Shown here piece by piece: positions 1 through 64,000 of a stretch of DNA of 64,000 bases. Both the position numbers and the translations under genes were made by a program. This DNA is from Haloarchaeobius amylolyticus. Lineage in GTDB: Archaea > Halobacteriota > Halobacteria > Halobacteriales > Natrialbaceae. The stretch covers positions 1,612,001 through 1,676,000 of the forward strand of contig NZ_JANHDH010000001.1 of NCBI RefSeq assembly GCF_026616195.1. Reading direction: 5' to 3'. The stretch's first letter is position 1. Every line of letters begins with the position of its first letter. The notes below the pieces were generated by a model that was not told where the DNA came from, did no database searches, and was given only the letters and a program-made list of their open reading frames with translations.

Positions 1-1
1 G

Positions 2-814
2 GCCGACCTCGGGGCCTTCATGGCCGGCGAGGCCGTGCCGGCCGAGGACGGGGCTCCCCACAGTGACTCCGCGGGGCACCCCCACGGCGCGTCCGACCAC
101 GGCGGCGCAGGGCACGCCCACGGGGGCGGTCACGGCCACGGTGAGGGTGACCACCCGCACAGCGGCGAGACACACGAGCACGGCCACGGCGACGAGGAGG
201 GCCGCCCGCCGACGGACCACGGCGCCGACGTCCGCGAGGAACTCGAGGACCGCGGCGTCTACGGCGGCAAGCCACACGGCGAGGACGTGTACGCGGTCGT
301 CCTCTACTCCGAGGCCGACACCGAGGAGCTGTTCGAGGAGGTCGAGGGACTGCGCAAGAACTTCGACCACTACGACTCCCACGTGAAGACCGCGGTGTAC
401 GAGGCCGAGGGCGACGCCCCGGCGGCCATCGCGAGCGTCTGGGAGACCGAGTCGGCGGCGGACACCGCCAGCGGCTTCCTCACCGACCTGCCCGGCATCG
501 TCCGGCAGGCCGGCGACGACGCCGACAGCGACACCTGGGGCACGATGGGGATGTTCTACACCGTCAAGCCCGAGCATCGCGACGACTTCGTCGAGAAGTT
601 CGGGACCGTCGGCGAGGTGCTCGAAGGCATGGACGGCCACATCCAGACCGACCTGCTGTCGAACCGCGAGAACGAGGACGACATGTTCATCGCCTCGCGC
701 TGGGAGTCCAAGGACGACGCGATGGCGTTCTTCCGGTCGGACGCCTTCTCGGACACCGTCGACTGGGGCCGCGACGTGCTCGCGGACCGCCCGCGCCACG
801 TCTTCCTGGCGTAG
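2..814 (+). CDS. pitA: PitA-type heme-binding protein, C-terminal part (5' end outside window)
   Basis: The frame is open from the first bases of the window and ends at 814, so this is the C-terminal ~270 residues of a longer protein. The first residues (ADLGAFMAGE) look like the end of a chlorite dismutase-like domain. A strongly His-rich linker follows (about 18 His between codons 15 and 75), then two ferredoxin-like domains resembling antibiotic-biosynthesis monooxygenases; the second contains WGTMGMFYTV and FIASRWES. This order (Cld-like domain, His-rich linker, Abm-like domain) is that of PitA described in Haloferax volcanii. Heme binding is known for the family. The His-rich linker suggests metal binding, which is inference. 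No partner gene lies downstream on this strand. Confidence 0.8.
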   Translation, partial: ADLGAFMAGEAVPAEDGAPHSDSAGHPHGASDHGGAGHAHGGGHGHGEGDHPHSGETHEHGHGDEEGRPPTDHGADVREELEDRGVYGGKPHGEDVYAVVLYSEADTEELFEEVEGLRKNFDHYDSHVKTAVYEAEGDAPAAIASVWETESAADTASGFLTDLPGIVRQAGDDADSDTWGTMGMFYTVKPEHRDDFVEKFGTVGEVLEGMDGHIQTDLLSNRENEDDMFIASRWESKDDAMAFFRSDAFSDTVDWGRDVLADRPRHVFLA

Positions 815-1325
815 TCGGCCGCGTCGGTCGGAACCAGTTCTTTTGTCGGGGGAGAAGCCGTGAACAGCCCCGCTGCTCGTCGGGGGCCGAATCGGATGGG
901 GGGAAAGGGAGCGTCGGGAATGGGGCGCCACGAACCCACCCGGGAGGGGCGGTCGTGGAACGGACGGTCGTAACGGACGGTCGTGGTCGTTCGTGCCCTC
1001 ACCTGCCGGGGCCGCGGGGGGCTGCGGCCCGTCGGTGGCAGATGGCCCCGGCTGCCCGGTGTGGGGGGGTTGTCCGGGGCAACCGGGACGGTGCACCGCG
1101 TCGCACGAGAGTGCGATCGCGACCGATGCATTTCGACACGCTGTCGAGACCGGGGTCGCTCACGCGGTCGTGCGCCGACCGAGACGGATACCAGCGCACT
1201 CTGCCCCGTGTCCCGGTCGGTGGCGAACGTCGTTGCACACTCCTCGCGGGAACGGAAATCGCTCTCGCGAGAAGGGCATATATAAATAGTGCGTCCGAGG
1301 GTATAGCTAATCGGTCGTTTCGTAT
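815..1325. other. Intergenic region with an isolated TATA-like block
   Basis: There is no convincing gene in these 511 bases; short open frames are Arg-rich shadows. Visible are a tandem ACGGACGGTCGT motif near 960-985 and an unusually AT-rich block, CATATATAAATAG, at about 1278-1290. The block resembles a strong archaeal TATA box but has no obvious gene at the right distance on either strand. Confidence 0.6.
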
Positions 1326-2378
1326 TTAAGCGACACGCTTGTCTATCCCGGCCGTTTCTATGTCCTCGCCGCCGACGGACGACCGGAGCACGTCCATCCC
1401 GTCGTCGCGGTCGACGCCGAAGCCGTCGGCGTAGAGCGACTGGACCTGCTGGAACTCCTCGTCGCTGAGCGGCGGCACGTCGCTGGCGGCGGCCCACTCG
1501 TCGATGTCCTCGCGGGTGCGGAACGTCGGCGTGACCGTCGCCACGGAATCGTGGTAGAGGAGCCACTGGAGGCTCGCCTGTGACATGGTGCGCTCGCCGT
1601 CGCGTTCGAGGAACCGGACCGCGTCGAGCTTGTCCCAGCCCGTCTCGTACCAGGCGTCGGGCCGGTACGAGCGGTGGTCGTCGTCGTCCAGTTCGGTGTC
1701 GCGGGTGACCTGCTCGTTCAGGACGCCCGAGGAGTGCGGGACGCGGGGGATGAGGCTCGTGTTCGAGCCGGTCTCCGCGATGGTCTCGAGGAAGTGGTTG
1801 CCGACCTCCTGTTCGAGCATGTTCCAGACGAGCTGGAGGGAGTCGAACTCCTCGGTGATGGCCCTGTCGCCCTCGGCCAGCCAGCCGATGGAGGGGCCGA
1901 GCGCCCAGCCGACGGCGTTCACGAGCCCTTCCTCCTTCAACTCGTCGAGGGTCTCCAGCACGTCCGCGTCGACCTCGTCGACGTTGGCGTTGTGGAGCTG
2001 GAGCACGTCGATGGTGTCGAAGCCGAGGCGGTCGAGGCTGCGCTCGGTTGCGGTGCGGATCCACTCGGGCGTGATCTCCTTGGGGAGTTCGCCGTGGCCG
2101 GCCTGCGGGTTGTTGTAGAAGTCGTAGCCGACCTTGGTCGCGACGACGACCTCGTCGCGTCGGTCGCCCAGCGCCTCGCCGATGAGCTCCTCGCTGCGGC
2201 CGTGCCCGTACACGTCGCCGGTGTCGAAGTAGTTGATACCCTGGTCGAGTGCGTACCGGACCATCTCCTTGGCCTGCTCCTCTGTGCGGTCGCCCCACCA
2301 GTCGGTGCCGACGACCCACGCGCCGAACCCGATTTCGGATACCTCGAGACCGGAGTCGCCGAGTTCGCGGTAATGCAT
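1326..2378 (-). CDS. Aldo/keto reductase
   Basis: A 350-residue single-domain NAD(P)H-dependent oxidoreductase of the aldo/keto reductase superfamily, predicted cytosolic, reducing carbonyls to alcohols. The catalytic tetrad can be read: Asp and Tyr in FDTGDVYG, Lys in VVVATKVG and His in VLQLHN. The N-terminus MHYRELGDSGLEVSEIGFGAW is typical, so the ATG at 2378 is well supported, and a TATA-like GATTACTT lies 21-28 bases upstream. The gene is divergent from the GH32 gene, so a sugar or sugar-derived aldehyde substrate is possible, but nothing in the sequence fixes the substrate. Length is slightly above the usual 310-340 residues. Confidence 0.9.
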   Translation of the reverse strand: MHYRELGDSGLEVSEIGFGAWVVGTDWWGDRTEEQAKEMVRYALDQGINYFDTGDVYGHGRSEELIGEALGDRRDEVVVATKVGYDFYNNPQAGHGELPKEITPEWIRTATERSLDRLGFDTIDVLQLHNANVDEVDADVLETLDELKEEGLVNAVGWALGPSIGWLAEGDRAITEEFDSLQLVWNMLEQEVGNHFLETIAETGSNTSLIPRVPHSSGVLNEQVTRDTELDDDDHRSYRPDAWYETGWDKLDAVRFLERDGERTMSQASLQWLLYHDSVATVTPTFRTREDIDEWAAASDVPPLSDEEFQQVQSLYADGFGVDRDDGMDVLRSSVGGEDIETAGIDKRVA

Positions 2379-2398
2379 ATCCGGCCCTTGGGAACGGG

Positions 2399-2406
2399 AT
2401 TACTTA
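2399..2406 (-). promoter_or_regulatory. TATA-like element of the aldo/keto reductase gene
   Basis: ATTACTTA on the plus strand (TAAGTAAT on the minus strand) is centred about 25 bases before the ATG at 2378. This fits a leaderless haloarchaeal transcript. Confidence 0.45.
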
Positions 2407-2516
2407 GCGGGTGTGCTTCGTTCCCGACCCCTGAGAAGTGAGAGACGAGGAAGCCGTTCCTCGCGAATCGACGGCGGGCGCCGGGGGTCGCCCGCGACCG
2501 ATGCCCGATAGGCAAC

Positions 2517-2526
2517 GCTTTTCATT
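2517..2526 (+). promoter_or_regulatory. TATA-like element of the GH32 gene
   Basis: GCTTTTCATT lies 24-33 bases before the ATG at 2550, the usual distance for a leaderless haloarchaeal gene. A second AT-rich stretch, GTTAAAAC, lies closer to the start. Confidence 0.4.
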
Positions 2527-2549
2527 CGGTGCCGAGTTAAAACCTGCCA

Positions 2550-4688
2550 ATGGACGGAATTCCGGTTCGCGTCGCGTGTCTCTACGTGGCCGAACTGACC
2601 AGCGAACAGCGGGCCGCCTACGACTGGTGCGCCGAGACGGCCGCCCGGGCGGACCGCATCTCGCTGGACGTGGTCGCCGACGGTGCCGTCGACCTCGCGG
2701 CGTACGACGCCGTCTGGTGGCACCGCGACAGCCCCCTCGACGGCGAGGACGTACAGGTCGCCGGCGAGCGATTGCGGGCCTACGTCGAGGACGGCGGCGG
2801 GCTCCTGCTCAGCCTGCGGGCCATGGAGGCCATCTCCCAGCTCGGCATCGACCCCGTCGCGCCCGACGCCGCCGGCGTCGAGGACATCACCGGCCGGGCC
2901 GGCGTGCTCCGGCGCTCGCTCCACGACGACCATCCGGCGTTCGAGACGTTCGATGGCCGCCGGGTCTTCACCCGCGCGCCCGACCGCGAGCAGGCGTTCG
3001 CCCGGTACGAGCGCGTCGTTCCCGAGGCGGGCGACGTGCTGGCGTGCTCGGTCAGGGGCGACGCCGACCTCGTCGGCCACCGCACCCTCGTCGAGTGGAC
3101 GCCCGGCGCCGGCCGGGTCATCGGGGCCGGCTCGGCGCTCGGCTTCCGCGACCCCGGCGACTACGAGGACGCGATGCGCCACGAGCAGTTCGTGCGGAAC
3201 CTGCTGGCCACGCTGGCCAGCGACCGCGTGCCCGACGTGACGGGACGCCCCGCCACGACCGAGGGCTTCACCCGCCTGCGCGAGCGACTCGCCGACGACC
3301 ACCACCGCCCGGCGTACCACCTCTCGCCGCCGGCGAACTGGCTCAACGACCCGAACGGCCTCATCGAATACGACGGCGAGTACCACGTCTTCTACCAGTA
3401 CAACCCGAGTGGCCCCTTCCACGGCTCCATCCACTGGGGCCACGCCGTCAGCGAGGACCTGGTCCACTGGCGCGACGAACCGGTCGCGCTGGCGCCCACA
3501 CCCGGCGGCCCGGACCACGACGGCTGCTGGTCGGGCTGTGCGGTCGTCGACGAGGACGGCGTCCCGACCCTGCTCTACACGGGCGGCGAGGGCCACGTGC
3601 AGTTGCCGTGTCTCGCCACCAGCGACGACGGCCTGCGGTCGTGGACGAAACACCGCGGCAACCCCATCATCGAGGAGGCCCCGACCGACGTCGACATCCT
3701 CTCGACCGACGACTGGGAGGCCGAGTTCCGCGACCACTGCGTCTGGCGCGAGGACGGGTACTGGTACCAGCTCATCGGCTCCGGCGTCAGCGAAATCGGT
3801 GGCACCGCCCTGCTCTACCGCGGCACGAGCCTCCGGGAGTGGGAGTACGTCGGCCCGCTCCTGACCGGCGACGACGGCCACGGGACGGTCTGGGAGTGCC
3901 CGGAACTGCTCGACTTCGGCGAGAAGCAACTCCTGCACGTCTCGAACTACGACGAGGTCAGGTACTTCCTCGGCGAGGCCGACCTCTCGGAACCCGCGTT
4001 CACCGTCGAACACGAGGGTAAGCTCGACTACGGCGGCTTCTACGCCCCGCAGTCGCTCACCACGGGCGACGGCCGGGAACTCACCTTCGGCTGGCTCCCC
4101 GAGGCCCGCGGCATGGAGGCCCAGTGGGAGGCCGGCTGGTCCGGGCTCATGTCCCTCCCCCGCGAACTCGACATCGGCGAGGACGGCTGTCTCCGCCAGC
4201 GTCCCGCCGCCGAGGTGGCCTCCCTCCGCGGGCGCCACGCCGACTCGCGCGAACTCGGCCTCCCGACCGACGACCATCGCTGCCTCGACGTCGACGGGGG
4301 CGCGGCCGAACTCCGCCTCTCGGTCGACGTCACGCCGGGCGGCACCTTCGAACTGGGCGTCTGCGAGTCGCCCGCGCTCTCGGAACGGACCGCCATCCGG
4401 TACGACGGCGAGTCGGTCGTCGTCGACCGTGCCGAGAGCAGTCTCGACCCCGCCGCCGACTCCGGCGAACAGCACATGCCGGTCGACGGCGACGGGCAGG
4501 TCGACCTCCACGTCTTCGTCGACGGGAGCGTCGTCGAGATCTTCGCGAACGAGCATCGCTGCCTGACGAGCCGGGTGTACCCCACGAGAGCGGACGCGAC
4601 CGGCGTCTCGGTCAGCGCCCGCGGCGGGCCGGTTGACGTGGACGTCGAGGCGTGGGAACTGGAGAGCGTCTGGCCCGCTGGGCGGTGA
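2550..4688 (+). CDS. GH32 beta-fructosidase with N-terminal amidotransferase/ThuA-like domain
   Basis: A 712-residue protein in two parts. Residues 5-220 look like a class I amidotransferase or ThuA-type alpha/beta domain ([23 protein letters not shown]). From about 250 a GH32 five-bladed propeller follows, then a C-terminal beta sandwich ending near 705. GH32 hydrolyses fructosyl linkages in sucrose, levan or inulin. The nucleophile block WLNDPNG is present (Asp267), the transition-state block is FRDHCVW (Asp395, with His where the family usually has Pro), and the acid/base block is WECPEL (Glu449). No signal peptide or Tat motif is visible, so the enzyme is predicted cytosolic. It converges with the GH68 gene at 4968-6272. 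The N-terminal fusion is the odd part; its role is unknown. Confidence 0.9.
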
Positions 4689-4967
4689 GAGCGGGGAGGA
4701 CCGGCTGTTTTCTGGAGCGTCACGAACACGGTGGCGCGTGCCGTGCCGGATGTCGACCGTCAGTGAGCCCCCGGCACGGGGTCGCGCGAGGGACGACTGG
4801 AACGGAGCGACGCGGAGTGGAAGGAGTCGGCTGGGGAGGGCGTGGTGCGGTCACGACGCCAGCGCGAGTGAACTGCCCGGTGTCACTGCCGGCCAGTCGA
4901 CAGCCCCCAGTCCCGGGTCAGCGATCATCGACAGCAACCCAGCGTCCGGGAACCCACGAACTCCACC

Positions 4968-6272
4968 TCAGCGATACAGGTACCCCGACTCCTCCGCGTC
5001 CCGGGTCCCGTACCGCTCCGCGAAGTCCGCCGGCGGTAAGTCCTCGTCCTCGGTCGGCAGGTGGCCGTGTTTCAGCACGCCGCGGAGCCACGTCTCGCCG
5101 TCGCCGAAGCCCAGCCGGACCGTCGGCGCGAGCGTCCCGCCGAAGCGACGCATCTGCTCGTCCTCGGGGAGCAGGGCCACGTCGTCCAGCGAGGGCCGGT
5201 CGAAGTCGTAGTAGTTGAAGAAGCTCGTCACGAGCAGCTCGTTCCGGTGCTTGTACACCATCCACGAGTACGCCTGGAACGGCGCGTTCTTCGGGTTCGT
5301 CAGCACCAGCCCGGAGTCGTTGAGGGGCTGGTAGTCCCCGCGCAGGTCGTCCGCGACGAAGCCGTAGAGGGCGTCGTACCCGGAGAGGCCGGGCGCGAAC
5401 GTGTGGACGTGGCTCGCGGTGAACAGGTAGTACCGCCCGTCGTCGACCACGATGTGCGGGCGCTCCAGTTCCTGGTTGACGCCCACCGCGTCGAGCAGGG
5501 GCCCCTGGAGGGTCCAGTCGGTCGGGTCGCCCGAGGGCGAGTGCGCGATGCCGATGCTCCCGTTGAACTCCTGCTGGGCCGCGTCGCCGCCGCAGGCCGG
5601 TGAGCCCTCGGGGACGGGCGTGTTCGCCTCGAACAGGAGGTACGTCTCCCCGTCGGCGGGGTCCTCGAAGAACCACGGGTCCCGGAAGGTGTAGATCATC
5701 CCGCGGGACTGGTCCTCGGTCTCGTACCAGTCGCCGTCGGGCTCGGCGAGGATCTCGTGCTCCCACGGCCCCTGGAGGCTGAGGCCCTGCCCGCCCGTCT
5801 CGACCGTGCCGCCGGCGGCACAGGCCAGGCGCTGGGTGTAGGTCAGGTCCTCCTCGCCGGACTGCCCGGCCGCGGTGTAGTAGAGGTAGCAGGTGCCGTC
5901 GTCGTCCAGCAGCGCGGAGCCGGCCCACTGGCGCGAGCCGAAGGCGGCGTCGGGGTCGACCGCCACGCCGCCGCGGTACCACTCCTCGCCGTCCGTCGAG
6001 TAGAAGTACCGGATGGTCGCCACGTCGTGGCGCTTGCCGGGGAGCAACTCGGCGGGCGCGGAGAGACAGAAGATGACGCGGTAACCGCCGGGGGTGGCGA
6101 TGCTGCCGTCGCGCTCGCGGAGCAGCCAGGTGTCCCAGACGTGGTAGTCGGGGTCGGTGTTCGTCTCCGGCGGGTAGATGACGGGGGCTGTCGCGTCGTC
6201 GCGCCGCGTGATACCGGCTGCGTGCTCGCGGGTCCAGGCGGGGGTGTCGGACCCGGGCGTCTCGTCGTGCAT
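4968..6272 (-). CDS. GH68 fructosyltransferase (levansucrase/inulosucrase family)
   Basis: A 434-residue GH68 enzyme. The nucleophile block is VWDTW (Asp47), the transition-state stabiliser is in TFRDPW (Asp198), and the acid/base block is QELERPH (Glu270). Family members split sucrose and either transfer fructose to a growing levan or inulin or to water. The chosen start, MHDETPG, follows the divergent spacer; upstream codons are unlike the family. The N-terminus is hydrophilic with no secretion signal, although bacterial GH68 enzymes are mostly exported. The gene converges with the GH32 fructosidase, so the pair could make and break the same fructan or simply use sucrose. Product type cannot be read from the sequence. 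Confidence 0.88.
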   Translation of the reverse strand: MHDETPGSDTPAWTREHAAGITRRDDATAPVIYPPETNTDPDYHVWDTWLLRERDGSIATPGGYRVIFCLSAPAELLPGKRHDVATIRYFYSTDGEEWYRGGVAVDPDAAFGSRQWAGSALLDDDGTCYLYYTAAGQSGEEDLTYTQRLACAAGGTVETGGQGLSLQGPWEHEILAEPDGDWYETEDQSRGMIYTFRDPWFFEDPADGETYLLFEANTPVPEGSPACGGDAAQQEFNGSIGIAHSPSGDPTDWTLQGPLLDAVGVNQELERPHIVVDDGRYYLFTASHVHTFAPGLSGYDALYGFVADDLRGDYQPLNDSGLVLTNPKNAPFQAYSWMVYKHRNELLVTSFFNYYDFDRPSLDDVALLPEDEQMRRFGGTLAPTVRLGFGDGETWLRGVLKHGHLPTEDEDLPPADFAERYGTRDAEESGYLYR

Positions 6273-6401
6273 ACAGCTACTACTCGACTCCGAGTGAATA
6301 GACGTACCCATTTGCGGCAGATGGTGCCTGGGGGTCGCCGTGACCGCAGGAAGCCGGCACGGCGTGCGCCCGGTGGTACAGGGTTCGCACAACCGAACCA
6401 C

Positions 6402-6408
6402 CATAAGT
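6402..6408 (+). promoter_or_regulatory. TATA-like element before the acetyltransferase gene
   Basis: CATAAGT lies 22-28 bases before the ATG at 6430 in the divergent spacer shared with the GH68 gene. Confidence 0.35.
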
Positions 6409-6429
6409 CTCGGCGTCGAACGACCGTGC

Positions 6430-7329
6430 ATGACGAAGCGACACGTCTCGTTGCCGGACAGCGCGGAGGCCGGCGTCCGTGCGTTCATCGAGGAGGTAGA
6501 CCAGCGCCTCTCCTCCGACGAGAGCACCTGCAGCGTGGTCGAGGACGTGCTCGTGGACCTCCACGGCGACCGCGAGGCCTACGAGCGCTGGCAGAACGGC
6601 GAGGACGTCTCGCCCGCCGAGCAGGTCCGCCTGCAGGGGTACGACCCCTGTAACACCACGCTCGAGTCCGAGTACTACGCCGAGAAGGACGAGGAGGCCT
6701 TCGAGCGCTCGAAGCACCTCCAGTGGCTCTGGCGCCAGTTCGACGCGACACCGATGGCCGACAACGTCGAGTTCGCGCTGCGCTTCCGCCAGATGCTCGC
6801 CGAACACCTCTTCGACGAGGTCGGGGAGAACTGCCGCTTCTTCAAGGGCATCACCTTCACCTACGGGCACAACATCTCCATCGGCGACAACGTGGTCGTC
6901 CACGACGACGTCCACCTCGACGACCGCGGCAAGCTCACCATCGGCGACCGCTGTTCCATCTCCGACGGCGTCCACATCTACAGCCACGACCACGACGTCG
7001 TCGACCAGACCGCCGTCGAGAACTTCCACACCATCGTCGAGGACGACGTGCGCCTCACCTTCGACGTGATGGTCCGCGCCGGCTGCAAGGTCGGCGAGAA
7101 CGCGGTCGTCGGCGCCCGCGGGGTCGTCCAGTCCGACATCCCCGCCCACCACATCGCGGTCGGCCAGCCCGCCAAGAGCGTGAAGGTCAAGCCCGGCTGG
7201 GAGGACGTGGCCGAGCCGGTCGACGAGGGCAACGTGAACCGCCAGGCCGAGCGCGAGATCCCCTACGACCTCCCCGAGGACCTCGACGTGTTCGACGAGT
7301 TCGAGCGGGACCTGTCGCCCCCGAAGTAA
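6430..7329 (+). CDS. Hexapeptide-repeat (left-handed beta-helix) acetyltransferase
   Basis: A 299-residue protein with a long helical N-terminus (about 1-130), a left-handed beta-helix of imperfect hexapeptide turns (about 135-250, for example ISIGDNVVVHDDV and LTIGDRCSISDGV), and an acidic tail. It resembles the maltose/galactoside O-acetyltransferase group, which uses acetyl-CoA to acetylate sugars; HIYSHDHD supplies the histidine block usual at the active site. The ATG at 6430 is chosen because the family-like sequence starts there and a TATA-like CATAAGT precedes it. It sits between sugar genes, so a sugar substrate is likely but not proven. Confidence 0.8.
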   Translation: MTKRHVSLPDSAEAGVRAFIEEVDQRLSSDESTCSVVEDVLVDLHGDREAYERWQNGEDVSPAEQVRLQGYDPCNTTLESEYYAEKDEEAFERSKHLQWLWRQFDATPMADNVEFALRFRQMLAEHLFDEVGENCRFFKGITFTYGHNISIGDNVVVHDDVHLDDRGKLTIGDRCSISDGVHIYSHDHDVVDQTAVENFHTIVEDDVRLTFDVMVRAGCKVGENAVVGARGVVQSDIPAHHIAVGQPAKSVKVKPGWEDVAEPVDEGNVNRQAEREIPYDLPEDLDVFDEFERDLSPPK

Positions 7330-7332
7330 CAG

Positions 7333-7340
7333 ATTTTTAC
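7333..7340 (+). promoter_or_regulatory. TATA-like element of the PQQ sugar dehydrogenase gene
   Basis: ATTTTTAC lies 25-32 bases before the ATG at 7365, directly after the acetyltransferase stop codon, suggesting a separate leaderless transcript. Confidence 0.45.
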
Positions 7341-7364
7341 CCAGTCGGTCCGAACCGCGCGACC

Positions 7365-8450
7365 ATGCGACGCCGCCGGTTCCTCGCCGCCACCGCCACC
7401 CTCCCCACCGTCGCCGGCGCGGGCTGTCTGGGCCCCGACGACGACGAGCGCACGCACACGACCACCGAGGAGCGCCCGCTCCGCCTCGAGCGCGTGCGGA
7501 TGCGCCTGGACACGCCGTGGGGTGCCGCCTTCCACCCGCGCACCGGCGAACTCTACGTCACGGAACGCCCCGGCCGCATCCAGCAGGCGACCGGCCGCGA
7601 CGCGGGACTGGTCCGCGACCTGACCGTCGAGACCGTCGAACGGGGCGAGACCGGCCTCCACGGGCTGGCGTTCGACCCCGCCGACCCGACCCGCGCGTTC
7701 GCGTTCCAGACCTACCAGCGCGCGTCCGGACTCTGGAACCGGGTCCTCGAACTCGCCGTCGACCGCGCCTTCGCCGTCTCCGGCGTCCTCTTCGACAGGA
7801 TCCCCGCGGCCGAGGTCAACAACGGCGGCCGGCTCGCCATCGGCCCGGAGGACGCACTCTACGTGACCACCGGCGACGTGGGCGAGCCGGAGCGCGCCCG
7901 CGACACCGACTCGCTTGCCGGCAAGGTCCTCCGGCTCACCCGCGACGGTGACCCCCACCCCGACAACCCGTTCGACAACGCGGTGTACAGCTACGGCTTC
8001 CGGAACCCACTCGGCATCACGTTCGTCGACGGCGAGTGCTACGTCTGCGACCACGGCCCCGACGCGAACGACGAACTCAACCGGGTCGAACCGGGCGGCG
8101 ACTACGGCTGGCCGGCCGTCGCCGGCCCCGCCCAGTCGAGCCAGTCCGTCGACCCGCTGGTGACCTGGGACGCCCGCATCTCGCCCGCGAGCCTGGCGTA
8201 CTACCGGGGCGGCATCGAGCGCTGGCAGGATAGCTTCTTCGTCGGCGCGCTCACCGGCGAGCACCTGCGCCGGGTCGTCATCGACGGCGGCGAACCCGTC
8301 TCGCAGGGGTCCTTCTTCGGCGACCTCGGGCGCATCCGGACGACGTTCACCGGCCCGGACGGCCACCTCTACCTCACGACCAGCGACCAGGACGGGCAGG
8401 GCGACCCGGAGCCGACGGACGACGCCGTGTTCCGGGTGCTACCGCCGTAA
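7365..8450 (+). CDS. Soluble-type PQQ-dependent aldose dehydrogenase, Tat lipoprotein
   Basis: A 361-residue protein of the glucose/sorbosone dehydrogenase family. The N-terminus MRRRRFLAATATLPTVAGAGC combines a twin-arginine signal with a lipobox, so it should be exported folded and lipid-anchored outside the cell. The six-bladed propeller shows the family blocks ETGLHGLAFDP (the catalytic His region), NNGGRLAIGPEDALYVTTGD, YSYGFRNPLG and GGDYGWP. Family members oxidise aldoses at C1 using PQQ. No PQQ biosynthesis gene is in the window, so cofactor supply is unresolved. A TATA-like ATTTTTAC lies 25-32 bases upstream. Confidence 0.88.
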   Translation: MRRRRFLAATATLPTVAGAGCLGPDDDERTHTTTEERPLRLERVRMRLDTPWGAAFHPRTGELYVTERPGRIQQATGRDAGLVRDLTVETVERGETGLHGLAFDPADPTRAFAFQTYQRASGLWNRVLELAVDRAFAVSGVLFDRIPAAEVNNGGRLAIGPEDALYVTTGDVGEPERARDTDSLAGKVLRLTRDGDPHPDNPFDNAVYSYGFRNPLGITFVDGECYVCDHGPDANDELNRVEPGGDYGWPAVAGPAQSSQSVDPLVTWDARISPASLAYYRGGIERWQDSFFVGALTGEHLRRVVIDGGEPVSQGSFFGDLGRIRTTFTGPDGHLYLTTSDQDGQGDPEPTDDAVFRVLPP

Positions 8451-8493
8451 GCGCGAACGCAGAAGAGACAGCCGACCCAGCCGACGCAGGTTC

Positions 8494-9798
8494 TCAGCGG
8501 GCCCGGGCCCGGGCCCGGGACACGCCGAGGAGCGCGAGGTCGAACACGAGGACGAGCGACAGCACCGCCCCGAGGGCGGCCGCCGCGAACTCCTCGAAGG
8601 AGACCCAGCCCGGGAAGACGAACCGGGCCCAGGCGACGTAGGTGCCGACCTGCTTCTCGACGCCCTCGCCCTCGACCTTGCTCGTCAGGTTCTCACCCGT
8701 CGCGTCGACGCCACCCTCCTCGGGCTGGCCGAGCCGGTCGGCCGCGTACGGCATCATGACGCCACCGTACTGCCAGACGACCTCGCCCTCCTTGTTCAGC
8801 TCGATGACGCGGTTGTTGAACGTGTCCACGACGAGGGTGTGGCCGTTCTCCAGGCGGTCGGCGTCGCGCGGCCAGAGGATGCCCTGGCTGTACTCCCAGA
8901 CCTTCTCGCCGGTCTCGACGTCGTACTCGACGACCCGGTCGTTCTCGCTGTCGGCCACGAGCACCGTCCCGTTGAGCCGCATCGGGTTGTGCTGCTCGTA
9001 GAGGTCGTCGTGCGCACCGGGTTCGCCGACGACGTTCACCACGTCCTTGGTGGTCCGGTTCACCTCGATGACCACGTCGAAGTTCCGGATGCTCATCTGG
9101 AAGTTCCCGTTCCGGAGCAGGTCGATGTCGTTCATGTGGGTCCAGTCCTTCTCCGGGCCGGTGTACGCGGGGCTGTCGTACTCCTCGTCGAACTCGGTGC
9201 CCTCGCCGAGGTGCTCACGGGCGTGCCACTCCCAGGTGATGTCGCCCTCCTGGTTCACGGTGAACGCCCGGTTGTTCCCCATGTCGATGATGGCGGTCTC
9301 GCCGCTGGGGAGCCGGTCGGCGTCGTGGACCTCGTGGTTGTGGACGTAGACGTCGTACCACGAGTGGTTCCAGACCTCCTCTTTGGTCTCGTAGTCCAGC
9401 TCGACGACGCGGTTGTGGACACAGCCGTCCTTCGCGAACTCGTCGGGGCAGGCGCTCGCCGGCCGCTTCGTCGCGACCGAGGCGAGGATGTTCCCGTTCT
9501 CCAGCATCTCGACGTCGAACACCCGGGAGTTATCCGGCGTGTACTCCCAGACCACCTCGCCGTCGGGCGTCACCTCGATGGCGCGACCCTCGTAGGCGTC
9601 GCCGTAGCTCTGGATGCCGATGAGCGTGTTGCCGGCGTGCTGTTCGCGGACCGTCTCCGTCTCGTTCGTCGCGTTGCTGTCGTTCACCGCCGGCGCCGCG
9701 GCGGCCGCGGGCGCGCCGAGCGCCGCCTGCAGGCCGAGATACGCCGTGACGAGGAGGAGGAGGGCGCAGACCGCGAGCATTCGGGACCGTCGTTCCAT
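8494..9798 (-). CDS. Arylsulfotransferase-like beta-propeller membrane protein
   Basis: A 434-residue protein with an N-terminal hydrophobic signal (about residues 8-32), a repetitive propeller region with many W-E-[YW] and HDADRL/ENGHTLVVD turns, and a C-terminal transmembrane helix (about 402-425) followed by Arg/Ala repeats coded by reiterated GGGCCC. The repeats (DGEVVWEY, NRVIELNKEGEVVWQY) match the arylsulfotransferase (ASST) family, where the propeller binds sulfated phenols. Whether haloarchaeal members have this activity is not known, and similar folds bind other ligands. The orientation predicted is propeller outside. It converges with the sugar dehydrogenase. Confidence 0.75.
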   Translation of the reverse strand: MERRSRMLAVCALLLLVTAYLGLQAALGAPAAAAAPAVNDSNATNETETVREQHAGNTLIGIQSYGDAYEGRAIEVTPDGEVVWEYTPDNSRVFDVEMLENGNILASVATKRPASACPDEFAKDGCVHNRVVELDYETKEEVWNHSWYDVYVHNHEVHDADRLPSGETAIIDMGNNRAFTVNQEGDITWEWHAREHLGEGTEFDEEYDSPAYTGPEKDWTHMNDIDLLRNGNFQMSIRNFDVVIEVNRTTKDVVNVVGEPGAHDDLYEQHNPMRLNGTVLVADSENDRVVEYDVETGEKVWEYSQGILWPRDADRLENGHTLVVDTFNNRVIELNKEGEVVWQYGGVMMPYAADRLGQPEEGGVDATGENLTSKVEGEGVEKQVGTYVAWARFVFPGWVSFEEFAAAALGAVLSLVLVFDLALLGVSRARARAR

Positions 9799-9896
9799 AC
9801 GCGTGCCTGCAGGCGACGACGCCTAACTCTGACGGATTTCGTCATCCGGCCGCCGAAGTGCCAACAGTGAAGTGTCGTGCTATACTATACCACAGT

Positions 9897-10184
9897 ATGG
9901 CAGAGGTCTGGGACTGGGCCATCGGCTACCTGCTCGTGTTCGCGGCGCTCCAGCTGGCAGTGTACCTCTACTACCGCCGCCAGACCGACAGTGGGGCCTC
10001 CCGCGCCGTCCCCGAGGGAGACGGCGTCGGGTTCGACGAGCGCGTGACGAGCGCACCCGCGCCGCGGCGCCGGGAATCCACCGACGGCGACACGCGCCAC
10101 TGCCCGCACTGCGGGACGCCGAACGAGCTGGACGCCGCGTTCCGGTACTGCCGGAACTGCGCCGGCTCGCTCTCTGGCACATAA
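9897..10184 (+). CDS. Small membrane protein with C-terminal zinc ribbon
   Basis: A 95-residue protein: one transmembrane helix near the N-terminus (WAIGYLLVFAALQLAVYLYY), a charged linker, and a C-terminal zinc ribbon with CPHCGTPN and CRNCAGSL. The ATG at 9897 is preferred over an in-frame GTG at 9858 because the upstream codons cover a TATA-like TATACTATAC; that element is only 6-16 bases from the ATG, so the start is uncertain. Function is unknown; membrane-anchored zinc ribbons of this type are common in haloarchaea. Confidence 0.65.
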   Translation: MAEVWDWAIGYLLVFAALQLAVYLYYRRQTDSGASRAVPEGDGVGFDERVTSAPAPRRRESTDGDTRHCPHCGTPNELDAAFRYCRNCAGSLSGT

Positions 10185-10241
10185 CCGTTTCGGCCGTTAG
10201 AGCCCCCCTATTAGCCGTTTTGGCCCACCTTGGCCAGCAAA

Positions 10242-10249
10242 CATATACC
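10242..10249 (+). promoter_or_regulatory. TATA-like element before the 51-residue gene
   Basis: CATATACC lies 30-37 bases before the ATG at 10279. Confidence 0.4.
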
Positions 10250-10278
10250 GGCCCGCGCAGAAGCCAGTATCGAGTCGA

Positions 10279-10434
10279 ATGAACACGACCGATACCGAAG
10301 AAGAGCGCTACGTCGGCCGCGAGACCGTCAACGGACTCATCATCTACGACCGCGAGAACCTCGACGCCTGGATCGAGTCCGACACGACGGTTTCGGTCAC
10401 CGAGTCCGACTACCGCTCCTCCCCCTCCCAGTAG
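10279..10434 (+). CDS. Conserved-looking small haloarchaeal protein, 51 residues
   Basis: A short acidic protein beginning MNTTDTEEERYVGRETVNG and continuing LIIYDRENLDAWIESD. It has its own TATA-like CATATACC 30-37 bases upstream, uses the local GC-rich third-base pattern, and overlaps the 3' end of the convergent cupin gene by 25 bases. The block YVGRETVNGLIIYDREN looks like a compact beta-hairpin domain that I associate with small uncharacterised haloarchaeal proteins, but I cannot name a function. Confidence 0.6.
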   Translation: MNTTDTEEERYVGRETVNGLIIYDRENLDAWIESDTTVSVTESDYRSSPSQ

Positions 10435-10901
10435 TCCACCGCCGCCTCGCTGGGATAGTAGCCCGCCACGGTTCGCTCCCCCGACTCCCCGCCGGGGGGC
10501 GAGCCGGCGAAGACCCCGATCTTCTCCGAATCCGGATACACCGTCACGTCCGGCTCCTGCATCGTCGACACACAGAGGTAGCGAAGCGGCTCCTCGCCCG
10601 TGTTGACGACGCGATGTGCGCCGTCCTCGCCCGTCGGCAGGGCCACGAAATCACCCGCCTCGAGGGGGTGCTCCCCGTCTGCCGCCCGGAGCGTCCCCGA
10701 GCCGGCGAGGACGTAGATGGCCTCCTCGTTCGCGGTGTGGTAGTGGTACGGCCACGAGCGGTTCCCCGCCGGCAGTTCGTACAGGCTCGCGCCCAGTTGC
10801 TCGGCGTCGGCCGCCGCCCCCAGTTGCTTGCGCCGGAAGCGCGTCTCGCCCTCGGTCACCTCGGTCCACTCGCACTCGGAGTCGTTCACCTTCCGGACCA
10901 T
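10410..10901 (-). CDS. Single-domain cupin protein
   Basis: A 163-residue cupin. Motif 1 is present as HYHTANEEAIYVLAGSG (two His plus a Glu for metal binding) and motif 2 as LPTGEDGAHRVVNTG with its His. The fold binds a metal and serves enzymes as well as sugar- or auxin-binding proteins, so the family name alone does not give a reaction. The ATG at 10901 (MVRKVND) is preferred to an upstream GTG that adds nine unlikely residues. The last 25 bases overlap the end of the small convergent gene. Confidence 0.8.
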   Translation of the reverse strand: MVRKVNDSECEWTEVTEGETRFRRKQLGAAADAEQLGASLYELPAGNRSWPYHYHTANEEAIYVLAGSGTLRAADGEHPLEAGDFVALPTGEDGAHRVVNTGEEPLRYLCVSTMQEPDVTVYPDSEKIGVFAGSPPGGESGERTVAGYYPSEAAVDYWEGEER

Positions 10902-10962
10902 GGCCGGCGCTACTCGGACCAGCGACAAGACGGTTGTCCCGCCGACGGAGAAGCCCCCGTCG

Positions 10963-11142
10963 TCAGTAGTACGACCCGCGCAACTCCGGCTCCAGAACCA
11001 GCATCATCGCGGCGAGACAGCCCAGCAACACCGCGGCCGTCCAGAGCAGGTACTCCGCGTTCGCCATCACCAGCACCGCCACGAGGCTTCCACCCACGAC
11101 CAGCGCCCCGACGAGGAGCCTGACCAGCGTCGGAAACCGCAT
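10963..11142 (-). CDS. Small two-helix membrane protein, 59 residues
   Basis: The minus strand from 11142 reads MRFPTLVRLLVGALVVGG and ends in RGSYY. Two hydrophobic helices (about 7-26 and 31-50) are separated by NAEYLL. It stops three bases before the next upstream gene's end and so forms a tight pair with 11146-11385. Such short two-helix proteins are frequent in haloarchaea; no function is known. Confidence 0.6.
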   Translation of the reverse strand: MRFPTLVRLLVGALVVGGSLVAVLVMANAEYLLWTAAVLLGCLAAMMLVLEPELRGSYY

Positions 11143-11145
11143 GGC

Positions 11146-11385
11146 TCACTCCTCACAGAGCCGGAGGCAGTCCTCCGGGTCGACGTGGAGGTCCTCGTGG
11201 TCGATGGCCTGCCACTCCCCCGCGACCGACGCACGGACCGTGGTGAAGTCGTTCTCACCGTACCCCCTGGCCAGCTGTGGCCAGCGCTCGCTGGCGCTCT
11301 CGTCGTAGATGCCAAGCAGCTCCTCGAGGTGGTCCATGGCGGTCCCGCTCGATGCACTCCCGTCGGTTCTGACGTCGTAGCTCAC
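11146..11385 (-). CDS. Hypothetical acidic protein, 79 residues
   Basis: The protein starts at a GTG at 11385 (M)SYDVRTDGSA, or possibly at an internal ATG at 11337 giving MDHLEELLGIYDESASERWP. It is acidic, with two Cys in the last residues (EDCLRLCEE). It ends three bases before the small membrane protein gene downstream, so the two are probably cotranscribed. I do not recognise the family. Confidence 0.5.
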   Translation of the reverse strand: MSYDVRTDGSASSGTAMDHLEELLGIYDESASERWPQLARGYGENDFTTVRASVAGEWQAIDHEDLHVDPEDCLRLCEE

Positions 11386-11680
11386 GAGTTCCCAACTCCC
11401 TATCCCGTCAATCGGCCAGAAGTATCATAGCTAATCGTGCGTTACGCGGCCGGTAGAGAACCCGTAATCCAGTGGCGCGAACGGGTATGGTGATGCTACT
11501 GCTGGACGGTGAAAGGTCGGCCCAGGCACCCACCCGGAACTACTCGGGCGACTTCGGGAGGAATGCACCGTCCGGGAATCGAACCAGAGCGAGACGGTCC
11601 TGCTCCCCGCGTCGCAGGCTGCGACTCGCAGGGTCCGATTCCCCAGCGCTACCGCTCCTCACTGTCGTTCGTCGCAGGAA
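11386..11680. other. Spacer holding a decayed 3' copy of the tRNA-Gly end
   Basis: No gene is seen here. A 27-base segment at 11559-11585 repeats, with one mismatch, the 3' end of the tRNA-Gly gene and two flanking bases (the real copy is 11676-11702). The two copies are 117 bases apart in direct orientation. The spacer between them carries another T-arm-like stretch (GGGTCCGATTCCCC near 11630). This looks like a partial tRNA duplication or an old attachment-site scar; no integrase is nearby. Confidence 0.6.
11559..11585 (-). repeat. Duplicated 3' end of tRNA-Gly (direct repeat)
   Basis: The segment AGGAATGCACCGTCCGGGAA continues to 11585 and matches 11676-11702 except at one position. On the minus strand it encodes the T-loop 3' half, the T-stem and the 3' acceptor strand of tRNA-Gly. 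It cannot make a functional tRNA. Confidence 0.75.
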
Positions 11681-11751
11681 TGCACCGTCCGGGAATTGAA
11701 CCCGGGCTATTAGCTTGGGAAGCTAATGTCCTACCACTGGACCAACGGTGC
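11681..11751 (-). tRNA. tRNA-Gly (anticodon CCC)
   Basis: On the minus strand a 71-base cloverleaf can be folded. The acceptor strands GCACCGT and ACGGTGC pair fully, with discriminator A. The D arm contains GGTCCAGTGGTAGGACA. The anticodon arm is TTAGC-TTCCCAA-GCTAA, giving anticodon CCC (reads GGG). The T arm is CCCGG-GTTCAAT-TCCCGG-like. CCA is not encoded. The 5' side abuts a tandem repeat whose first unit includes the first 11 bases of the tRNA. Confidence 0.95.
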
Positions 11752-11992
11752 TCACTCACTACGTTCGTTCGCACCGAGCCCCCACTCACTTCGTTCGTGG
11801 GGACAACGGTGCTCGACCGCTACGTCCGTTCGCACCGCCCCACACGCACATCGTGCGCGGGGACAACGGTGCTCGACCGCCACGTCCGTTCGCACCGCCC
11901 CACACGCACATCGTGCGCGGGGACAACGGTGCTCGACCGCCACGTCCGTTCGCACCGCCCCACACGCACATCGTGCGCGGGGACAACGGTGT
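11741..11992. repeat. Tandem 60-bp repeat (four units plus a partial) containing tRNA-Gly acceptor-stem pieces
   Basis: Units start at 11741, 11801, 11861, 11921 and 11981 (partial) with an exact 60-base period. Units 3 and 4 are identical, unit 2 differs by one base, and unit 1 is diverged and overlaps the tRNA-Gly 5' end. On the minus strand each unit reads GCACCGTTG-TCCC (tRNA 5' end with one base missing), then a GC-rich inverted repeat (CGCAC-ATC-GTGCG), then CGGTGC. Outer arms GCACCG/CGGTGC, middle arms CCCC/GGGG and the inner arms can nest as hairpins at 11771-11812, 11832-11872, 11892-11932 and 11952-11991. The open frames through it exist only because 60 is divisible by 3. Confidence 0.85.
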
Positions 11993-12130
11993 TCCCGTAA
12001 CGTTCTATCTCAACGTTCTGCACGACCGTACTTCAACGTAGCGTTTTCCCGAACCGAATCGACCACCGGCGCGGCCCCGGCTCGGCCGGCCGCGGGTGGA
12101 CGAACGTCCAGGTTCCGACCCCGTCGAGCA

Positions 12131-12140
12131 ACGTATTAAC
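12131..12140 (+). promoter_or_regulatory. TATA-like element of nadE
   Basis: ACGTATTAAC lies 25-34 bases before the ATG at 12165, consistent with a leaderless transcript. Confidence 0.5.
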
Positions 12141-12164
12141 GGGTGCAGATGCAAGACCCGCCTA

Positions 12165-12962
12165 ATGTTGGACCTTCGCTTCTCGGAGGAAGAGCTGGCC
12201 GCCCAGCGCGACCACATCGTCTCGTTCATCCAGGAAACAGTCGACGCAGCGGGTGCCGACGGCGCCGTCCTCGGGCTCTCGGGGGGCGTCGACAGCACGA
12301 CGACGGCCTACCTCGCCGTCGAAGCCCTCGGGAAGGAGAACGTGCGCGGACTGGTGCTGCCGGCGACGGTCTCCAGCGAGGAGAACATGAGCGACGCCGA
12401 GCGAGTGGCGGAGACGCTCGGCATCGAGTACGACACCATCGAGATCGGGCCCATCGTCGACGCGCTGGTCGACGCGATTCCGGGTGCCGAGGGCGACACC
12501 GTGGCCGTGGGCAACGCGCGGGCGCGGGTCCGCGGGGTGGTCAACTACTACGTCGCCAACGAGGAGGGCCGCGTGGTCCTCGGGACCGGGAACAGGGCCG
12601 AGGCGCTGACTGGCTACTTCACGAAGTACGGCGACCAGGCGGTCGACTGCAACCCCATCGGGAACCTCTACAAGCAGCAGGTCCGCCAGCTCGCGGCCTA
12701 CCTCGGCGCACCAGACGACCTCGCGGAGAAGGAGGCGACCGCGGAGCTGTGGGCGGACCAGACCGACGAACAGGAGATGGGCGTCGGCTACGACACGGTC
12801 GACGCGGTCATCGCGCTCCACATCGAGGGCGGGGCGTCGACCACGGCGACGGCGCGCGAGCTCGGCATCGACGAGGCCGACGTCGAGCGCGTGCGGGAGC
12901 TGTACGAGGTGAGCGAGCACAAGCGCAACATGCCGCCCGCACCGTCGGAACTGCGGCTCTGA
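12165..12962 (+). CDS. nadE: NH3-dependent NAD+ synthetase
   Basis: A 265-residue cytosolic enzyme that makes NAD+ from nicotinic acid adenine dinucleotide, ATP and ammonia. The PP-loop ATP-pyrophosphatase motif is LGLSGGVDSTTTAYL (about residues 35-49), and the family blocks VLGTGNRAEALTGYFTKYGDQAVDCNPIGNLYK and ATAELWADQTDE are present. There is no glutaminase domain, so free ammonia is the nitrogen source. The ATG at 12165 fits the TATA-like element and the usual archaeal length of 250-275 residues. The next gene is convergent. Confidence 0.95.
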   Translation: MLDLRFSEEELAAQRDHIVSFIQETVDAAGADGAVLGLSGGVDSTTTAYLAVEALGKENVRGLVLPATVSSEENMSDAERVAETLGIEYDTIEIGPIVDALVDAIPGAEGDTVAVGNARARVRGVVNYYVANEEGRVVLGTGNRAEALTGYFTKYGDQAVDCNPIGNLYKQQVRQLAAYLGAPDDLAEKEATAELWADQTDEQEMGVGYDTVDAVIALHIEGGASTTATARELGIDEADVERVRELYEVSEHKRNMPPAPSELRL

Positions 12963-12978
12963 CGAAGCGAACGACGCC

Positions 12979-13617
12979 TCACTCGTCGCTCGACTCGACC
13001 GGGTCGTCGGCGACCACCCGGACCCGGTCGCCGTCCTGGAGGACGTAGCGCTCGGGGTCGACCGGCTGGCCGTTCACCTCGTAGACGACCGTCGAGCCCT
13101 CGCTCGCCCGGTAGACCTCGTCACCGAAGGCGAAGCCGTTCTGGGTCACGCCCATCCCGAGCGACTCCAGCGCGTACTCCAGCGTGACGCCCTGCCCGTG
13201 GACGTGCCACGTACTGCCGTCGCCGTTCTCGTAGTGGAAGAAGTCGTCCTGGAGCTGGTACTTGTTCTGGCTGAAGTCCAGTGACCGCCCGTCGACGGTC
13301 ACCGTCATCGGGCCGTGCTCGTGGACCGTCCCGAGGCTGGCGGGCTGGCGGACGCTGTCGTCGACGAAGGTGGTGGCCGCGCCGGCGCTGGAGTTCCCGC
13401 TCCCGAGGCTCACGAGCAGGCCGCCGACGATGAGCGCGAAGAGGACGCCGGCCACCCCCAGCGCGATGGTGCTGGTCGGAGGGCCGCCCCCGTCGTCGAG
13501 GCCGTCGACCCGCCGTCGTTCGATCCGACCCAGTTCGTCGTGGTGTTCGTCCCGGAGGTGGCGCAGGTACGCCGCCTCCTCATCGAAGGAACCCCCACAG
13601 TGGTCGCAGTCGTACAC
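12979..13617 (-). CDS. C2H2 zinc-finger membrane protein
   Basis: A protein of about 212 residues. An N-terminal zinc finger reads CDHCGGSFDEEAAYLRHLRDEHHDE (C-x2-C ... H-x4-H). A charged stretch and one transmembrane helix follow (IALGVAGVLFALIVGGLLVSLG). The C-terminal extracellular or luminal domain is beta-rich (HGPMTVTVDGRSLDF, VVYEVNGQPVDPERYVLQDGDRVRVV), ending in a ubiquitin-like or ThiS-like fold by eye. The start is placed at GTG 13617, just before the first Cys; no ATG is available between it and unrelated sequence. Function is unknown. Confidence 0.65.
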   Translation of the reverse strand: MYDCDHCGGSFDEEAAYLRHLRDEHHDELGRIERRRVDGLDDGGGPPTSTIALGVAGVLFALIVGGLLVSLGSGNSSAGAATTFVDDSVRQPASLGTVHEHGPMTVTVDGRSLDFSQNKYQLQDDFFHYENGDGSTWHVHGQGVTLEYALESLGMGVTQNGFAFGDEVYRASEGSTVVYEVNGQPVDPERYVLQDGDRVRVVADDPVESSDE

Positions 13618-13712
13618 ACGCCCAGTGGAGTATCGGACCGATATGAATGCTTCCCTGAACGTCCGGTGCCCCACCAGTGGACAGGCCTGTCCAATCGGCG
13701 GTCCGGCGCGGG

Positions 13713-14402
13713 CTACCGCTCCAGCTCGGCCGCGTGCTCGACGACGAGGTCGGCGAAGGTCTCGGCCTCGCGCGCCTCCTGCACCGGCCGGTCCGCATCG
13801 TCGCGCATCCGGCGTTTCAGCACCGCCAGCGCGTCGTGGTTGGTGTCGGCGACCGCCTCCGCGACCGCCCGCGGGTCCTCGACCACCCGCGAGACCAGCC
13901 CCATCTGCTTCGCCTCGGCCGCGTCCACGACCCGCCCGGAGAGCGCGAGGTCCATCGCCTCGCCCTCGCCGAGCACCCGGGGCAGCCTGACCGTGCCGCC
14001 CCACGCCCCGAACAGCCCGAGTTGCACGCCCGTCTCGGCGAACGTCGCGTCGGGGGTCGCCACCCGCAGGTCGCACGCCAGCGCGAGTTCCACCCCGCCA
14101 CCGCGAGCCGGGCCGTCGATGCCCGCCACGACGACGCTCTCGGCGGTCTCGATGGTCCGGGCGACCCGCTGGCCCTGCCGGACGAACTCCCTGGCGGAAT
14201 CGTGGTCGAGCTGTGCCACCTCGTCGAAGTCCGCCCCGGCGGAGAACGCCCCACCGGCGCCGGTCAGGTAGACCACCGGCGTGTCGGCGGCCTCGACCGC
14301 GGCCTGCAGGTCGGAGAGCCCCGCCCGCGTCAGCGCGTTCCGGCGCGACGGCCGGTCCAGCGTGACCGTCGTCACGTCCCCGGTGACCTCGGTACGAATC
14401 AT
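13713..14402 (-). CDS. Enoyl-CoA hydratase/isomerase family protein
   Basis: A 229-residue crotonase-fold enzyme acting on acyl-CoA thioesters. The oxyanion-hole blocks are GGAFSAGADFDEV and GPARGGGVELALACDLRVATPDATF. The first catalytic-Glu region of hydratases is replaced by LGLFGAWGGTVRLPRVLGEGEA, so the exact reaction (hydration, isomerisation or hydrolysis) is open. At 229 residues it is slightly short of the typical 255-265. The ATG at 14402 begins MIRTEVTGDVTTVTLDRPSRRNAL, a classical start. It is divergent from the next gene and has no beta-oxidation neighbours here. Confidence 0.85.
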   Translation of the reverse strand: MIRTEVTGDVTTVTLDRPSRRNALTRAGLSDLQAAVEAADTPVVYLTGAGGAFSAGADFDEVAQLDHDSAREFVRQGQRVARTIETAESVVVAGIDGPARGGGVELALACDLRVATPDATFAETGVQLGLFGAWGGTVRLPRVLGEGEAMDLALSGRVVDAAEAKQMGLVSRVVEDPRAVAEAVADTNHDALAVLKRRMRDDADRPVQEAREAETFADLVVEHAAELER

Positions 14403-14462
14403 GTCAGTGCGTGTGTCGGGTTTTCCAAAGGTCTTTGCCTTTCCCACCGCTAGCGACTGCCA

Positions 14463-15134
14463 ATGGACGAGGCCGCTACGTGCCGCCGTGCCGCCATCGA
14501 GGCCATCCAGGACATCTACCCGGACCGCCTCCGGGACGACCTGGAGGCCCGCCTCGAGTCGGCGTCGATGGCACCCGGAGTGCTGACGATTCGCTGTGCC
14601 CGCGCCGTTGACGACGCCGTCGACCCAACGTCCGTCGCCCAGCGGGCCGCCGGTGTCCAGCTCATCTACGAGGGGCTCCGACTCACCCGGTCGCTCGCCC
14701 ACGACGAACCCTGGGCCGATAGCGACGACCATACCCAGCCCAACCTCGACTCCCTCGCCGCGACCGTCCTCGTCTCCCGCGGCTTCTACCTGCTCGCCCG
14801 GACCGACGCCGCCAGCAAGGCGGTCGCCACCGTCCGCCGGTTCGGCCGCGACCAGACCAGCCGCCGCGCCCCCGACGCCGACACCGCCGGCCTCGACGTG
14901 ACCCTCGAACGCGACGTGTTCGAGCTGGCCGCGACCGCCGGCGTCACCGCCGTCGACGCCACCCCCACGACCGAACTCTTCGCGCAGGTCGACGACCTCG
15001 CCGTCGCCGCCGGTATCGGCCTCGACGGGGCGGCCGAGTCCCTCCCGGGCCCGACCGAACTCCAGACCGGCGCGACCGCCGGCGACGCGGCAGGCGCCGA
15101 CGACCACGTCCGCCAGCCGGCGACGGATTCGTGA
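14463..15134 (+). CDS. Conserved haloarchaeal protein of unknown function (DUF7114-like)
   Basis: A 223-residue, mostly helical acidic protein beginning MDEAATCRRAAIEAIQDIY. It contains LIYEGLRLTRSLAHDEPW and LDSLAATVLVSRGFYLLARTDAA, which suggest an all-alpha fold distantly like polyprenyl synthetases, without the DDxxD motifs. From memory this resembles the family called DUF7114, but this should be checked. It lies just upstream of tRNA-Thr on the same strand. No function can be assigned. Confidence 0.65.
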   Translation: MDEAATCRRAAIEAIQDIYPDRLRDDLEARLESASMAPGVLTIRCARAVDDAVDPTSVAQRAAGVQLIYEGLRLTRSLAHDEPWADSDDHTQPNLDSLAATVLVSRGFYLLARTDAASKAVATVRRFGRDQTSRRAPDADTAGLDVTLERDVFELAATAGVTAVDATPTTELFAQVDDLAVAAGIGLDGAAESLPGPTELQTGATAGDAAGADDHVRQPATDS

Positions 15135-15198
15135 CGACGAATCGAAGCCCTTAAAGATACCAGCGAGCAACTGTGAAATGCGCCGAACGCGACACGGT

Positions 15199-15270
15199 GC
15201 CTGGGTAGCTTAGCGGTAAAGCGCGTCCTTGGTAAGGACGAGAGCCCGGGTTCAAATCCCGGCCTAGGCT
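15199..15270 (+). tRNA. tRNA-Thr (anticodon GGT)
   Basis: A 72-base cloverleaf: acceptor GCCTGGG pairs with CCTAGGC with one G-T pair, discriminator T. The D arm is AGCTTAGCGGTAAAGC, the anticodon arm is CGTCC-TTGGTAA-GGACG (anticodon GGT, reads ACC/ACU) and the T arm is CCCGG-GTTCAAA-TCCCGG. CCA is not encoded. An upstream AT stretch, CTTAAAGAT, near 15150-15158 may be its TATA box. Confidence 0.95.
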
Positions 15271-15708
15271 TTCTCTGGAATCAACCTCCCGAGCCCCTGC
15301 TCTCGTTCTCCTGTGATTCCCTGACCTCGTCCCCTCGACTGGAGAATCGAGCGACGACGGGCGGTTTCGAGGGGCCTGTCACCCGGCGATACCACCGCCA
15401 CCCAGAGCCCGACACTGTCACCCCCTAATCGTTGAGGTCGGGCCGGAAGTGGCCCAATAGAGTGAGGCAGAACCACTACTCGGTCGAGTCCGGTATTGCA
15501 TATCGAAAATCACCATGTCCGCGTCCCCCACCCGTCCTGTCCAGCGGTCCGCCCACGACAGGAGCGCCAGCCGGTCGTCGCAACGTTCGCGAGTTCGATT
15601 CGGAGCCGACAGTTCGCCAGGCACACCGACCGACCGCGTGACGGTCTCAGACTCTCGTCCGTCGGCGACTCGCACCCATCGGCCACGGCAGCCGGGCGGG
15701 AGAGAGCC
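15271..15708. other. Intergenic region before the KaiC operon
   Basis: No gene is supported in these 438 bases. The AT-richer stretch around 15493-15511 (TATTGCATATCGAAAAT) is the best promoter candidate. If used, it gives a 5' leader of about 180 bases for the downstream KaiC gene. A GGGAG motif lies a few bases before the GTG at 15709. Confidence 0.5.
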
Positions 15709-17193
15709 GTGACGGTGGACGACCGCTCCCGCATCACCACCGGCGTCGACGGGCTCGACGAGGTCCTCCACGGTGGCCTCATCCCGCAACGGAGCTACAT
15801 GGTCACGGGCCGCCCCGGGACTGGCAAGACGATCCTCGGGCTGCACTACCTGACCGCCGGCCTCGCGGCCGACGAGTCGTGTCTCTACATCAACCTGGAG
15901 GAGTCGACCGCGGACATCCGGGCCAACGCGGCCGCCCTCGGGTTCGACCTATCGGGGGTCGAGTTCCTCGACCTCTCGCCGACGGCCGACGCCTTCACCG
16001 AGAACGACCAGTACTACGTGTTCGCGCCGGACGAGGTGGAATCGCCCGGTGTCGTCGACCGCATCGGGGAGGAGGTCCGCCGCGTCGACCCCGACCGGGT
16101 GTTCGTCGACCCGCTCACGCAGCTCCGGAACCTCGCTCCCGACGACTACCAGTTCCGCAAACAGGTCAACGGCTTCGTCCAGCTGGTGCGGGCACAGGAC
16201 GCGACGGTCGTGTTCACCTCGCAGGCGACCGAGACGAGTCCGGACGAGGACCTGCAGTTCGTCAGCGACGGGACGGTCGAACTGCGACACGGCGAGCGCG
16301 GCCGGTCGCTCGCGGTCAGGAAGTTCCGCGGCTCCGACTTCGACTCCGGGTCGCACTCGCTGCGCATCACCGGCGACGGGATGGTCGTCTACCCGGTCCT
16401 GACGCCGAGTTCGCACGGTCGCGAGTTCACGACCGACAAGATCCCCTCCGGCGTGCCCGAGATAGACGAACTCCTCCACGGTGGGCTCGAACGGGGGACG
16501 GTGACCATCCTGTCCGGCCCGACCGGGGTCGGCAAGACCACGCTCGGCGTCCAGTTCATGAAGGAGGCCGCCGGGCGGGGCGAGCGCTCCATCGTCTACC
16601 AGTTCGAGGAATCGGAGAAGACGCTGCTCGAACGTTCACAGAACGTGAACATCCCCGTCAAGGAGATGGTCGACCGTGGCACGCTGGCGGTCGAGACCGT
16701 CGAACCACTCGAGAAGAGCCCACCCGAGTTCGCGTCGATGGTCCGCGAGGAGGTCGAACGGCAGGACGCGAAGATAGTCATGATAGACGGCATCGACGGG
16801 TACCGCCTCTCGCTCCAGGGGAACGAGGGCGACCTCGAACGGGAGCTGAACGCGCTCGGTCGCTACCTGAAGAACATGGGCGTCGCGGTCATCCTGGTCG
16901 ACACCGCCGAGAGCGTCACGGGGGAGTTCCAGCCGACGAACAGCGGCGTCAGCTACCTTGCGGACAACATCGTCTTCCTCCGCTACCTGGAGATGAACGG
17001 CGAGCTCCGGAAGGCCATCGGCATCCTGAAGAAGCGGATGAGCGACTTCGAGCGGACGATGCGGGAGTTCGAGATCACCCAGCACGGCATCAAGGTGGGG
17101 GAACCCCTCTCGGCCCTCCGTGGCATCCTGAGCGGGACGCCGACCTTCGTCGACAGCCCGAATCCACCCGCGGGCGAGGACACCAGGCGGTGA
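15709..17193 (+). CDS. KaiC-like double RecA-domain ATPase
   Basis: A 494-residue protein with two KaiC/RadA-type ATPase domains. Domain 1 (about 8-240) starts RITTGVDGLDEVLHGGLIP with Walker A GRPGTGKT and the NLEES catalytic-Glu region. Domain 2 (about 250-470) has Walker A GPTGVGKT and Walker B KIVMIDGID. The start is GTG at 15709, preceded by GGGAG; the longer upstream frame is not protein-like. The protein is predicted cytosolic. A histidine kinase follows after 11 bases and a second one overlaps that, so all three are probably one operon. KaiC-like ATPases have been proposed as signalling hubs in archaea; a clock function should not be assumed, since kaiA and kaiB are not seen. Confidence 0.85.
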   Translation: MTVDDRSRITTGVDGLDEVLHGGLIPQRSYMVTGRPGTGKTILGLHYLTAGLAADESCLYINLEESTADIRANAAALGFDLSGVEFLDLSPTADAFTENDQYYVFAPDEVESPGVVDRIGEEVRRVDPDRVFVDPLTQLRNLAPDDYQFRKQVNGFVQLVRAQDATVVFTSQATETSPDEDLQFVSDGTVELRHGERGRSLAVRKFRGSDFDSGSHSLRITGDGMVVYPVLTPSSHGREFTTDKIPSGVPEIDELLHGGLERGTVTILSGPTGVGKTTLGVQFMKEAAGRGERSIVYQFEESEKTLLERSQNVNIPVKEMVDRGTLAVETVEPLEKSPPEFASMVREEVERQDAKIVMIDGIDGYRLSLQGNEGDLERELNALGRYLKNMGVAVILVDTAESVTGEFQPTNSGVSYLADNIVFLRYLEMNGELRKAIGILKKRMSDFERTMREFEITQHGIKVGEPLSALRGILSGTPTFVDSPNPPAGEDTRR

Positions 17194-17204
17194 GTCCGCG
17201 GCTC

Positions 17205-18692
17205 ATGACCACCGACCCTGGCTCTGTTCCGCCGGAGCGCCCGTCCGGGGACGACGAGTGGGCCCACGTCCACCTGCTGCTGGAGCCGGGACGGAACCGA
17301 CAGTTGCTCGCCGACCTCCTCGGCGACAAATACGACGTCACGTCGGGGACCGAGGGTGACGCGCTTGACAGGACCGTCGACCTCTGCATCGTCGACGAGG
17401 AGCGCTTCCGGCACCGGACCGACGCAATCGAGGCGTACCGGGACCGGAGCGACACGGTCTTCTCGCCGGTCCTGCTCATCGCGCCCCCCGGGAGCGACCT
17501 CTGTTCGGACCCCGGCGTGTGGGAGTACGCCGACGACGTCATCGAGGCGCCGGTGAAGAAGGCCGAACTGGAGGCGCGACTGTCGAACCTGCTCCGGCGC
17601 CGCCGGACCTCGACGCGGCTGGCGAGCCGAGAGCGCGAGCTGGAGCTGACGGTGGCGGAGTTGCGCCGGAAGGAACGGGCGATGGACGCCGCACCCATCG
17701 GGATAACCATCACGGACCCCGGCCGGCCGGACAACCCGCTGATCTACGCGAACGACGCCTTCGAGCAGATCACGGGCTACGACGAGACCGAGCTCCTCGG
17801 CGAGAACATGCGCCTCCTGCAGGGGCCGGCGACCGACGAGACGGCCGTCCGGACCCTCCGGGAGGCCATCGCCGACGAGGAGCGGGTGGCGACGACGCTG
17901 GTCAACTACCGGGCCGACGGCACGCGCTTCTGGAACCGGGTCGCCATCGCGCCGGTCCACGACGAGACGGGCGAGCTGGTGAACTTCATCGGGTTCCAGA
18001 CGGACGTGACCGACGAGAAGGTCCGCGAGCAGCGCCTGAGCGTCCTCAACCGGGTGATGCGACACAACCTCTCGAACGACATCAACGTCGTCGCCGGGTA
18101 CGCCGACATGCTGGTCGAGACGGCGGAGGACCCGGCGGTGGCGGCCTCGGCCGGCGAGATACAGGGCTCCGCAGAGGAGTTGCAGCGACTCGGGCGAAGC
18201 GTCCGGCACATCGAGCGGACCCTGGAGTGGTGCCGGTCGTTCGACGACACCATCGACCTCGGTGAGGTCCTCGCCGACCTCGCCGAACGGACCCGGAAGA
18301 CCTACGCCGGGGTCGACGTGACCGTCGAGGTCGAGGACGGGCCCTGGTACGTCAACGGGGGCTGTCTCGTGGACGTGCTCCCCGAACTCTTCGAGAACGC
18401 GGTCCGGCACAACGACGCGGTCGACCCGGTCGTCACCGTGACGGTCGGGCCCGCCCCGAAGACCCCGGGTCGCGTCCAGGTCCGCATCGTCGACAACGGC
18501 CCCGGCATCGACGAGGACCTCGTCGACGTGTACCGGGAGGGCGAGGAGACGCCCCTGCACCACGGCGACGGCCTCGGCCTGTGGCTGGTCCACTGGGCCC
18601 TCACCCTGCTCGGCGGGGACGTCGAGATCACCAACGGGGACGGAACGACCGTGACGGTCACGCTCCCGACTACCACGGAGGAGGACGCATGA
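17205..18692 (+). CDS. Histidine kinase with receiver-like and LOV-like PAS domains
   Basis: A 495-residue cytosolic sensor kinase. Residues 15-130 look like a degenerate receiver domain (VDLCIVDEERF at the phospho-acceptor strand, with APVKK where KP is usual). A PAS domain follows (about 160-280) with LOV-like sequence GENMRLLQGPATD; Met202 sits where photoactive LOV domains have the adduct-forming Cys. The kinase core has the H box MRHNLSND (His287), the N box ELFENAVRHND, the G1 box DNGPGID and the G2 box GLGLWLV. The start at ATG 17205 is 11 bases after the KaiC stop, and its stop codon overlaps the next start as ATGA. No transmembrane segment is visible. Confidence 0.88.
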   Translation: MTTDPGSVPPERPSGDDEWAHVHLLLEPGRNRQLLADLLGDKYDVTSGTEGDALDRTVDLCIVDEERFRHRTDAIEAYRDRSDTVFSPVLLIAPPGSDLCSDPGVWEYADDVIEAPVKKAELEARLSNLLRRRRTSTRLASRERELELTVAELRRKERAMDAAPIGITITDPGRPDNPLIYANDAFEQITGYDETELLGENMRLLQGPATDETAVRTLREAIADEERVATTLVNYRADGTRFWNRVAIAPVHDETGELVNFIGFQTDVTDEKVREQRLSVLNRVMRHNLSNDINVVAGYADMLVETAEDPAVAASAGEIQGSAEELQRLGRSVRHIERTLEWCRSFDDTIDLGEVLADLAERTRKTYAGVDVTVEVEDGPWYVNGGCLVDVLPELFENAVRHNDAVDPVVTVTVGPAPKTPGRVQVRIVDNGPGIDEDLVDVYREGEETPLHHGDGLGLWLVHWALTLLGGDVEITNGDGTTVTVTLPTTTEEDA

Positions 18693-19837
18693 CCAGCGAT
18701 CAGCCGGATGCCAGTCCGCCACAGGACCGGGAGCGACCCGGGGACGGGTCCCCATCCGCGGGGTCCAGCGACGCCCGGGTGCAGGAACTCCAGCAGCAGG
18801 TGGCCGAACTGCAGGCGCAGGCCGAGGGCACCATCGACGGGCTGGTGCTGGTCGCCGGCGACGGGACGGTCCTCCGGACCAACGACCGCTTCTTCGACAT
18901 CCTCGACGTCGACACGCCCACGAGCGAGGGCACTCCCGACGGTCGGATGCTCGCGGACCGGCTGGCCCGGCGGATCGCGGACACCGACCGGTTCCGTGAC
19001 CGTGTGGAGCACCTCCACGGGCATCCGACGGAGGAGAGTCGCGACGAGTTCCGCCTCGAGGACGGACGCTGGGTCGACCTCTACTCGACCCCGGTGACGG
19101 TCGGGACGGACGGCCGCCGGGCCCGGCTCTGGGTCGTCAGGGACGTCTCGGAGCGCAAGGAGTACGAACTGGACCTCGAACGCCACCGGGACCGCCTCGA
19201 CCAGTTCGCCAGCATGGTCTCACACGACCTCCGGAACCCGATGAACGTCGCCGAGGGCTACCTGGAGGTGGCCCGCGAGCGCACCGACGACGAGGCGCTG
19301 GCGGAGGTGGCCTGGGCACACCGGCGGATGCGGGCCCTGATAGACGACCTGCTGACGCTGGCCCGGACGAACCGGTCGATAACCGACCTGGAGCCGGTCT
19401 GTCTCGCGACCCTGGTCGAACGCTGCTGGCGGAACGTCGACGCCGACGACGCCGAGTTGTGCGTCGAGACCGACCGCGTCGTGGTCGCCGACGAGACCCG
19501 GCTCTCGCAGGTGCTGGAGAACCTGTTGCGCAACAGCGTGGAACACGGCTCGACCAGCGACCAGACAGGGACCGATGCTAGCGCCGAGGCGCTGACGATA
19601 ACCGTGGGTGACCTCGAGACGGGCTTCTACGTCGAGGACGACGGGGTGGGCATCCCGCCGGCGCAGCGACAGCGGGTGTTCGAATCCGGGTACTCGACGC
19701 GACCCGACGGGACGGGCCTCGGTCTCGACATCGTGGCGCAGATCGTCGCTGCCCACGGATGGGAGGTCGAACTCGCGGAGGGCACACAGGGCGGTGTCCG
19801 CTTCGAGATCACCGGGGTCGAACGACCGGGCCTCTAG
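18689..19837 (+). CDS. PAS-domain histidine kinase
   Basis: A 382-residue soluble kinase, third gene of the operon and translationally coupled to the previous one by ATGA. A disordered start and a Gln-rich coiled coil (ELQQQVAELQAQ) precede a PAS domain (about 48-160, GLVLVAGDGTVLRTNDRFFDIL). The HisKA box is SMVSHDLRNPMNVAEGYLEVA (His179). The ATPase core has LLRNSVEHG, VEDDGVGIPP, VFESGYST and GTGLGLDIV. No response regulator is encoded in the operon; the KaiC protein, or the receiver-like domain of the first kinase, may be the partner, which is inference. Confidence 0.88.
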   Translation: MTSDQPDASPPQDRERPGDGSPSAGSSDARVQELQQQVAELQAQAEGTIDGLVLVAGDGTVLRTNDRFFDILDVDTPTSEGTPDGRMLADRLARRIADTDRFRDRVEHLHGHPTEESRDEFRLEDGRWVDLYSTPVTVGTDGRRARLWVVRDVSERKEYELDLERHRDRLDQFASMVSHDLRNPMNVAEGYLEVARERTDDEALAEVAWAHRRMRALIDDLLTLARTNRSITDLEPVCLATLVERCWRNVDADDAELCVETDRVVVADETRLSQVLENLLRNSVEHGSTSDQTGTDASAEALTITVGDLETGFYVEDDGVGIPPAQRQRVFESGYSTRPDGTGLGLDIVAQIVAAHGWEVELAEGTQGGVRFEITGVERPGL

Positions 19838-19968
19838 GGCCGCCGGGCCACTCGGCTCGCGTTTTCAGTTGTTACAGAGTACTGTTAGGACAGAAGGTGG
19901 CCGCCGGAATCTCCAACCACACCCGCTGTACTGCACCTCGATACGCAACGGAATCAGTTGCGAGAAAT

Positions 19969-20000
19969 ACACGTGTCAGAAAAGATAGTTACGCTTATTG
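19969..20000 (+). promoter_or_regulatory. Promoter region of the GH97 gene with an 8-bp palindrome
   Basis: TACGCTTATT at 19991-20000 lies 25-34 bases before the ATG at 20025 and fits a TATA box. A perfect palindrome, ACACGTGT, lies at 19969-19976, about 15 bases upstream of it, a reasonable place for an activator or repressor site. Confidence 0.45.
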
Positions 20001-20024
20001 TGTGTGCCTCTGCCATGCTAGTCG

Positions 20025-23000
20025 ATGTTTGACGAACAAGGTAATCACACGTTCTCATCCATGGACCGCCGCGAGTTCGTGGGTGGGCTGGCCTCGCTGG
20101 TCGCGGCGTCGGCGTTCTCGCTGTCGGTCGCCGACGAGACGGCCGCGAAGGTCACGGCAGGGGACGACGCAGCCACACAGACGGTCACGTCGCCGGACGG
20201 GAGCGTCGCGGTGACGGTCGACGTGTCGGACGGGGTCCCGAGCTACAGCGTCAGTCACGGCGGGGAGACGGTCGTGGCCGACTCGCGACTCGGGTTCGAG
20301 TTCCAGGACCAGCCCGCCTTCGGCGAAGGTGTCGCGGTGACGGGGAGCGAACGCGCCACCACCGACACGACCTGGACGCCCGTCTGGGACCAGTACGACG
20401 AGATCCGCGAGCACTACCACGAGTTGCGCCTCGGGCTGGTCGAGGAGAGTCCCCCGGGCCGCAACCTCACGCTCGAGGTCCGGGCGTTCGACGACGGGGT
20501 CGGATTCCGGTACGTCTTCCCCGACGAGAGCGGCTTCGGCGAGTTCGTCGTCACCGACGAACGGACCGAGTTCGCCTTCCCCGGCGACCACACGAGCTGG
20601 TGGGTCGAGAACGACTTCAACAGCTACGAGTACGCGTACAAGGAGACGCCCCTGAGCGAGGTCGGCTCGGGGACGCCCTACGACGGCGCACACACCCCCA
20701 TCACGATGGAGACCGACGGCGGGCGCTACCTCAGCGTCCACGAGGCGAACCTGGTCGACTACGCCGCGATGGCGGTCGAGCCCGTTTCTGCGGGCGCGAC
20801 GACGTTCGAGTCGACGCTGGCCCCGCTGCCGGACGGGACGAAGGTGTCTGCGGCGGCCCCGCACCGGACGCCGTGGCGCACGATACAGGTCGGCGAGCGC
20901 CCGGGCGACCTCGTCGAGTCCAGCCTCGTGCTCAACCTGAACGACCCGCTGGACCCCGAGGAGTTCCCGCACGGGACCGACTGGATCGAGCCACAGAAGT
21001 TCATGGGCGTCTGGTGGCTGATGATCACCGGGCGTGCCGACTGGCAGTACCGGGGCCCAGAGACCGGGAACCACGGCGCCCAGACCCGGCGGATGCAACG
21101 GTACATGGACTTCGCCAGCGAGCACGGCATCGACAGCGTGCTCGTCGAGGGGTGGAACGAGGGCTGGGACTCCTACCCCGGCGACGGGAGCACGATGGAC
21201 TTCGACGACACCTACCCCGACTTCGACATCGAGGCGGTCACCGACTACGGCGCCCAGCTCGACCCGCCGGTCGCGATGACGGCCCACAACGAGACGGCGG
21301 GGAACGTCTCGAACTACGAGGCCCAACTCGAGAACGACCCGAACCCGTTCGCCGACTACGACGACCTCGGCATCAACTCCATCAAGACGGGCTACGTCGC
21401 CGACGGCGGCGTCTCCATCGACGGGACGACGTACAACCACCACTGCCAGGCGCTGGTGAACCACCACCATCTGGTGTACCGCGAGGCCGCGAAGAACCGC
21501 CAGATGCTGGAGGTCCACGAACCCGTCAAGCCGACGGGCGAGCGCCGGACCTACCCGAACGTGATGACCCGCGAGGGCGTCCTCGGCCAGGAGTACGACT
21601 CCTTCGGCTACGTCTCGCCCTCGCACCACGTCACGTTCCCGTTCACCCGGATGCTCGGCGGCCCAGTCGAGTACACCCCCGGCATCTTCGACATGGACTC
21701 CGGGTCCGGCGGTATCGAGACCACGCGGGCGAAACAGCTCGCGATGTACCCGACGTACCTCAGCGGCCTCCACATGGTCGCGGACCTGCCGAGTTCCTAC
21801 CTCGCCGACCAGCCCGCCGTCGCTTCGGTCGGCGAGGTCGCACAGGCCGAGTTCGGCGACCTCGACGGGTTCACCGCGAAGGCCCGCTGGGCCGGCGCCC
21901 AGGGCGGCCGGTACGTCCCGGTCGACCCGAACACGGTCGAGACGGGCGCCTCCGTCGCCTGGACCGTCGAGGACGTGCCCGAGGCCGGCGAGTACACCGT
22001 CCACCTGCGCTACGCCAGCGACGCCGAGAACAACGCGGTCCCGGCCGACACCGACCGGACCGCGACCCTCGTCGCCGGCGGGGATTCCACACAGGTCACC
22101 TTCCCGACCACCGACTACTGGGACGAGTGGGCCACCGTCTCGGCGACGGTCACCCTCGACTCGGGCGAGAACGACCTCGAACTCACGCTCGCCGAGAGCG
22201 ACACCGGCGGCCTGAACCTCGATTCGGTCGCGGTCACGGAACCCGGCCAGTCGATGCCCGCACCCGAGACGGACCCGACGCTCGGGCCCACGGTCGAGGC
22301 CTTCGACTTCATCGAGGACGTGCCGGCCGCCGGCTGGGACGACACCCGCGTCGTCGATGCCGACATCGGCTCGTACATGGTCACGGCACGCAAGCAGGAC
22401 GACGAGTGGTTCGTCGGCGCCATGACCGACGAGAACGGCCGCGCCCTCGACGTCCCCCTCGACTTCCTCGACTCGGCCCCCGGAAAACGCAAGGGCCACG
22501 ACGAGGGCAAGGGGAAGGGCCACGGCGGCGGGAATGGCAACGGAAACGGCACCGAGAACGGCGAGGGGAAGGGCCACACGAAGGGCAAGTACGTCGCCGA
22601 GATCTACTCCGACGGCATCGACGCCCGGTTCGACGAGAACCTGACCGACGTGCGCGTCGACGAGGCCATCGTCACCGCCGACACCACCCTGCTCGCCTCG
22701 ACCATCGAGTCCGGTGGGACCGCGGTCCGTCTCCGCCCGGCCGACTGGACGGACGTGGCCGACCTCCCCGCGTACGAGTACCCCGAGCAGGACCTCGACG
22801 TGGCCATCCGCGAGGAGACGTTCGTCCAGGAGCCGTTCATCAGCGCCACCGGGTCGAACGCTGGCGCCTACATCGGCGGCACGACCGTCGAACTCGTCGT
22901 CGACGGCACGGTCGCGGCGAGCGCGAACGTCCGCTTCCCGCCGAACTCCACCGACCAGTCCTACCAGTTCTCCTACGCCATCGACACGCGCGGCACCTAC

Positions 23001-23765
23001 GACGTGGTCGTCCAGACCACCGACGGGGAGACGCTGGCGAGCGAGACGGTCACCGTCAAACCGCCCGAGACGGTCGCGACCATCGGCGACCCGACCGGCG
23101 ACGATTCCGGCCCCGGCGGCTACACCTACCCGACCGCCGACGCCTTCCCCGCGGGCGCGTTCGACCTGACCTCGGTCACGGTCGAGCAGACCCCGAGCAT
23201 CCACCAGTTCCGCTTCGAGGTCGAGACGCTGAACAACGCCTTCGGGAGCAGTCGGGGCTTCTCGCCGCACATGTTCGTCTGCTGGCTGCGCGACCCGGAC
23301 AAGGCCGGTGGCGCGACCGACAGCCTCGACGACCTCGGCGCGAACGTCGACTTCGCCGATGCCTGGCACTACCGCCTCGAGGTCAGCGGCTTCACCAAGA
23401 GCGCGGTCGATTCGACCGGCGCGGCGCTCACCGACGCCGACGGGAACACCGTCACGGTGCGCGAGAGCGTCGACGACGACGCCGGGACCGTCACCCTGAG
23501 CCTCGACCGCGAGGCCCTCGACGGGGTCGACGCGGGTTCGCTGGAGCTGGTCGCGATGGTCCAGTCCGAGAACTTCGGCGCACTCCGGCCCGTGCAGGAG
23601 ACGGCCGGCGGCTACGTCTTCGGCGGCGCGAAACCAGGGGCGGTCGACAACGCGCCCCTCGTCATGGACCTGGTCACGCCCGACGGCGTGAGCCAGACCG
23701 AGGCGCTCGCCTACAGCGACACCGAGCGCGCGACGCTGCCGTTCGTGCCGGTGGGTACGCAGTAG
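20025..23765 (+). CDS. Exported multidomain GH97 alpha-glucosidase
   Basis: A 1246-residue protein, against about 650-720 for ordinary GH97. The N-terminus has a Tat signal (MDRREFVGGLASLVAASAF). Domains: GH97 N-terminal beta sandwich (about 55-300); catalytic barrel (about 325-600) with WWLMITG, GIDSVLVEGWNEGWD, IKTGYV and VHEPVKPTG (Glu499); an inserted CBM6/35-like jelly roll (about 605-740); GH97 C-terminal domain (about 765-905), interrupted by a 36-residue Gly/Lys/His insert; an Ig-like segment; and a C-terminal module (about 1020-1246) like the glucodextranase C-terminal domain. IKTGYV lacks the Asp of retaining alpha-galactosidases, so an inverting SusB-like alpha-glucosidase is likely. 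Start 20025 fits the TATA spacing; 20061 is an alternative. It probably acts on alpha-glucans outside the cell. Confidence 0.85.
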   Translation: MFDEQGNHTFSSMDRREFVGGLASLVAASAFSLSVADETAAKVTAGDDAATQTVTSPDGSVAVTVDVSDGVPSYSVSHGGETVVADSRLGFEFQDQPAFGEGVAVTGSERATTDTTWTPVWDQYDEIREHYHELRLGLVEESPPGRNLTLEVRAFDDGVGFRYVFPDESGFGEFVVTDERTEFAFPGDHTSWWVENDFNSYEYAYKETPLSEVGSGTPYDGAHTPITMETDGGRYLSVHEANLVDYAAMAVEPVSAGATTFESTLAPLPDGTKVSAAAPHRTPWRTIQVGERPGDLVESSLVLNLNDPLDPEEFPHGTDWIEPQKFMGVWWLMITGRADWQYRGPETGNHGAQTRRMQRYMDFASEHGIDSVLVEGWNEGWDSYPGDGSTMDFDDTYPDFDIEAVTDYGAQLDPPVAMTAHNETAGNVSNYEAQLENDPNPFADYDDLGINSIKTGYVADGGVSIDGTTYNHHCQALVNHHHLVYREAAKNRQMLEVHEPVKPTGERRTYPNVMTREGVLGQEYDSFGYVSPSHHVTFPFTRMLGGPVEYTPGIFDMDSGSGGIETTRAKQLAMYPTYLSGLHMVADLPSSYLADQPAVASVGEVAQAEFGDLDGFTAKARWAGAQGGRYVPVDPNTVETGASVAWTVEDVPEAGEYTVHLRYASDAENNAVPADTDRTATLVAGGDSTQVTFPTTDYWDEWATVSATVTLDSGENDLELTLAESDTGGLNLDSVAVTEPGQSMPAPETDPTLGPTVEAFDFIEDVPAAGWDDTRVVDADIGSYMVTARKQDDEWFVGAMTDENGRALDVPLDFLDSAPGKRKGHDEGKGKGHGGGNGNGNGTENGEGKGHTKGKYVAEIYSDGIDARFDENLTDVRVDEAIVTADTTLLASTIESGGTAVRLRPADWTDVADLPAYEYPEQDLDVAIREETFVQEPFISATGSNAGAYIGGTTVELVVDGTVAASANVRFPPNSTDQSYQFSYAIDTRGTYDVVVQTTDGETLASETVTVKPPETVATIGDPTGDDSGPGGYTYPTADAFPAGAFDLTSVTVEQTPSIHQFRFEVETLNNAFGSSRGFSPHMFVCWLRDPDKAGGATDSLDDLGANVDFADAWHYRLEVSGFTKSAVDSTGAALTDADGNTVTVRESVDDDAGTVTLSLDREALDGVDAGSLELVAMVQSENFGALRPVQETAGGYVFGGAKPGAVDNAPLVMDLVTPDGVSQTEALAYSDTERATLPFVPVGTQ
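22482..22589 (+). repeat. Low-complexity Gly/Lys/His/Asn insert within the GH97 gene
   Basis: Codons 820-855 encode short iterations of GKGHG, GNGNG and EGKGH. The insert splits what is normally one beta hairpin of the GH97 C-terminal domain (VPLDFLDS ... KYVAEIYSDG). It is basic and Gly-rich in an otherwise acidic protein. Confidence 0.7.
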
Positions 23766-23795
23766 CCACGAACATCGTCTGTCGTCCCCCTTCTT

Positions 23796-24221
23796 TCAGC
23801 AGACCGCCGCGACGACGTAGTAGGTCTCGTTCTGGTACTCGACGACGCCCGGGCTGCTCCACAGGTCGGGTAGCGTGTCGGACTCGACGCTGCCGTTCTC
23901 CAGCGCCTGCGCGAACAGTTCCTGCTCGCGCTCGGTGCGGTTCTCGAACTGCCGGATGGTGTCGGCCTCCTCTCGCTGGTCCACCGTCGCCGGCTCGACG
24001 GAGAGGATGTAGGGGCAGTCTGCGGTGCGGTAGGTTGGTGTTCCGGTGGTGGTCGGCGTCGCCGGGTCCGTCGTGGTGTCGGTTCGGGTGTCGGTCGGGT
24101 CGGTGGTCGGCGGCTCGGTCGTCGTGGTGCTCGTCTCCGTCCCGGCGGTGAAGCCACCGAGACAGCCGGCGAGGACGACGACCGCGGCCAGTGCGAGCAG
24201 CGGGAGGGCTGGGCGGGCCAT
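23796..24221 (-). CDS. Small lipoprotein of unknown function
   Basis: A 141-residue protein: N-terminal lipobox (VVLAGC), a Thr/Pro/Asp-rich linker of about 40 residues as used to tether haloarchaeal lipoproteins, then a small C-terminal domain starting TADCPYILSVEPA and ending VEYQNETYYVVAAVC. The two Cys of the domain could form a disulfide. The N-terminus lacks a twin Arg, so Sec export is expected. The gene is convergent with the GH97 gene and divergent from the epimerase. I do not recognise the family. Confidence 0.7.
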   Translation of the reverse strand: MARPALPLLALAAVVVLAGCLGGFTAGTETSTTTTEPPTTDPTDTRTDTTTDPATPTTTGTPTYRTADCPYILSVEPATVDQREEADTIRQFENRTEREQELFAQALENGSVESDTLPDLWSSPGVVEYQNETYYVVAAVC

Positions 24222-24293
24222 ACCGGAACGAGACAACAATCCGGTAAGTCTCTTCTGCCGGAGACGGCAGGGTCGGTCGCCGCCACCCGGCAC

Positions 24294-24306
24294 CACGATT
24301 ATCGTG
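24294..24306 (+). promoter_or_regulatory. 13-bp palindrome over the epimerase promoter
   Basis: CACGATTATCGTG has perfect 6-base arms around a single T. Its ATTATC core lies 24-31 bases before the ATG at 24327, where the TATA box should be, so a protein bound here would compete with TBP. Confidence 0.45.
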
Positions 24307-24326
24307 TCTCCGGCCCGAGATACCGT

Positions 24327-25364
24327 ATGCCACGCGCCCTGCTCGTCGGCGGCACCCGCTTCATCGGCCGCCACACTGTCGCGGAACTGCTCGCACACGA
24401 CTACCACGTGACGACGTTCACCCGGGGCGAGTCCGAGGACCCCTTCGCGGACACCGAGGGAGTCGACAACTACCAGGGCGACCGGAACGACCGCGCCGCC
24501 CTCGAAGCCGCCCGCGACGCGGTCGACCCCGACATCGTCGTGGACTTCGTGGGGCTGTTCCCGGAGCAGGTCGCGACCGCGACCGAGGTGTTCGCCGACG
24601 TGGACGCCTACGTGTTCGTCTCCTCCGGGTCGACCTACGGCGAGCAGCCGATTCCCATGCGCGAGGACGAGACGCCCCTCTGTGAGTGCACGCCCGAGCA
24701 GGCCACCGACGAGTCGATGGCGAGTTACGGCCCCCGGAAGGCCGAGTGCGACCGCGAGGTGTTCGCGGCCGCCGACCGCGGCGTCCACGCGATGTCGGTC
24801 CGCCCGATGCTGGTGTACGGCCCCCACGACTACACCGAGCGGACCGACTACTGGCTGCACCGCCTGGCCGAGTACGACCGGGTGCTCGTGCCTGGCGACG
24901 GCGACAGCCTGCTCCACCGGGCCTACGTCGAGGACGTGGCCCGTGCCCTCCGCATCGTCGCCGAGCGCGGCGACCCCGGCGAGGCGTACAACGTCGCGGA
25001 CCGCGAGGCGACGACGCTCTCGGGCTGGCTCGACCTCGCGGCCGACGAACTGGTCACCGAGGTCGACCTCGTCTACGCCAGCGAGCGCGAACTCGCCGCG
25101 AACGACCGCTCGCCCGGCGACTTCCCGCTGTTCACCGACGAGCCGATGCTCGTCTCGACCGGGAAACTGGCCGCGCTGGGCTGGGACTCGACGCCCCTCG
25201 CGGCTGCCTACGAGACGACCGTCGCGGAGCATCTCGACTCGGACAGGGACGGAACCGACCTCGGGCCCTCCCGCGATGCGGAGGAGACGGTCATCGAGGC
25301 CCTCGGGTCGGTCGAGAGCGACTACGACGGCGGGGTCTCCTCGGGACCGTCGCGGTCCGGGTAG
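24327..25364 (+). CDS. NAD-dependent epimerase/dehydratase family protein
   Basis: A 345-residue extended short-chain dehydrogenase. The Rossmann motif is LLVGGTRFIGRH, the catalytic Tyr/Lys block is YGPRKAECD, and the Ser/Thr region is VFVSSGSTYG; RPMLVYGPHDYTERTDYW follows as in nucleotide-sugar epimerases. The family acts on NDP-sugars or related substrates with bound NAD(P). The Gly motif GGTRFIG is of the isoflavone-reductase/CSP41-like subgroup, so a non-sugar ligand is possible. The C-terminus is an acidic tail. A palindrome covers the promoter. Confidence 0.85.
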   Translation: MPRALLVGGTRFIGRHTVAELLAHDYHVTTFTRGESEDPFADTEGVDNYQGDRNDRAALEAARDAVDPDIVVDFVGLFPEQVATATEVFADVDAYVFVSSGSTYGEQPIPMREDETPLCECTPEQATDESMASYGPRKAECDREVFAAADRGVHAMSVRPMLVYGPHDYTERTDYWLHRLAEYDRVLVPGDGDSLLHRAYVEDVARALRIVAERGDPGEAYNVADREATTLSGWLDLAADELVTEVDLVYASERELAANDRSPGDFPLFTDEPMLVSTGKLAALGWDSTPLAAAYETTVAEHLDSDRDGTDLGPSRDAEETVIEALGSVESDYDGGVSSGPSRSG

Positions 25365-25415
25365 GCGAAACCGGGAGACAGCACGGCTTTGTGCCTCGGC
25401 GCACTGCGGGGCGGT

Positions 25416-26129
25416 ATGGGAACGCTGGCACTGGACATCGAGACCGCGAGCCCCCACGGGAAGCCGCCGGAGTTCACGGACACCGACTACTTCGAACTCG
25501 TGGCGGTCGCGGCCGGGTACGCGGCCTCGCCCGACGACGAGCCCGAGACGACCGTCTTTCTCAGAGAGGGCGGCTGGGACCCGGCCCACACCGCGGCCGT
25601 CCTCCGGGACGTGGTCGACTGGGTCGGCGACCGCCCGGTCGACCGCACCCTGACCTACAACGGGACCAACTTCGACGAGGTCCACCTGCGGAACTGGGCG
25701 GCCGCGCTTGCGGAGTCGGGCGAGTGGCCCGCCGCCGATAGCGAGTTCGACCGGCTCTTCTCCGGCCACATCGACCTCGCCGAACACGCCGGCGAGGCGT
25801 ACCAGGACCGGCTCCGCGGCCGGGCGACCTTCCCCAAACTCGAGAAGCTCTGTCGCTGGGAGGGCATCGACACCGGCGAGGTCCGGTACGCGGAGTACGA
25901 CCTCGACGAGGCCTACCTCGCCGGGCTGGGCATCACGGAGGACGTGGTGCAGGGGCGACACATCGGGACCGCCCTCGGCGCGGCCTACGTCGAGGGCGTC
26001 GAGAACGGCCTCGCCGGGACCGCCACCTTCCGGGAGCTGGAACGGCTCCTCCGGGAGTACGCCACGGGCGACATCGTCCCGCTGTTCGAACTCGACGCGG
26101 TGTTCGGCCACCCCGACCCGGACGCCTGA
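25416..26129 (+). CDS. DEDD-family 3'-5' exonuclease-like protein
   Basis: A 237-residue RNase H-fold protein. The Exo I motif is ALDIETASP, Exo II is TYNGTNFDEVHLRNW, HIDLAEHAGEAYQDRL follows, and a C-terminal Asp-containing stretch (AYVEGVENG) could be Exo III. These resemble predicted PolB-like exonuclease domains found as stand-alone archaeal proteins. The ATG at 25416 gives the first strand MGTLALDIET; an upstream in-frame start would add nine unlike residues. Substrate (DNA or RNA) is unknown. Confidence 0.75.
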   Translation: MGTLALDIETASPHGKPPEFTDTDYFELVAVAAGYAASPDDEPETTVFLREGGWDPAHTAAVLRDVVDWVGDRPVDRTLTYNGTNFDEVHLRNWAAALAESGEWPAADSEFDRLFSGHIDLAEHAGEAYQDRLRGRATFPKLEKLCRWEGIDTGEVRYAEYDLDEAYLAGLGITEDVVQGRHIGTALGAAYVEGVENGLAGTATFRELERLLREYATGDIVPLFELDAVFGHPDPDA

Positions 26130-26166
26130 GTCCGGGTTGCCGGCGAAGACAGCGCGGGGCACACCG

Positions 26167-26173
26167 CTTTTAC
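26167..26173 (+). promoter_or_regulatory. TATA-like element before the surface lipoprotein gene
   Basis: CTTTTAC lies about 26-32 bases before the ATG at 26199. Confidence 0.4.
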
Positions 26174-26198
26174 CCACCGCCTCCCAATCGTCTGAGGA

Positions 26199-27722
26199 AT
26201 GCGACAGCCCGGCCCGCTCCCCCTCGTCCTCCTCCTCGGTGCCCTCGTCCTCCTCGCCGGCTGCAACGCGGTCCCCATCGGCGCACAGGAGGTCGGCGGC
26301 AGCGTCGCCGCGAACGACTCGCTGGCGGCGAACGCGAGCGTCACCGACCCCGGCACCGACCGACAGGGCTGGGAACGCGGCTTCTGGTACGACGAATCGC
26401 TCGCCATCACGACCGCGGACGGGCTGAACGACTCCGAACTCGACGCGGTCGTCGCCCGCGCGATGGCCCGGGTCGAGCACGTCCGCGGCGTCGAGTTCGA
26501 GCGGCCGGTCCCGGTCGAACTCGTCACCCGGAGCGAGTACCGGAACTCCACGATGTCGGGAGCCGGCGCCAGCAGCGGTGACGGCAGCGCGTCGGCGACC
26601 CAGCAGGCCGCGGCCGCCGAGCAGGCCGCCCAGTTCGAGGCGCTGTTCCTCGTCGGCGAGGCGGGCGACGCCGGCCAGCAGCAGTCCGAGAACCGCGGCT
26701 CGACGGTCCAGGGCTACTACGACACGCGACAGGACCGCATCGTCATCGTCTCGAAGAACGACCCGCCGCGACCGAACGAGGTGACCCTCGCCCAGGAGCT
26801 CTACCACGCCTACCAGTTCCGGCAGGTGCTCGCCTCGACGCCGGTCCCCCGGAACATGAACGACGACCAGGTCCGCGGCGTCCTCTCGCTGGTCGAGGGC
26901 GACGCGAACTTCGTCGACCGGCTGTACGAACAGCAGTGCGAGGCGTCGTGGGAGTGCCTGCGCGACGAGGACGCCAGACAAGCCGGCGACGAGGGCGGTG
27001 AAGGTGCCGCCAGCACCGGCGACGACTCCACCCCCTCGATCCATATGGGCCTCTACCTGCTCTCGTACTTCCCCTACGCCGAGGGCGAGGAGCTGATACA
27101 GGACACCTACGCCGAGTCCGGCTGGGAGGGGGTAGACCGGCTGTACGAGGCGCCGCCGCTGTCGAGCGCGCAGGTCATCGAGCAGGACCTCGACTCGGAC
27201 TCGTCGCTGGTGCAGGCGCCCGACCGGAGTTCGGCCGCCTGGGAGCGCGTCGACTCGGGGCCGCCCGGCCGGACCGTCGGCGAGGCCGGCATCGCCACCA
27301 TGTTCGCGTACACCATCTACGACGACCGGAACGCGTCGCTGGTCTCGCGCGATGACTTCCTCAACACCGGGCCGGACGGGAGCGTGAACAGCACGAACCC
27401 GCTGGACTACGGCCTGCCCGAGAGCGACGGCTGGGCCGGCGACACCCTCTACACCTACCGGAACGGCGACCAGACGGGCTACGTCTGGCACACGACGTGG
27501 GAGACGCGGGGCGACGCCCGGCAGTTCGCCGACGCCTACGAGCGACTGCTCGGCTATCACGACGCGGAACAGGTCGACGAGAACACGTTCCTCATCCTCG
27601 AGGGGCCCTTCGCGGACGCCTTCCGGGTGACGGTCGACGGGAAACGGGTGACCATCGTGAACGGGCCGGCGCCCTCGACGCTGTCGGGCATCCACGACGG
27701 GGCGGCGAACGCGACTGCCTGA
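26199..27722 (+). CDS. Large surface lipoprotein (Hvo_1808-like)
   Basis: A 507-residue lipoprotein: hydrophobic signal with lipobox VLLAGC, then an acidic, Asn/Ser-rich extracellular region. Blocks include WERGFWYDESLAITTADGLND, QDRIVIVSKN, TLAQELYHAYQFRQ and GVLSLVEGDANFVDRLYEQ. AQELYHAYQF plus VEGDANF recalls the helix arrangement of zinc-less metallopeptidase-like domains (HExxH replaced by ELYHA), which is inference. The overall sequence resembles, from memory, the uncharacterised haloarchaeal Hvo_1808 surface protein family. The gene converges with the Lut-Liv operon. Confidence 0.72.
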   Translation: MRQPGPLPLVLLLGALVLLAGCNAVPIGAQEVGGSVAANDSLAANASVTDPGTDRQGWERGFWYDESLAITTADGLNDSELDAVVARAMARVEHVRGVEFERPVPVELVTRSEYRNSTMSGAGASSGDGSASATQQAAAAEQAAQFEALFLVGEAGDAGQQQSENRGSTVQGYYDTRQDRIVIVSKNDPPRPNEVTLAQELYHAYQFRQVLASTPVPRNMNDDQVRGVLSLVEGDANFVDRLYEQQCEASWECLRDEDARQAGDEGGEGAASTGDDSTPSIHMGLYLLSYFPYAEGEELIQDTYAESGWEGVDRLYEAPPLSSAQVIEQDLDSDSSLVQAPDRSSAAWERVDSGPPGRTVGEAGIATMFAYTIYDDRNASLVSRDDFLNTGPDGSVNSTNPLDYGLPESDGWAGDTLYTYRNGDQTGYVWHTTWETRGDARQFADAYERLLGYHDAEQVDENTFLILEGPFADAFRVTVDGKRVTIVNGPAPSTLSGIHDGAANATA

Positions 27723-27745
27723 AGGTTGCGGCCCGGCAGCGACGA

Positions 27746-29926
27746 CTACCGGACCAGCAACTCGACCGGGTGCCGGATGCCCCGGGAGAGCAGGTCCCCC
27801 AGTTGCTCGGTGCAGGAGGTGCCCGAGGCGACGACGGTCGCCTCCTCTTCGAACTGCTCGGCCAGCGGTTCGCCGACGGCCATGCTCATCTCGTAGTACT
27901 CGGACTTGTAGCCGAAGCTCCCGGCCATCCCGCAGCACTCGGTGTCGGAGGTCCGGACCGTGGCGCCGCAGTCCTCCAGCACCGCGACGGTGTACGGTTC
28001 CAGCCCGAGGGTGCGCTGCTGGCAGTGGCTGTGGTAGGCCACCTCGGCAGGGGGCGATGCCAGGGCGTCGGCATCGGCCCCGTTCTCCAGCAGGCCGTAG
28101 AGGTACTCCATCACCTCGTAGCTCGCGTCGCCGAGGCGCTCGTGGGCCGTCGGCGCGAGGAACTTCTCGTACTCGCGGTCGAACATCGCGAGGTCCGAGG
28201 GTTCGACCACGACCACGTCCCGGCCCGCGTCGATGTGCTCGGCGAGGCTCGCGTACACGTCGTGGGCGTGGTCCTCTGCAGTCGAAACCATGCCCTGCGA
28301 GAGCGGCGCGCGCCCCGACGAGGCCATCTTCGGGACCTGCACGTGGACGTTCAGGGCTTCGAGCGCCCGGACCGCGGCCTTCCCGCGGTCGACCAGGACG
28401 TGGTTCGTGTAGAGGTCGGGATAGAGCACGACCTCCCGGTCGGCCCGGTCGGCCGAGACGGTCGGGCCGCGCGAATCGAACCACGAGACGAGTGTCTCGC
28501 GCCGGAACTCGGGGAGGTCGCGCCGGCGGTCGATGCCGAGGAACCGGTCCATCCCCGCCCGGACGGGGTCGGTTCCGGCGAGCCAGTTCGAGACCGGCGC
28601 GGTCGCGCTGGCCAGCCGGGCGACGGTATCGAAGTTCCCGAACAGGCGCTTACCGAGGTCCAGTCCCGCGGGTTCCTCGTCGGGCGTCAGGCCGTCGACG
28701 AGGTGGTCGAACGTGTCGGGGTCTGCGCCGCGGTTCACCCGGTCCCGGACGACCGTGTTGATCCACGGGATGTCGATCTTCACCGGGCAGGCGTTCACGC
28801 ACCGGGTGCAGCCGGTGCACATGTCGTTGAACTCCGCGGCGCTGTCGAGGCCGTGGACGCCGGCCTCCCAGCCGGTCCCGATGCCGCCCGAGTAGGTCTC
28901 GCCGCCGAAGCCGTGGCCGCCGACGGCCTGGAAGTTCGCACACGAGTTCGAGCAGGCGCCACACCGGATGCAGTAGAGGGTCTCGCGCAGGTGCTCGTCC
29001 TCGCGCATCTCCATCCGGCCGTTGTCGAGCAGCACGAGGTGGAACTCGCGGTCCTCGCCCGTGCCGCGCTCGTCGGCCTCGAAGTCGAAGGTCGGCGAGT
29101 CCGTCGGGGGCGTGAACAGCGAGATGTACTGCGAGATGTCCTGGCCGGTGGCCGCCTTCGAGATGATGTCGACGAAGGGGCCGAGTTCGCGGATGGAGGG
29201 GACGAGCTTCTCCACCCCGGCGACCGCGACGTGCGTGTCGGGCGTGACCGCGCACTTGCGGGCGTTGCCCTCGTTCGTCACGAGCGCGATGGTGCCAGAT
29301 TCGGCCATGACGAAGTTCGCGCCCGTGACGCCCACGTCCGCTTCTTTGATTCGTTCGCCGAGGTAGTCCCGGGCGAAGCGGGTCATCTCCTCCGCGGTCT
29401 CCAGTTCCGCCTCGGGGTCGAACACCTCGTTGAGCAGGTCGGCGATCTCCTCGCGGGACTTGTGCAGCGCCGGCCCGACGAGGTGGCTCGGGGACTCCTC
29501 GGCGAGCTGGATGACGAACTCGCCGAGGTCGGTCTCGTACACGTCGACCCCGGCGTCGGCGAGGGCGTCGTTCAGCTCGATCTCCTCGGTCGTCATCGAC
29601 TTCGACTTCACCAGCGTCTCCGCCGATTCGTCCTCGCAGACCTCTCTGACATAGCGGTTCGCGTCCGCGGCGTCCTCGGCGAGGTAGACCGTCCCGCCGT
29701 TGGCCTCGACCGACTCCCGGACCGTGTCGACGAGGTGGTCGAGGTTCGCGATGGCGTCCTCCTTGATGGCTCGGGCCTGCTCGCGGCTGTCCTCCCAGTC
29801 GTCGAACCGGGCGATGGCGTCGTAGCGCTTCTCGTTCTTGTCCCGGACGCTCGGGCCGATGTTCGGCCCCTCGGCGTCGAGCAGGTAGCGGATCTCCGCC
29901 GCCTTGCGTCGTCTGTCCGCGCTCAT
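27746..29926 (-). CDS. LutB-LutA fusion: LUD-domain ferredoxin protein with CCG domain
   Basis: A 726-residue fusion. Residues about 60-320 are a LUD domain (VTGANFVMAESGTIALVTNEGNAR). Next come two 4Fe-4S clusters, CIRCGACSNSC and CTGCTRCVNACP (about 365-430), then a CCG domain pair typical of LutA/GlpC/HdrB (DLAMFDREYEKF, SHCQQRTLG, TECCGMAGSFGYKSEYYEMS). In bacteria LutA and LutB are separate subunits of the LutABC L-lactate oxidation complex, so here they are joined. The ATG at 29926 overlaps the lutC stop (ATGA). It is the last gene of the Liv-Lut operon. The electron acceptor is unknown. Substrate could be lactate or another 2-hydroxy acid. Confidence 0.88.
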   Translation of the reverse strand: MSADRRRKAAEIRYLLDAEGPNIGPSVRDKNEKRYDAIARFDDWEDSREQARAIKEDAIANLDHLVDTVRESVEANGGTVYLAEDAADANRYVREVCEDESAETLVKSKSMTTEEIELNDALADAGVDVYETDLGEFVIQLAEESPSHLVGPALHKSREEIADLLNEVFDPEAELETAEEMTRFARDYLGERIKEADVGVTGANFVMAESGTIALVTNEGNARKCAVTPDTHVAVAGVEKLVPSIRELGPFVDIISKAATGQDISQYISLFTPPTDSPTFDFEADERGTGEDREFHLVLLDNGRMEMREDEHLRETLYCIRCGACSNSCANFQAVGGHGFGGETYSGGIGTGWEAGVHGLDSAAEFNDMCTGCTRCVNACPVKIDIPWINTVVRDRVNRGADPDTFDHLVDGLTPDEEPAGLDLGKRLFGNFDTVARLASATAPVSNWLAGTDPVRAGMDRFLGIDRRRDLPEFRRETLVSWFDSRGPTVSADRADREVVLYPDLYTNHVLVDRGKAAVRALEALNVHVQVPKMASSGRAPLSQGMVSTAEDHAHDVYASLAEHIDAGRDVVVVEPSDLAMFDREYEKFLAPTAHERLGDASYEVMEYLYGLLENGADADALASPPAEVAYHSHCQQRTLGLEPYTVAVLEDCGATVRTSDTECCGMAGSFGYKSEYYEMSMAVGEPLAEQFEEEATVVASGTSCTEQLGDLLSRGIRHPVELLVR

Positions 29927-30429
29927 CTGTCCTTGAGGACGACGACGTGTACTTCGTTCGGGCCGTGGACGCCCTCGACGAGGCCGCCCATGTCGGCCGT
30001 CGCGGACGGGCCGGTCGCGAAGACGTAGGAGTCCCGGCCGGCGTCGAACTCGTCGGCGAGCCAGTCGACCGCGTCCCGCGTCCCCTCGACGAGGGCGCTG
30101 GCCGCGACGACCGCGACGTGGCGGTTCGGGTAGAGGCTGACCGGTTCGTCGCCCTCGGGCGAGGAGTGGATGAGGATGCTCCCGAGCGCGGCGACGCCGA
30201 GTCGCGCCGGCGTGACGCCAGTGCTCGCGTCGGCGAGTTCTGCGGGCCCCGGCTCGGTCGTCACCGTCTCGGGCAACTCGACGCCCTCGAACGGGAGTGC
30301 GGTCCCGACCGCGGGCGAGTCCAGGGCCGCCGCGATGGCGTCCTCGGCGGCCGCCGCCGGGACCACCTCGACGGTCGCACCCGTGTCGGCGACCGAGTCG
30401 GTGAACGCGTCTGTGACGTTCGTGCTCAT
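29923..30429 (-). CDS. lutC: LutC-like LUD-domain protein
   Basis: A 168-residue LUD-domain protein without iron-sulfur motifs. Its blocks (STGVTPARLGVAALGSILIHSS, YPNRHVAVVAASALVEGTRDAV, YVFATGPSATADM) match LutC, the third subunit of the bacterial lactate-utilisation complex. Its start overlaps the livF stop and its stop overlaps the LutB-LutA start, so it is tightly coupled to both. It is slightly short of the usual 200-240 residues. Confidence 0.85.
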   Translation of the reverse strand: MSTNVTDAFTDSVADTGATVEVVPAAAAEDAIAAALDSPAVGTALPFEGVELPETVTTEPGPAELADASTGVTPARLGVAALGSILIHSSPEGDEPVSLYPNRHVAVVAASALVEGTRDAVDWLADEFDAGRDSYVFATGPSATADMGGLVEGVHGPNEVHVVVLKDR

Positions 30430-31232
30430 ACACCGAGGTAGCGCTGTCGAAGGGCGTCGTCTTTTCGGAGTCGCTCCGTGCTGACCTCGGCGACGACCTG
30501 TCCCTCGTCGAGGATGTAGTGGCGCGACCCGATGGCGAGTGCGGCCGCGACGTTCTGCTCGACGAAGAAGACGGTCACACCCTTCTCGTCGTTGATGTCC
30601 GCGATGATGTCCTCGATGCGCCGGACGATGTAGGGCGCGAGCCCCTCGAACGGTTCGTCCAGCAGCATCAGGTCCGGGTTCGCGGCGAGGGCGCGCGCGA
30701 TGGCGAGCATCTGCTGTTCGCCCCCGCTCATGTTCCGGGCGTGTTTCTCCCGCATGTCGTCGAGTTCGGGGAAGAACTCGAGGACGGCGTCGACCGAGAG
30801 CGAGTCCTCGACGGTGTTCACCGCCAGCTGGATGTTCTCGACCACCGACAGCCGCGGGAAGCAGCGTCGCTTCTCGGGGACGATGGCGATGCCGCGGTTC
30901 GCGCGCTGGTAGGACTCCAGCCCGAGGACGGACTCGCCCCGGTAGCGCACGTCGCCGTCGGTCACCTCGGGCACGTCGCCACCCATGATGGCGCGGATGG
31001 TCGTGGTCTTGCCCGCGCCGTTCCGGCCGAGCAACGAGACCAGTTCGCCCTCGTGGATGGAGAGGTCCACGCCGAACAGGACCTGCCCCGTCTCGTACCC
31101 GGCTTCGAGACCGTCGACCTCGAGGACGGACGGTGCATCGGCCGCCGCGCCCCCGGTGCTGGTCGCGTCGCTCCCGCCCGGGTCGCTCGCTGCGTCCGAT
31201 TCGTCGCGTGGTGTGGGTGCGTCAGAACTCAT
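30426..31232 (-). CDS. livF: LivF-type ABC transporter ATPase
   Basis: A 268-residue ATPase of the hydrophobic amino acid uptake (HAAT) family. Walker A is GRNGAGKT, the signature is MSGGEQQ, Walker B is LMLLDEPFEGLAP, and the H loop ends VFFVEQNVAAAL, the usual LivF ending. The N-terminal ~30 residues are a disordered Asp/Ser-rich extension common in halophiles. It overlaps livG upstream and lutC downstream by four bases each. Confidence 0.92.
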   Translation of the reverse strand: MSSDAPTPRDESDAASDPGGSDATSTGGAAADAPSVLEVDGLEAGYETGQVLFGVDLSIHEGELVSLLGRNGAGKTTTIRAIMGGDVPEVTDGDVRYRGESVLGLESYQRANRGIAIVPEKRRCFPRLSVVENIQLAVNTVEDSLSVDAVLEFFPELDDMREKHARNMSGGEQQMLAIARALAANPDLMLLDEPFEGLAPYIVRRIEDIIADINDEKGVTVFFVEQNVAAALAIGSRHYILDEGQVVAEVSTERLRKDDALRQRYLGV

Positions 31233-32044
31233 AGTTCCTCCCTCATGCCGCCCAGGTAGGCGTCCTGGACCCGTTCGTCGGCCTGGACGTCCTCGGGCGT
31301 GCCGGTCGCGATGATCGACCCGCGGTCGAGCACGCTGATGCGGTCGCTGATGGAGAGCACGACGTCCATGTCGTGCTCGATGAGGACCAGCGTGAGCCCC
31401 AGCTCGGACTGCAGCGACTGGACGAGTTCCGCGGTCGCGTTCGTCGCGTCCGGGCTCATGCCCGAGGTCGGTTCGTCCAGCAGCAACACGTCGGGGTCGG
31501 TCGCCAGCGCCATCGCGATGCCGAGGCGGCGCTGGTCGCCGTGGCTCAGGTTCTTCGCGAGCGTGTCCGGGTCGGCGTCGAGGCCGACGCGCCGGAGGTG
31601 CTCGCGGGCCGTGTCGTCGCCGACCTCGCGGTGGTCGCGGAACAGGTCCCAGCTGAAGTCGCCGCGCTCGGTGGTCTGGACGACCACGCGGACGTTCTCC
31701 AGGACGGTCTGGTCGGCGAACAGCTCGTTGGACTGGAACGACCGCGCCAGCCCGCGGTGGGGGCGGTCGTACTCCGGGTCGTCGGTGATGTCGGTACCGT
31801 CGAGGAAGATGCGGCCCTCGGTGGGCGAGAGCGTCCCCATGACGGTGTTGAACAGGGTCGTCTTGCCGGCCCCGTTCGGGCCGATGATGGCCCGGAGTTC
31901 GCCCGGCTCGATGCCGAGGGAGACGTCGTCGACCGCCGTCACCTCGCCGAAGGTCTTGCGGAGCCCGTCGGTGGCGAGGGCGGCCTCGGATTTCGGGACC
32001 GCCCGGTCGACCTCGACCGGCTCGTCACGTGGCTCGCTGCTCAT
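31229..32044 (-). CDS. livG: LivG-type ABC transporter ATPase
   Basis: A 271-residue ATPase. Walker A is GPNGAGKT, the LivG-type Q-loop region is GLARSFQSNELF, the signature is LSHGDQRRLGIA and Walker B is VLLLDEPTSGMS. LSHGDQ is the LivG/urea-type variant of LSGGQ. With LivF it forms the heteromeric ATPase pair of the importer. Four-base overlaps on both sides indicate translational coupling. Confidence 0.92.
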   Translation of the reverse strand: MSSEPRDEPVEVDRAVPKSEAALATDGLRKTFGEVTAVDDVSLGIEPGELRAIIGPNGAGKTTLFNTVMGTLSPTEGRIFLDGTDITDDPEYDRPHRGLARSFQSNELFADQTVLENVRVVVQTTERGDFSWDLFRDHREVGDDTAREHLRRVGLDADPDTLAKNLSHGDQRRLGIAMALATDPDVLLLDEPTSGMSPDATNATAELVQSLQSELGLTLVLIEHDMDVVLSISDRISVLDRGSIIATGTPEDVQADERVQDAYLGGMREEL

Positions 32045-33165
32045 TCGGCATCACCCCGAATCCGCGTGACGAGCCGCGAGATGCGGCCCGTGAGGAAGCC
32101 CCAGACGCCCTCGAGGGGTGCCGCCACGACCACGACGACGAAGATGCCGCCGAGGAAGAACGGCCAGTCCGCGGCGAGGTCGAGGCTCAGGACACCGAGG
32201 TCGAGCACCCCGAAGTCGGTGAGGAACTCCTCGGCGAACTGCCAGAGGAACACCCCGGCGATGGGGCCGAAGTAGTACCGGACCCCGCCGAGGACCGCCA
32301 TCAGGACGGTGTCACCGCTCGTGGTGACCGAGAGCGTCTCCAGGGACGCCCCGAAGTCGTTGATGGAGAGCAACGCCCCCGCGAGTGCGGAGAACATCGC
32401 GCTCAGGGTGAACGACTGCACCTTGTACCGCGTGGTGTTCACGCCCATCGCGCGGGCGAGGTCCTCGTTCTCGCGGATGGCGACCAGCGACCGCCCGAAG
32501 GGCGAGCGCGTGACCTGCCAGAGCGCGAGCATCGCGGCGAGGAACACCAGCGCGACGAACCAGTACCAGTCCAGCGCGTCGAAGCCCGCGACCTCGAACG
32601 GGAGGGGCAACGAGAGCCGCCCCCGCGTGGTCTCGACGAACGCCGGGAGGACGCCCTGCGAGATGCCGTTCGAGCCGCCGGTGAGTTCGCCCGGGTTCTT
32701 GTTCGCCGTGAAGTGGATGGCCTGGGCGACCGCCAGCGTCAGGAAGGCGAAGTATATCTCGCCCTTCTGGACCGTGAGCCGGCCGATGCCGTAGCCGAGG
32801 CCGGCCGCGAGCACCATCCCGAGCAGCGTCGCGATGGGGAACCCGAGGACCGGGAAGCCCGCGTGCCCGGAGACGCCCAGTGCGGCGGCGTACATCCCGA
32901 TGCCGAGGAACATGGCGTGCCCGAACGAGAGTAATCCCGTATAGCCGAACAGCAGGTTGAACGCCGCGACGTACAGCATCCAGATGAGCATCGTGGCCGC
33001 GATGGCCTCGAACCCGAGCAGGAACGGGAGCGACACCAGTGGCTTGAGCAGCACCACGAGTGCGACCAGGCCGAGTGGAATGCGGTAGCGCCGGACGAAC
33101 GCCTTCACCGTGGCGAGGCCGTCGGCCTCGCGTTCCGCCTCGCCGTGTGCGGTCTCGCCACTCAT
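32041..33165 (-). CDS. livM: LivM-type ABC transporter permease
   Basis: A 374-residue membrane protein with about nine hydrophobic helices. The family blocks LFGYTGLLSFGHAMFLGIGMY and RSPFGRSLVAIRENEDLARAMGVNTTRYKVQSF (the coupling loop) are clear. It pairs with LivH to form the channel of the importer. A charged N-terminus faces the cytoplasm. Overlaps LivH by four bases. Confidence 0.92.
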   Translation of the reverse strand: MSGETAHGEAEREADGLATVKAFVRRYRIPLGLVALVVLLKPLVSLPFLLGFEAIAATMLIWMLYVAAFNLLFGYTGLLSFGHAMFLGIGMYAAALGVSGHAGFPVLGFPIATLLGMVLAAGLGYGIGRLTVQKGEIYFAFLTLAVAQAIHFTANKNPGELTGGSNGISQGVLPAFVETTRGRLSLPLPFEVAGFDALDWYWFVALVFLAAMLALWQVTRSPFGRSLVAIRENEDLARAMGVNTTRYKVQSFTLSAMFSALAGALLSINDFGASLETLSVTTSGDTVLMAVLGGVRYYFGPIAGVFLWQFAEEFLTDFGVLDLGVLSLDLAADWPFFLGGIFVVVVVAAPLEGVWGFLTGRISRLVTRIRGDAE

Positions 33166-34181
33166 TCGAGGAACCCCTCCTCGCCGAACAGGCCGCGTGG
33201 TCTGACCAGCAGGATGAGCACCATCACGAGATACGGGACGATGCCGCCGATGTCCGCGCCGAGGACGCCGATGCCGGTGACCTCGGCCAGCGCGTCACCC
33301 ACGGCCGGCACGAGGAAGCGTGCCTCACCGATGAGCAGGCCGCTGACGACGCTCCCGAACAGGCTGCCGACGCCGCCGACGACGACCACGACGAACGCGA
33401 GGATGACGAACGTCTCGCCCATCGTCGTGTTCATCGTGTACTCCGGCGCGTAGAGCGCCCCGGCGAGGCCGGCGATGGCCGCCCCCACGAAGAACATCGT
33501 GGTGAAGCGGAACGGGAGGTTCACGCCGACGAACTCGGTCATCTCGCCGTCCTGCACCCCGGCCCGGACCGTCAGGCCGTAGTCCGTCTTCGAGATGAGC
33601 GCGTAGACGGCGACGACGGTCACGACCGCGACCGCGACGATGAACAGGCGGAACGCGCCCACCTGCGTCGGGCCGAGGTCGACGCTCGCCGCGAGCAACC
33701 CCGGCTTGTCGTAGCCGAGTGGCTGCGTGCCCCAGTGGCTCTCGATGACCTGTTCGATCATCATCGTCAGGCCGAACGTCGCCAGCAGGCTGACGATGGG
33801 GTCCTGGTCGTACAGGTAGCGCAGGACCGTCATCTCCAGCAACACGCCGACGACCCCGACGAAGACGGGGACGAGCACGAGCGCCGCCCAGAACGGCAGG
33901 CCGAACGTGACGACGACCGAGTAGGAGGCGTACGCACCCAGCATGAAGAACGCCCCGTGGGCGAAGTTCACGATGCCCATCAGCCCGAGGATGAGCGACA
34001 GCCCGAGCGTGATGAGCACCAGGACCATCCCGTAGACGAGGCCGCCGATGGCCTGGTCGATGAACAGCCCCGGGTCGACCGCCGCCGTGATGCCAAGCAG
34101 GACGAGCGTCACGACGCCGACCGCCCACCAGACGGGCGAGACGGCCACGAGACGCTCACGTGTGAAGGTGCTCGTGCTCAT
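33162..34181 (-). CDS. livH: LivH-type ABC transporter permease
   Basis: A 339-residue membrane protein with about eight helices. The blocks LGLMGIVNFAHGAFFMLGAY and KTDYGLTVRAGVQDGEMTEFVGVNL are the LivH signature and coupling loop. It begins six bases downstream of the substrate-binding protein gene and overlaps livM at its end. Confidence 0.92.
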   Translation of the reverse strand: MSTSTFTRERLVAVSPVWWAVGVVTLVLLGITAAVDPGLFIDQAIGGLVYGMVLVLITLGLSLILGLMGIVNFAHGAFFMLGAYASYSVVVTFGLPFWAALVLVPVFVGVVGVLLEMTVLRYLYDQDPIVSLLATFGLTMMIEQVIESHWGTQPLGYDKPGLLAASVDLGPTQVGAFRLFIVAVAVVTVVAVYALISKTDYGLTVRAGVQDGEMTEFVGVNLPFRFTTMFFVGAAIAGLAGALYAPEYTMNTTMGETFVILAFVVVVVGGVGSLFGSVVSGLLIGEARFLVPAVGDALAEVTGIGVLGADIGGIVPYLVMVLILLVRPRGLFGEEGFLE

Positions 34182-34187
34182 CGATGG

Positions 34188-35456
34188 TCAGAACGAACAC
34201 CCGGTGTCGGCCACGGACCGCGCCACGTCGTCCCCCGCGAACGTCTTCGTCGCGGTGAACCAGCGCTTGTAGGGGTCGTCCTGCATGTCGTCCCGCGGGA
34301 GCGCCTCCATGCTGAACGTCGGCTGGACGAGCTGGTGGTCGCCCTCGCGCCAGTACATCTTCCCGCCGCCCTTGATGTCCTTCGCGGGCGAGGAGACCTC
34401 GTGCCCCTCGAGGGCCGAGCGCATGTCCTCGGCGCCCGAGGAGTCGGCCCGGACCGCCGCCCGGACCGCCTGGTCCATCGCGACGTAGCCGAGGTAGTGC
34501 CGGACGTAGGGGCTGGTCTCGGAGTTCTCCGCGACGCGGGTCGCGAAGTCGTTGCTCGCGCTGTTGTCCACGCCGGGACCCCAGACCTGCCCGGCCGCGT
34601 CGAGCACGCTGGCGGCCTGCTTGTCGTTGTACACCGCGTCCTCGAGCTGGTGCATCGCGAGGACGTGGTTCTCCTGCATACCCTTGGCGACGAGCTGGTT
34701 GGTCGCCTTGCGGAGGTCGAGGCCGGCGACGAGCATCCCGATGCCGTCGGCGTCGGCGGACTTCGCCTCGTTGAGGTAGGGCGCGTAGTCGTCGTTGGGG
34801 AACGGCGTCGCGGACTTCCCGACGACGGTCTTGCCCTGGTTCTCGAGGATGCGCGTCACCGCCTCCTGGGCGGTCTGGCCCCACGAGTAATCGGAGTACA
34901 GCAGGTACCAGTTGTCCGCCTGGCCCGCCATCTCCTCGCCGATGGTCGCCGCGAGCATCGAGTTCGAGGTCGTCGGCCGGAAGACGTACTTCCCACAGCC
35001 GCTCCCGGTGAGCGCGTCGGAGTGCGCCCCGGTCGGGAAGTAGACGACCTCGTTCTGGGACGCCCACTCGCCCATCTTCAGGGCCACGCTGGAGGAGACC
35101 GCCCCCATGGTGAAGTCCGCCTCGTCCTCCGTGACCAGTTTCTTCATCCGGCTGACGCCGGTGCTCGGTTCGAGCTTCGTGTCCGCGGTGACGACGTCGA
35201 TGTCGACGCCGAGTTCGTCCTTCAGGTCCTCGACGGCCAGTTTCGCGCCGTCGAGCGCCGACTGTCCGAAGACGGCGAACGGTCCCGACAGGGACGTGGT
35301 GTACCCGACGGTGAGCGAGTCGGTGCCGCCGCCACCACCGCCCAGTCCCCCGAGACAGCCCGCGAGTCCGGTGAGGCCGGCCGCCCCGGCCGCGCCGAGC
35401 GTCTTCAGTGCAGTGCGTCTACTCGTTCCCGTGCCACGATTATTGGTGCCACCCAT
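34188..35456 (-). CDS. livJ: Substrate-binding lipoprotein of the Liv-type importer
   Basis: A 422-residue Tat lipoprotein: SRRTALKTLGAAGAAGLTGLAGC, then a Gly-rich linker and a periplasmic-binding-protein type I (Leu/Ile/Val- or amide-binding) domain starting LTVGYTTSLSGPFAVFG. The domain runs to the end. FmdD/UrtA/LivJ-like proteins bind branched amino acids, urea, short amides or aromatic acids; this sequence does not settle the ligand. It is the first gene of the operon, which ends in Lut genes, so a carboxylate fed to Lut is a reasonable guess. Start at ATG 35456 fits the TATA element at 35479-35487. Confidence 0.9.
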   Translation of the reverse strand: MGGTNNRGTGTSRRTALKTLGAAGAAGLTGLAGCLGGLGGGGGGTDSLTVGYTTSLSGPFAVFGQSALDGAKLAVEDLKDELGVDIDVVTADTKLEPSTGVSRMKKLVTEDEADFTMGAVSSSVALKMGEWASQNEVVYFPTGAHSDALTGSGCGKYVFRPTTSNSMLAATIGEEMAGQADNWYLLYSDYSWGQTAQEAVTRILENQGKTVVGKSATPFPNDDYAPYLNEAKSADADGIGMLVAGLDLRKATNQLVAKGMQENHVLAMHQLEDAVYNDKQAASVLDAAGQVWGPGVDNSASNDFATRVAENSETSPYVRHYLGYVAMDQAVRAAVRADSSGAEDMRSALEGHEVSSPAKDIKGGGKMYWREGDHQLVQPTFSMEALPRDDMQDDPYKRWFTATKTFAGDDVARSVADTGCSF

Positions 35457-35475
35457 GCCAACCAATTTCAAACCC

Positions 35476-35490
35476 GGTGCTATAAGCACC
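35476..35490 (-). promoter_or_regulatory. Liv-Lut operon promoter: 15-bp palindrome over the TATA box
   Basis: GGTGCTATAAGCACC has perfect 6-base arms around ATA. The core read on the minus strand (GCTTATAGC) lies 23-31 bases before the livJ ATG and is the obvious TATA box. A dimeric regulator bound here would directly block or modulate TBP binding for the whole seven-gene operon. Confidence 0.6.
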
Positions 35491-35718
35491 TATGGTAGCA
35501 TCCCACATACCTGCCATTGAATTAACGGTACAGTACTGGAATAATCAATTCTGTTAAATCGAAGTGCTAGTTTGCCGCAAAGTACCAAACTCTGTGCCGG
35601 TTCCCCGAACGGGCCCGCGTCGAGGAGCGTCGGGCCCGGTACCGACGGCGACGAGCCCGCTCGAACCGCACGGCGGCAGGGTGGAACCGCACGGGGCGCC
35701 CCCGCCGCGGCGAACGCA

Positions 35719-35727
35719 CTTTTTTAC
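35719..35727 (+). promoter_or_regulatory. TATA-like element of the TrkA gene
   Basis: CTTTTTTAC lies 24-32 bases before the ATG at 35751. Confidence 0.5.
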
Positions 35728-35750
35728 CCCCCGGTTGCGTAGCACACCCC

Positions 35751-36404
35751 ATGAAGTTCGTTATCGTGGGCTACGGTCGAGTCGGAACCCGAACCTGCCG
35801 CATCCTCGCGGAGGAGGGACACGAGGTCATCGTCGTCGACAACGACTACGACAAGGTCGAACGCGCACGTGAGGAGGGGTTCACCGTCGTCGAGGGCGAC
35901 GGCGAGGACGAGGACGTGCTCGAGGAGGCCGGCATCACCGACGCCGACGCCATCGCCGCGCTCACGCCAGACCTGAACGTGAACTTCACGGCCTGCATGG
36001 TCGGGAAACATCACGGTGCCCGCACCGTCCTCCGCATCGACGAGGACTACCGCGAGGACATCTACGAGAAGTACGCGAACGACGTGGACGAGGTCATCTA
36101 CCCCGAGCGCCTCGGCGCCGCGGGCGCGAAGACCGCCATGCTCGGCGGCGACTTCAACGTCCTCGCCGACATCACCGAGAAGCTCCAGTTCTCCGTCTTC
36201 GAGATCCCGGCGGACTCCCCGCTCGTCGGCAAGCGCGTCGTCGAGGTCGACCTCCCGGAGAAGGCTCGCATCTACGCGCACGGCCACGCCAACGAGTCGC
36301 TGACCATCCCGATGCCGACCACGAGCATCGAGGCCGGTGACCAGCTCGCCGTCGTCGTCGAGACCGAGCGTGTCGACGACGTGCGCGACGCACTGGCGGC
36401 CTGA
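35751..36404 (+). CDS. trkA: TrkA-type potassium uptake regulatory subunit
   Basis: A 217-residue RCK protein: N-terminal Rossmann domain (MKFVIVGYGRVGTRTCRILAE, with GxGxxG and acidic VVDNDYD at the end of strand 2) and a C-terminal TrkA_C domain (about 140-217, FEIPADSPLVGKRVVEVDLP). Such subunits bind NAD(H) or ATP and gate K+ transporters, which matters for cells that balance salt with potassium. No Trk/Ktr membrane subunit lies next to it. It has its own TATA element. Confidence 0.88.
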   Translation: MKFVIVGYGRVGTRTCRILAEEGHEVIVVDNDYDKVERAREEGFTVVEGDGEDEDVLEEAGITDADAIAALTPDLNVNFTACMVGKHHGARTVLRIDEDYREDIYEKYANDVDEVIYPERLGAAGAKTAMLGGDFNVLADITEKLQFSVFEIPADSPLVGKRVVEVDLPEKARIYAHGHANESLTIPMPTTSIEAGDQLAVVVETERVDDVRDALAA

Positions 36405-36762
36405 TACCGGCGGCGCTTCTTCGGGGTCGTCGAACGGGACAGCGACAGCTATCTTCGACCTGTCGAGAGGGGGGAAGGGGGGAGCGATGTGTGGGAGAGA
36501 CAGCGGTGTGCCGGGGTGCGCGCCGAGTGAGGATGGGATCGAGAGGCCGTCGGACCGCGCACCCGGTCGGGAGATTCCGCGGAGAGCGTATAAAACCTCG
36601 TCAGACACCCGTCAGACCGCGTCAGCCGCCCGTATGAACGCCGATGGTTCCAGCAGCGAGTGCCGGTATCTACGACGGCCGGGGCCGTTCCGGTGCCACC
36701 AGTGCGTGCCGAGGGCTGCCGGGGCGGCCACGCTTTTCCCGCCCGCGCGAGTCGGGGCGACC
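36405..36762. other. Intergenic region with a strong unassigned TATA box
   Basis: No separate gene is supported. A consensus-like GTATAAAAC at 36588-36596 is followed by an ATG at 36634, which is in frame with the aldolase gene and would add a 43-residue Cys/Arg-rich extension unlike the family. A weaker CTTTTCCC at 36733-36740 has the right distance to the preferred start at 36763. The region is otherwise GC-rich and featureless. Confidence 0.5.
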
Positions 36763-37638
36763 ATGCGAGGCACCGGACTACCACTCGTGACGCCCTTCAC
36801 CGACGACGAGACCATCGACGAGCCCGCCCTCCGGGACCTCGTCGGCTGGGTCGACGACGCCGGCGTGGACTTCGTCGTCCCCTGCGGGTCGAACAGCGAG
36901 GCCGCGATGCTCACGCCGACCGAACGGACCCGCGTCGTCGAGGTCGTCGCCGACGAGACAGACCTGCCCGTCCTCGCCGGGACCGGCCACCCCGGCCTGC
37001 ACGGGACACTGGAGCAGACGACCGCGGACGCGGCCGCCGGCGCGGACGCCGCGCTCGTCGTGACGCCCTTCTACCACCAGCACGACCAGGCCGCGCTGGC
37101 CAGCTACTACCGCGACGTGGCCGACGAGAGTGCCATCCCCGTGTACCTCTACAGCGTCCCGAAGTACACCGACACCGCGCTCGACCCGGAGACGGTCGGC
37201 GACCTCGCCACGCACCCGAACGTCCACGGCATCAAGGACTCCAGCGGGAGCCTCGAGGCGCTCCAGCGAACCGTCGACCGGACGGAGGAGGCGGACTTCG
37301 ACGTGCTCGTCGGGAGCGGGAGCATCTACGCCGCGGGGCTGGAGTACGGCGCCTCGGGCGGCGTGCTGGCGCTGGCGAACGTCGTGCCCGACCTCGCCAG
37401 CGAGGTGTACGCGCGCCACGAGTCGGGCGACACCGACGGGGGCCGCGCCCTGAACCAGTCGCTGGTCGAACTCAACCGTGCCGTGACCGCCGGGTACGGG
37501 GTGCCCGGGCTGAAGGCCGCGATGCGCCACCGCGGCCAACCCGCGGGCCGGACCCGGCGACCCTTCGAACCGGTCGCTGCCGACGCGGAAGCCGAACTCG
37601 CCTCACTCGTCGACGCCGCCCTCGACGCCGACGTCTGA
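36763..37638 (+). CDS. DapA-family aldolase/lyase
   Basis: A 291-residue class I aldolase of the dihydrodipicolinate synthase/N-acetylneuraminate lyase family. The pyruvate-binding GSNSEAAMLT block, the Tyr region VYLYSVPKYT and the Schiff-base Lys in HGIKDSSG are visible. Substrate cannot be fixed: members split or form 2-keto-3-deoxy sugars or make dihydrodipicolinate. The C-terminus is followed 36 bases inside by the end of the convergent TOBE regulator gene, an unusual overlap. The family-like start is MRGTGLPLVTPF. Confidence 0.88.
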   Translation: MRGTGLPLVTPFTDDETIDEPALRDLVGWVDDAGVDFVVPCGSNSEAAMLTPTERTRVVEVVADETDLPVLAGTGHPGLHGTLEQTTADAAAGADAALVVTPFYHQHDQAALASYYRDVADESAIPVYLYSVPKYTDTALDPETVGDLATHPNVHGIKDSSGSLEALQRTVDRTEEADFDVLVGSGSIYAAGLEYGASGGVLALANVVPDLASEVYARHESGDTDGGRALNQSLVELNRAVTAGYGVPGLKAAMRHRGQPAGRTRRPFEPVAADAEAELASLVDAALDADV

Positions 37639-38337
37639 GCCTGCGGTAGCCGCCGACTCCACGGCCACCGCCCGCGTCGCGGTCGCCTTCGCGGTCACGA
37701 CGACCGCGGCCCCGGGTTCGAGGCCCAGTCGGTCCACGCTGTCCATCGTCACCAGCGCCGACAGCGGCGCGTCCGCCCCCACGTCGACCGTGACCGTCGC
37801 GACCGCCTCGCCCGCCTCGACGTGCTCGACGGTCCCCTCGAAGCGGTTCCGGGCGCTCGTGCCGCCGGCCGGTGGCGCGTCGGCGGGTTCGTGCAGCGTC
37901 ACCGCGTCCGCCCGGAGCCACACCTGCACGTCGGTCGCCCCCGGCGGGACCAGCGCCCGTACCTGCCCGACCGCCGTCTCGACCGTGCCGAGTTCGCCGT
38001 CACGGGCGACGACCCGGCCGTCGAGGACCGTCTGCTCGGCCTCCGCGACACCGGCGAACTCGGCGCTGAGACGCTGGAAGCGCGCGAGCAGGTCGCGGGC
38101 CCGGGGCGTGAGCTGGCTGCCGCCGCCGCCCGAGCCGCCGCGAGTGCGCTCGACCAGCGAGCCGAACGCCTCCTCCAGCGACTGCAACCGGGCGAGCGAC
38201 CGGGCGTACGAGCGCCCGAGGTCGTCGGCCGCGCGGTTGAGCGAACCGGCGTCGTCGATGGCCCGCAGCAGCCGCGCGTCCTCGGCGCCGAAGGTCACGT
38301 CGCCCGCGCGCAGGCCGGCCTCGAAGTCGCCCTCCAT
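37603..38337 (-). CDS. ModE-like molybdate/tungstate-responsive regulator (HTH plus TOBE domains)
   Basis: A 244-residue protein: winged HTH of the LysR/ModE type (about 10-110, LLRAIDDAGSLNRAADDLGRSYARSLARLQSLEEAFG) followed by two TOBE/Mop-like domains (about 115-235, LVPPGATDVQVWLRADAVTL and LSALVTMDSVDRLGLEPGAAVVV). Mop domains bind molybdate or tungstate, so this is a sensor-repressor for the divergent wtpABC operon. The start MEGDFEAG at 38337 is preferred to an upstream one. A Gly-rich loop in the wing (RGGSGGGGS) is typical of ModE. Its 3' end overlaps the convergent aldolase gene. Confidence 0.88.
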   Translation of the reverse strand: MEGDFEAGLRAGDVTFGAEDARLLRAIDDAGSLNRAADDLGRSYARSLARLQSLEEAFGSLVERTRGGSGGGGSQLTPRARDLLARFQRLSAEFAGVAEAEQTVLDGRVVARDGELGTVETAVGQVRALVPPGATDVQVWLRADAVTLHEPADAPPAGGTSARNRFEGTVEHVEAGEAVATVTVDVGADAPLSALVTMDSVDRLGLEPGAAVVVTAKATATRAVAVESAATAGSDVGVEGGVDE

Positions 38338-38365
38338 GCCCGACCGTCCGCGAGCCGTCGGCAAA

Positions 38366-38400
38366 ACCGTTATGTCACGGCGGCCGGAACACCGTTGTAT
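38366..38400 (+). promoter_or_regulatory. wtpA promoter with a direct repeat
   Basis: CCGTTATGT at 38367-38375 and CCGTTGTAT at 38392-38400 form a degenerate direct repeat 25 bases apart in the 65-base divergent spacer. The first covers the expected TATA position (28-36 bases before the ATG at 38403) and the second abuts the start. They are the best candidate operator for the ModE-like regulator. Confidence 0.45.
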
Positions 38401-38402
38401 CT

Positions 38403-39413
38403 ATGTCGAAACAACGCTCCTCGCGCCGGTCCTTCCTCGCCGGCGCGGCGGCGACGGGAACCGCAGCACTGGCTGGCTGTCTCTCCTCGTTCACGGGGGG
38501 CGGTGGCGGCAACACCGCGACCATCTTCCACGCGGGCAGTCTCGCGGCACCCTTCGGTGACGCCGAGGAACCGTTCGAGGAGCAACAGGACGCCGACGTG
38601 GTCCGCGAGGCGAAGGGCTCGGTCGGGTCGACCCGGAAGATCACCGAGCAGGGCAAGTCCGCGGAGGTCCTCGGCGTCTCCGACTTCCGGCTCATCCGGG
38701 ACATGGTGCTGCCCGACTACGGCGAGTGGTACAGCATCTTCGCGACCAACTCGATGGCCATCGCCTACACCGACGAGTCGACGGGTGCCGACGAGTTCTC
38801 GACCGAGACCTGGTGGGAGGTCCTGACCCGGGACGACGTGACCTTCGCCCACAGCGACCCGGCGGTCGACCCGAACGGCTACCGGTCCCGGATGGCGATG
38901 AAACTCGGCGCCATCGAGTTCGAGGGCGAGCGTCTCTACGACGGATCGACCCGCGACGCCCTCATCGAGCAGTCGAACATCCCCTCGGGCACCGAGACGG
39001 AACTCATCGCCCAGCTCGAATCCGGCGAACTCGACTACGCGTGGCAGTACACGTCCGCGGGCGCGAGCCACGACGTGAACGTCATCGAGCTCCAGCCGGC
39101 GGTCAACCTCGCCGTGGCGGACCAGAAACACGCCAGACACTACGCGAAGGCGACGGTCGAGGCCGGCGGGAACACCTACACCGGCGCCCCCATCGCCTAC
39201 GGACTCACGGTCCCCGGCGTGGCCGAGAACCCCGACCTCGGCGCGCAGTGGGTCGAGTTCATGGCCAGCGAGGAGGGCAAGGGCATCTTAGAGGACAACG
39301 GGTTCTCGCCGGTCTCGCCGCTGGTCGTCCCCGAGAGCGGGAAGGGCAACGTGCCGGAGAACGTGATGGGCAAGGCCGAGGCGCGCTCGAGCCTCGGACC
39401 GCTCGAGCTGTAG
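38403..39413 (+). CDS. wtpA: Tungstate/molybdate-binding lipoprotein
   Basis: A 336-residue Tat lipoprotein (SRRSFLAGAAATGTAALAGC) of the WtpA/ModA class II family. Conserved blocks include IFHAGSLAAPF near the start, VLGVSDFRLIRDMVLPDYGEWYSIFATNSM and DPAVDPNGYRS. The family captures oxyanions outside the cell and passes them to WtpBC. The gene starts an operon with wtpB and wtpC and is divergent from a ModE-like regulator, which supports tungstate or molybdate over other anions. Confidence 0.9.
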   Translation: MSKQRSSRRSFLAGAAATGTAALAGCLSSFTGGGGGNTATIFHAGSLAAPFGDAEEPFEEQQDADVVREAKGSVGSTRKITEQGKSAEVLGVSDFRLIRDMVLPDYGEWYSIFATNSMAIAYTDESTGADEFSTETWWEVLTRDDVTFAHSDPAVDPNGYRSRMAMKLGAIEFEGERLYDGSTRDALIEQSNIPSGTETELIAQLESGELDYAWQYTSAGASHDVNVIELQPAVNLAVADQKHARHYAKATVEAGGNTYTGAPIAYGLTVPGVAENPDLGAQWVEFMASEEGKGILEDNGFSPVSPLVVPESGKGNVPENVMGKAEARSSLGPLEL

Positions 39414-39445
39414 CGCGGGGTTCTTCACCCCACACTCCCTGTTCG

Positions 39446-40432
39446 ATGGCGATGGAAGGACAGACGGCGACCGGACGCACCCCGATGAGCGAAACGCTCG
39501 GACGCGGCTCGCTCGCCGTCGCGGTCGCCACGGTCCAGCTCGCGGTCTTCGCCGGCCTGATCGCGCTCGACAGGCCGACGCTGTACGTCCCGTTCGCGCT
39601 CGCCAGCGCCGCCGCCCTGGGGTACGCGAGCGACCGGGGGTGGTTCGGGCTGGCGACCGCCAGCCTCGGGACCGTCCTGTTGCTCGCGCTCGCCCTGCCA
39701 CTCGGGCTGTTCGTCGCCCGCCAGAAGCCGGGGCTGGTCGCCGACGCGCTCACCGACCCGGCGGTCCACCAGATGCTCTACCTGACCATCTACGCGCCGC
39801 TGGTCGCCGCGGTCGCCGCCCTGCTGTTCGGCGTCCCGCTGGCGTACCTCCTCGCCAGAGGGTTCCCCGGCGACGCGGTCGTCGCGGCGCTCGTCGACCT
39901 CCCGCTGGTGGTCCCGCACTCGGTCGCCGGCATCCTCATCCTGTTCGGGTTCGGCCGCCGCGGGGTCCTCCCGGGCGTCTCGGTCCTCGGGACGATGGCC
40001 GGGATGGTGCTCGCGCTCGCGTTCGTCGCCGCGCCCTTCGCGGTCAATGCGGCCCGCGACGCCTTCGAGGCGGTCGACCCGCGACTGGAGTACGCCGCCC
40101 GGAGCCACGGCGCGAGCCAGGCCGACACGTTCCGCCGGGTGAGCCTCCCGCTGGCGAAACGCGGCATCGCGACCGGCGGCGTGCTGGCGTGGGCCCGCGG
40201 CGTCAGCGAGTTCGGCGCGGTCGCCATCGTCGCCTACACGGTCCAGTTCTTCTACCCGCCCGCGCTCGACACGGTGCCCGGCACCCACGCCCCGGTGTAC
40301 ATCTTCCAGCAGTACAACCAGTCCGGGCTCGACGAGTCCGGCGCGGTCGCGTTCGTCCTGCTCGTGCTGTCGCTGCTCATCTTCCTGCTCGTCCGGTGGC
40401 TCGGCTTCGGCCGGCTGGGTGGTGCCTCGTGA
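39446..40432 (+). CDS. wtpB: Tungstate/molybdate ABC transporter permease
   Basis: About 328 residues. After a soluble start and two extra helices (SLAVAVATVQLAVFAGLIAL and neighbours), the BPD-type permease domain begins near residue 110. It has the cytoplasmic loop block EYAARSHGASQADTFRRVSLPL that contacts the ATPase. Starts at 39446, 39452 or 39485 are all possible; the last removes a 13-residue leader. Its stop overlaps the wtpC GTG. The N-terminal two-helix extension makes it longer than the usual 250 residues. Confidence 0.88.
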   Translation: MAMEGQTATGRTPMSETLGRGSLAVAVATVQLAVFAGLIALDRPTLYVPFALASAAALGYASDRGWFGLATASLGTVLLLALALPLGLFVARQKPGLVADALTDPAVHQMLYLTIYAPLVAAVAALLFGVPLAYLLARGFPGDAVVAALVDLPLVVPHSVAGILILFGFGRRGVLPGVSVLGTMAGMVLALAFVAAPFAVNAARDAFEAVDPRLEYAARSHGASQADTFRRVSLPLAKRGIATGGVLAWARGVSEFGAVAIVAYTVQFFYPPALDTVPGTHAPVYIFQQYNQSGLDESGAVAFVLLVLSLLIFLLVRWLGFGRLGGAS

Positions 40433-41364
40433 GCCTCGACTTCGCGGTCCAGTCGCGGTTCACCGCCCCTGGCGCCGAGCCGTTCACGGTCGACGCCGAC
40501 CTCGCGGTCGAGACCGGGGAGACGCTGGTCGTCCTCGGCCCCAGCGGGAGCGGGAAGACCCTGCTGCTCGAATGCGTCGGCGGCCACCACGCCCACACCG
40601 GCCACGTCGCGAGCCACGGCCGGGACCTGAGCGACACCCCGCCCGAGGGCCGCGACTTCGGCTTCGTCTTCCAGGACTACGCGCTGTTCCCGCACATGAC
40701 CGCCCGCGAGAACGTCGCCTTCGGGGCGAAGTACCACGACGAGGTTGGCGACCCGGACGAACTCCTCGCCGACCTCGACGTGGGCGACCTCGCGGCCCGG
40801 TACCCGGACACCCTCTCGGGCGGCGAGCAACAGCGCGTCGCCCTCGCGCGCGCCCTCGCCATCGACCCCGACGTGTTGCTGCTCGACGAGCCGCTGTCGG
40901 CGCTCGACGCGCCGACCCGCCGGGGGCTCCGGGGCGACCTCGCCGACGTGCTCGCCGAGGTCACGGCGCTGTACGTCACGCACGACCGGACGACCGCCCG
41001 GGCGCTGGCCGACCGCGTGGCCGTCATGCGCGACGGACAGGTCGTCCAGGTCGGCACGCCAGACGCGGTGTTCGAGGAGCCGGCCACCGCGTTCGTGGCC
41101 CGGTTCGTCGGCGCGAACGTCCTCCCCGGGCGCCTCGTCGGCGCGAGGACGGACGCGGTCGCCATCCGCCCGGAACACGTCCGCCTCGGCGAGGGCGAGT
41201 ACACCGGCACGGTCGAGCGCGCCGCCCGCGAGGAGGCCGCGACCCGGGTGACGCTCGACGTGGACGGGGCCACGGTCGAGGCGCTGGTGCAGGGACCGCC
41301 GGCCGTCGGCGACTCGGTCGCGGTGGCCCTGCCGTCGGCACACGTCACCCCGCTCGACGGGTAG
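40429..41364 (+). CDS. wtpC: Tungstate/molybdate ABC transporter ATPase
   Basis: A 311-residue ATPase starting at a GTG that overlaps the wtpB stop (GTGA). Walker A is GPSGSGKT, the Q-loop region is FVFQDYALFPHMTARENV, the signature is LSGGEQQR, Walker B is VLLLDEPLSALD, and YVTHD is the H loop. A TOBE domain (about 230-311) closes the protein, typical of oxyanion importers that are inhibited by their own substrate. Confidence 0.92.
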   Translation: MSLDFAVQSRFTAPGAEPFTVDADLAVETGETLVVLGPSGSGKTLLLECVGGHHAHTGHVASHGRDLSDTPPEGRDFGFVFQDYALFPHMTARENVAFGAKYHDEVGDPDELLADLDVGDLAARYPDTLSGGEQQRVALARALAIDPDVLLLDEPLSALDAPTRRGLRGDLADVLAEVTALYVTHDRTTARALADRVAVMRDGQVVQVGTPDAVFEEPATAFVARFVGANVLPGRLVGARTDAVAIRPEHVRLGEGEYTGTVERAAREEAATRVTLDVDGATVEALVQGPPAVGDSVAVALPSAHVTPLDG

Positions 41365-41390
41365 CCGGCCCGACCGCCACCACCGACGGA

Positions 41391-41398
41391 AATATATC
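41391..41398 (+). promoter_or_regulatory. TATA-like element of the PQQ-propeller gene
   Basis: AATATATC lies 24-31 bases before the ATG at 41422. Confidence 0.5.
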
Positions 41399-41421
41399 TG
41401 TTTGTCGAGAGTATCGGGACG

Positions 41422-42633
41422 ATGACCGACTGGTCCCCCTCCCGACGCCACTTCCTCCTCGGCTGTGCGACGGTGGGGCTGAGCGGGTGCAGCGCCCTCC
41501 AGCCCGACCCGCCAGCACCCGACCCCGCGGACTGGACCCATCCCCGGGGCGACGCCGCCAGGACCGGCCACAGCCCGGTCGGTGACCTCCGCGAGCACCC
41601 GCGAGTCGCCTGGCGGCGAGACCTCGAACGGGTCCGCCCACCGAACGCCACTGCGACGTTGTTCGGCGGGACGCTGTACTACCCCGACGACGGCTTCGTC
41701 GCGGTCGACGCGGCCGACGGAAGCGTGCGCGCTCGCGGGGCGGCACAGGCGTACCGCGCCCCGGTCGTCGTGCCGACAGCAGCCTACGAGAACGAGATGC
41801 TCGTGCTGGGTGGTCCCCCGACCGTCACGGGTGTCAACCCGTCCGGGAGCGTCCCGGCAAGACTCCGCCGACGCTGGCGGTTCCCCGGTCCGCCGGACGG
41901 CTCGACGTTCCCGTCGCTCACCACGGGCACTGACGACCCCGGCCCCGTCGTCACGGACGGGACGGTGTACTGGTCGGGACACGTCTCGGGCGAGGGCTCC
42001 CTCGTCGCACTCGACGCCAGCAGCGGCCGGAAGCGCTGGCAGGTCACCGCCGAGAACGGTCTTCACGAACCCGTCGCCGCCGACGGCGCGGTGTTCGCGG
42101 GCAACTTCGGCGACGTGGTCGTCGCGGTCGAGCGCGACGGGACGGAACGCTGGCGACGGCGTCGGGACATCGAGGTCGTCGACTGGAACCGGTTCGTGGC
42201 CGACGACGAGCGCCTCTACCTCGCGCGCAGCGAGCATGTCGCCGCCCTCGACACGACCACCGGCGAGGAGGTGTGGAGCCGGCCGCTTCCAGCCCGCCAC
42301 GGGAGCCGCCCCGCACTCGCCGACGGCACCCTCGTCGTCGGTGTCTCGACCGACGAGAACGACGCCGAGGAACTGGTCGCGCTCGACGCCGCGACGGGGA
42401 CGACGAAGTGGTCGGTCCCCGGGAGTTCGCACGACCGGCCGCCGGTCGTCGCCGGCGGGACCGTCTACCAGGTCGATTACGACACCATCGTCGCCCGTGA
42501 CGTGGCCGACGGCCGCCCGCGCTGGCGCTGGACGAACCCGACCGGGGACGAGGTCTCGGTCCCGACGCCCGGCGAGGGACGGCTCTACGTCTCGTCGCTC
42601 CGCGAGTTCGTCGCGCTGGAGGTGCCCCGATGA
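41422..42633 (+). CDS. PQQ-like beta-propeller Tat lipoprotein
   Basis: A 403-residue protein with Tat lipoprotein signal SRRHFLLGCATVGLSGC and a seven- or eight-bladed propeller of PQQ-like repeats (VYWSGHVSGEGSLVALDASSGRKRW, VAALDTTTGEEVWSR, TVYQVDYDTIVARDVADGRPRW). These repeats are used both in quinoprotein dehydrogenases and as binding scaffolds; no catalytic Asp/Glu set can be recognised. The stop overlaps the ATG of the next gene (ATGA), so the propeller and the membrane protein are likely to work together. Confidence 0.8.
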   Translation: MTDWSPSRRHFLLGCATVGLSGCSALQPDPPAPDPADWTHPRGDAARTGHSPVGDLREHPRVAWRRDLERVRPPNATATLFGGTLYYPDDGFVAVDAADGSVRARGAAQAYRAPVVVPTAAYENEMLVLGGPPTVTGVNPSGSVPARLRRRWRFPGPPDGSTFPSLTTGTDDPGPVVTDGTVYWSGHVSGEGSLVALDASSGRKRWQVTAENGLHEPVAADGAVFAGNFGDVVVAVERDGTERWRRRRDIEVVDWNRFVADDERLYLARSEHVAALDTTTGEEVWSRPLPARHGSRPALADGTLVVGVSTDENDAEELVALDAATGTTKWSVPGSSHDRPPVVAGGTVYQVDYDTIVARDVADGRPRWRWTNPTGDEVSVPTPGEGRLYVSSLREFVALEVPR

Positions 42634-43433
42634 GCACCGGCCACGACCCGGCCGGCCGCGGGGACCAGCAGGCGCAATCACAGGGCACGTTCACGGTCAT
42701 CGGCGACGCCATCGAGGACGGGCTGGATGACCCGGTGTTGTTCCTCCCGTACCTCGCCGCCGGCCTGCTGACCGCGGTCGTCGACACGCTCCGGCTCGCG
42801 GACCCCGTCCCGGTCGACGTACAGACCACCGGCACGAGTGGGCTGGTCCACGTGCGGATACGGCCGTTCCCGGGCGTGGTCCGGGTCGTCCAGTCATGGC
42901 CGGGGAGTCTCCCCGGGCTCGAACCGACGTACCTCCTGAGCACGCTCGCCGCGAACGTCCTCGCCGTCGCCTGTGGCGTCGCCGCGCTGGCGCTGGTGGT
43001 GACCCGGCTCGACCCGAAGGCGAGCCGGGACTGGCGGCGGGTCGGCCGGCTGTTCGCCTACGCGCTCGCCGTCGGGGCGCTCGGGAGCGCCTTCGGCTGG
43101 CTGTCGCTCTGGGTCGGCTTCCCCGCGACCGCACTCGTCGTCCTCGGATTGCTCGGCGTCGCGATGCGGACCTACCCGATGCCCGCGTTGCTCCTCCGGG
43201 GGCGGTCGATACCCGACGCCCTCGGGCGCTCGGTCGAACTCACGGCCGGCCACAACCTGTTCACCTTCGGCCTCGTGACCGTCCTCGGGCTCTGTGCGCA
43301 CCTGCTCGCGAGTGCGGTCCCACTGCTCGGCGTCGACCTCCCGCTCGCGGTCGGGACGCTGCTCGCGACGGCCGCCGTCGGCCCGATACACGCGCTGGCG
43401 ACGGTCCACGCCACCGACCTGTGGTCGCCCTGA
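42630..43433 (+). CDS. Polytopic membrane protein coupled to the propeller lipoprotein
   Basis: A 267-residue protein with about five to six hydrophobic helices (for example LFLPYLAAGLLTAVVDTL, LLSTLAANVLAVACGVAALALVV, LFAYALAVGALGSAFGWLSL) and Arg-rich cytoplasmic loops. It resembles the DUF7847-type group of haloarchaeal membrane proteins by pattern only. It starts inside the stop codon of the PQQ-propeller gene. Function unknown. Confidence 0.7.
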   Translation: MSTGHDPAGRGDQQAQSQGTFTVIGDAIEDGLDDPVLFLPYLAAGLLTAVVDTLRLADPVPVDVQTTGTSGLVHVRIRPFPGVVRVVQSWPGSLPGLEPTYLLSTLAANVLAVACGVAALALVVTRLDPKASRDWRRVGRLFAYALAVGALGSAFGWLSLWVGFPATALVVLGLLGVAMRTYPMPALLLRGRSIPDALGRSVELTAGHNLFTFGLVTVLGLCAHLLASAVPLLGVDLPLAVGTLLATAAVGPIHALATVHATDLWSP

Positions 43434-43480
43434 GTGCCGGCGACGAGTCCCTTTTCACGGCGGCCCGCCTGCACTCGACC

Positions 43481-43582
43481 ATGACCTGGGCCGAGCTGTT
43501 CGAGCGCGCCGCCGCCGCCGAGGTGGACGAGGAGACGGTTCGAGAGACGCTTCGCCGCCACCGCGAGGGCGACGATGACTGA
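43481..43582 (+). CDS. 33-codon ORF upstream of and overlapping the PIN-like gene
   Basis: The ORF encodes MTWAELFERAAAAEVDEETVRETLRRHREGDDD-like sequence: a 33-residue helix-loop-helix with acidic and basic faces. It overlaps the next gene by eight bases and keeps the local codon bias. Its size and position fit either a translational leader or a tiny helical partner of the following PIN-like protein. Not recognised as a named family. Confidence 0.5.
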   Translation: MTWAELFERAAAAEVDEETVRETLRRHREGDDD

Positions 43583-44042
43583 GGCGAGCACCCGCGTCGT
43601 CGCCGACGCGGACGTGCTGGCCGCGGACCTGCTCTGTGGCGGCCCGAGCCGGGAGGCGCTCGACCACGTCCGCGCGCACTCGTGGATGACGCTGGTCGCG
43701 AGCGAGCCCCTCCTCGACGACGCCGAGGTCGTCATCGCCGAACTGGCCGACGCCGAGCTGGCGGCGGCCTGGCGCGAGCGCGTCGAGGAGGCGGCCGAAC
43801 TGGTCGAGCACCCGCCCCAGGACCACCCCGGGCTGGCCTCCGCCTACCGCGGCGAGGCCGCCCACCTGCTCAGCTACGACCGCGACCTCGGCAGCGCGAA
43901 GGCGGGCGCGGGCATGAACAGGCACATGTCGCTGAGCGTCCGGCCGCCGGACGCGTTCGCGCGGCTGTTCGACCCGGCGAGCCTCTACGAGGCCGTGGTC
44001 GGCGACGAGTACCCGGGACCCGACGTGGACCCGCGGGGGTAG
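43575..44042 (+). CDS. PIN-like domain protein (DUF7384-like)
   Basis: A 155-residue protein. The first strand VVADADVLAADLLCGGPSRE has the two Asp spacing of a PIN nuclease, followed by LLDDAEVVIAELADAELAAAWRE, and LLSYDRDLGSAKAG with a further Asp. The pattern (Asp at strand 1, acidic helix in the middle, Asp at strand 4) suggests a PIN RNase fold, possibly active. I associate it with the haloarchaeal DUF7384 family, which needs checking. It is overlapped by the 33-codon ORF. Confidence 0.65.
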   Translation: MTEASTRVVADADVLAADLLCGGPSREALDHVRAHSWMTLVASEPLLDDAEVVIAELADAELAAAWRERVEEAAELVEHPPQDHPGLASAYRGEAAHLLSYDRDLGSAKAGAGMNRHMSLSVRPPDAFARLFDPASLYEAVVGDEYPGPDVDPRG

Positions 44043-44052
44043 GCGCCGGCGC

Positions 44053-44262
44053 CTACCCCTCGATGGCCTGCTGGAACGTCCGCGAGAGGACGACGTAGAC
44101 GACCAGCAGGTCGACCGGGACCATCGCGAGCACGAGGTAGTACACCAGCGAGCCGGGGTCGAGGAACAGCGTCGTCGCAGCGAGGACCATGGCACCGCCG
44201 GCAGCGACGAACAGCGCGAGTCGCTTCGGACCGACGCGGTGGACGAACGTCTCTTCCGACAT
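44053..44262 (-). CDS. Small two-helix membrane protein, 69 residues
   Basis: MSEETFVHRVGPKRLALFVAAGG starts a 69-residue protein with two helices (about 15-33 and 38-58) and a short charged tail. An upstream GTG/ATG would add nine residues and is less likely. It converges with the PIN-like gene 10 bases away. Function unknown. Confidence 0.6.
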   Translation of the reverse strand: MSEETFVHRVGPKRLALFVAAGGAMVLAATTLFLDPGSLVYYLVLAMVPVDLLVVYVVLSRTFQQAIEG

Positions 44263-44365
44263 AGTTTCACGCCCTCCCCTCTCCAACATAATCGTTCGGG
44301 TTCCGGCGTCGCCGGACCGGCAGGTGTGCCCGCTCCACGCCCGCAGTCACGCTCCCGGACCGACC

Positions 44366-45028
44366 CTACCGCAGGTCGTGGGGCGCCCCGACCAGCAGCG
44401 TGTCCTCGATGAGCGACCGATTGCCGCGGCGGAGCTGCTCCGACAGCGCCTGGTGGGAGACGCCGAGTTCGTCCGCGAGTTCCTCCAGCGTCTTCTCCTG
44501 CGGGATGTCGTAGTACCCCTGCCGGGTGGCCGTCACGAGTGCCTCGTACTGGCCGTCGGTGAGGCCGTACCGGCCGGAAGGCTGGCCCTCCATCTCCCTG
44601 ATGGAGTCGATCTCGAAGGTCAGCCCGTGTTCCTCGCAGAAGTCGTGGGTGCTCGAGAACCGGTCGCGGGTCGGGAACAGGACGCGGAGGCGCCACTCGT
44701 CGTCCCGCCCGTACGCGTCGAGGATGGTCCCCTCCGAGTTCGTCAACATCTGCAACAGCAGGCGGATGTGTCCCGTCCACTCCATCCGGTAGAGGACCTC
44801 GTCGTCGAAGGCCGCGAGGCTGGTCACGTCGCCGACGGTCGGGTCCGATTCGAGGACGCACTGGAGGTCCTGGCCGCTGGTGTTGCGAGCCCAGAGGAGC
44901 GGCATGACGGCCTCGTCGCCGGATTTGATTATCTGTTCGCTCTCGAACCGCATCTCGGGGAACTCATCGAGTGTGTGATTCAGTGCGAACTCGTCCGCGG
45001 GCACGGAGCCGATGACGATCGTCGCCAT
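44366..45028 (-). CDS. HTH_10 (Bat-like) transcriptional regulator
   Basis: A 220-residue protein with an N-terminal sensory-type beta-rich domain (about 1-155) and the haloarchaeal C-terminal HTH_10 domain, LTDGQYEALVTATRQGYYDIP followed by ELADELGVSHQALSEQLRRG. The family includes the bacterio-opsin activator. The ATG at 45028 (MATIVIGSVPADEF) is right for a TATA-like element 23-32 bases upstream. Its targets are unknown; it is not next to an obvious partner. Confidence 0.85.
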   Translation of the reverse strand: MATIVIGSVPADEFALNHTLDEFPEMRFESEQIIKSGDEAVMPLLWARNTSGQDLQCVLESDPTVGDVTSLAAFDDEVLYRMEWTGHIRLLLQMLTNSEGTILDAYGRDDEWRLRVLFPTRDRFSSTHDFCEEHGLTFEIDSIREMEGQPSGRYGLTDGQYEALVTATRQGYYDIPQEKTLEELADELGVSHQALSEQLRRGNRSLIEDTLLVGAPHDLR

Positions 45029-45050
45029 AGCGGGCACAAGGCCAGCAGGT

Positions 45051-45060
45051 GGTATAAATT
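45051..45060 (-). promoter_or_regulatory. TATA box of the HTH_10 gene at 44366-45028
   Basis: GGTATAAATT on the plus strand reads AATTTATACC on the minus strand, 23-32 bases before the ATG at 45028. Confidence 0.55.
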
Positions 45061-45244
45061 CAGCACTCGATTGCACCGTTTGGCGGTCTTACGCACTCTC
45101 TAACCGGTTCTATCCCGGTGTCGGGACTGTTGTCGAATCCGTACAGACGGGTGCCCGAACAGCCACTCGGACTGCACCAACCACGGCTCACGGGAGGTCC
45201 TCTGCAAGCCGCAGGCTCATTCCCGAAACGGCGTTGCATCCGAT

Positions 45245-45310
45245 ATGGTCGATTCGAAGCGACTCACCGATGATGCGATCGTCGACGAACGGGCGGTGCG
45301 GCACCGATGA
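45245..45310 (+). CDS. Possible 21-codon leader ORF
   Basis: ATGGTCGATTCG opens a frame encoding MVDSKRLTDDAIVDERAVRHR and its stop overlaps the ATG of the next gene (ATGA). It is acidic/basic mixed and follows local codon usage. It could be a translation-coupling leader peptide or chance; evidence is only the overlap and codon use. Confidence 0.3.
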   Translation: MVDSKRLTDDAIVDERAVRHR

Positions 45311-46323
45311 GTTCGGCCTCGGAACTCCCCTACATCGGGGACCGGTGGTTGCCCTTCAGTTCGGACGGGTTCACGCCCAAGCGCTGGCTGTTGCTGGAGG
45401 GGAACCGGTACAGCGTCATCCTCGCGCTGCTGCTGTTCGTCTTCACGACCATCCTCGGCGTCGGCACGGTCTGGACCTTCGAGATGCAGCAGTTGCTCAC
45501 GGAGACCTCGGCGGTGCAGTCCCTGCTCAACACGCTGTTGAGCGGTATCATCCTGCTCGTCTCCATCGTCGTCTCCATCAGCGCCATCGTCCTCTCCTAC
45601 GACATCACGTCCCTCGACGCCCAGGAGGACCGCATCGACGCGGCACTGGACTTCCGGCGGGACATCGACCGCCTCACCGACGTCGAGGAGAGCCCCACGG
45701 ACCCCCAGACGTTCCTGAAACTGATGACCGCCACCATCCAGAAGCGGGCCGAGAGCCTCGCGGAGGACTCACGACAGGCCGACGACGAGTTCGCCGAGGA
45801 CCTCCAGGACTACACCGAGGGGGTGATGCAGACCGTCGAGTCGCTCGACAGCTCGCTGGACGACCACACGCGAACCCAGGGTGACTTCACCGCGCTCTGG
45901 CAGGGCCTCGAGATAGACTACGGCCGGCACCTCAACCGCTCGGACCGGCTCACCATCGTCTACGAGGAGAGCTTCTCGGAGACCGGCCGGGAGCGCTTCC
46001 AGGAGCTGGTCAGGGCGTTCGAGCTGTTCGCGACGGGCAAGGAGTACTTCAAGACGCTCTACTACACCCAGGAGATCTCGAAGCTCTCGCGCGTGTTGCT
46101 GGTCATCTCGCTGCCGGCCATCCTCATCATCGCGACCGCCACGCTCGCCATCGAGGCCCACCTCCTGCCCGACATCTGGCTGTTCGGTCTTCCGCCGCTC
46201 CTGACGTTCGTCTCGTTCGTGTTCACCGTCTCGCTGGCTCCCTTCGTGGTACTCACGGCGTACATGATCCGGGTCGCCACCGTCGCCAAGCGGACGGCCT
46301 CTGCCGGCCCCATCACCATCTGA
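45307..46323 (+). CDS. Four-helix membrane protein with a central cytoplasmic domain
   Basis: A 338-residue protein: two N-terminal helices (about 35-60 and 72-97), a long soluble, helical and acidic domain (about 100-255, including AQEDRIDAALDFRRDIDRLTD), then two C-terminal helices (about 258-282 and 290-320). The topology is that of a channel-like or sensor-like membrane protein. I do not recognise a named family. Confidence 0.7.
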   Translation: MSSASELPYIGDRWLPFSSDGFTPKRWLLLEGNRYSVILALLLFVFTTILGVGTVWTFEMQQLLTETSAVQSLLNTLLSGIILLVSIVVSISAIVLSYDITSLDAQEDRIDAALDFRRDIDRLTDVEESPTDPQTFLKLMTATIQKRAESLAEDSRQADDEFAEDLQDYTEGVMQTVESLDSSLDDHTRTQGDFTALWQGLEIDYGRHLNRSDRLTIVYEESFSETGRERFQELVRAFELFATGKEYFKTLYYTQEISKLSRVLLVISLPAILIIATATLAIEAHLLPDIWLFGLPPLLTFVSFVFTVSLAPFVVLTAYMIRVATVAKRTASAGPITI

Positions 46324-46383
46324 CACGTGGCTCACGGCGTCTGCAAGCCGTCCCCTTTCCGTGGGTGAGGCGCTTGACCGAGT

Positions 46384-47868
46384 GTGAACAGATCGGAACT
46401 GGCCACGGAGGTCGCGGCGGTCTCGACCCGCGATTCCGCGTCGTTCGACGAGCGGGTTCGCGACGAGGCGCGCTGGCTCCTCTCGGCCATCGTCAACGGG
46501 GAGTTCGACAGTTCGCACACGACCGTCGGGCTCGAGTACGAGTGCTACGGCGTCGACGACGAGGGCAGTCTCCTGACGATGCCACAGGCCGTCATCGACC
46601 GACCGGGCATGGAGAAGGAGATCGGCCGCCACCAGGTCGAGTTGCAGGTCAGCCCCCAGCCGTTCTCGGCCGCCGGGCTCGAGGCCATCGAGTCCGAAGT
46701 CCGGGCTCGCTTCGAGGCCGCGAACGAGGCACTCGCAGCCCACGGGGGCCAACTCGCCAGCGGCGGGATGTGGACCATCCCACCGACCGACAAGGGGGCC
46801 CTGGAGTACCTCACGGAGTCCGACGGCTCCCACGACGTACCGCTCGCCACGAACATGGTCGACACCGTCCGGTACCACGCGCAGGGCCACGGGGCGGCGA
46901 CGCGCATCGACGCACCGCACGTCACCCACGAGGGCGAGACGGCGCTGCTGAACAGCCTGACGACCTCGATACAGCCCCACCACGTGGTCCCGGAGGCAAC
47001 CGAGCTGCCCCGGTACCACCGGTACGCGCTCCGGGTCGCCGGCCCCCTGCTCGCGCTCGGGGTCAACTCGCCGCTGTTCCCGCCCGACCTGTACGAGGCC
47101 GAGGCAGCCCCGCGTGCCGTGCTCACGGACTGTCGCATGGAGAACCGCATCGGCGTCTTCGAGTCGGTGATGAACGCGGAGGACGAGGCACCGAAGGCCA
47201 CGTTCCCCGCGGACGTCGACTCCGTCGGCGACGCCGTCAGCTCGGTGGTCGAGGACCCGACCATCCTCCCGATGCAGTTCGACGAGCGCGACGACCTGAC
47301 GCACTTCAGCCACAAGCACGGCTGCTACTGGCGGTGGATCCGCCCGGTCTTCGACGAGCGGAGCGACGGGACCTCGAACGTCCGCATCGAGTTCCGGCCG
47401 ATCCCCGGCCAGCCGACCATCCGCGACAGCGTCGCCTTCGTCGGCCTGTTCTCGGGCCTGCTGACGGCGCTCCCCCGGATGGACCATCCCGTCGCCGAAC
47501 TCGACTGGGCGACGGCGCGCGACAACTTCTACGGCGCCGCCGCGGATGGACTCGACGCGGACCTGGAGTGGCTCGACCGGGAGGGCGACCGCACCGACTC
47601 GGTCGCCGACTGCTACGACGACCTGTTCGCGTGCGCCCGGCAGGGGCTCTCGATGGCGGGCTTCGAGGACGACGAGGCGGACAGGGTCCTCGCACCGCTC
47701 GAATCCCGGGTGACGCGCGACCGGACCCCCGCGGACTGGAAGCTCGACCGGGTCGAGCACGGGCTCGACGCCGGGCTCTCCTTCGAGCGCGCGGTCGAGG
47801 ACACCCAGCGGGCGTACCTGCGGATGCAGGCCGAGACCTTCGAGGACGGCTGTTTCGCCCGGTGGTGA
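46384..47868 (+). CDS. GCS2-family glutamate-cysteine ligase-like protein
   Basis: A 494-residue protein starting at GTG 46384. Blocks GLEYECYGVDDEG, EKEIGRHQVELQVSPQP, RIDAPHVTHEG and VRIEFRPIPGQPT are those of the glutamine synthetase-fold GCS2 family, which ligates glutamate to an amine-bearing substrate with ATP. Haloarchaea make gamma-glutamylcysteine with an enzyme of this superfamily. This protein is longer than the usual 350-400 residues, so it may be a paralogue with another substrate. It stands alone. Confidence 0.75.
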   Translation: MNRSELATEVAAVSTRDSASFDERVRDEARWLLSAIVNGEFDSSHTTVGLEYECYGVDDEGSLLTMPQAVIDRPGMEKEIGRHQVELQVSPQPFSAAGLEAIESEVRARFEAANEALAAHGGQLASGGMWTIPPTDKGALEYLTESDGSHDVPLATNMVDTVRYHAQGHGAATRIDAPHVTHEGETALLNSLTTSIQPHHVVPEATELPRYHRYALRVAGPLLALGVNSPLFPPDLYEAEAAPRAVLTDCRMENRIGVFESVMNAEDEAPKATFPADVDSVGDAVSSVVEDPTILPMQFDERDDLTHFSHKHGCYWRWIRPVFDERSDGTSNVRIEFRPIPGQPTIRDSVAFVGLFSGLLTALPRMDHPVAELDWATARDNFYGAAADGLDADLEWLDREGDRTDSVADCYDDLFACARQGLSMAGFEDDEADRVLAPLESRVTRDRTPADWKLDRVEHGLDAGLSFERAVEDTQRAYLRMQAETFEDGCFARW

Positions 47869-47989
47869 GCCGACGCTGTCGTCCCGGGACCGTCGGCCCA
47901 CCCGCGGCGGGGTCGGGTCCTTCGGCGGACGCCGGTGCCTTGCCACTCGCAAGGCGGCAACCCAACCCTCGGACGACCGTGGTCATGGT

Positions 47990-48742
47990 ATGGACATCAG
48001 TCCAGCCACGACAGGCGACTACGGCCGACTCGAAGAGACAGCGACACGCTCGTTCCGTGCGTCGTACTCGCTCAGTCCCCGCGACATCGACCGGCTCACC
48101 GACGGCTTCTTCTCGGCGACGGCCGTCGAGGAGCGCGTCGAATCGGGTGGCGGCGACCTGTTCCTGGCGGAGGAAGGGGTCGAGGACCCGGCGCCGGACC
48201 TCTCGGGCTTCCTCGAACTCGACGGGGAGGGCACGCTCCGGTGGCTCCACGTGCACCCGCACGCTCGCGGCCGCGGCGTGGGCACGGCGCTGGTCGAGCA
48301 CGCCCAGGACCACCTCGGGAGACAGTCGACGCCCCTCACCGCCAGGCTGCTCGACAGTGCGCGGGAGGGAACGCAGTTCCTCGAGCAGTTCGGGCTCTAC
48401 CCGACCGAGAACGAGTCCGTCGTCGTCGGTGACAGCCGGTTCGACGAGACGGTCTACACGACCCAGGGCAACTCGATGAACACGAGCGAACCGGTCGTCG
48501 CCGTCCCCGACGAGATCTCCGTCGACGGGTGGACCGGTCGCGTCGAGCGCGACTCGGCCGTCAGCGGCACCGTCGCGCCGTTCTACCCGCTCTCGGACGC
48601 GGGCGGGACGGACAGACACCTCGGCTTCTTCTGCTCGCAGTGCGGGACCACCGACGTGACCGCCGACGGGAACGGCCGCCTCGAGTGCACCGAGTGCGGG
48701 AACACCCACCGGGCAGACAACTGGGACCCGGCGTACCTGTAG
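47990..48742 (+). CDS. GNAT acetyltransferase with a C-terminal zinc-ribbon domain (DUF5816-like)
   Basis: A 250-residue protein in two parts. Residues 1-155 are a GNAT acetyltransferase fold with acetyl-CoA pocket RWLHVHPHARGRGVGTALVEHAQDHL. From about 160 comes EPVVAVPDEISVDGWTGRVERDS, and a zinc ribbon FFCSQCGTTDV ... LECTECGNTHRADNWDPAYL. The second part resembles a stand-alone haloarchaeal DUF5816 family. The fusion suggests that the zinc domain recognises the substrate. Converges with the SDR gene. Confidence 0.78.
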   Translation: MDISPATTGDYGRLEETATRSFRASYSLSPRDIDRLTDGFFSATAVEERVESGGGDLFLAEEGVEDPAPDLSGFLELDGEGTLRWLHVHPHARGRGVGTALVEHAQDHLGRQSTPLTARLLDSAREGTQFLEQFGLYPTENESVVVGDSRFDETVYTTQGNSMNTSEPVVAVPDEISVDGWTGRVERDSAVSGTVAPFYPLSDAGGTDRHLGFFCSQCGTTDVTADGNGRLECTECGNTHRADNWDPAYL

Positions 48743-48776
48743 CCCGGTCCGGTGTCGGCCGGGTCCGGCAGGCCAC

Positions 48777-49556
48777 TCAGCGGTCGCTGTTCACCCGGCG
48801 GGCGACCCGCCGGAGGATGGGCCGCGGCGTGATGCGGGCGAGCGTCGTGAGCAGTTTCATCGGCAGCCCCGGGACGACGACGGTCTCGCCACTCATCAGA
48901 CCCCTGTACCCGGCCTGTGCCACGTCCTCGACCGGCTGCATGTAGGTCGAGCCGACCGCGGAGTTCCCCATGCCGGCGCGGTCCTGGAACTCGGTGTCGA
49001 CCGGGCCCGGACAGAGCACGGTCGCGCTCACGCCGGTCCCGCGCAGCTCCTCGGCGATGGCCTCGGTGAAGGAGTTGACGTAGGCCTTGCTGGCGTAGTA
49101 GCCGGCCATGAACGGCCCGGGCTGGAAGCCGGCGACGGAGCCGACGTTGAGGACCTTGCCGGTACCGCGCTCGGTGAAGTCGTCGAGGAAGAGGCGGGTG
49201 AGCGTGACCAGCGTGGTGACGTTGAGCCGGAGCTGGGTCTGCTCTTCGTCGAGGTCGGACTCCGCGAAGGGGCCGTAGGTACCGATACCGACGTTGTTGA
49301 CGAGGATGCCCACGTCGAGGTCGTGGTCGTGGACCGCGTCGTAGAGTTCCTGTGGGGCGGCTTCGTCGTCGAGGTCCATCGGGATGGTCGTGGCCGCGAT
49401 GCCGTGCCGGGACTCGAGGTCGTCGGCGACGGCGGCGAGTTCGGCCTCGCGGCGGGCGACGAGGACGAGGTCGTGGCCGTGGCGGGCGAACTGGCGCGCG
49501 AGTTCGCGGCCGATTCCGGAGGAGGCACCGGTGACGAGTGCGGTGTCGCGGTTCAT
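48777..49556 (-). CDS. Short-chain dehydrogenase/reductase
   Basis: A 259-residue classical SDR. Cofactor motif TALVTGASSGIGRELARQFA, NNVGIG (NNAG-like) motif, Ser in LNVGSVAGFQPGPFM, and Tyr/Lys block YYASKAYVNSF are all present. VARREAELAA after strand 2 suggests NADP(H) preference. Such proteins reduce fatty or sugar ketones; the substrate cannot be fixed. The ATG at 49556 begins MNRDTALVTG. Confidence 0.9.
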   Translation of the reverse strand: MNRDTALVTGASSGIGRELARQFARHGHDLVLVARREAELAAVADDLESRHGIAATTIPMDLDDEAAPQELYDAVHDHDLDVGILVNNVGIGTYGPFAESDLDEEQTQLRLNVTTLVTLTRLFLDDFTERGTGKVLNVGSVAGFQPGPFMAGYYASKAYVNSFTEAIAEELRGTGVSATVLCPGPVDTEFQDRAGMGNSAVGSTYMQPVEDVAQAGYRGLMSGETVVVPGLPMKLLTTLARITPRPILRRVARRVNSDR

Positions 49557-49733
49557 ACCGGGACGGGCGGGCCGGCGCGGGAAACCGGTTCGGATTCCGG
49601 CCGGTGGGTCGGGGGAGGATGGCGGACAGGCGGCGCTGGGGACCGGCCCGGCGGTGCGCCACGCACCAGCCTCGGCCGCCGGGCGGCGGGGGTCAGGACA
49701 CACCGGGTCTGGTCCCGGCTTCCGACAAGAAGG

Positions 49734-50300
49734 TCAGCGTGGGCCCTTGCGCTCGGCCGGCTCCGTCGCGAGCCAGTCGGCGAACTTCGCGAGGGCGCGC
49801 CCGCGGTGGCTGATGGCGTTCTTCTCCTCGGTGGTCATCTCGGCCATCGTCTTGCCGTCGTGTTCGAAGATGGGGTCGTAGCCGAAGCCGCCGTCGCCAC
49901 GCGGGGCGACGATGCGACCCGGGACGGCGCCCTCGAAGGTCTGGGTCTCCTCGCCGTCGTAGTACGCGAGGACGGTCCGGAAGTACGCGCGGTCGTCGTC
50001 CTGGAGGTCGGTGAGTTCGTAGACGCGCTCAACGCCGACGGTCCCCTCGACGTAGGCGGAGTACGGGCCCGGGAAGCCGTCGAAGGCCTCCACGAACAGG
50101 CCGGCGTCGTCGACGAGGACCGGCTCGTCGCTGTCGAGCTGCTCGTAGGCCTCGCGGGCCCCGTGGGCCGCGATGTCGGCGAGGTCGTCGCTCTGGACCT
50201 CGAGGTAGTCGTAGTTCACCTGCTCGACCTCGTCGTCGCCGAGGTACTCGCGTGCCTCGCGCACCTTCCCCTCGTTGCTCGTCACGAAGCGGATCGTCAT
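49734..50300 (-). CDS. Non-canonical purine NTP pyrophosphatase (ITPase/HAM1 family)
   Basis: A 188-residue enzyme that removes dITP, ITP or XTP from the nucleotide pool. N-terminal FVTSNEGKVREAREYL, then DDAGLFVEAFDGFPGPYSAYV, GDGGFGYDPIFEHDGKTMAEM and KNAISHRGRALAKFADWL are the family blocks. The start MTIRFVTSNEGK at 50300 is preferred. Length is normal. Confidence 0.93.
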   Translation of the reverse strand: MTIRFVTSNEGKVREAREYLGDDEVEQVNYDYLEVQSDDLADIAAHGAREAYEQLDSDEPVLVDDAGLFVEAFDGFPGPYSAYVEGTVGVERVYELTDLQDDDRAYFRTVLAYYDGEETQTFEGAVPGRIVAPRGDGGFGYDPIFEHDGKTMAEMTTEEKNAISHRGRALAKFADWLATEPAERKGPR

Positions 50301-50351
50301 GTGCGAGTGGCGGCGGGCGGCGGGCAAAGAGGCGTCGGTTCCGCCGGACCG

Positions 50352-51005
50352 TCAGCAGTCGAGGTCGCCCAGCAGCGTCGACTCCGCCTTCCGGAGGTGT
50401 TCGGCGGCGGTCCCGGTCGCACAGCCCAACTCGTCGGCCACGTCGGCGACCGCGGCGTCCCGGGGCACGTCGTAGTAGCCGAGTCGCTGGGCCGCCTGGA
50501 CGGCCTCGCGCTGGCGGGGCGTGAGGGGCACGCCGGCGGCCGTGGGGTCGGCGTCGTAGCTCCCGAGGCGGTCGACCGAGACGTCGATGCCCTCGGGCGT
50601 CGCGTCCAGTGCGGCCTGCAGGGCGTCGGGTTCGCCGAGGATGCCGAACGAGACCGACCGGTCGGTGTGGTACGAGAGCGGCGGGACCGGCACGAGGCTG
50701 AGCTTCGAGAAGGCCGAGAGCATCTGCTGGCTGGTCTCGTCCGGTTCGTCGAGGACGTAGACGTAGAAGCGGTCCTCGTCGAGGGGAGCGACCTCGTAGG
50801 ACCGGACCGACTCGACCTCGACGAGTCGGTCCTCGTAGGCCGCCCGGTCGCCGCGGACGTGGAACAGGAGGGCGTTCGCCTCGTCGTTGGCGAAGCTCCA
50901 GTGGACGAGCCGGTAGTCGCTGTACCCCCCGTGCTCGCTGACGAAGGCGTGCATCGGGTGAATCGTCTCGTCCGAGTGCCGGAGCGTGACGGAGAGGTAC
51001 TTCAT
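50352..51005 (-). CDS. HTH_10 (Bat-like) transcriptional regulator beside nuoCD
   Basis: A 217-residue protein: N-terminal beta-rich sensory domain (about 1-150) and HTH_10 (LTPRQREAVQAAQRLGYYDVPR then VADELGCATGTAAEHLRKAESTLL). It is divergent from nuoCD, with a perfect inverted repeat between them, so autoregulation plus nuoCD control is plausible. A TATA-like TTTAA on the minus strand lies about 24-32 bases before the ATG at 51005 and inside that repeat. Confidence 0.85.
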   Translation of the reverse strand: MKYLSVTLRHSDETIHPMHAFVSEHGGYSDYRLVHWSFANDEANALLFHVRGDRAAYEDRLVEVESVRSYEVAPLDEDRFYVYVLDEPDETSQQMLSAFSKLSLVPVPPLSYHTDRSVSFGILGEPDALQAALDATPEGIDVSVDRLGSYDADPTAAGVPLTPRQREAVQAAQRLGYYDVPRDAAVADVADELGCATGTAAEHLRKAESTLLGDLDC

Positions 51006-51025
51006 ACTCGCCATCGGTCGCGGCT

Positions 51026-51047
51026 GTCACTTAAATCACCTAGTGAC
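51026..51047. promoter_or_regulatory. Inverted repeat between the HTH_10 gene and nuoCD
   Basis: GTCACT at 51026-51031 and AGTGAC at 51042-51047 are perfect 6-base arms 10 bases apart. The spacer TAAATCACCT contains the TATA-like element of the HTH_10 gene. The arrangement is a likely operator. It also covers an in-frame GTG (51043) that could otherwise be a nuoCD start. Confidence 0.5.
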
Positions 51048-51132
51048 TGCCACAGAAGAATCGAGCCGATACGCGGCGACGGTTCGAACGCATGCGACCG
51101 ACGTCTTCGCCATCCACCGGGGGTGGGCGACC

Positions 51133-52779
51133 GTGAGCCAGCAGGAACTGACAGCGCGACCGACCGACGCCACCGACGCCATCGACGACCTGGCCGGTGC
51201 GTACGTCCTCGACCGCGAGCAGCACCTGAACGCGCCGGCCATCGTCGTCCGGCCCGACGAGGTGCAGGCCGTCCTCTCGGCCCTCCGCGACGAGGCCGGT
51301 TACGACCACTGCTCGTGCGTGACCGCCCAGCAGTACGCCGACCGCTACGAGACCATCTACCACCTGAGGTCCTACGCCGACCCGACCGACGAGCTGAGCG
51401 TGGTGGTGCCGACGAGTGCCAGCGAGCCTCGCAGCGAGTCCGCCGCGCCGGTCTACGAGACCGCGAACTGGCACGAGCGCGAGGCCTACGACCTCATCGG
51501 CATCGAGTACGAGGACCACCCCGACCTCCGGCGCATCCTCCTGCCCCGGACCTGGCAGGGCCATCCTCTCTCGGACGATTACGACCAGAACCAGCCACAG
51601 ATCGTGCCCCTGGAGGCGCACGCGAACCCCCTGCAGGACGATCAGCGCGAGCAGGACACGATGTTCCTCAACATCGGTCCGCACCACCCGTCGACCCACG
51701 GCGTCCTCCACGTCCGGACCGTGCTCGACGGCGAGGTCGTGGCCGACGTGGACCCGGACATCGGCTTCATCCACCGCTGCGAGGAGCAGCTGTGCCAGCA
51801 GGGCACCTACCGCCACCAGATCATGCCCTACCCGGACCGCTGGGACTGGGCGTCCGCCGGCCTGCTGAACGAGTGGGCGTACGCCCGCGCGGCCGAGGAC
51901 CTCGCGGACATCGAGGTGCCCGAGTACGCACAGGTCATCCGGACGATGGGCGGTGAGATGTGCCGCATCGCCTCGCACATGCTCGCCATCGCGACCTACG
52001 CGCTCGACGTCTTCGGGGAGTTCACCGCCGCCTTCCAGTACGGCATCCGCGACCGCGAGAAGCTCCTGGACCTGCTCGAGGCCCTCACCGGCCAGCGCAT
52101 GATGTTCAACTACCTCCGCCTCGGTGGCGTCGCGTGGGACCTCCCCGAGCCCCGCGAGGAGTACTTCGAGCGGGTCCGTGACGTGCTCGACACCTTCCCG
52201 ACCGTGCTGGAGGAGTACCACGACCTCCTCACCCGGAACGAGATCTTCCAGCTCCGCTGTGTCGACACGGGCTACCTCTCGCCAGAGGCCGCGAAACAGC
52301 ACGGCTGTACCGGCCCGGTCGCCCGCGGGTCGGGCATCGACTACGACCTCCGTCGCGACGACTCCTACGGCTACTACGACGAGCTCGACTGGGCGGTCGC
52401 GACCCGCCCGGAGGGCGACAACTTCGCTCGCGTCCTCGTCCGGCTGCAGGAGGTCGAGGAGTCCGCCAAGATCATCGAGCAGTGCGTCGACGTCCTCGAG
52501 GACTGGCCCGAGGACGAGCGCACCATCCAGTCCAACGTCCCCCGCACCCTGAAACCCGCTGACGACACCGAGACCTACCGCGCCGTCGAGGGCGCGAAGG
52601 GCGAACTCGGCATCTACATCCGCGCCGACGGCACCGACACGCCCGCGCGGTTCAAGATTCGGAGTCCGTGCTTCGCGAACCTCTCGGCCCTCCCGACCAT
52701 GGCCGAGGGCGAGTACGTGCCCGACCTGGTCGCGACGCTGGGGAGCCTCGATACGATAATGGGAGAAGTCGACCGCTGA
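51133..52779 (+). CDS. nuoCD: Complex I-type NuoCD fusion protein without nuo neighbours
   Basis: A 548-residue fusion. The NuoC part (about 1-155) has ETANWHEREAYDLIGIEYEDHPDLRRILLP. NuoD (about 170-548) has NIGPHHPSTHGVLHV (quinone-site His), GYLSPEAAKQHGCTGPVARGSG, and the terminal LGSLDTIMGEVDR. It forms the quinone-reaction module of NADH/F420H2-like dehydrogenase complexes at the inner face of the membrane. GTG 51133 is chosen because a normal NuoC begins there (SQQELTARPTD); GTG 51043 would add 30 unlike residues. No other complex I gene lies within the window, although haloarchaeal nuo genes usually form one cluster, so a second copy elsewhere is likely. Confidence 0.88.
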   Translation: MSQQELTARPTDATDAIDDLAGAYVLDREQHLNAPAIVVRPDEVQAVLSALRDEAGYDHCSCVTAQQYADRYETIYHLRSYADPTDELSVVVPTSASEPRSESAAPVYETANWHEREAYDLIGIEYEDHPDLRRILLPRTWQGHPLSDDYDQNQPQIVPLEAHANPLQDDQREQDTMFLNIGPHHPSTHGVLHVRTVLDGEVVADVDPDIGFIHRCEEQLCQQGTYRHQIMPYPDRWDWASAGLLNEWAYARAAEDLADIEVPEYAQVIRTMGGEMCRIASHMLAIATYALDVFGEFTAAFQYGIRDREKLLDLLEALTGQRMMFNYLRLGGVAWDLPEPREEYFERVRDVLDTFPTVLEEYHDLLTRNEIFQLRCVDTGYLSPEAAKQHGCTGPVARGSGIDYDLRRDDSYGYYDELDWAVATRPEGDNFARVLVRLQEVEESAKIIEQCVDVLEDWPEDERTIQSNVPRTLKPADDTETYRAVEGAKGELGIYIRADGTDTPARFKIRSPCFANLSALPTMAEGEYVPDLVATLGSLDTIMGEVDR

Positions 52780-52788
52780 CGCCCGGGC

Positions 52789-53061
52789 TCAGTCCTCGAC
52801 GACGACCTCGACGGGTTCGTCCTCGGCCTCGTCGTCGCCCTTCTTGCCGCCCCGCTCCATCCAGAGCATCGCGCCGGCGACGCCGAGGACGATCCACGAC
52901 CGCCAGTTGGCGAGGTTCAGGGTGTAGCCGATGCCGAAGGGCTTCTCGACGAGCATGCCCTTGCCGGGCTTCCAGTACGACGACAGCATGCGGCTCAGGC
53001 TGGGTCGTTCGAAGTTGTACGGGACGCCAAGAATCTCTCCGGAACTCGGTTTGTCTGCCAT
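52789..53061 (-). CDS. DUF5808-like small membrane-associated protein
   Basis: A 90-residue protein: MADKPSSGEILGVPYNFERPSL..., a block KPGKGMLVEKPFGIGYTLNLANWRSW, then one hydrophobic helix (IVLGVAGAMLWM) and an acidic tail. The PYNFERP and KPFGIGYTLN blocks are typical of the haloarchaeal DUF5808 family, of unknown function. A TATA-like CGTTTTTACC on the minus strand lies 23-32 bases upstream of the ATG. The gene converges with nuoCD, 9 bases away. Confidence 0.78.
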   Translation of the reverse strand: MADKPSSGEILGVPYNFERPSLSRMLSSYWKPGKGMLVEKPFGIGYTLNLANWRSWIVLGVAGAMLWMERGGKKGDDEAEDEPVEVVVED

Positions 53062-53083
53062 ACTGAATTTTACGCCCGTCGGC

Positions 53084-53093
53084 GGTAAAAACG
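53084..53093 (-). promoter_or_regulatory. TATA-like element of the DUF5808-like gene
   Basis: GGTAAAAACG on the plus strand (CGTTTTTACC on the minus strand) lies 23-32 bases before the ATG at 53061. Confidence 0.5.
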
Positions 53094-53102
53094 TACCTCC
53101 TA

Positions 53103-53681
53103 TTACCCGGGTAACAGGACGTTGACGACGGCCACGAGTATCCCCGCGAGTGCCATCCGGATGCCCGTCACGGTCCAGTTCAACTCGGCGATGGAGCCCA
53201 TGTACGCCCCGAAGGTGAACAGGAGGCCGACCCCGACCGCCACCGACAGCAGCGTCGCCTCCAGGAGCGACACCAGCCAGCCCTCCAGCAGGAAGGGGAC
53301 CAGCGGGAGCAGCGTGCCGACCAGCGGCCCGAGCCCACTGGCGATGGCGTTCACCGCCCGGCCCGCGCGGTCCTCGCGCTGGATGTGGGTGTCCGCCAGG
53401 TCCCGGAGCATGGCGCGTTCGAGGTCGCGGCGCTGGTTGATCTTCTCGGCGCGCTCGATCTCCCAGACGCTCCACACCCCGGAGGTGCACAGCCCGACCG
53501 CGCCGCCGACGCCCACGAGCACGACCGTCCGGCCGTCGGGCACGCCCGAGAGGTACGCACCGGTGGCGACGCCGATGCTGGTGAGGGTCCCGTCGAACCC
53601 GTTCGAGACGAAGTAGCGCCGGGAGATGGACCGGACCGCGGGCCGGCGGAGCGCGGCCCGCAGGGCTTCGATGCGGCCCAT
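53103..53681 (-). CDS. VIT1/CCC1-like membrane protein
   Basis: A 192-residue protein with about five helices and the N-terminal block YFVSNGFDGTLTSIGVATGAYLSG, which matches the start of VIT1/CCC1 iron/manganese transporters. A charged helical segment (EIERAEKINQRRDLERAMLRDLADTHIQRED) follows helix 2, as in the family's cytoplasmic metal-binding domain. It starts immediately after the DUF211 stop, with no intervening base, so the two genes are coupled. Divalent metal export is likely, but the ion is unknown. Confidence 0.75.
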   Translation of the reverse strand: MGRIEALRAALRRPAVRSISRRYFVSNGFDGTLTSIGVATGAYLSGVPDGRTVVLVGVGGAVGLCTSGVWSVWEIERAEKINQRRDLERAMLRDLADTHIQREDRAGRAVNAIASGLGPLVGTLLPLVPFLLEGWLVSLLEATLLSVAVGVGLLFTFGAYMGSIAELNWTVTGIRMALAGILVAVVNVLLPG

Positions 53682-53969
53682 CTAATCCTGTGGCGTCTCG
53701 CCTTGCTCGACGAGTCGCTTCCCGCAGGCCACCTCGTCGATGGAGTGCAGGGACCCACCGAGGTCCTCGACGTGCTCGCGGACCGAATCGAAGGGGACGT
53801 TGGTCCCCTCGATGGTGAGCTTCACCGTCTGGACCTGCCGGTCCGTCTCGACCAGCGCCACGTTGACGCCGTCGACGCCCTCGATCCGGGCCACCTCGCG
53901 GGCGTAGCGGACCGTATCGGGTTCGTGTGGCTTCAGTACGTCCAGGACCAGCCGTCGTATCGGAGGCAT
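53682..53969 (-). CDS. DUF211 family protein
   Basis: A 95-residue ferredoxin-like (ACT-like) protein: MPPIRRLVLDVLKPHEP and LVETDRQVQTVKLTIEGTNV are typical of the archaeal DUF211 family. Known members form small oligomeric alpha/beta proteins of unclear function. The direct fusion of coding regions with the VIT1-like gene suggests a shared role, perhaps metal sensing, which is inference. Confidence 0.85.
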   Translation of the reverse strand: MPPIRRLVLDVLKPHEPDTVRYAREVARIEGVDGVNVALVETDRQVQTVKLTIEGTNVPFDSVREHVEDLGGSLHSIDEVACGKRLVEQGETPQD

Positions 53970-53979
53970 CGCTACCTGT

Positions 53980-54034
53980 CGGTTCTCCGGGCAGCCCCTT
54001 CAGTGCCACCCCGGTTCCCGGGGCGGGAGAACCG
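53980..54034 (-). terminator. Nested inverted repeats after the Kae1-Bud32 gene
   Basis: CGGTTCTCC (53980-53988) pairs with GGAGAACCG (54026-54034), and within this CCCCGG-TTC-CCGGGG (54009-54023) forms a tight hairpin. The block fills the spacer between the Kae1-Bud32 stop (54035) and the DUF211 start (53969). It is a strong candidate for a transcription end or an RNA-stability structure of the long translation operon; no T-tract is seen. Confidence 0.45.
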
Positions 54035-55627
54035 TCAGGACTGGTAGCGACCGCGCCCCTCGACGGCCGCGAGCCGGCCGAGCACGTCGTCGGCCTGTGC
54101 GCTGGCGTCGCGGTAGGCGGCCCGGAACGCCTCGCGGAGCGGCTCGGGGTCGTCGGCCGTCCCGACCAGGCTCTGGTCGAAGACGTGGAGGTCCATCGCG
54201 TAGTCCTCGACGTGGTCGGTGTGGTAGCCCAGCCCGAAGTCGATGAGGTAGGTCCGCGAGTCGACCCGGACGTTCCGGGTGGTCGGGTCGCCGTGGACGA
54301 AGCCGGCGTCGTGGATGGCCGCGAGGTGGCGGCCCACGTCCCTGACCCCCGCCTCGGTCGGGGCCTCGCGCAGGTCGCGGTCGCCGACGTACTCGAAGAC
54401 GATGGTCGACGACGTGGGGTCGAGGTCCCGGACCACGGGGGTCGGGACGCCGACCCGGCGGGCCTGGCTCGTCAGTCGCGCCTCGAGGACGGTCCGGTCG
54501 CGCCGCAGTTTCTCGTCGAGGATGGGGTGGCGGTAGCCCTTCGGGACGCGCCGCTTGACGACCCGGTCGTCCTCGAACTCGACGACGGCCTCGGCGCCCC
54601 GGACCGTCACGCCGGCCTCGGGGCTGACGTGGACGTCCTCGTCCGGGCCGCGCCACGTCACCGGGACCTGGTCGGGCCGGAAGTTCGGGTCGACCGCGGA
54701 GTCGTCGATGACGAGGGTGTCCCCGGCCCGGGCCATCTTCGCGCCGAGGACCGCTATCATCCCGGCGTTGTCCCGGAGGAACCGTGGTTCGGGCGCGTAG
54801 AACTCGGCGCCGCGTTCCTCGCACATCGATTCGAGCATCTCGCGCAGGCGGGCGTTCTGGCCCACGCCGCCGCCGAGGACCAGCTCGTCGCTCCCGGTCA
54901 GCGAGAGCGCGCGCTCTGAGACCTCGGTGAGCATCGCGAAGATGTGCTCTTGCAGCGCGAAGCAGACGTCCTCGACAGGTGTGCCCTGGTCGTACGCCTG
55001 CTTGGCCGCGCTCATGATGCCCGAGAACGAGAAGTCCATCCCCTTGACGACGTAGGGCAACTCGCAGAACTCGCCGTCTGCGGCGTGCTGTTCGACCTTC
55101 GGTCCGCCGGGGTGGGACCAGCCGACGTGGCGCGTGAACTTGTCGATGGCGTTGCCGACGCCGGTGTCCATCGTCTCGCCGAGCACCCGGTACCGGCCGT
55201 TGCGATACCCCAGGAGATGGGCGTTCGCGCCGCTGGCGTTCAGGCAGACGGGCGAGTCGAACCCCGATTGCTGGCGACCGATCTCGAGGTGGGCCACCAT
55301 GTGATTGACGCCGACGAGTGGCACGTCGAGCGTCTGGGCGAGCGCCCGGGCGGCGGTGCCGACGGTCCGGAGACAGGGGCCGAGGCCGGGGCCGCGAGAG
55401 AACGCGACCGCGTCGACGTCGCCGTCGGCTTCTTCGAGGACCGTCGCGACGACCGCGGGGATGGCCTCGTGCATGTGCTCGGCGGCCTCGCGCGGATGGA
55501 TGCCGCCGCTCTCCGGCAGGTAGGCGTCCGATTCGATAAAAATCGCGTCCGCGTCGTCAGCGGCCCCGGTATCGTACAGCGCGGCGCTCGCACACCACGC
55601 GGTGCCCTCGATACCGAGGACGCGCAT
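54035..55627 (-). CDS. kae1-bud32: Bifunctional Kae1-Bud32 (t6A37 threonylcarbamoyltransferase/kinase)
   Basis: A 530-residue fusion of two KEOPS subunits. Residues 1-325 are Kae1: MRVLGIEGTAWCASAAL, metal-binding HMVAHLEIG, and GGGVGQNARL. The remainder is the Bud32 kinase/ATPase: KRRVPKGYRHPILDEKLRRDRT, VHGDPTTRNVRV and LIDFGLGYHTDHVEDYAMDLHV. Together they add threonylcarbamoyl to A37 of ANN-decoding tRNAs. The fusion is normal in many Euryarchaeota. It directly follows S27ae (start 55627 abuts the S27ae stop). Confidence 0.96.
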   Translation of the reverse strand: MRVLGIEGTAWCASAALYDTGAADDADAIFIESDAYLPESGGIHPREAAEHMHEAIPAVVATVLEEADGDVDAVAFSRGPGLGPCLRTVGTAARALAQTLDVPLVGVNHMVAHLEIGRQQSGFDSPVCLNASGANAHLLGYRNGRYRVLGETMDTGVGNAIDKFTRHVGWSHPGGPKVEQHAADGEFCELPYVVKGMDFSFSGIMSAAKQAYDQGTPVEDVCFALQEHIFAMLTEVSERALSLTGSDELVLGGGVGQNARLREMLESMCEERGAEFYAPEPRFLRDNAGMIAVLGAKMARAGDTLVIDDSAVDPNFRPDQVPVTWRGPDEDVHVSPEAGVTVRGAEAVVEFEDDRVVKRRVPKGYRHPILDEKLRRDRTVLEARLTSQARRVGVPTPVVRDLDPTSSTIVFEYVGDRDLREAPTEAGVRDVGRHLAAIHDAGFVHGDPTTRNVRVDSRTYLIDFGLGYHTDHVEDYAMDLHVFDQSLVGTADDPEPLREAFRAAYRDASAQADDVLGRLAAVEGRGRYQS

Positions 55628-55762
55628 CTATTCCCACTCGGTGTAGGAGCACTTCCCGCAGTGCTTGCGGTCGCCGTAGTCACCCATGAAGGAGTCACCA
55701 CAGCGCGGGCACTGCTCCTTCGTCGGGTTGCCGTCGTCGTCGTAGTATTCGTAGCGCGCCAT
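55628..55762 (-). CDS. rps27ae: 30S ribosomal protein S27ae
   Basis: A 44-residue zinc-ribbon protein, [22 protein letters not shown]..., with CPRCGDSF and [10 protein letters not shown] forming the zinc site. The ubiquitin part of eukaryotic homologues is absent, as in all archaea. It sits between S24e and Kae1-Bud32, its conserved archaeal location. Confidence 0.95.
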
Positions 55763-55765
55763 GGT

Positions 55766-56068
55766 TTAGGCCTCCTCGCCCTCTTCGGCGCCGGTGATCT
55801 TGTTGCGCTCGAGCATGTGCTCCTGCTCGACCTCCTGTGCGCGGGCGGCGGAGTCGTAGACCTTGGCGTAGCCGACGGTCTTGCGCATGCCGAACTTGGT
55901 GTCGAGCTTGCGCACGACGACCTCGTCCGCGTCCTTGTTCAACTTGGCCGCGAGAGAGTCTCGGACGGAGAGGCGCGACGGCGTGGCTTCCTCGTGGACC
56001 ATCTCGAACGTGACGTCCGTACGGTGCAACATGGGGTTCTCTTCTTCAGAGATTATGTCGATGTCCAT
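55766..56068 (-). CDS. rps24e: 30S ribosomal protein S24e
   Basis: A 100-residue ribosomal protein beginning MDIDIISEEENPMLHRTDV, with KTVGYAKVYDSAARAQEVEQEH near the end. Length and sequence are normal. A TATA-like CTTTTACCCG on the minus strand (56102-56111) lies 34-43 bases upstream, so the S24e-S27ae-Kae1 part may have its own promoter besides read-through. Confidence 0.95.
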   Translation of the reverse strand: MDIDIISEEENPMLHRTDVTFEMVHEEATPSRLSVRDSLAAKLNKDADEVVVRKLDTKFGMRKTVGYAKVYDSAARAQEVEQEHMLERNKITGAEEGEEA

Positions 56069-56101
56069 GGTATCCAGTTACCAGTTACTTCCCCTCGTAG
56101 C

Positions 56102-56111
56102 GGGTAAAAGG
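56102..56111 (-). promoter_or_regulatory. Internal promoter element before rps24e
   Basis: GGGTAAAAGG on the plus strand includes the minus-strand TATA-like CTTTTACCC in the 113-base spacer before the ATG at 56068. That spacer is the only gap over 4 bases in the operon from aIF2 gamma to Kae1. Confidence 0.4.
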
Positions 56112-56181
56112 ATTTCGAAGTGAAGGGTCTCGTGTCCGTTTTCCAGACCGAGAGCACGACCCGGCGCGGCGCCGTGCCGGC

Positions 56182-56733
56182 TCAGAACAGGGCCCAGAAG
56201 CGGTCGTGGTCGCCGTCCATCTGCTCGACCAGTTCGCGGATGTCGGACTGGATGGCCTCCGTCACGCGGACGTGAACCATCCCCTCGTCCGGCTGGCCGT
56301 AGACCACGCTCGCACCCACCGGTGCCGCGAGGATGGCGGGCAGGGTCGCCAGGTCCTCCTCGCCGTCGACGAGGATGGTAGTCGGCTCGTCGGCCGCCAG
56401 CGCGTCGGTGAGGGCGACGACGAGGGCCTCGGTGAGCACGCCCGCGGGGTTCGCGACCGTCACGTCCGGGTCGACGACCGTCTCGTGGACCTCGTCGTCG
56501 ACGCGGTCGCGTTTCGTCTTCTCGTCGACCAGCGCCACGTCGGGCCGCCGGCCCGCCCGCAGGAGGTGGAAGGTGACGATGTCGCCGACGGCCACGAGCG
56601 GGCCGTCGACGTCACGGAGAAGGGTCTCGGCGTCGGTCTCGACCGGGCCCAGCGGGTCCTTGAACGCGTGCCGGAGCGACTCGGGCAGGGTGAGCAGGAC
56701 GCCGGCGTCGGGGTCGGAGTCCTCGGCGGACAC
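56182..56733 (-). CDS. GTP-dependent dephospho-CoA kinase
   Basis: A 183-residue protein of the former DUF359 family, shown in Thermococcus to phosphorylate dephospho-CoA with GTP, the last step of archaeal CoA synthesis. The blocks VAVGDIVTFHLLRAGRRPDVALVDEKTKR, VANPAGVLTEALVVAL and ILVDGEEDLATLPAILAAPVGASVVYGQPDEGMVHV are the conserved core. It overlaps nothing but starts two bases after the Spt4 stop. Confidence 0.92.
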   Translation of the reverse strand: MSAEDSDPDAGVLLTLPESLRHAFKDPLGPVETDAETLLRDVDGPLVAVGDIVTFHLLRAGRRPDVALVDEKTKRDRVDDEVHETVVDPDVTVANPAGVLTEALVVALTDALAADEPTTILVDGEEDLATLPAILAAPVGASVVYGQPDEGMVHVRVTEAIQSDIRELVEQMDGDHDRFWALF

Positions 56734-56734
56734 G

Positions 56735-56932
56735 CTAGCGGACCTTGAGGGCGTACTTGCCCGGCTCCGTGACCTCCATCTCGCGGGCGATCTCCGACTC
56801 CTCGGGGTGGGCGATGATGACGTAGCCCGCCCAGTCCTCGGTCAGCGAGGTCGAGCCACAGCCCTGGCACGAGTCCAGATCCGGCTCGTTCACGCGGTGG
56901 CAGTCCCGACAGACGACTCGTTTCTTCGCCAT
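56735..56932 (-). CDS. spt4: Transcription elongation factor Spt4 (RpoE'')
   Basis: A 65-residue zinc protein: VCRDCHRVNEPDLDSCQGCGSTSLTEDW gives two CxxC pairs, followed by WAGYVIIAHPEESEIA. Spt4 binds Spt5 and stabilises the elongating polymerase. Its ATG abuts the Rpo7 stop. Confidence 0.95.
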   Translation of the reverse strand: MAKKRVVCRDCHRVNEPDLDSCQGCGSTSLTEDWAGYVIIAHPEESEIAREMEVTEPGKYALKVR

Positions 56933-57502
56933 CTAATCACCCGCCTGTGCTTCGCGACTGTTGCGCTCGTCCTCGAGCCAGCCGTGCTTGCCGAGGCCGG
57001 GCTGTTTCGCCGTGAGCCCGATCTTCGAGTCCCGCGGGTTGCGCTCGTCGATGCTCTTGGTGACGATGCGCGTGCGGACGGCGTCGTCGACGCCGAGCGT
57101 GCGGTTGGACTCGTTGGAGGCGAGTTGCTGGTTCTCCGGGTCGAACGCGAGGTACTCGTCGGAGATCTGGGAGACGTGGAGCAGTCCGTCGACCGGCCCG
57201 ATGCCGACGAAGGCACCGAACTCGACGACCTCGACGACCGTCCCGTCGACGACCTCCTGCATCTGGGGGTCGAACGTGACGGCGTCGAAGTCCGCCTCGT
57301 AGTAGACGCCCGGACGGTTCGGGAGGACCGCGCCCTCGCCGATGTCGTGGACCTTCGTGACGGAGACGACGCTGCCGACGTCCTCGTCCATCCGCCCTTC
57401 GAGCTTGTCCTGCAGCAGTTTCTTCACGAGTTCGGGGGAGACGTCCCCGAGTTCCTCCGGCGGCACCTCGACCGTGTCCTTGAGCCTGACGCGCTTGTAC
57501 AT
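56933..57502 (-). CDS. rpo7: DNA-directed RNA polymerase subunit Rpo7 (RpoE')
   Basis: A 189-residue subunit: N-terminal RNP-like domain MYKRVRLKDTVEVPPEELGD and a C-terminal S1/OB domain (about 82-160, GTVVEVVEFGAFVGIGPVDGLLHVSQISDEYL). With Rpo4 it forms the polymerase stalk. The C-terminus is acidic and Gly-rich. Confidence 0.95.
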   Translation of the reverse strand: MYKRVRLKDTVEVPPEELGDVSPELVKKLLQDKLEGRMDEDVGSVVSVTKVHDIGEGAVLPNRPGVYYEADFDAVTFDPQMQEVVDGTVVEVVEFGAFVGIGPVDGLLHVSQISDEYLAFDPENQQLASNESNRTLGVDDAVRTRIVTKSIDERNPRDSKIGLTAKQPGLGKHGWLEDERNSREAQAGD

Positions 57503-57505
57503 CTG

Positions 57506-57892
57506 TTATGGTTGAGTGATTGCGAGTTTGTTCCTGCCGCGTAAAGCTATTACCGGAATACCCGTATCGAGCACCCGGTCTCGCAGGGGCAGGTCGTTCG
57601 TGACGACGTAGTCCACCTGTCCCTCCCGGGCCAGCTCGACCAGAGCGTCGTCGGCGTACGATTCCTCGGTATCGACGATGAGACAGCGTTCGGTCGCCAG
57701 GTCGTGCCCGACGTTCGCGGCGGTGCCCTCCTGGCCGCCCTTCTCGGAGAGGCGGCGCAGTTCCTCGACGACGGCCTGTGGCGTGACGGGGTCGGCCGCC
57801 TCGACGAGACGGTCGAGTTCGTCGAACAGGCGCACGTCGAGTTCGACGGGCATCATGAGCGAACTCGTATCGAGCGCGACCCGGTTCGTCAT
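57506..57892 (-). CDS. Fcf1/Utp24-like PIN domain protein
   Basis: A 128-residue PIN nuclease: VALDTSSLMMPVELDVRLFDEL has the first Asp, EESYADDALVELA the central acidic pair, and VDYVVTNDLPLRDRVL the last. It is next to aIF2 gamma in most archaea and related to eukaryotic Fcf1/Utp24, the pre-18S rRNA endonuclease; an rRNA role is inferred from that. Confidence 0.88.
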   Translation of the reverse strand: MTNRVALDTSSLMMPVELDVRLFDELDRLVEAADPVTPQAVVEELRRLSEKGGQEGTAANVGHDLATERCLIVDTEESYADDALVELAREGQVDYVVTNDLPLRDRVLDTGIPVIALRGRNKLAITQP

Positions 57893-59128
57893 CTATCCCG
57901 TGAGCGTCCCGACGCCGATGAGTCGCCAGCGAGCGCCGACGCGGCGGTTGATGGCGATCTTCGCGCCCTCGTCCGCACAGACCGGGCGCTTGAGGTTGAC
58001 CTCGCACTCGCCGCTCCGGGCGGACGTGACTGCACCGACCGTGGTGGCCGTGCCGACCGTGAGCATCAGCGGCTCGCCGGTGCTGATCTCCTCGACCTCC
58101 TCCATGTCCTCGCCGACGACGCGGTCGAGCAGGTCGACCGACATCGTGAACGACTCCCACGTCGGCGGGAGCGACCCCGGCGGACCGGCAATCTGGCCGG
58201 CGAGGGCGTCACCCTTCGTGTAGGAGGGGTCGAGTCCGGTCCCGACACCCAGCAGGCCGCCCGGCGAGGCTTCCTCGACGGACTGGCCGCCGGCCTGGAT
58301 GGACCGGATGGACGTCGTGATGGGCTGGTACTCGGTCTGGCCGCCCTCCTCGACCTCGCGGCCGGGGCGGACCTCGAGGTCGTCCTCGGGGCGAAGGCGA
58401 CCCTGCACGAGCGAGCCACCGATGACGCCGCCCATGAGGTTCTCCCAGGTCGTGCCGGGACGGTTGATGTCGAACGAGCGCGCCACGTGCAGTCGCGCGT
58501 CCGCGTCGGGGTCGCGGTCCGGCGTCGGGATGCGCTGCTCGATGGCGTCCATCAGCACGTCCATGTTGACGTTCTGGCCGGCGCTGACCGGGATGACCGG
58601 GGCGTCCTCGGCGACGGTGCCCTCGACGAACTCCTGGATCTGCTGGTAGTTCGCGCGGGCCTGCTCCGCGTCGACGAGGTCGACCTTGTTCTGGGCGATG
58701 ACGATGTTGTCGATGCCGATGATGTCGAGCGCCATCAGGTGCTCTTCCGTCTGGGCCTGCGGGACGTCCTCGGTCGCGCTCACGACGAGGACGGCGCCGT
58801 CCATGATGGCCGCACCCGAGAGCATCGTCGCCATCAGCGTCTCGTGACCGGGCGCGTCGACGAACGAGACCGTCCGGACGACCTCCGTCTCGGTGCCGTG
58901 GTCCGAACACGTGTCTTCGACGGTGTAACATTCGGGCTCGTCACAGTCCGGACACCGCCGGAAGGTGGCGTCGGCGTAGCCGAGGCGGATGGAGATACCA
59001 CGCTTCATCTCCTCGGAGTGCTGGTCCGTCCACTCGCCACTCAGGGCCTGCACGAGCGTGGTCTTCCCGTGGTCGACGTGACCGACGAGGCCGATGTTCA
59101 CCTCCGGTTGTTGGTGGTTTCCTGCCAT
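57893..59128 (-). CDS. eif2g: Translation initiation factor aIF2 subunit gamma
   Basis: A 411-residue GTPase: G1 GHVDHGKTT, zinc knuckle [19 protein letters not shown]3 DAPGH, G4 AQNKVDLVD, then domains II and III ([14 protein letters not shown] near the end). It brings initiator Met-tRNA to the small subunit. The first gene of the conserved operon; a possible TATA-like GTTTATCAG on the minus strand lies about 40 bases upstream (59165-59175). Confidence 0.97.
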
Positions 59129-59219
59129 ATCGAGAGTAATCTTGGCTACGACTACCCCTGTGCGCCTGATAAACCCACCGTTCTCGCGCGCGGAGGGGCC
59201 CGTCGCCGGAGGTTCACAC

Positions 59220-61064
59220 TCAGCCCAGTGGCGGCCAGAGGACCCCGATGCCGAGTGTCGTCACGACGAGCAACACGAGTTGCAGGGGTCCCCCGACCCG
59301 CAGGTAGTCCGTGAACCGGTAGCCCCCCGGCCCGTACACCATCAGGTTCGTCTGGTACCCGATGGGTGTCATGAAGGCGGTCGACCCGGCGAAGGTACAC
59401 GCCAGGACGAACGAGAAGGGGTCCACGGTCCCCGGCAGTTGCTGGGCCGTCCCGACCGCGACGGGCACCATCAACGCGACGCTCGCGACCGGCGTGATGA
59501 CGTTCGCCAGCAGGCTCGTGAGCAGGTAGAACAGCGCGACCAGCCCGAGCACCGGCACCGCCGAGGCCGCGACCGACACCACGAGGTCGGCGATGTACTC
59601 GGCCGCCCCGGTCGCCTGGAGCGCGGTCGACAGCGGGAGGATACCCGCCAGCAGGAAGATGACGTCCCACGAGACGGCGTCGTAGGCCTCGCTCGTGTCG
59701 AGGCAATCGGTGACGACCATCGCGACCACGCCCGCCAGCGCCGTGATGACGATGGGGAACCGGGTGAACGCGGCGGCCAGCACGACGCCGAGCATGATGC
59801 TGACCGCCAGTGGCGTCCTGGCACTGAGCTCGGGCGCGTCGGCCGGGCCGTCGTCCGTCGCCATCCGGGTGATGACGAGTTCGCCGTCGGCCTCCAGCAG
59901 GGGGACGGCCTCGGTGCGGCAGTACAGCAACAGCGTGTCACCGGCCTCGAGGGTCGTATCGGCGAGTTCCTCGTGGATGACGGAGCTTCCGCGCCTGATT
60001 GCCATCACGCTCGCGTCGAACCGTTCCCGGAAGCTGAGTTCCCGGAGCGTCTCGCCGGCGAACGCGGCACTCGGTGGCAACACCACCTCGACGAGTTCGC
60101 CGCGGATCCAGGGCGCGCTCAGGCTGTCGCCCGTGACCTCCTCGCGGGGGAGCTGGCGGAGGTCGTACTCCTCGGCGAACCGGTTGATCTCCTGGAGGTT
60201 CGCCCGGAGCGTCAGCACGTCGCCCGGCAGTATCTCGCGGTCGGTCTTCGGCGCGATGAACACCTCGTCCTCGCGGATGAGCTGGAGGGCGTCGAGGTCC
60301 CGCCCGAGTTCGCGGAAGGCGTCGTCGAGGCGCTGGCCCGCCAGCCCCGAGGTCTCGCGGACCCGGACCTGCGCGAGGTAGTCGCTGACCTCGTAGGTGT
60401 CGGTGATGTCGAGGACGGCCTCGATGCGCTCGGGGATGAGCCGCGGCGCGACCGTCAGCAGGTAGACGCTCCCGACGAGCAACACCACGAGCCCGAGCGG
60501 AGTGAACTCGAACATCCCGATGCCGGTACGCCCCGCGATGAGGTCGCCCGCGAGGTCCGAGGCGACGATGTTCGTCGCGGTCCCGATGAGCGTCAGCGTG
60601 CCGCCGAGCATCGCCGCGTAGGAGAGTGGCAACAGCAGTTTCGACGGCGAGAGGTGGCTGTCCTCGGCGAGGTCGGTTATCATCGGGATGAAGACGGCGA
60701 CGACCGGCGTGTTGTTCACGATGCCGGCCAGCGGCCCCGTCGTCCCGACCGTCGCCGCGAGCACCCGCTTCTCGTCGCCGTGGGTCAGCCGGGCGAGGTA
60801 CACCCCGAGCAGGTCGACCACGCCGGTCCGCTGGACGCCCTCGCTGAGCATGTACATCGCCATGATGGTGATGGTGGCCGAGCTGGCGAACCCGAGGATG
60901 GCCGTGTCCGCGGCGACCTCGGTCCACGGTTCGAGGACGACGAGCGAGACGAGGACCCCCAGTGCCGTCACGTCGGGCGAGACCACCTCGGAGACGAACA
61001 GCACCAGCGTCACGAGGGTGACGGCGAACACCACGAGCATCTCGGTGGTGGGCGGGGGGACCAT
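59220..61064 (-). CDS. SLC13-type permease with two TrkA_C domains
   Basis: A 614-residue membrane protein: N-terminal transport half (about 5-215, with [22 protein letters not shown]), two TrkA_C (RCK-C) domains in the middle (about 225-395), and a C-terminal transport half ending [27 protein letters not shown]-type motifs ([12 protein letters not shown]) place it among DASS/SLC13 transporters, which take up dicarboxylates, sulfate or phosphate. The bound TrkA_C domains suggest nucleotide or ligand gating. The ATG at 61064 ([10 protein letters not shown]) is preferred. Confidence 0.88.
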
Positions 61065-61087
61065 AGGTCGCCGTACTCGCGTCTCCG

Positions 61088-61097
61088 AAAAATAACT
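61088..61097 (-). promoter_or_regulatory. TATA-like element of the SLC13-type gene
   Basis: AAAATAACTA on the plus strand reads TAGTTATTTT on the minus strand, 24-33 bases before the ATG at 61064. Confidence 0.5.
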
Positions 61098-61143
61098 ACC
61101 CACGTACCGTATCAGTTCTCTTACCAAAACTCGTTTCAGCGAA

Positions 61144-61174
61144 CTACTTTATCACAGTAGCGAGATACGTCTCG
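61144..61174 (+). promoter_or_regulatory. Promoter and inverted repeat of the ArsR-like gene
   Basis: TACTTTATCA lies 21-32 bases before the ATG at 61176. CGAGA-TACG-TCTCG at 61161-61174 is a perfect 5-base-arm repeat between the TATA box and the start codon, suited to autorepression. Confidence 0.5.
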
Positions 61175-61175
61175 T

Positions 61176-62060
61176 ATGAGCAAGGCGAGCATCACCGACT
61201 GCGAGGACTGCGTCGAGCCCGCAGAGGCCTTCTCGGTGATCGGCAACGAGACGCGCCTGTCCATCCTCGAAGCGCTGTGGCGGACCCCGGAGCGGCCCGT
61301 CCGGTTCTCCCGACTGCACGACGCGGTCGGGATGCGCGACTCCGCACAGTTCAACTACCACCTCCAGCAGCTGCTCGGCCAGTTCGTCGTCCAGACCGAC
61401 GACGGCTACGACCTCCGGTACGCCGGCGAGAAGGTCGTCCGGGCGCTGCTCGCCGGCGAGTTCACCGAGGACCCGTACTGGGACCCCTTCGAGATAGACG
61501 GGACCTGCGTCAGCTGCGGGACCACCCTCGTCGCCGAGTACGCGAACGAGAACATCAGCATCGAGTGCCCCGACTGCGGCCACGCCCACGGCGAGTACCC
61601 CTTCCCGCCGGGCGGCCTCAAGGACCGGACGAAAGAGGAGGTGATGCAGGCCTTCGACGAGCGCGTCCGGCACCTCCACTGCCTCGCCGCCGACGGCGTC
61701 TGTCCCGAGTGTGCGGGCCGGATGGAGAGCGAGATCGAACGCGGCGGCGACTGCTGCATCGGCCTCGACCTCCGCGTCGAGCACACCTGCCAGCAGTGTG
61801 GCCACTCGCTGTGCTCGGCGTTCGGCCTCCTCCTGCTCGACCAGTCCGACGCCGTCACCTTCCACCGCGACCACGGCATCGACCTGAACGACACCCCCTA
61901 CTGGGACCTGCCGTGGTGCGTGAGCGACCACTCCAACGAGGTGGTCTCCGAGGACCCGTGGGAGGTCGTCGTCTCGGTGACGCTCGACGACGAGACGCTG
62001 CAGGTCACCTTCGACGAGTCCCTCGACGCGACGCGGGTCCAGCGCCAGCGCGAGCGGTAA
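61176..62060 (+). CDS. ArsR-like winged-helix regulator with zinc ribbons (DUF7351-like)
   Basis: A 294-residue protein. Residues 15-90 are a winged HTH (AFSVIGNETRLSILEALWRTPERPVRFSRLHDAVG, FNYHLQQLLGQFV). Then two zinc ribbons: CVSCGTTL ... CPDCGHAHGEYPFPPGG and CPECAGRM ... CQQCGHSLCSAFG. The C-terminal part (about 225-294) contains DPWEVVVSVTLDDETLQVTFDESL. I associate this arrangement with the haloarchaeal DUF7351 family. Likely a transcription regulator; its promoter carries an inverted repeat. The ligand is unknown. Confidence 0.82.
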   Translation: MSKASITDCEDCVEPAEAFSVIGNETRLSILEALWRTPERPVRFSRLHDAVGMRDSAQFNYHLQQLLGQFVVQTDDGYDLRYAGEKVVRALLAGEFTEDPYWDPFEIDGTCVSCGTTLVAEYANENISIECPDCGHAHGEYPFPPGGLKDRTKEEVMQAFDERVRHLHCLAADGVCPECAGRMESEIERGGDCCIGLDLRVEHTCQQCGHSLCSAFGLLLLDQSDAVTFHRDHGIDLNDTPYWDLPWCVSDHSNEVVSEDPWEVVVSVTLDDETLQVTFDESLDATRVQRQRER

Positions 62061-62157
62061 CCCGGACAGGGCGACGGGCCCCGTCCCGGTTCCCTCACGG
62101 AGAAACGAATTCTCGGCGTGAATCAGCACTTTGCTCGTCCGCGACCTAGAGAGTGAC

Positions 62158-62406
62158 ATGCGTCGCACTGTCACGAGTCTGAAAGCCGCCATCTCCCGGC
62201 GGCGGTCGCGCCGGACCGACCCCATCGACCTGGCCAACGTCGCGGTACTGGCCGTGCTGGTACTCGCCGGCACGTTGATGATGCTGGTGTGGCTCATCCC
62301 GCGCTTCGGCCTCCTGTTCGCCATCGTGGCCTGGGTCGCCGTCCTCGGGCTCGCCATCGGCCTGCCGATCCTCGCCGTCCAGTACTTCGGCGAGGCCATC
62401 GACTGA
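62158..62406 (+). CDS. Small two-helix membrane protein A of a tandem pair
   Basis: An 82-residue protein with a basic start (ISRRRSRRTDPID) and two helices (about 27-49 and 51-70), ending GLPILAVQYFGEAID. The last residues match those of the next gene (VQAIGEAL), so the two are diverged paralogues. The ATG at 62158 is preferred to an upstream TTG. Function unknown. Confidence 0.6.
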   Translation: MRRTVTSLKAAISRRRSRRTDPIDLANVAVLAVLVLAGTLMMLVWLIPRFGLLFAIVAWVAVLGLAIGLPILAVQYFGEAID

Positions 62407-62423
62407 CTGAAACGGATTTCAGT
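62406..62423 (+). terminator. Stem-loop directly after small membrane gene A
   Basis: ACTGAAA-CGGA-TTTCAGT has 7-base perfect arms and a 4-base loop and begins at the last base of the stop codon. It may end or stabilise the mRNA. No T-tract follows. Confidence 0.4.
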
Positions 62424-62486
62424 CCGACGGGTTACAGAAATGTAATTCAGATTACCTATTTGTGGTCGGGGTGCTACGTTCAGTCG

Positions 62487-62732
62487 ATGATGAACGAGAA
62501 CTCACACCGGAACCGCATCGCACCCTCGAACGACCTCTCGCTGGCCGCCGTGGCCGGGAAGAGCGCCCTGGCTGTCGCCGCCGTCCTGCTGGCGGTCGGC
62601 GTCGTCTTCGCGGCCCTCGCGGCCGTCCCGGCGCTGGCGCTCCCACTCGGCATCGCGGTCTGGGTCGCCCTCATCGGCGGCCTCGTCGCGCTGCCGGTGT
62701 TCGCGGTCCAGGCCATCGGCGAGGCGCTATAA
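62487..62732 (+). CDS. Small two-helix membrane protein B of a tandem pair
   Basis: An 81-residue protein, MMNENSHRNRIAPSNDLSL..., with two helices (about 21-45 and 48-75). The ending VALPVFAVQAIGEAL parallels the end of the previous gene (IGLPILAVQYFGEAID). An AT-rich ATTACCTATT at 62451-62460 lies 27-36 bases upstream, preceded by the inverted repeat GTAAT-TCAG-ATTAC (62442-62455). Function unknown. Confidence 0.6.
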   Translation: MMNENSHRNRIAPSNDLSLAAVAGKSALAVAAVLLAVGVVFAALAAVPALALPLGIAVWVALIGGLVALPVFAVQAIGEAL

Positions 62733-62812
62733 GCAGCGACACACGACCACCCCGGCTGTTCTCTCCCCGTCTCGGCGCGAGGTTTTAGGCCACGGCCACC
62801 CGAGCGAGTGAC

Positions 62813-63784
62813 GTGCGCGAATTCGGGTTCGAACTCCACCTCTGTGCGTTCCTCGAACGCGAGCGAGACGCCGTCCTCGCCCGCCAGCTCGGCGGCGGCG
62901 TCCACGGCAGCAGGCGCGTCCTCGACGTGGTCTGCGTCGAACCCGGGCCGGCCTTCGACGACCGCGCGGCCATCACCGCCGAGCGCATCCCCGCCCTCGC
63001 CATCGAGAGCGACATCGGCCCCGGCAGGGCACGGTACTACCGCGACGGGTTCGACTGCCGCCCCGACCGGGCGCGCCACGTCGTGGAGTGGGCGACCGAC
63101 ATCGGGTTCTTCGAGACGGAACGTCGCAACGGCCGGGACTACGTCCGCCAGACCTGCCGCTACCCGGACGACTGGTTCGGGCGCATCACGGCCATCGAGA
63201 ACAAGCCCGACCTCGGCGCGCCCGGCGACCTGGAGACGCAGCTCCGCAAGGACGTGCGCCTCGGGCTGGTCGACGAGGTGGTGCTCGCGACCGAGAGCCA
63301 CGTCACGGGCGCGCACCTCAACCGGATTCCGGAGGCGGTCGGCGTGTGGCGCTTCGACCCCGAGACGCTCTCGCGCGAGGTGGTCCGCGAGCCGACGGCG
63401 CTGGAGCCGGGCGAGCACGGCGTCGAGCTACTGGACGAGCACGCGGGCTGGACCGAGGTCCGCATCGCCGACCCCGGGCAGAAGGCGCGGGCGCGCCGCC
63501 GGCTCGCCGAGCGCGCCTACGGCAAGGGCTGGCGGAGCTACGACTTCCCGGGCTGTGCCGCGGCCGCGGAGACGACCGTCGCCGGCGGTGGCGGCGTCCC
63601 CTACTGCGAGTGGAAGGGCCGGGTCGTCGACCCCGGGAACGAGTGCGGGCCGGACTGTCCCGGGTACGAGGCGGCGGACCCGCCGGTCGTCGACGGGGAG
63701 GCAGAGCGCGACCGGCGGACGCCCTGGGTCGCCGACCCCGAGGGGCAGGCGCGGCGACAGTCGGGACTCGACCGGTTCACGTAG
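62813..63784 (+). CDS. DUF5787-like protein, possible nuclease
   Basis: A 323-residue protein starting at GTG 62813 (MREFGFELHLCAFLERE). Blocks include RRVLDVVCVEPGPAFDDR, IPALAIESDIGPGRARY, RITAIENKPDLGAPGDLETQLRKDVRLGLVDEVVLATES and GWRSYDFPGC. IENKPDL with a downstream Lys resembles the (D/E)xK catalytic core of restriction-like nucleases, preceded by an acidic block, and a C-terminal Cys set (CEWKG, CGPDCPGY) may bind zinc. From memory it matches the haloarchaeal DUF5787 family. The nuclease assignment is inference. Confidence 0.7.
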   Translation: MREFGFELHLCAFLERERDAVLARQLGGGVHGSRRVLDVVCVEPGPAFDDRAAITAERIPALAIESDIGPGRARYYRDGFDCRPDRARHVVEWATDIGFFETERRNGRDYVRQTCRYPDDWFGRITAIENKPDLGAPGDLETQLRKDVRLGLVDEVVLATESHVTGAHLNRIPEAVGVWRFDPETLSREVVREPTALEPGEHGVELLDEHAGWTEVRIADPGQKARARRRLAERAYGKGWRSYDFPGCAAAAETTVAGGGGVPYCEWKGRVVDPGNECGPDCPGYEAADPPVVDGEAERDRRTPWVADPEGQARRQSGLDRFT

Positions 63785-63900
63785 GGCGAACAGACGACGA
63801 TGGCGGGGTGGCGCGAACGGGGTCGCCGTGCAACCGCGGACCCGTCCGCGTCGATGAATCAGGGCACACCGCGCATGGCCGCGGCCTCGTACTTGAACCG

Positions 63901-64000
63901 TCAGTCGAGTCGTGCGTCGACCAGCGTGCTCGCGACCCGGACCGCGTTCTCCAGCCCCAGTTCGAATCCGACCTCGAAGTCCTCGTCCGCGAGGCTGTCT
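63901..64000 (-). CDS. 3' end of a gene running off the window
   Basis: The minus strand reads ...DSLADEDFEVGFELGLENAVRVASTLVDARLD and stops at 63901. Codon use and acidic composition are coding-like, but only 32 residues are visible. The product cannot be named. Confidence 0.5.
   Translation of the reverse strand, partial: DSLADEDFEVGFELGLENAVRVASTLVDARLD

Follow-up and report, generated by a model that had tools for sequence, protein, structure and literature searches.

The repeat array beside the tRNA-Gly(CCC) gene of the window (the whole stretch of 64,000 nucleotides analyzed here, part of a 4.6-Mb haloarchaeal genome, G000) is confirmed to be a real array of hairpins built from the ends of that tRNA, and no local accident. 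Modules of this kind read, outward from the tRNA gene, as tRNA end (X), loop, inverted copy (X′), loop and X once more; their arms track the adjacent tRNA, their pairing is compensated and strand-specific, and in the DNA sampled they are confined to the flanks of tRNA genes. We tentatively interpret the array as the 5′ representative of a family of tRNA-mirroring hairpins that extends across the class and may have originated by fold-back copying, changed in unit number by slippage and been carried as a folded leader.

Hairpin array and its glycine tRNA gene

Four units (61, 60, 60 and 60 bp; 11752-11992) immediately precede tRNA-Gly(CCC) on the same strand (Table 1). On the tRNA strand, each is composed of GCACCGTTGTCC, a stem-loop, an inverted copy with a CGGTGC end that corresponds to the 3′ acceptor strand, and a 19-nt linker. 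The initial annotation had placed four hairpins here, each carrying the tRNA 5′ end with one base missing, and both points held upon re-examination: the hairpins measure 42, 41, 41 and 40 nt (the last 41 nt if position 11992 is counted), and the units read GCACCGTTG-TCC ... CGGTGC, one G fewer than the GCACCGTTGGTCC of the tRNA. Its finer description of the repeat needs minor amendment. The period of 60 is recovered by Tandem Repeats Finder (4.1 copies, 93% match, 11743-11991), but the actual spacing is 61, 60 and 60; the two middle units have identical hairpins, whereas the three distal 60-mers differ from one another by 1–2 bases (97–98% identity); and the start GCACC holds in general but not for the most distal 60-mer, which begins with ACACC. 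The proximal unit is distinct from these three. It alone keeps the form common to relatives, its linker (11752-11770) being of the AC-GA-AC-GTA-GT-GA-GT type, and a near-identical counterpart occupies the same position in two congeneric genomes (G001 and G003).

Table 1 Coordinates of the 5′ array, the tRNA gene and the 3′ module within the window
Feature	Position	Strand	Remarks
tRNA-Gly(CCC), source of the copied ends	11681..11751	minus	ARAGORN; Rfam RF00005, 72.4 bits
5′ unit 1, tRNA-proximal, 61 bp	11752..11812	minus	hairpin 11771-11812; linker 11752-11770
5′ unit 2, 60 bp	11813..11872	minus	hairpin 11832-11872; linker 11813-11831
5′ unit 3, 60 bp	11873..11932	minus	hairpin 11892-11932; 1 base apart from unit 2
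5′ unit 4, distal, 60 bp	11933..11992	minus	hairpin 11952-11992; starts ACACC
Promoter-like box CGCTACGTTGAAGTAC, conserved, 5′ of the entire array	12028..12043	minus	same box in most haloarchaeal loci sampled
3′ module of tRNA-Gly(CCC)	11564-11680	minus	absent from the initial annotation
Trailer hairpin of 3′ module, loop GAACGACAGTGA	11652..11680	minus	
Inverted T-arm copy of 3′ module (GGGGAATCGGACCC)	11631..11644	minus	
Core hairpin of 3′ module, subfamily TGCGAGTCGCAGCC ... GGACCGTCTC	11586..11630	minus	similar stretches: contigs C3, C6
Direct copy, T-arm + 3′ acceptor (GGTTCGATTCCCGGACGGTGCA)	11564..11585	minus	22 nt, one difference vs tRNA

Array and tRNA together fold far better than shuffled sequence (z −5.5; none of 100 shuffles as good). 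Searches for a known family or carrier gave no match: in Rfam 15, no family other than tRNA (RF00005) exceeded its gathering score across 11000-12600, and a plasmid collection searched with the array returned nothing. A scan for sigma-70 promoters and terminators, which is ill-suited to archaea, likewise found nothing.

Units at tRNA-Gly in other haloarchaea

Units of this kind recur beside tRNA-Gly throughout the class. Using a strict pattern for unit plus tRNA-Gly, we found CCGGTG-type units ahead of tRNA-Gly(CCC/TCC) in 81 of 284 genomes, representing 34 of 76 genera of Halobacteria, and CCGTTG-type units in 15 of 292 genomes; a look at tRNA genes of related genomes, which the initial annotation had proposed, thereby revealed the units class-wide. 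Within a sample of tRNA-Gly(CCC) loci not selected for units, 8 of 30 carried them. Both G001 and G003 bear two units at tRNA-Gly(CCC), next to the same neighboring gene as in the window (nadE by eye), and no units were seen at tRNA-Gly in G005. At tRNA-Gly(TCC), the window's genome has no units, whereas its congeners G001, G003 and G004 do. Among the tRNAs examined, 5′ units occur at tRNA-Gly only, according to an all-locus tally in which some isotypes were miscalled with introns allowed and rows at −150 stemmed from empty sequences. An exact search of 14 genomes with the 23-base apical hairpin gave 16 occurrences, 15 of them just before tRNA-Gly, and the placement of copies at unrelated intergenic sites expected of REP/PATE-type elements was therefore not found. 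Immediately downstream of the sixteenth site are an inverted T-arm and a copy resembling T-arm/acceptor sequence. Copy number varies from 1 to 4, and separate arrays of two to three units, independent of the one described here, precede tRNA-Gly in other genera (L165 in G010, L123 in G064 and L138 in G007).

The arms follow the tRNA beside which they lie. Both the unit arms and the tRNA read GCACCG in the window's genome and GCGCCG in G001 and G003, and the match extends to GTGCCG and GCGCTG genomes. At the third base, a test over 95 matches found T in X′ in 3 of 4 cases where the tRNA has A, compared to 7 of 90 where it has G (Fisher P = 0.003, a value that, like the permutation results below, overstates certainty because related genomes are not independent). 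This tracking could stem from repeated new origins and not from concerted change.

Pairing within the units is retained despite wholly different stem sequences, and no relatives emerged that had kept the repeat while losing it. Apical stems are wholly exchanged between genomes yet remain paired, to a degree that none of 5000 permutations of the arms matched (21 loci); a second test on 45 distinct arms likewise gave 0 of 10,000 permutations as good as the true pairing. Across 41 distinct ungapped units, preselected for GA/GA at the internal loop, pairing is 94% overall in register compared to at most 49% when the arms are slid by 1–3, and pairs 13-27, 14-26 and 15-25, which appear in A-T, G-C, T-A and C-G forms, are each intact in 41 of 41. 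Tandem G.A is conserved among the units, within this same GA/GA preselection, and nearly all 5′ hairpins have their apex 22 nt from the start. Furthermore, each of the distinct hairpins compared (85/85) folded more strongly as RNA on the tRNA strand than on the opposite one; since a double-stranded cruciform is strand-neutral, this preference suggests a transcript or the displaced strand of an R-loop. The excess of G.T over A.C (14 vs 4) points in the same direction, although transcription-linked mutation could also be its source.

The simplest account, also raised in the initial annotation, is a plain and unimportant slipped duplication of the tRNA border. Slippage does account for the tandem expansion: the units are of short period and head to tail, the distal three are clearly slippage copies, and a filled and an empty site in two genomes of one genus (L150/L151) are set apart by a single 53-bp unit, on either side of which lie direct repeats extending across the tRNA start. 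As a full explanation, however, slippage is very unlikely, because the units have conserved internal structure that such repeats should lack, because slippage yields neither inverted copies nor exchanged-yet-paired stems, and because it leaves unexplained the recurrence at the same tRNA in 34 genera and the modules at the 3′ ends of other tRNAs.

The position of a promoter-like box bears on whether the units are transcribed. Box CGCTACGTTnAAGT lies 38–57 bp before the tRNA at loci without units and, at most unit-bearing loci, about 38–53 bp ahead of the first unit. Because the box precedes the first unit, the units fall within the likely leader, with the first copy sitting where the tRNA would otherwise start; as judged from this arrangement of sequence, 5′ units are probably located in the pre-tRNA leader and transcribed along with tRNA-Gly. 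The earlier description of the units as acceptor-stem mimics is supported, and its suggestion that these mimics form part of the tRNA precursor is very probably right given the box ahead of the first unit.

A decoy role toward RNase P, RNase Z or a synthetase, one of the possibilities named in the initial annotation, is hypothetical, as are roles in processing and insulation. One might then hypothesize that the units are functional RNA, namely selected mimics of the tRNA ends that act within the precursor to tune tRNA maturation or supply via RNase P (5′), RNase Z (3′) or GlyRS. The uniform sense-strand folding (85/85), the compensated stems with conserved tandem G.A, the location between promoter box and tRNA, the restriction of 5′ units to tRNA-Gly among the tRNAs examined and arms that stay in step with the tRNA would all suit such a role. 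We nevertheless consider it unlikely on balance, as the units are patchy (8 of 30 tRNA-Gly(CCC) loci, with a within-genus difference at L150/L151) and vary in copy number (1–4), while in the 3′ modules the T-loop is broken in 11 of 34 copies and many modules lie past a T-run that may terminate transcription.

Modules downstream of tRNA genes

The window's tRNA-Gly(CCC) is also followed by a 3′ module (Table 1). In its full form, as delineated by eye, such a module runs from the tRNA 3′ end with its trailer, through a loop, to an inverted trailer, acceptor remnant and T-arm, and continues with a core, after which T-arm and 3′ acceptor are repeated in direct orientation. With matches to neighboring whole tRNAs excluded, at least 22 of the 50 tRNAs of the window's genome are accompanied, no more than 300 bp away, by a copy of their own 3′ end. 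The acceptor part of 3′ copies matches its own tRNA (median score 24, attained by 0% of other isotypes). Within 300 bp of tRNA genes, direct-inverted-direct triplets reach a density of 32.5 per 100 kb, compared to 0.45 (~70-fold less) in a background of 440 kb of the window's genome away from tRNAs, which is mostly coding and contributed two cases, both coding-like.

The 3′ copies begin at GGTTC of the T-loop, and their cores are common across genera. Core GAACCAGGGAG...GACCGTGGTTC is present in 45 of 292 genomes, spread over 24 of 77 genera (reversed control, 0), downstream of at least 10 tRNA species including the intron-bearing tRNA-Trp. A looser form of this first 3′ core was found in 18 genomes, all in the window's order, and in none of ~311 genomes of the phylum outside that order; a second 3′ core occurs in Haloferax and Halogeometricum genomes.

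Several variants were noted among these modules. In the 11 copies counted above (e.g., at L083, L092, L100, L104 and L106, and at L011 and L024 in the window's genome), the T-loop is changed or missing, in several cases through insertion of a single base (such as TTCAAATCC to TTCACAATCC), as if an intact T-loop within the 3′ copy were disfavored. Four tandem 3′ modules follow tRNA-Leu(TAG) at L101 (G129:C1, about 1114175-1114482), a 3′ counterpart of the window's array. Elsewhere in the window's genome, odd tRNA-like genes, whose variable regions are long, carry 3′ modules of the window's subfamily (G000:C3:597472-598996 and C6:885-972), the C3 genes having the look of a cluster on a mobile element. 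At L091 (G281:C52), 3′-end modules of tRNA-Thr persist where the tRNA body is apparently deleted. A shorter variant, recognized by eye at tRNA-Ala (L013, L014), tRNA-Cys (L070) and tRNA-Pro (L073) of the window's genome, copies only the 3′ acceptor strand after the hairpin, twice in succession at tRNA-Cys.

Partial 3′ tRNA copies downstream of a tRNA are the classic signature of attL/attR scars left by elements integrated at the tRNA 3′ end (PMC8371274), and direct copies of this kind are indeed present. That the modules are such scars is nonetheless extremely improbable: no kb-sized element lies between the copies, the tRNA-to-core gap of single modules being just 23–117 nt and filled with hairpins; an inverted T-arm stands ahead of the copy; nearly half of the tRNAs in the window's genome carry a copy; and the 5′ units duplicate the tRNA 5′ end. 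For annotation, this means that partial tRNA copies near haloarchaeal tRNAs are not necessarily integration scars.

Shared cores also invite the idea of a self-propagating hairpin, in which core GAACCAGGGAG...GACCGTGGTTC would move by T-loop microhomology and have its arms refilled from each new host tRNA. Such movement could account for the same cores at so many tRNA species and genera, for the tandem modules at L101 and for modules at the odd tRNAs of contigs C3 and C6. We regard it as rather improbable, given that no enzyme has been identified, that the IMG/VR viral contigs scanned for the 3′ core do not contain it, and that no clear copy was found apart from tRNA sequence.

Origin and relation to known systems

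Fold-back (template-switch) copying of tRNA-gene ends is the most likely origin of the modules. Template switching of the type that forms quasi-palindromes gives rise to inverted copies beside the original sequence; we know of no class-wide recurrence of this process at tRNA ends with shared cores. A module would be born when DNA synthesis at the end of a tRNA gene folds back twice, switching template at small stable hairpins and copying the tRNA end first in reverse and then in forward orientation. Units would subsequently be gained, lost and homogenized by slippage, which can change their number because X, with the tRNA end included, is directly repeated, and four units would be the outcome here. 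Those on the 5′ side would be transcribed within the pre-tRNA leader and kept folded; with the leader so held, X′ would pair with the extra X and would not invade the tRNA acceptor stem, and RNase P would then cleave off the leader. The module boundaries, however, are more regular than free template switching would produce, and this regularity, together with the common cores, hints at a recognized or self-propagating core, or at function; a self-propagating core and a selected RNA function are accordingly retained as serious alternatives.

We also entertain, with more doubt, the possibility that the modules are elements of a new kind, each a structured and transcribed mirror of the ends of the tRNA beside it that is renewed from this tRNA and either serves as an RNA mimic in tRNA maturation or spreads between tRNA genes, taking new arms from each host tRNA. 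If true, the evolution of the mirror element would be coupled to that of the acceptor stem. In the usual view, tRNA ends are fixed targets recognized by other factors. The hairpins offer a natural experiment in the handling of acceptor-stem mimics by RNase P, RNase Z and synthetases, as well as in acceptor-stem change and template switching at tRNA genes.

Two other readings were set aside. A split, permuted or intron-containing tRNA is one, since the neighboring tRNA is complete and no joining of tRNA parts is needed; a K-turn was also considered.

Hairpins that mirror tRNAs are widespread in salt-loving archaea and apparently undescribed. In the open-access literature, we found no element with arms copied from an adjacent tRNA, and prior publication in a subscription journal is possible; the only partial tRNAs or palindromes reported at tRNAs there were provirus-linked partial tRNAs and a Methanopyrus kandleri motif. 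The single ingredients are already known, as att scars, the M. kandleri palindrome, haloarchaeal palindromic elements and GNA mini-hairpins. Archaeal tyrosine-recombinase elements at tRNAs leave att-site duplications (PMC8371274), which resemble the 3′ modules in placing a direct 3′-end copy downstream of an intact tRNA; here, in contrast, only ~0.1 kb of hairpin DNA separates the copies, an inverted copy lies inside, and 5′ ends are duplicated too. In M. kandleri, a palindrome follows about half of the tRNA genes, a shared motif ~10 bp after the tRNA that is said to be species-specific (PMC5217627); the likeness lies in this frequency downstream of tRNA genes, whereas the arms of our modules copy each tRNA's own ends. 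The PATEs and SMRs of Haloquadratum are small, non-coding, palindromic or inverted-repeat haloarchaeal elements present in many copies (PMC3119063), but these have ends of their own, while the arms of the modules derive from the tRNA next to them and the modules were found at tRNAs only. Finally, the C-GNA-G form of GNA mini-hairpin DNA, such as d(GCGAAGC) (PMC4686876), is recognizable from sequence in many of the loops and linkers here, and it constitutes a physical motif, not a genetic element.

Follow-up and report, generated by a model that had tools for sequence, protein, structure and literature searches.

A haloarchaeal operon joining a Liv-class ABC importer to a Lut oxidation module, a candidate system for 2-hydroxy-acid utilization

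Lactate uptake is usually attributed to secondary permeases. The LutABC and LldABC modules are made up of LUD, ferredoxin, and CCG components, as is the oxidation module of the operon described here. Characterized LutABC and LudBC systems have been linked to lactate, and deletion of LudBC (HVO_1692/1693) in Haloferax leads to poorer growth on rhamnose, a sugar whose degradation gives pyruvate and lactate (PMC8305020 for both).

The operon lies in a 64,000-nucleotide stretch of Haloarchaeobius amylolyticus DNA, the whole of which was analyzed and is referred to as the window. Seven genes on the minus strand (27746-35456) encode a binding protein, livH, livM, livG, livF, lutC, and a LutB-LutA fusion (Table 1), and Pfam and NCBIfam profile matches bear out the identities that an earlier note on this DNA had given to all of them. 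The same note had the genes joined by 4-base overlaps, which is correct for five of the six junctions (ATGA) but not for that between the binding protein and livH, a 6-base gap. With a binding protein, two permeases, and two ATPases, the subunit set of a LIV/HAAT ABC importer is complete. Uptake and oxidation of a 2-hydroxy acid is the best reading of these genes, and it is reasonably likely that they form a complete 2-hydroxy-acid utilization system, with L-lactate as the foremost candidate, combining an ATP-driven importer with an iron-sulfur oxidase. The exported lipoprotein would catch the acid outside the cell, and, from what is known of the families, LivH-LivM would form the membrane channel while LivG-LivF power uptake with ATP. 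LutC and LutBA would oxidize the acid to a 2-oxo acid, which would be pyruvate if the acid is lactate, and electrons would pass through the iron-sulfur clusters of LutBA to the respiratory chain. We infer the ligand, the direction of transport, the affinity, and the single transcript alike.

Table 1. Coordinates of the operon features in the window and the matches on which their assignments rest.
Feature	Position	Strand	Evidence
Solute-binding protein, 422 aa, Tat-type lipoprotein, Liv/HAAT class	34188..35456	-	Peripla_BP_6 E 4.8e-57; AlphaFold2 mean pLDDT 88; closest PDB folds 4maa, 3i09, 3n0w
livH-type permease, 339 aa	33162..34181	-	BPD_transp_2 E 2.6e-34; under UrtB and LivH equivalog cut-offs
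livM-type permease, 374 aa	32041..33165	-	BPD_transp_2 E 1.1e-34
livG-type ATPase, 271 aa	31229..32044	-	ABC_tran and BCA_ABC_TP_C
livF-type ATPase, 268 aa	30426..31232	-	ABC_tran E 4e-30
lutC, LUD-domain protein, 168 aa	29923..30429	-	LUD_dom E 1.3e-14
lutBA fusion, 726 aa: LUD domain, two 4Fe-4S motifs, one intact CCG motif	27746..29926	-	LUD_dom, Fer4; NF045670 LdhH 445 bits (cut-off 800)
Upstream region, TATA-like stretch ~30 bases 5' of the 35456 start	35457..35516	-	By eye from sequence

Upstream, trkA is divergent from the operon, with 294 bases between them. At the other end, the gene for an Hvo_1808-family surface protein (26199-27722) converges on lutBA and lies 23 bases beyond its end. 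Elsewhere in the window (37603-41364), the gene for a ModE-like HTH-TOBE regulator is divergent from one for an SBP_bac_11 binding protein, which is followed by an ABC ATPase gene; this is probably a molybdate or tungstate importer, and the middle gene of the locus (39481-40432) had no Pfam match.

LUD domains are found in both LutC and LutB, and the LutB part of the fusion carries two 4Fe-4S motifs (C319/322/325/329 and C370/373/376/380). The CCG cysteines of LutBA are C635/664/665/705, and only the second CCG motif retains its cysteines. Those of the first are gone in all 17 haloarchaeal LutBA rows aligned, so the protein is filed as a haloarchaeal LudBC variant and not as a canonical LutABC. 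As a LUD-ferredoxin-CCG fusion it best matches the LdhH model (NF045670, Table 1) and the LutB model (TIGR00273, 358 against 445 bits), both under the equivalog cut-off. The fusion as such is ordinary among haloarchaea. Its predicted model is weak (mean pLDDT 66.6), and a ferredoxin was the only match when solved structures were searched by sequence with LutBA.

Whether this gene order is conserved in other haloarchaea was a check that the earlier note had proposed. The order is kept in six of six Haloarchaeobius genomes together with its flanks (dapA-trkA and the Hvo_1808-family gene), and because order and flanks are both kept the operon is more than a chance arrangement. Halorubellus salinus (L047) has the Liv-lut order without the Haloarchaeobius flanks and with an opposite-strand gene call between livF and lutC, indicating that a single Liv-lut transcript is not universal. 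Further afield, Liv-lutC-lutBA occurs in Haloferacaceae archaeon XH8 and Halobacteriales archaeon QS_1_68_17, and Salinigranum salinum has Liv-E1alpha-E1beta. Three Halovenus species and two uncultured Halobacteriales have an Ldh_2 gene next to Liv, some of them on contigs already in the genome set. Relatives of LivH with at least 52% identity amount to 33 loci in 31 of the 392 genomes of the order, and the next match has at most 44%, a gap that, with the low number of genomes, marks the LivH subfamily as sparse and distinct.

Several other arrangements were observed around Liv and lut genes. Liv and Lut are ~27 kb apart in genome G063. What follows lutC-lutBA at locus L067 (genome G042) is a distant Liv set together with the gene for a GlcD-type oxidase, and genes for E1 alpha and IclR lie on its opposite flank. 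L075 (genome G001) has a further Liv set and an MFS gene close to lutC-lutBA. At loci L078 and L079, ~4 kb separate a paralogous Liv set from the gene for a YdiJ-type FAD-CCG protein (1024 aa), and in between are an HTH gene and a gene for a 582-aa protein with no Pfam match. A gene for an Nramp-like transporter is near another lut locus (L057:6324-7664), and a gene of the same cluster occurs at L043:11052-12653.

The genome from which the window comes (G000) has a second lut locus with the order lctP-lutC-lutBA (L006, G000:C1 2015413-2019897), the LutBA of which is 63% identical to that of the operon. It also has a lone LUD-domain match that does not adjoin lutBA (L007, G000:C2 346998-347441). 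The statement in the earlier note that lut operons usually carry a lactate permease fits this second locus, and it fits 10 of 40 lut loci fetched from relatives, which have LctP beside them; the 40 were picked among the matches listed from a longer set. A full Liv set is near 8 of the 40 (L038-L042, L047, L067, and L075), and 22 have neither in a stretch of ~19 kb; neighbors were listed for 8 of these 22, and most of those examined resemble housekeeping genes by eye. LctP (PF02652), the one permease family searched for in these genomes, is present in G000, G002, and G004. It was not found in the other three of the six Haloarchaeobius genomes (G001, G003, and G005), all of which keep Liv-lut, nor in G063, nor in G042, where lutC-lutBA is beside the more distant Liv set and GlcD-type gene.

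In a concatenated tree of the five importer subunits, the window falls together with these named relatives (XH8, QS_1_68_17, the Ldh_2 carriers, and Salinigranum salinum) in a clade of 21 rows (20 distinct loci) with an SH-aLRT support of 100. Seventeen of the 20 loci have an oxidase or E1 neighbor: lut in 9 (one also with GlcD), GlcD alone in 1, Ldh_2 in 5, and E1 in 2. L120 and L122 have none, and L116 is cut off by a contig edge. Within the clade, Liv is found with lutC-lutBA or with the gene for a GlcD-type oxidase, for an Ldh_2 dehydrogenase, or for a 2-oxoacid-dehydrogenase E1; the Ldh_2 genes are convergent to Liv and outside the Liv operon. Members of the subfamily outside this clade include 12 loci beside beta-oxidation-type clusters (Pfam-checked in one), where the partners are a 3HCDH-enoyl-CoA hydratase, a thiolase, and an acyl-CoA ligase, and the sister-group Liv sets of G000 and G002 are ~4 kb from a YdiJ-type FAD-CCG protein. 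With such neighbors the broader subfamily looks like one for organic-acid transport, and not exclusively for lactate. For the window clade itself, we see an even chance that it is a haloarchaeal family dedicated to ABC import of lactate-type 2-hydroxy acids, that its members have been paired on more than one occasion with oxidases of different chemistry (Lut, GlcD, Ldh_2, and 2-oxoacid dehydrogenase), and that they replace LctP in some genomes.

The 422-residue reading of the binding protein starts at 35456 and has a Tat-like RR motif and a LAGC lipobox (identified by eye from the consensus); with the GTG at 35489, farther upstream, as start codon, the protein would have 433 residues. Its AlphaFold2 model is good (Table 1). 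Solved structures were searched with this model for a close match of known ligand, and the titles of the three best matches, given in Table 1, name no ligand. The next-ranked folds are mostly R. palustris aromatic-acid binders, which by Z score stand above leucine-binding proteins, and a fold shared with known binders does not reveal the ligand. T142, H145, and K250 are among the residues that are invariant in 11 clade rows and absent from 7 sister rows, and they are a lead only on the predicted pocket. The view in the earlier note that the ligand cannot be read from the sequence stands for this sequence alone, but neighbors across relatives narrow its class.

In place of lactate, the substrate could be another acid of the 2-hydroxy or 2-oxo type, for instance glycolate, pyruvate, or a branched 2-hydroxy acid. 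In favor of this reading, the binding protein belongs to the branched-chain class, the title of a related fold (4obb) gives a methyl-2-oxopentanoate as its ligand, and the partners of Liv in relatives include GlcD (glycolate oxidase family), Ldh_2 (malate, lactate, ureidoglycolate, and sulfolactate families), and 2-oxoacid dehydrogenase E1. We consider the reading unlikely, as the paralogous locus in the same genome has an L-lactate permease and the link of LutABC and LudBC to lactate cited above (PMC8305020) points the same way.

A more doubtful explanation is that a branched-chain amino acid importer merely adjoins lut and that the two parts are functionally unrelated. The family names and the branched-chain type of the ATPase C-terminal domain speak for it, whereas the importer subunits are well under the NCBIfam branched-chain amino acid equivalog cut-offs (LivF, LivG, and LivH), and membership was rejected on that basis. 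Linkage to acid oxidases is also clade-specific. We compared 97 LivH places with those of LUD, FAD-oxidase_C, and Ldh_2 in 20 genomes, using every LivH row (97) and every FAD row (56), together with 38 of 64 LUD rows (short lutC matches beside the first omitted) and 5 of 6 Ldh_2 rows, where two fragments were counted as one. One of these oxidase genes is within 8 kb of 11 of 12 window-clade LivH loci, against 2 of 6 for subfamily members outside the clade and 3 of 79 for Liv loci outside the subfamily, in related genomes partly picked for carrying the clade, so that the trials are not independent. The counts are identical at 10 and 15 kb, and the twelfth window-clade locus (in G241) has a 2-oxoacid dehydrogenase E1 gene as its neighbor. 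Ldh_2 occurs in only 4 of the 20 genomes, yet each of the 3 genomes sampled from one genus has it next to window-clade Liv.

Recurrence of the pairing also argues against such a bystander importer. The tree of LutBA proteins separates XH8 and QS_1_68_17 from Haloarchaeobius and Halorubellus, and a single clade of Liv-linked LutBA was rejected (AU p 0.022, a modest value from a quick tree of 31 of 46 rows; p 7e-5 with L067, L075, and L109 added). Because the Liv-linked LutBA are spread over more than one clade, the Liv-Lut pairing probably arose repeatedly. On this comparative evidence (order, linkage, and trees), the Liv-class importer and the Lut oxidation module, as proposed in the earlier note, look functionally coupled.

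That note also raised the possibility of an imported amino acid as the precursor of a 2-hydroxy or 2-oxo acid. Binding proteins with the same fold often bind amino acids, but no aminotransferase or deaminase was recognized among the Liv-lut neighbors that could be identified, which are a part of all neighbors, and we hold this route to be very improbable. A urea transporter (UrtABCDE) is next to inconceivable: UrtB, UrtC, UrtD, and UrtE are the best-scoring NCBIfam models for the permeases and ATPases, but every Urt equivalog is under its curated cut-off (UrtA 67 against 493 bits), and membership was rejected.

If uptake of a 2-hydroxy acid is indeed the function, an ATP-driven, binding-protein-dependent route would fit archaea gathering trace lactate in brine. 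It would also provide a substrate class for a transporter clade otherwise annotated as branched-chain amino acid transport, and the pairing of Liv with oxidases would predict the ligands of relatives from their neighbor genes.

Among described systems, haloarchaeal LudBC with LctP (HVO_1692, HVO_1693, and HVO_1696) shares with this operon a LutBA fusion of similar length (733 aa) and a LutC (PMC8305020), whereas the operon uses an ABC importer with a binding protein and not the LctP permease. Bacillus subtilis LutABC and Pseudomonas stutzeri LldABC have lactate use in common with the proposed system (PMC8305020), but here LutB and LutA are fused and only one of the two CCG motifs has its cysteines. 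LivJHMGF and other HAAT importers, including the R. palustris aromatic-acid binding proteins, share fold and subunit composition with the importer, which differs in scoring under the Liv and Urt equivalog cut-offs and in its genomic context of acid oxidation. A lactate ABC importer of the Liv class was not found in searches of open-licence papers. In Phaeobacter inhibens, a Liv-class ABC transporter has reportedly been assigned to L-lactate on the basis of mutant fitness, and it would be a bacterial lactate importer of the kind proposed here. Compared with these systems, the operon is a new combination of known parts.
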